A DNA stretch of 7,951 bases from an uncultured Verrucomicrobiota bacterium (GTDB lineage: Bacteria > Verrucomicrobiota > Kiritimatiellia > RFP12 > UBA1067). The position numbers and the translations under genes were made by a program. Below the pieces are notes generated by a model that searched no databases, was not told the origin of the DNA, and was given only the letters and a program-made list of their open reading frames with translations. The stretch is from positions 1 through 7,951 of the forward strand of contig CAMPAF010000130.1 of the NCBI GenBank assembly GCA_946631535.1, read 5' to 3'. Positions 1 to 7,951 of the stretch are shown one piece after another; the first letter of the stretch is position 1, and each line of letters starts with the position of its first letter.

Positions 1-2
1 CG

Positions 3-1679
3 CGTACCGCCGCCGCCCTCGGCCTCGCCGCCCGCAACGCAGAGGTGGCGGACGCCGCGCTCGGCGAGGTGTTCCACCACGTGGAAAACATGCCTCCGTC
101 GAAGCGCGACACCGAACTGCTTTCCGCCCTGCTGCCGTACTACGGCCGCCTCGCCGCCAACCAGGAGATGTCCCTCGACAGGGTCGCGGAGGTCAACGGC
201 GTGCTCGGCATCTGCGCCTTCAGGTCCGGCGACTTCGAGCTGGCGGAGAAGGCGTTCCGCCGCCTCGTGGAGATACGCCCGTCGGCGACCGCGCTCAACC
301 GCCTTGCAGAGACTCTTCGCCGCCGCGGGCGCACAGAGGAGGCCGCTGTGTTCGCGCAGCGCGTGGCGGACGGCTACGCGCGCACGACGAACGTGGTGGA
401 CCGCTACGAGGCCGCGCTGGCCCTAGAGTCGCTGAGCCGCCAGAAAGGCCGCTCGGTTGACCGCAAGCTGGCCTTCGCGCTCGCGAAGATGCTTAGGGAG
501 GCAGAGCCGGACAACCCCGACTTCCGCTTCCTGTACGCCCGCCTGCTCGCGGAGTCGCCGAGCCTAGAGAGACCGTCCGACGGCACCGACACGGCGCGCA
601 GCGCCTTCGCGCTTCTCAGCGACCTCGCCGCCGACTATCCCGACCGCCCCGAGTACGGCAAGGCGCTCGTCACCGCCATGGACCGGCGCCTCAAGGCTGG
701 CTCGGCGTTCAAGAAGATAGACCGCGCCGACGTGGAGCTGGCGCTCGACACGGCAGACCGCCTCCTCGGACGCTTCCCGAACGTCCCCGAGATCGTCTCG
801 TCCGTCATTGCCTTCCGCGACACGTATTCCGCCTACCTGCGCAAGCTTGGCGACCAGCGCAACGCCAGCCGCGAGAGCCTGCGCACCACAGGCATGCTCG
901 AGCTACTCTCCCACAACGCCGAGTCTCCTGACGCCGCGCGCCACACCTTCAACGGCAGAAGCGCAAACATCCCGTACCGGCAGATCACGACCGGCTCCAG
1001 CTCGTACGAGGACACCACCCTCATCCTGGCACTCCACGACCGTTCGCTCAACGGCAGCGACAACGTGCGCCAGACGACGGTTCCTTTCCTGCGCACGCTG
1101 GTGACATACGCCGAGAAGAAAGGACGGAAGACCGTCATCCTCCTGCCGCAATGCCCCAACGGACGCGAGAGCAACTGGCTTGGCGCGCGCAAGGGCCGCC
1201 GCGACGGCCTTCTGAAGGACATCGCCAGGCTCGTCCAGGAAAAGACGAACGAGTTCAGTGTCGTATCCGACCGCACCTTTGTCGTCGGTGTCGACAGCGG
1301 AGGCGACGCCTGCTGGCCGCTCCTGGCGGACAATCCGTCACTTTTCTCCCGCGCGCTGGTCGCAGGGGCGGCGCCAGTTCCTGCGTCCGCCGCCACGAAC
1401 ATCATCGCGGCGGTACGCATCGTCCAAGGGGAAAGCGACCGTCTTCATCCCGAATCGTCCGTCCGCGCCGCCGCCGAGCGCATCGGCGGAGAGAACGGTC
1501 CTTTCGCCGAGGTGGACCTGCAGCTCGGCAGCACGCACAAGACTGTCGTGGACAACGCCTTCAGCGACGACGCGCTCGAATGGCTGATGAACCCTCAGCC
1601 CCCATCCGATGAGCCGCCGCCATTCCCGCCGTCCGAGATGTACACGCCCGCCGCGATGGTGTTCGGCACCAACGAGTGA
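3..1679 (+). CDS. TPR protein with C-terminal alpha/beta-hydrolase-like domain (5' end outside window)
   Basis: The frame is open from the first complete codon at base 3 to TGA at 1677-1679. The GTG at 45 is probably an internal valine, because reading continues upstream without a stop and no ribosome site precedes it. Counting that GTG as residue 1, residues about 50-110 form two TPR-like helical repeats (LGICAFRSGDFELAEKAF; then ALNRLAETLRRRGRTEEAA). Residues 190-290 continue in the helical style seen in planctomycete-type TPR proteins (ADYPDRPEY, RFPNVPE). Residues about 320-515 resemble the esterase/dienelactone-hydrolase fold: LALHDRSLNGSDN at the oxyanion-hole position, LLPQCP, VVGVDSGGDACW at the nucleophile elbow, GESD (D465) and GSTHKT (H498). 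Family members normally have HG and GxSxG; here they read HD and GVDSG, so D417 replaces the Ser. It may be a pseudo-hydrolase or use Asp. The tail is proline-rich. The missing N-terminus could hold a kinase or another domain. The gene is confident; its function is not. Confidence 0.85.
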   Translation, partial: RTAAALGLAARNAEVADAALGEVFHHVENMPPSKRDTELLSALLPYYGRLAANQEMSLDRVAEVNGVLGICAFRSGDFELAEKAFRRLVEIRPSATALNRLAETLRRRGRTEEAAVFAQRVADGYARTTNVVDRYEAALALESLSRQKGRSVDRKLAFALAKMLREAEPDNPDFRFLYARLLAESPSLERPSDGTDTARSAFALLSDLAADYPDRPEYGKALVTAMDRRLKAGSAFKKIDRADVELALDTADRLLGRFPNVPEIVSSVIAFRDTYSAYLRKLGDQRNASRESLRTTGMLELLSHNAESPDAARHTFNGRSANIPYRQITTGSSSYEDTTLILALHDRSLNGSDNVRQTTVPFLRTLVTYAEKKGRKTVILLPQCPNGRESNWLGARKGRRDGLLKDIARLVQEKTNEFSVVSDRTFVVGVDSGGDACWPLLADNPSLFSRALVAGAAPVPASAATNIIAAVRIVQGESDRLHPESSVRAAAERIGGENGPFAEVDLQLGSTHKTVVDNAFSDDALEWLMNPQPPSDEPPPFPPSEMYTPAAMVFGTNE

Positions 1680-1681
1680 CG

Positions 1682-1698
1682 ACGCCGTCTAGCGGCGT
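1682..1698. terminator. Short stem-loop between convergent genes
   Basis: ACGCCG and CGGCGT form a perfect 6-bp stem around a 5-base loop. The element lies just after the stop of the plus-strand TPR/hydrolase gene and overlaps the last codons of the minus-strand nitrilase gene. Its position suits a shared bidirectional terminator. However, the stem is short and no T-run follows on either side, so factor-independent termination is doubtful. Confidence 0.3.
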
Positions 1699-3029
1699 GG
1701 ACGGCGAAGATCCTGCTTCTCGTAGAGCTCGGGACGGCTCTCGTCGATGTAGAGCTCGTAGGGATCGCCCGCGCCGGCGCCGACCGAGAGCCAGAACGTG
1801 CGCTTGCGCTCGTTCAGGTCGAGGTCCGCCCACGCGAAGCCGCCGTCCTCGAACGTCTTCACGAGCCACGTCCCGTCGCGGTCGATGATGCCGTTGGGCA
1901 GATGTCCCTGGCGCATCGAGACGAGCGTCGGGATGCCGATGTCGATGCCACGGGCGGGGAACGTGATGTCCACGTGGTCGGGCGCGCAGCCCGCGAGCGG
2001 GAAGAGCAGCAGCTCCGCGCCCTTCCGGCGCAGGTATTTCGCCGTCTCCGAGAACCAGTGGTCCCAGCATGTGAGGCAGCCCACGCGCCCGAAGTCGAGG
2101 TCGAAGACGCCGAAGTCGTCGCCGGGCAGGAGCCCCGCCATGTACTCGCCGCTCGTGAGCGTCGTCTTGCGGTACGTGCCCACATGCTTGCCCTCGCGGT
2201 CGACGATGAACGTGGAGTTGTGGAACGTCCCCGCGTCGGTGCGCTCGCGAATGTTCATCGCGATGTTGCAGCGGTACTTCACGGCATAGCGCGCGGCGAG
2301 CGCGAAGGAGGGTCCGCCCGGAATGCGCTCGGCCGTCCGCTCCGGGCAGGGCGACCCCGTGTCCGCGAACACTTCGGAGAAGAGGATGATGTCGGGATGC
2401 TCGACGTGCGCGAAGATGTTGGTGAGGCAGTCTTCGATCTGCTTCAGCCGCCCCTTCACCACCGCCTCCGGGTCGTCCCAGCTCTTGGGGCGTTTCTCAT
2501 GCGGGTTGCCCACCACGCACCGCACCTTGCGCGGCTTCGGCGCGTCCACCGTCTCCACGCGCACGTCGCGGATCTTCACGTCCATCTTATGCCACTTCGC
2601 GATGAACTCCACCCGCACCGTGTTGCAGTCGCCCGGCACGGCGAACGTGTCGTCGAACACGCGGACGTTCCCCTTGTCCGTGTACCGCATGAAGTCGCGC
2701 TGGTAGAACCTCACGCCCTTACGGTTGCCCCTCGCCGGATCGTACCACGTCACGAACAGCATGACGTCGTTGTACGGCGCGGCCTCGCCCGCGCCGAGCG
2801 CGATCTCCGCCGTGGCCGTGAAGCGCACGCCCTTACCTGGCGTCACCGGAAACTCCTTCTCCCACCAGGCGCACGCGCGTTTCGACGGCAGGGACATCTC
2901 AAGCCGCCCGCCGGCCTCGCGCCCCGTCGCCGGATCGGGCGAGAGCTTCGCGTTCTGAAACGCCCACTCGCCGGCGCACGCGCCCAGCGCGAGCCCCGCT
3001 AATGCCATGAGCATGACCAGTTTCTTCAT
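1689..3029 (-). CDS. Exported carbon-nitrogen hydrolase (nitrilase superfamily) with N-terminal beta domain
   Basis: This 446-residue protein starts at ATG 3029. AAAGGA lies 7 bases upstream, and a signal peptide begins directly (MKKLVMLMALAGLALGAC). LGAC with Cys18 fits a lipobox, so the mature protein may be a lipoprotein; signal peptidase I cleavage near ACA-G is the alternative. Residues about 21-165 look like a beta-sandwich, possibly carbohydrate-binding. Residues about 168-420 are a nitrilase fold carrying the family's Glu-Lys-Cys triad: E219 in ILFSEVF, K288 in YRKTTL and C321 in VGCLTCWDHWFSE, with the accessory E295 in TSGEY. Family members hydrolyse nitriles or amides, including N-carbamoyl compounds; the substrate here cannot be read from sequence. 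It is the last gene of a three-gene operon and begins one base after the preceding small ORF's stop. Extending the frame upstream to 3158 adds an implausible Arg-rich leader, so that start was rejected. Confidence 0.92.
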   Translation of the reverse strand: MKKLVMLMALAGLALGACAGEWAFQNAKLSPDPATGREAGGRLEMSLPSKRACAWWEKEFPVTPGKGVRFTATAEIALGAGEAAPYNDVMLFVTWYDPARGNRKGVRFYQRDFMRYTDKGNVRVFDDTFAVPGDCNTVRVEFIAKWHKMDVKIRDVRVETVDAPKPRKVRCVVGNPHEKRPKSWDDPEAVVKGRLKQIEDCLTNIFAHVEHPDIILFSEVFADTGSPCPERTAERIPGGPSFALAARYAVKYRCNIAMNIRERTDAGTFHNSTFIVDREGKHVGTYRKTTLTSGEYMAGLLPGDDFGVFDLDFGRVGCLTCWDHWFSETAKYLRRKGAELLLFPLAGCAPDHVDITFPARGIDIGIPTLVSMRQGHLPNGIIDRDGTWLVKTFEDGGFAWADLDLNERKRTFWLSVGAGAGDPYELYIDESRPELYEKQDLRRPRR

Positions 3030-3030
3030 C

Positions 3031-3210
3031 TCATTGTCCTTTCTGATCTTCCGTAAAGAACCCTGGGGTCGTTGAATCCTCCCAGTCGCAGCCAGCACGA
3101 GTTGCGATCTTCTCCTCCGCCGTGCGCGCCGGCGGATAGACCGTGAGCTTTTCCGCATGCGTCGCCCACACGGCGGCCACGATCAAGAACACTGACGTTT
3201 TCTTTATCAT
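3031..3210 (-). CDS. Small secreted protein, 59 residues, unknown function
   Basis: ATG at 3210 follows the TGA of the large upstream gene by one base (TGATATG). Its own TGA at 3033-3031 precedes the nitrilase ATG by one base (TGAGATG), which is classic spacing for translational coupling. The N-terminus is a convincing signal peptide: MIKK, then the hydrophobic SVFLIVAAVWA, then a THA-E cleavage site. The mature part is about 40 residues, beginning EKLTVYPPARTAEEK, with one Cys (C41) in RAGCDWED. I recognise no family. The first half uses the GC-rich codons of its neighbours, while the second half uses mixed codons (ACT, CGT, TCA, GGA). The ORF may therefore be the truncated start of a once longer exported protein that now serves as a coupling leader. 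No independent ribosome site is visible before it. Confidence 0.6.
   Translation of the reverse strand: MIKKTSVFLIVAAVWATHAEKLTVYPPARTAEEKIATRAGCDWEDSTTPGFFTEDQKGQ
3037..3042 (-). promoter_or_regulatory. Ribosome binding site of the nitrilase-family gene
   Basis: AAAGGA lies 7 bases before ATG 3029 and inside the final codons of the 59-residue ORF. It fixes the start at 3029, where the signal peptide begins, over the upstream in-frame ATG at 3158. Ribosomes finishing the small ORF would pass directly over it. Confidence 0.7.
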
Positions 3211-3211
3211 A

Positions 3212-6200
3212 TCAGCGGATGATCACGGTCATGCCCACGGCGCCGAGGCGGACGGAGTTGCCGTCCACGAAAATGACCGCCTCGGGCTGGCTGCATGTGG
3301 GCGTGCCCGTGATCGAGCCGGCCGTCACGAGCGTGAGCGAACCCTTGCCCTTGTTCGCCAGGTTGTCCACCGTGATCTCCACGCCCGTGAGGTCGAGCGG
3401 TCCGTTCACAGCCAGCTGCCCGCACGTGCCGTCCTCGCCGAGAACGTACGCCAGCTTCGCGGGCGCGAACGTGGCGCCCTTCACCGTGAGCGTCCCCGCG
3501 TCGGGATAGCCCGGCCACACCGTCCCCGTCACCGTCAGCGTGCCGTTCGTCACGAGGCCGCTTCCCATCAGGTTCGCGACGGTGTGCGACTTCTCGGAGA
3601 GGTTAACCACCGCGTTCGCCGCGACGCGCAGCGTGGTCGTAGCGGGCAGGCTCTGCGCGTCCGTCACGGCCAGCGTGCCGTTCGAGACACACGTGGCGCA
3701 GAGGTAGGTGTTCGTGCCGTGCAGCGTGAGCGTGCCCGCGCCTACCTTCGTGAACGCAGGTGCCGCCGCGAGCGCGGCCGCCGTTCCGTCCACGTCCCAT
3801 GTCTGACCGTCCCGCGCGGCGAAGTCCTGCGACACCTTGAGGTTGAAGCCCGCCGTGTCCAGCGTCGCGCCGCCCACGCCCACGGACGCCGCCGTGAAGC
3901 CGTAGAGGAAGTCCTCCGACGCGCTCGTGTTGGCCACGAGCGTGCCGCCGTCGAGGACGAGCGTGGACGCGTCGTTCGTGCACGTGCTGTACAGGCACCG
4001 CGCCTTCAACGTGCCGTTCGTGAGGATGAGGGCCGTGCCGTTGCGGACGGTCGAGACCGCGTTGTTCGGCGACACGCAGACGGAACCGTTCACCTCCGCC
4101 AGCCCGCCGCCCGAGACTTCCAACGTGCCATGTCCCTGATAGGCCACGTAGAGCGCTCCGCCGTTGTATGGCATCTTGAACGAGCCGCCGCGCACGTAGA
4201 GGTTCCCCGTGTCGCGGCCGCTCGTCTTGTCTTCGTGCCCGCCCGCGCAGTAGCGTCCGAGATATCCATAGTTGCTGCGCATGATCGCTTCGCCCCCGTA
4301 GATGAACAGATTGCCGGTCGGCGATCCGTTCGCGGTGTTGATGCCGATGTGGAACCCCCTGCCGGCCGTCTTACCAGTCTGTTCAAGCGTCCCGCCATAA
4401 AGATAGTAGCTGCACGTGCCGCTCCCATGGCTTCCAATCCTAAACGCCCCCGTTGCCGCGTTTGAGACCTTCACAGTGCCGCTATACTGGCGGATGTCGC
4501 CGTGCCGGCCATAGAAATAGCCCGTCGTCAAGTTCGTGCCGTTTGTGATGATCAGGTTGGGCTTCCCGTAGTTGCTGCCGGAGCTGTAATACCCCGGATA
4601 GACGTAATGGTTGGAGTCCACCGTCATGGTCGTATTGTCAAGAATCACCGTCGCCACCTTGGTGATGCGATTCCCCGGGTAAAAGCTGCCGGCACTCGTC
4701 ACGGATCCGCCGACGATTCGCAGGTCCGTCCCCCCATGCGTCGTCAGGCCCGCCAGGTTCACCACGGCGTTTGAAAACACGACCTGCGCGCTGTTCGTCA
4801 CCGTTATCCAGCCCGTTGCCGTAAACGTGGTGTTGGTCACGAGCGTCAGGCCGTTGCCCCCAATCTGGACTGCCTTCAGAGTGTTCGTCCCGTCCAGTGC
4901 GAGCGTGCCGTCGCCCCTTCTGATAAAGGCGTTGTCGTTCGAGATGCATCCCTTGACGATCGCCGTTCCCGCGCACACCGCAAGTTCAAGGGAGTTGCTG
5001 GGACCCCAGAGGCTGTCGATTCCGTTCTCCAGCGTCAGCGTGTCCGTGGCGTAGGCGTCGTTCAGGAATAGCTTCTTCAGCGCATATACCTCGTTGCTCG
5101 CGACGAGCGGTTTCGACGGATCGTCGCCGAGGCGCACCGTCAGCGGATGACCGTAGGCCGAGAACCCGGCGGTTTCGGCGTCTGCGGCCACCAGCAGCTG
5201 ACCGTCCGGATCGCCGAACGTGCCCGTGAACGTCTCGGAGCCGAGCGGACAGTACGTGCCGCCGTTGAGGACGAGGTTGTCCGTGGCGGCCAGGCCCTGC
5301 CCGAAATCGGCCACGAGCGTACCCTCGTAGACCGTGAACGTGCCGCCCCAGTTGTTCGCGCCCGTGAGCGTCAGCGGCGCGGGGCCGCGCTTCGAACCGC
5401 CGTTCGCGAACGTCAACGCCGCCGATTCGACGAATGGCAGCTGCGTGACGTAGTCGGGCACCGCCTGCGACCAGAACGCGGACGCGCCTGCAACCACGTC
5501 GCCCACCTCCGCGCCGCCGACCACGCGCGCGCCCACCGCCGTCAGCGCCGTCGAGCCGCTTGAGGGGTTGAACGTGTTGTTCACGGTGTCGAACAGTCCG
5601 GCCACGCCGCCATACACGCACGGACGGTAGTTGCGCACGCACACGCCGTCATTGGTGATGACGCAGGAGTAGATGGTGGCGCCGGCTGGCTTGTCGATCG
5701 TCGTGTCGGTTTTCGCGCGTCCGAACAACGCGAGGTTGTACGAGGCCGTCTTTGAATGTGCCTCCGTAGAGGTCCGCGAAGCCGAACCGCTCGGCGTCGT
5801 GACCGTGAATACCGAAGCCGCCTTACCGTCCACAACGGCCGTCGTGTCGAGCGTGATCTGCGTACGCTCCGTCGAGGATTCCAGCGTGGTGGGATTCTTC
5901 CAAGAGCCACCACCGTTGTTGCTGGAGAACGCCCAGAGCCCGACGCTTGAGCTGCCGTTCACGTAGGCGCACAGCGAATAATTGTTGTTGACGCCGAATA
6001 TGTACTGCTGGCCGTCTGTATCCGTCAGGGCGAAGTCGATGGTGACAACTGTCTTCCCGCCGACCGGCTTGAACCCCGTGCTGACGAAGCAGCTTGTGCT
6101 TTTCGTCGACTTGACGCCCTCGACGAGATAGTCGTACATCTTCGTGGAGGAGGCGAGGAACGCGCGGCAGGCGTACTGGCCCGTCAGGGACGCGGCGGCT

Positions 6201-6460
6201 GGCAACGCGAACTCGTAGCTCGTCGCGTCGTCGGCCACGCGGTCCACGCGGAAGGCGTTCGGCCAGGCGAAGAGGTCGGCTCCCTTGTCAACGCCGTCGG
6301 TGCTCCACACGTAGTAGAGGACGTGCGAATCGCCCTCCGTCCCGGCCTCGAACGTCACCGTGGCGGTGCCGTCCGCCACCGTCAAATTCGTCATGTCGCG
6401 GGCCGCCGCGCCGAGCGACACCGCCGCGATCAGCGCGACCAAAGCAATCTGTCTCCTCAT
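3212..6460 (-). CDS. Secreted LamG-like / autotransporter-type beta-strand repeat protein ending in GMTVIIR
   Basis: This protein has 1082 residues. ATG 6460 was chosen because AAGGAG lies 8 bases upstream and a signal peptide follows at once (MRRQIALVALIAAVSLGAAA-RD). ATG 6481 would add MHEGAQE and has no ribosome site. Residues about 115-305 look like the LamG/concanavalin-A-type domain common in gut and rumen secreted proteins (VTIDFALTDTDGQQYIFG; CVRNYRPCVYGGVAGLFDTV). Passenger-associated beta-strand repeats follow at about 358-408 (LTLTGANNWGGTFTVYEGTL), 515-565 (GDGTLALDGTNTL) and 905-955 (GAGTLTLHGTNTY). Between them is a Gly/Thr/Asn-rich region that is probably a right-handed beta-helix. 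No autotransporter barrel or PEP-CTERM anchor is present; the protein simply stops at VRLGAVGMTVIIR. Surface adhesion or glycan contact is inferred. It is the first gene of the operon, read from the promoter at 6496-6525. Confidence 0.92.
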   Translation of the reverse strand: MRRQIALVALIAAVSLGAAARDMTNLTVADGTATVTFEAGTEGDSHVLYYVWSTDGVDKGADLFAWPNAFRVDRVADDATSYEFALPAAASLTGQYACRAFLASSTKMYDYLVEGVKSTKSTSCFVSTGFKPVGGKTVVTIDFALTDTDGQQYIFGVNNNYSLCAYVNGSSSVGLWAFSSNNGGGSWKNPTTLESSTERTQITLDTTAVVDGKAASVFTVTTPSGSASRTSTEAHSKTASYNLALFGRAKTDTTIDKPAGATIYSCVITNDGVCVRNYRPCVYGGVAGLFDTVNNTFNPSSGSTALTAVGARVVGGAEVGDVVAGASAFWSQAVPDYVTQLPFVESAALTFANGGSKRGPAPLTLTGANNWGGTFTVYEGTLVADFGQGLAATDNLVLNGGTYCPLGSETFTGTFGDPDGQLLVAADAETAGFSAYGHPLTVRLGDDPSKPLVASNEVYALKKLFLNDAYATDTLTLENGIDSLWGPSNSLELAVCAGTAIVKGCISNDNAFIRRGDGTLALDGTNTLKAVQIGGNGLTLVTNTTFTATGWITVTNSAQVVFSNAVVNLAGLTTHGGTDLRIVGGSVTSAGSFYPGNRITKVATVILDNTTMTVDSNHYVYPGYYSSGSNYGKPNLIITNGTNLTTGYFYGRHGDIRQYSGTVKVSNAATGAFRIGSHGSGTCSYYLYGGTLEQTGKTAGRGFHIGINTANGSPTGNLFIYGGEAIMRSNYGYLGRYCAGGHEDKTSGRDTGNLYVRGGSFKMPYNGGALYVAYQGHGTLEVSGGGLAEVNGSVCVSPNNAVSTVRNGTALILTNGTLKARCLYSTCTNDASTLVLDGGTLVANTSASEDFLYGFTAASVGVGGATLDTAGFNLKVSQDFAARDGQTWDVDGTAAALAAAPAFTKVGAGTLTLHGTNTYLCATCVSNGTLAVTDAQSLPATTTLRVAANAVVNLSEKSHTVANLMGSGLVTNGTLTVTGTVWPGYPDAGTLTVKGATFAPAKLAYVLGEDGTCGQLAVNGPLDLTGVEITVDNLANKGKGSLTLVTAGSITGTPTCSQPEAVIFVDGNSVRLGAVGMTVIIR
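3214..3235 (-). repeat. 22-bp exact repeat, copy 1 (codes for GMTVIIR tail)
   Basis: These 22 bases are identical, in the same orientation, to 7850-7871. They cover the seven C-terminal codons GMTVIIR and reach one base into the stop codon. The flanks differ on both sides, and the stops differ too: TGA here, TAG in the other copy. Confidence 0.95.
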
Positions 6461-6468
6461 CTCCTGCG

Positions 6469-6474
6469 CTCCTT
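6469..6474 (-). promoter_or_regulatory. Ribosome binding site of the beta-repeat protein gene
   Basis: AAGGAG lies 8 bases upstream of ATG 6460. It supports that start over ATG 6481, which lies upstream of this site. Confidence 0.7.
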
Positions 6475-6495
6475 CATGCAATTCTTTGTGCGGTT

Positions 6496-6525
6496 ATCAT
6501 ATCACATTCCAGCCGTTTTTGACAA
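6496..6525 (-). promoter_or_regulatory. Sigma-70-type promoter with extended -10
   Basis: On the minus strand, TTGTCA (6525-6520) is separated by 18 bases from TATGAT (6501-6496). TG one base upstream of the hexamer makes an extended -10 (TGATATGAT). Transcription would start near 6489, leaving a leader of about 29 bases before ATG 6460. This AT-richer patch stands out from the GC-rich surroundings. It would drive the beta-repeat, small ORF and nitrilase genes. Matching to the E. coli consensus is by eye. Confidence 0.65.
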
Positions 6526-6565
6526 GCAGTCGATTCAGAAAAGCTGGGAGGATTTTCCCGTCGGG

Positions 6566-7837
6566 CTATACCACTTTACAGACCTCGGCGTCGACATTCG
6601 CGAGCGTCGCGCCCTTGTAGTCGATCTCGCACGCGCCCTCGCTGGCGATCAGCTGGGCGATCCGGTTCAAGACCAGCGCATCGATCCGGGTCATCGGCTT
6701 CTCGGCCGGCTGATAGGGCCAGCCAACGGGGGCGAGCATCAGCAGGTTGCCGGCCGCGCAGGATTCAAAAAGCCTGCCGCCCGGCTTGTAGAGCGGCGAA
6801 AAGCCCTTGTTGGCGAGCGTGATCACGCGGTAACCCGCCGCAAAGGCCCGGCGCGCGATCTCGCGCTCGCCCGGGCTGATGCACGGCGAAACAAGCACCG
6901 CACCGCCCTTTCCGGCCGCCAGCGCCGCGGCGAGCTTTTCCTCGAATTCATGCGTGGCGACCGCCGGCGGCGCATCTTTCAGCAGATTCCCGCGCGCATC
7001 GCGGGCGTAGGCGAAATACCGCCGCGAAACCTGGATCTGGTGAAAGGCCGAGCGCGTGAGGAGGAAGTGGTTGCCAATGGCGGAGAAGCGCCCGATGCCC
7101 TCGATTTTCAGCTCGCGGGTCACTTTGAAGAGCTCGGGATGCTCGCGTTTCACGCCGAGCCGCCGCGGATTGTCGCGCAGATAGTGGATAATTCTGGCGA
7201 GCTGCCCCTTGCCGAAAAGGATGGTATCCACATAGCCATCGGCCCAGAAACGCGGGCGCACGCGCCCGCGAGCCGAACCGAGCCCCCCGTTTTGCCCCCC
7301 GCCGCGTGCGGCGTTTTGCTCCTCGCCGCGTGCGGCGAGGCTTCCCAGCCCCCCGCCGCGTGCGGCGTTTTGCTCCTCGCCGCGTGCGGCGAGGCTTCCC
7401 AGCCCCCCGCCGCGTGCGGCGAGGTACTTCCCCACCTCGCTCGTGGATCGCGATTTGAACGAGCCGATGATATTGCCGAGCGATTTGCCCGTGGGCAGCT
7501 GCTCCTTCACAAAGAGCACGCCGTGGAAATGCTCGGGCATGAGCTGATCCTCGATCAATTCCACCTGCGGCCAGCGCACCGCGATCTCGCGCCAGCAGGC
7601 AAGCACGATTCCGCCGATCTCCGTGGGCTCCACGGCCCAATCGCCTTCGCCCCGCTTGACCAGCCGCCCCAGAATGGGCCGGCGGTCTTCCAGCACGATC
7701 GTGATCTCGTAGATGCGCCGCTGGGAATAGTCGAAATCGGGCAGGCGCCGCCCCATGTGCGGCTTCAGCTCGCGCATGAACCGCCCCTGCCCATCGAGCA
7801 CCCACCCCGGCGCGACAAAGCTGCCTTCCTCGCCCAT
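6566..7837 (-). CDS. RAYT-like (REP-associated Y1/HUH) transposase with DprA-like C-terminal domain
   Basis: This protein has 423 residues from ATG 7837; TTG 7846 would add MPA, and neither start has a clear ribosome site. Residues about 10-110 are the Y1-transposase fold, with the metal-binding HUH motif as HFH (residues 103-105, LMPEHFHGVLF). Residues about 198-230 (FWADGYVDTI, then IIHYLRDNPRR) match the RAYT helix, with Y219 as probable catalytic tyrosine. Between them, about residues 139-187, sits a low-complexity AARGGG/AARGEEQN insert encoded by 54-bp DNA repeats. The C-terminal 180 residues (GAVLVSPCISPGEREIARRAF; CAAGNLLMLAPVGWPY) resemble a DprA/SMF Rossmann domain, an architecture I recall from Bacteroidetes RAYT-like proteins. 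Family members nick and join single-stranded DNA at REP hairpins and are usually domesticated single-copy genes. It starts 10 bases after the 33-residue ORF's stop, so the two may be cotranscribed. No inverted repeats bounding a mobile unit were seen. Confidence 0.88.
   Translation of the reverse strand: MGEEGSFVAPGWVLDGQGRFMRELKPHMGRRLPDFDYSQRRIYEITIVLEDRRPILGRLVKRGEGDWAVEPTEIGGIVLACWREIAVRWPQVELIEDQLMPEHFHGVLFVKEQLPTGKSLGNIIGSFKSRSTSEVGKYLAARGGGLGSLAARGEEQNAARGGGLGSLAARGEEQNAARGGGQNGGLGSARGRVRPRFWADGYVDTILFGKGQLARIIHYLRDNPRRLGVKREHPELFKVTRELKIEGIGRFSAIGNHFLLTRSAFHQIQVSRRYFAYARDARGNLLKDAPPAVATHEFEEKLAAALAAGKGGAVLVSPCISPGEREIARRAFAAGYRVITLANKGFSPLYKPGGRLFESCAAGNLLMLAPVGWPYQPAEKPMTRIDALVLNRIAQLIASEGACEIDYKGATLANVDAEVCKVV
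7294..7420. repeat. 54-bp tandem repeat built of GC-rich hairpins, inside the transposase gene
   Basis: Two perfect 54-bp units (7294-7347 and 7348-7401) are followed by the first 19 bases of a third (7402-7420). Each full unit holds a short hairpin (GCCGC-GT-GCGGC) and a long hairpin (CCTCGCCGC-GT-GCGGCGAGG, 9-bp perfect stem, at 7321-7340 and 7375-7394). The 12-base core occurs five times, at 7301, 7325, 7355, 7379 and 7409. The unit is 18 codons long and contains no stop codon in any of the six frames. The hairpins look like REP-type elements. A degenerate partial unit (CCCCCCGTTTTGC) precedes the array at about 7284. Confidence 0.95.
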
Positions 7838-7847
7838 CGCCGGCAAG

Positions 7848-7949
7848 CTAGCGGATGATCACGGTCATGCCGGACGGACGGTACGTGGCGGCGTTCGCCC
7901 CGAAGACCCCTGCCAACGCAACGCAAACAAAAAATGTGATTTTTCCCAT
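7848..7949 (-). CDS. 33-residue ORF: signal peptide plus GMTVIIR tail
   Basis: ATG 7949 opens a 33-codon frame ending in TAG at 7850-7848. MGK, the hydrophobic ITFFVCVALAGVFG and the ANA-A cleavage site make a good signal peptide. Only 12-13 residues would remain after export (about TYRPSGMTVIIR). The last seven match the end of the 1082-residue beta-repeat protein exactly. The window stops two bases upstream, so the ribosome site is unseen and an in-frame extension cannot be excluded, although the signal peptide argues for this start. It may be an internally deleted beta-repeat gene that kept only its export signal and tail, or a genuine tiny exported peptide. It runs straight into the transposase gene after a 10-base gap. 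Confidence 0.5.
   Translation of the reverse strand: MGKITFFVCVALAGVFGANAATYRPSGMTVIIR
7850..7871 (-). repeat. 22-bp exact repeat, copy 2 (codes for GMTVIIR tail)
   Basis: Identical to 3214-3235 in the same orientation. It covers the last seven codons of the 33-residue ORF and the first two bases of the gap-side sequence around its stop are different from copy 1. Confidence 0.95.
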
Positions 7950-7951
7950 CG

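What the first reader, a model, noticed from the sequence alone, without database searches (positions are those of the whole stretch)
7294..7420. REP-like hairpin array inside the reading frame of a RAYT-like transposase
RAYT enzymes act on single-stranded REP hairpins. Here five copies of a GC-rich hairpin core, two with perfect 9-bp stems, sit within the gene itself as 54-bp in-frame tandem units. They encode a flexible AARGGG/AARGEEQN linker between the HUH motif and the catalytic tyrosine helix. The enzyme could bind its own gene or mRNA (autoregulation), or the hairpins could have transposed into it.
Basis: partly seen in the sequence, partly recalled or inferred. Interest (0 to 1): 0.75.

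Follow-up and report, generated by a model that had tools for sequence, protein, structure and literature searches.

The report
Hairpin array inside a transposase gene
A hairpin-handling transposase gene from an uncultured bacterium carries, inside its own coding sequence, repeated DNA hairpins of the kind such enzymes are thought to copy; relatives carry similar hairpins in neighbouring restriction genes or in unrelated housekeeping genes, so this is one case of a known but little-studied kind of mobile DNA that reading frames tolerate.

Summary
Window 7294-7421 is a 54-bp tandem repeat (2.4 copies, 100% identical) with five copies of one hairpin core, two with perfect 9-bp stems. It lies in-frame in a RAYT-like HUH enzyme, in a disordered linker between HUH motif and tyrosine helix. 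The enzyme also has a DprA-like C-terminal domain.

'Only slippage' does not cover the family. In-gene hairpins of differing sequence occur in 63 of 79 related loci, about six times denser than in far flanks. In five related genomes the element (free stem plus tail) also sits in-frame in adjacent type I restriction genes. In three Prevotella-type genomes 19 of 20 copies read outside the transposase lie in reading frames, with empty sites in sister genomes. In the window's two nearest genomes I found no intact copy outside the gene, so the window's array probably grew by local duplication.

In-frame REPs inside RAYT genes are already published (PMC6006769, subclass 2.4). This family does not meet that subclass's motifs, GT[AG]G tag or domain plan. 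New variant of a known kind. Mobilisation by the enzyme is inferred; autoregulation is untested.

The parts
6566..7837 (-). CDS of the RAYT-like HUH enzyme with DprA-like C-terminal domain, 423 aa from the ATG shared with relatives (mechanical ORF extends to a TTG at 7846)
   Evidence: NCBIfam REP_Tyr_transpos 27.3 bits, below its cut-off of 80
7523..7531 (-). HUH motif (HFH, residues 103-105)
   Evidence: sequence; H103 and H105 invariant in 33 sequences
7181..7183 (-). codon of Y219, presumed catalytic tyrosine of YLRDNP, on helix 212-232
   Evidence: nearly invariant column, helix in the model; catalytic role inferred
7256..7390 (-). disordered linker, residues 150-194
   Evidence: pLDDT below 50
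7294..7421 (-). tandem array, 54-bp unit, 2.4 copies (alternating 24- and 30-base units)
7301..7312 (-). hairpin core, unit 5 (last in the gene's direction)
7321..7340 (-). hairpin with perfect 9-bp stem, unit 4; tail AGCAAAAC at 7313-7320
7355..7366 (-). hairpin core, unit 3
7375..7394 (-). hairpin with perfect 9-bp stem, unit 2; tail AGCAAAAC at 7367-7374
7409..7420 (-). hairpin core, unit 1 (first in the gene's direction)
7251..7278 (+). inverted unit: perfect 9-bp hairpin 7251-7270 plus tail AGCCGAAC 7271-7278; same hairpin in L001 and L002
6578..7129 (-). DprA-like C-terminal domain, residues about 237-420

Best explanation
The array is an intragenic, REP-like palindromic element of a RAYT-type HUH enzyme, sitting inside the enzyme's own reading frame. 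One unit is a short stem of free sequence plus a short tail (CRCAGRAC-like in many Kiritimatiellae-type relatives, RGCMRAAC in the window's clade). As single-stranded DNA the hairpin would be cut near its foot and rejoined by the enzyme, preferentially close to its own gene. The unit has no stop codon in the frames in which it is found, so insertions of a multiple of three survive in disordered loops. In the window an inverted pair of elements in the linker has grown by tandem duplication to five forward units facing one inverted unit. Shown: anatomy, in-frame position, predicted disorder, family-wide recurrence, presence in other genes of relatives, empty sites. Inferred: that this enzyme mobilises the hairpin, the cis preference, the cut site, and that the tandem growth is duplication rather than repeated insertion.
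For: In-gene hairpins in 38 of 42 Kiritimatiellae-type and 25 of 37 Bacteroidetes-type loci; per kb in gene / within 300 bp / farther: 1.84/1.62/0.30 and 0.80/0.86/0.14. Where both motifs could be placed (73 of 79 loci), 57 of 102 in-gene hairpins lie between HUH and Y, 3.4 per kb against 0.7 in the rest of the gene. Stems differ between clades but stay complementary. Five RM operons carry the element in hsdM and/or hsdR; 15 of 16 exact tail matches in seven genomes lie at the RAYT/RM locus. The element is read in three frames, so DNA rather than peptide is kept. Prevotella-type genomes: 12 of 14 have matches to the linker hairpin; 19 of 20 copies read outside the RAYT are in ORFs; ProA filled in 3 and empty in 6 of 9 readable genomes. 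Window-clade linkers: 35 distinct strings in 68 readable proteins, 21-57 aa.
Against: No cleavage, binding or movement was observed. In the window's two nearest genomes there is no intact copy outside the gene, and the 54-bp copies are identical, so slippage alone can explain the array as it stands. The tail motif was read off the same hairpins it is then counted on; 42 of 80 in-gene hairpins lack it, and 11 of 72 far hairpins have it. GT[AG]G, the tag of known REPs, is not enriched: 5 of 114 against 5% at random positions. L014 has no linker hairpin. For 14 other loci with a readable linker stem, synonymous shuffles reach the observed value in 0 to 24 of 200, so a few are not significant alone. 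8 of 22 places of the arm-plus-tail pattern in 114 genomes are not at RAYT/RM loci. Most of a bacterial genome is coding, so 19 of 20 shows tolerance of reading frames, not preference. The 20 copies fall into about 11 gene groups shared between genomes, so they are not 20 independent insertions.
Confidence: 0.7

Rival explanations
1. Slippage-driven linker expansion only: a GC-rich coding repeat grows and shrinks by tandem duplication in a disordered loop that tolerates it; the palindrome is a by-product of the codons.
For: 54-bp copies 100% identical; linker lengths vary from 21 to 57 aa in near relatives; no intact copies outside the gene in the two nearest genomes.
Against: Synonymous shuffles of the window gene do not give the stems (0 of 200); hairpins of unrelated sequence at the same place in distant relatives; same element in hsdM, hsdR and, in Prevotella-type genomes, housekeeping genes, in several frames.
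Confidence: 0.12
2. Palindromes made in place: fold-back or template-switch synthesis copies a flank as an inverted arm and seeds local repeats; no transposase is needed.
For: At the hsdM site the left arm CTTTTGCGC is coding sequence that G011 also has without the element; stems differ in sequence between sites.
Against: A shared tail in unrelated genes up to several kb apart and, in Prevotella-type genomes, genome-wide; fold-back synthesis does not bring a common tail. G011 may itself be a deletion product (my reading).
Confidence: 0.1
3. The hairpin is kept as a regulatory or pausing structure in the enzyme's own mRNA or single-stranded DNA (autoregulation).
For: Hairpin at the same linker position with changed sequence in distant relatives; RNA fold z -5.40.
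Against: L014 lacks a linker hairpin but has elements elsewhere in the gene; copies in hsdM, hsdR and housekeeping genes are not explained. Not exclusive of the best explanation.
Confidence: 0.08

Closest known systems
TnpA_Y1 subclass 2.4 (RAYT group 4), PMC6006769 (section 13 in full, other passages)
   Same: REP hairpins inserted in-frame inside the tnpA_REP gene, generally between HuH and Y motifs, in a variable region; insertions in unrelated genes mentioned
   Different: Here DHFH/EHFH, W followed by A, YLRDNP, no GT[AG]G foot, and a DprA-like C-terminal domain
Intragenic GTAG/CGTC REPs, e.g. Opitutus terrae, and Rickettsia RPE-4/RPE-6 (PMC3733652, passages)
   Same: Short palindromes within ORFs of unrelated proteins, reading frame kept
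   Different: Different tag; here the element is also in the gene of an associated RAYT-like enzyme and, in five genomes, in its restriction operon
Rickettsia palindromic elements (PMC10969869, passages)
   Same: In-frame palindromic inserts in many genes
   Different: About 150 bp per that review; no enzyme is named in the passages seen; here 20-40 bp units with a candidate enzyme
Marinomonas REPtrons Ma and Mb (PMC8266576, passages)
   Same: REPs concentrated near their tnpA_REP gene
   Different: GTAG-tagged; the passages seen do not mention REPs inside the gene
IS608/ISDra2 TnpA and E. coli RAYT (2a6o, 2xma, 4er8)
   Different: Long disordered linker and extra C-terminal domain
DprA and ShosA (4ljl, 3uqz, 8zva)
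   Different: There not joined to an HUH core in the matched entries; function here unknown

Membership tests
RAYT / TnpA_REP superfamily | HUH/Y1 core with one tyrosine | tested here: met
   HUH found in 119 of 121 proteins and a Y motif in 120 of 121 (top 120 of 1578 hits plus window); fold matches TnpA and 4er8. NCBIfam model only 27.3 bits, cut-off 80
RAYT / TnpA_REP superfamily | gene flanked by REPs in inverted orientation | tested here: inconclusive
   Hairpins within 300 bp are enriched (1.62 against 0.30 per kb), but the window has none there; its pair is inside the gene
RAYT / TnpA_REP superfamily | 5' GT[AG]G foot on the REP | tested here: not met
   5 of 114 distinct hairpins in or near Kiritimatiellae-type genes, 5% at random positions
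RAYT / TnpA_REP superfamily | specific binding and cleavage of its hairpin as ssDNA | not testable with these tools
   needs biochemistry
TnpA_Y1 subclass 2.4 | REP insertions in the gene between HuH and Y motifs, in-frame | tested here: met
   57 of 102 in-gene hairpins in 73 placed loci lie between the motifs; window in-frame
TnpA_Y1 subclass 2.4 | motifs NH[IFV]H, WQ, YIxNNP | tested here: not met
   EHFH 68, DHFH 48, DHLH 3 and none 2 of 121; W followed by A in the commonest forms; YLRDNP 114 of 121. Motifs of the subclass from its Table 1
TnpA_Y1 subclass 2.4 | no extension after the core domain | tested here: not met
   133-264 residues after the Y motif, median 199; DprA-like fold
TnpA_Y1 subclass 2.4 | canonical or double-foot GT[AG]G REPs | tested here: not met
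   for Kiritimatiellae-type genes; the Prevotella-type element is flanked by GTTC-like and GAAC-like ends in many copies
Rickettsia RPE / intragenic CGTC or GTAG REPs | same repeat sequence family | not tested
   no sequence comparison was made; compared by description only

The most novel reading that the evidence does not exclude
A separate lineage of RAYTs, joined to a DprA-like ssDNA-handling domain and using a GAAC-ended tail instead of GTAG, has REPs that live inside reading frames: in the enzyme's own linker, spread in cis through the type I restriction-modification operon that carries the enzyme, and in Prevotella-type genomes through housekeeping genes. Such a pair of enzyme and element would be a testable model for how reading-frame-friendly palindromes, such as those of Rickettsia, spread.
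Probability: 0.45. Interest if true: 0.7.

Novelty: new variant of a known kind. Interest (0 to 1): 0.5.

Why it matters
Palindromes that sit in-frame inside genes are known from Rickettsia and other bacteria, and the passages I saw do not name an enzyme that moves the Rickettsia ones. Here an element family occurs together with a candidate enzyme whose own gene carries it, with filled and empty sites in related genomes. That makes the mobilisation question testable. It also points to a RAYT-like enzyme with a DprA-like domain inside type I restriction operons; the searches (20 of 560 papers listed; 4 papers; 0 papers) showed no paper on that subject by title and abstract start.

Tried and rejected
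Genome-wide REP family in the window's clade: rejected. The 14-base core is barely above its reversed control (G001 5 against 3, G002 10 against 7), and most of the 30 loci read are ordinary AACG-coding genes. L090 and L097 first looked like unrelated genes but are the RAYT C-terminus and the adjacent hsdR. TTGGGCGCACGCGCCCAA: 4 places in 3 of 22 genomes, all four in RAYT or hsdR genes. Linker hairpins of other members (TGCCGCAAATATGCGGCAG, 3 places; CCGCCGCATACTTGCGGCGG, 3 places) lie in RAYT genes only among 114 genomes.

Led nowhere or limited: 219,920 bp of one Prevotella-type genome (G133, L059 included) searched for its own RAYT hairpin gave only the two RAYT-locus copies, a small part of 3.9 Mb. 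An earlier count said 'all rumen Kiritimatiellae'; the 79 loci also include many Bacteroidota and unnamed bacteria. A tandem GEAQN repeat in G018:C8 has the tail but no perfect hairpin, and the one exact tail match outside the locus (G018:C11) sits in no perfect hairpin. My hsdM frame for G011 was wrong; one search reads it. In one search the ORF finder failed for 12 of 42 sequences and the linker could not be delimited in more, so its density figure was not used; one search uses tblastn extents for all 79. In one search the motifs could not be placed in 6 of 79 loci (19 hairpins left out). In one search, 4 of 13 ProA loci could not be read by my pattern; for the flavodiiron-like gene I read 8 of the 18 rows. 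In one search I read 20 of the 21 exact copies outside the RAYT in G122, G124 and G131; copies with mismatches were not read. The fold lists are mostly HUH cores; other parts are less well tested.

Considered and dropped: a peptide-level function of AARGEEQN (the element is read in three frames); membership in subclass 2.4 (three defining features not met).

Full report
The observation. The array is real and where it was said to be. Tandem Repeats Finder reports 7294-7421, period 54, 2.4 copies, 100% matches. Five copies of the core alternate at 24 and 30 bases, so the 54-base unit is itself two units. Two stems of 9 bp are perfect. It is beyond chance: 12 matches with up to two mismatches against a mean of 1.76 in 200 shuffles, no shuffle reaching 12; DNA fold z -7.06; RNA fold z -5.40; 0 of 200 synonymous-codon shuffles. 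On the gene's strand the two full hairpins are followed by AGCAAAAC. At 7251-7278 lies an inverted unit, so the linker is five forward units facing one inverted unit.

Relatives of the window. The protein search gave 1578 hits, 120 listed; P0001-P0066 are 85-93% identical over at least 90% of the query. Window-type linkers could be read in 68 of 121 proteins (120 hits plus the window): 35 distinct strings of 21-57 aa, the window's being the longest. A scan of one genome per species gave 79 loci, mainly Kiritimatiellae/Verrucomicrobia-type and Bacteroidota bins, many from ruminants; the best are RUG10884 (L001, 90%) and RUG572 (L002, 88%).

Copies elsewhere in the window's clade. No genome is held for the window. 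In the nearest genomes, G001 and G002, arm-plus-tail matches lie only in the RAYT gene (2 and 1). The 20-base hairpin with up to one mismatch is found once in each RAYT gene, plus one imperfect match elsewhere in G001. In this clade the hairpin is essentially private to the gene.

The family. 38 of 42 Kiritimatiellae-type loci (a few are unnamed bacteria) and 25 of 37 Bacteroidetes-type loci hold at least one perfect hairpin of 8 bp or more in the gene; densities in the gene and within 300 bp are five to six times those of farther flanks. In the 73 of 79 loci where both motifs could be placed, 57 of 102 in-gene hairpins lie between HUH and Y, in 46 loci, 3.4 per kb against 0.7 per kb elsewhere in the gene. 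Stem sequences differ between clades but stay complementary: L003 has CTCGTCGCACGCGACGAG where the window has CTCGCCGCACGCGGCGAG. For the 14 other loci with a stem in a readable linker, synonymous shuffles reach the observed value in 0 to 24 of 200, so a few are not significant alone. Many hairpins share a tail: 38 of 80 distinct in-gene and 22 of 36 near hairpins carry CRCAGRAC with at most one mismatch, against 11 of 72 far hairpins and 104 of 8400 random positions. I read the motif off these hairpins, so this is description, not an independent test. GT[AG]G is not enriched (5 of 114).

Restriction operons. In G010, G011, G013, G015 and G110, all in the same family as G001, the RAYT gene stands directly before hsdR in operons with hsdM, hsdS, RhuM, YgjP-like and RadC genes; in G110 the locus is split over two contigs (Pfam for one example of each). 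hsdR has insertions at three sites and hsdM at one; each site is filled in some of the genomes and short in others, and each genome has the element in hsdM, hsdR or both. In G110 one more copy lies in the YgjP-like gene. Exact matches of CGNNNAAGCGCAGAAC: 16 in seven genomes, 15 at this locus; matches with one mismatch number 81 against 64 control matches (up to one mismatch, pattern reversed), so they carry little signal. Across 114 genomes the arm-plus-tail pattern has 22 places, 14 at RAYT/RM loci and 8 elsewhere, against 3 for the reversed pattern. The element is read in three frames, which argues that DNA, not peptide, is kept. At the hsdM site the left arm is coding sequence that G011 also has without the element; that fits formation in place or a target with a ready-made arm, and I leave it open.

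Prevotella-type genomes. In 12 of 14 genomes the linker hairpin TGTTGCTGTANNACAGCAACA (up to two mismatches) has matches, control 2 matches in one genome; the two without are G133, whose RAYT carries another hairpin, and G132, where my scan found none. In G121, G125 and G130 the listed copies are those of the RAYT locus only. I read 20 of the 21 exact copies outside the RAYT in G122, G124 and G131: 19 lie inside ORFs of 290 aa or more, in several frames; one (L265) does not. They fall into about 11 gene groups. Eight of the proteins were scanned and all have Pfam families above cut-off, e.g. methylmalonyl-CoA mutase, GH97, aminotransferase, M24 peptidase, ABC ATPases. ProA holds the element in G122, G124 and G128 and lacks it in six others of nine readable; the flavodiiron-like gene holds it in G122 and G124, in altered form in G128 and perhaps G131, is short in G127 and G129 and has other letters in G126 and G130. 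Since most of a bacterial genome is coding, 19 of 20 shows tolerance, not preference.

Other members. In G134 and G135 a different hairpin (YTCGCCGGAAACGGCGAR, up to one mismatch) has 9 and 7 matches, all on one contig each, the contig numbers being those of the RAYT loci L025 and L030.

What is known. In-frame REPs inside tnpA_REP genes, generally between HuH and Y motifs, were published in 2018 as a feature of subclass 2.4 (PMC6006769; section 13 in full, other passages). Intragenic REPs in several species, and RPE-4/6, are in PMC3733652 (passages). REPs concentrated near their own tnpA are in PMC8266576 (passages). PMC2817692 (passages) describes RAYT genes as flanked by two inverted REPs. 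So the window is not a new phenomenon. It differs from subclass 2.4 in motif residues, in lacking GT[AG]G and in its DprA-like domain, so I do not file it there. Searches for RAYT with DprA (4 papers), RAYT or hsdR terms (560 papers, 20 listed), Prevotella with palindromes (20 papers, 15 listed) and Kiritimatiell* with palindromes and transposase (0) showed, by title and abstract start, no report of the RM or DprA association; preprints and most subscription papers are not in that library.

Verdict. Observation confirmed; interpretation partly supported; mechanism inferred. New variant of a known kind, interest 0.5.

Noticed in passing
window 3212-6481 (-): 1089-aa protein with PATR repeats (PF12951), autotransporter-like, next to the RAYT gene; the relative L001/L186 has a similar neighbour.
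   Followed up: partly
window 1689-3158 (-) and 45-1679 (+): A carbon-nitrogen hydrolase (PF00795) and a TPR-repeat protein.
   Followed up: no
L111, L178-L184 (G010, G011, G013, G015, G110): Type I restriction operons with the RAYT-like gene directly before hsdR, plus RhuM, YgjP-like metallopeptidase and RadC genes; extra genes differ between genomes.
   Followed up: partly
P0094: A 525-aa relative with a precomputed RhuM domain (PF13310): possible RhuM-RAYT fusion.
   Followed up: no
G018:C8:30331-30400 (L218): Three 27-bp tandem units ending in the element's tail (AATQGEAQN) in an open frame, without a perfect hairpin.
   Followed up: no
P0110 (alignment): Internal duplication of about 28 aa in the DprA-like domain.
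   Followed up: no
L025, L028, L029, L076 flanks: Hairpins with the tail also just outside the gene, several in inverted pairs, like ordinary REP arrays.
   Followed up: no
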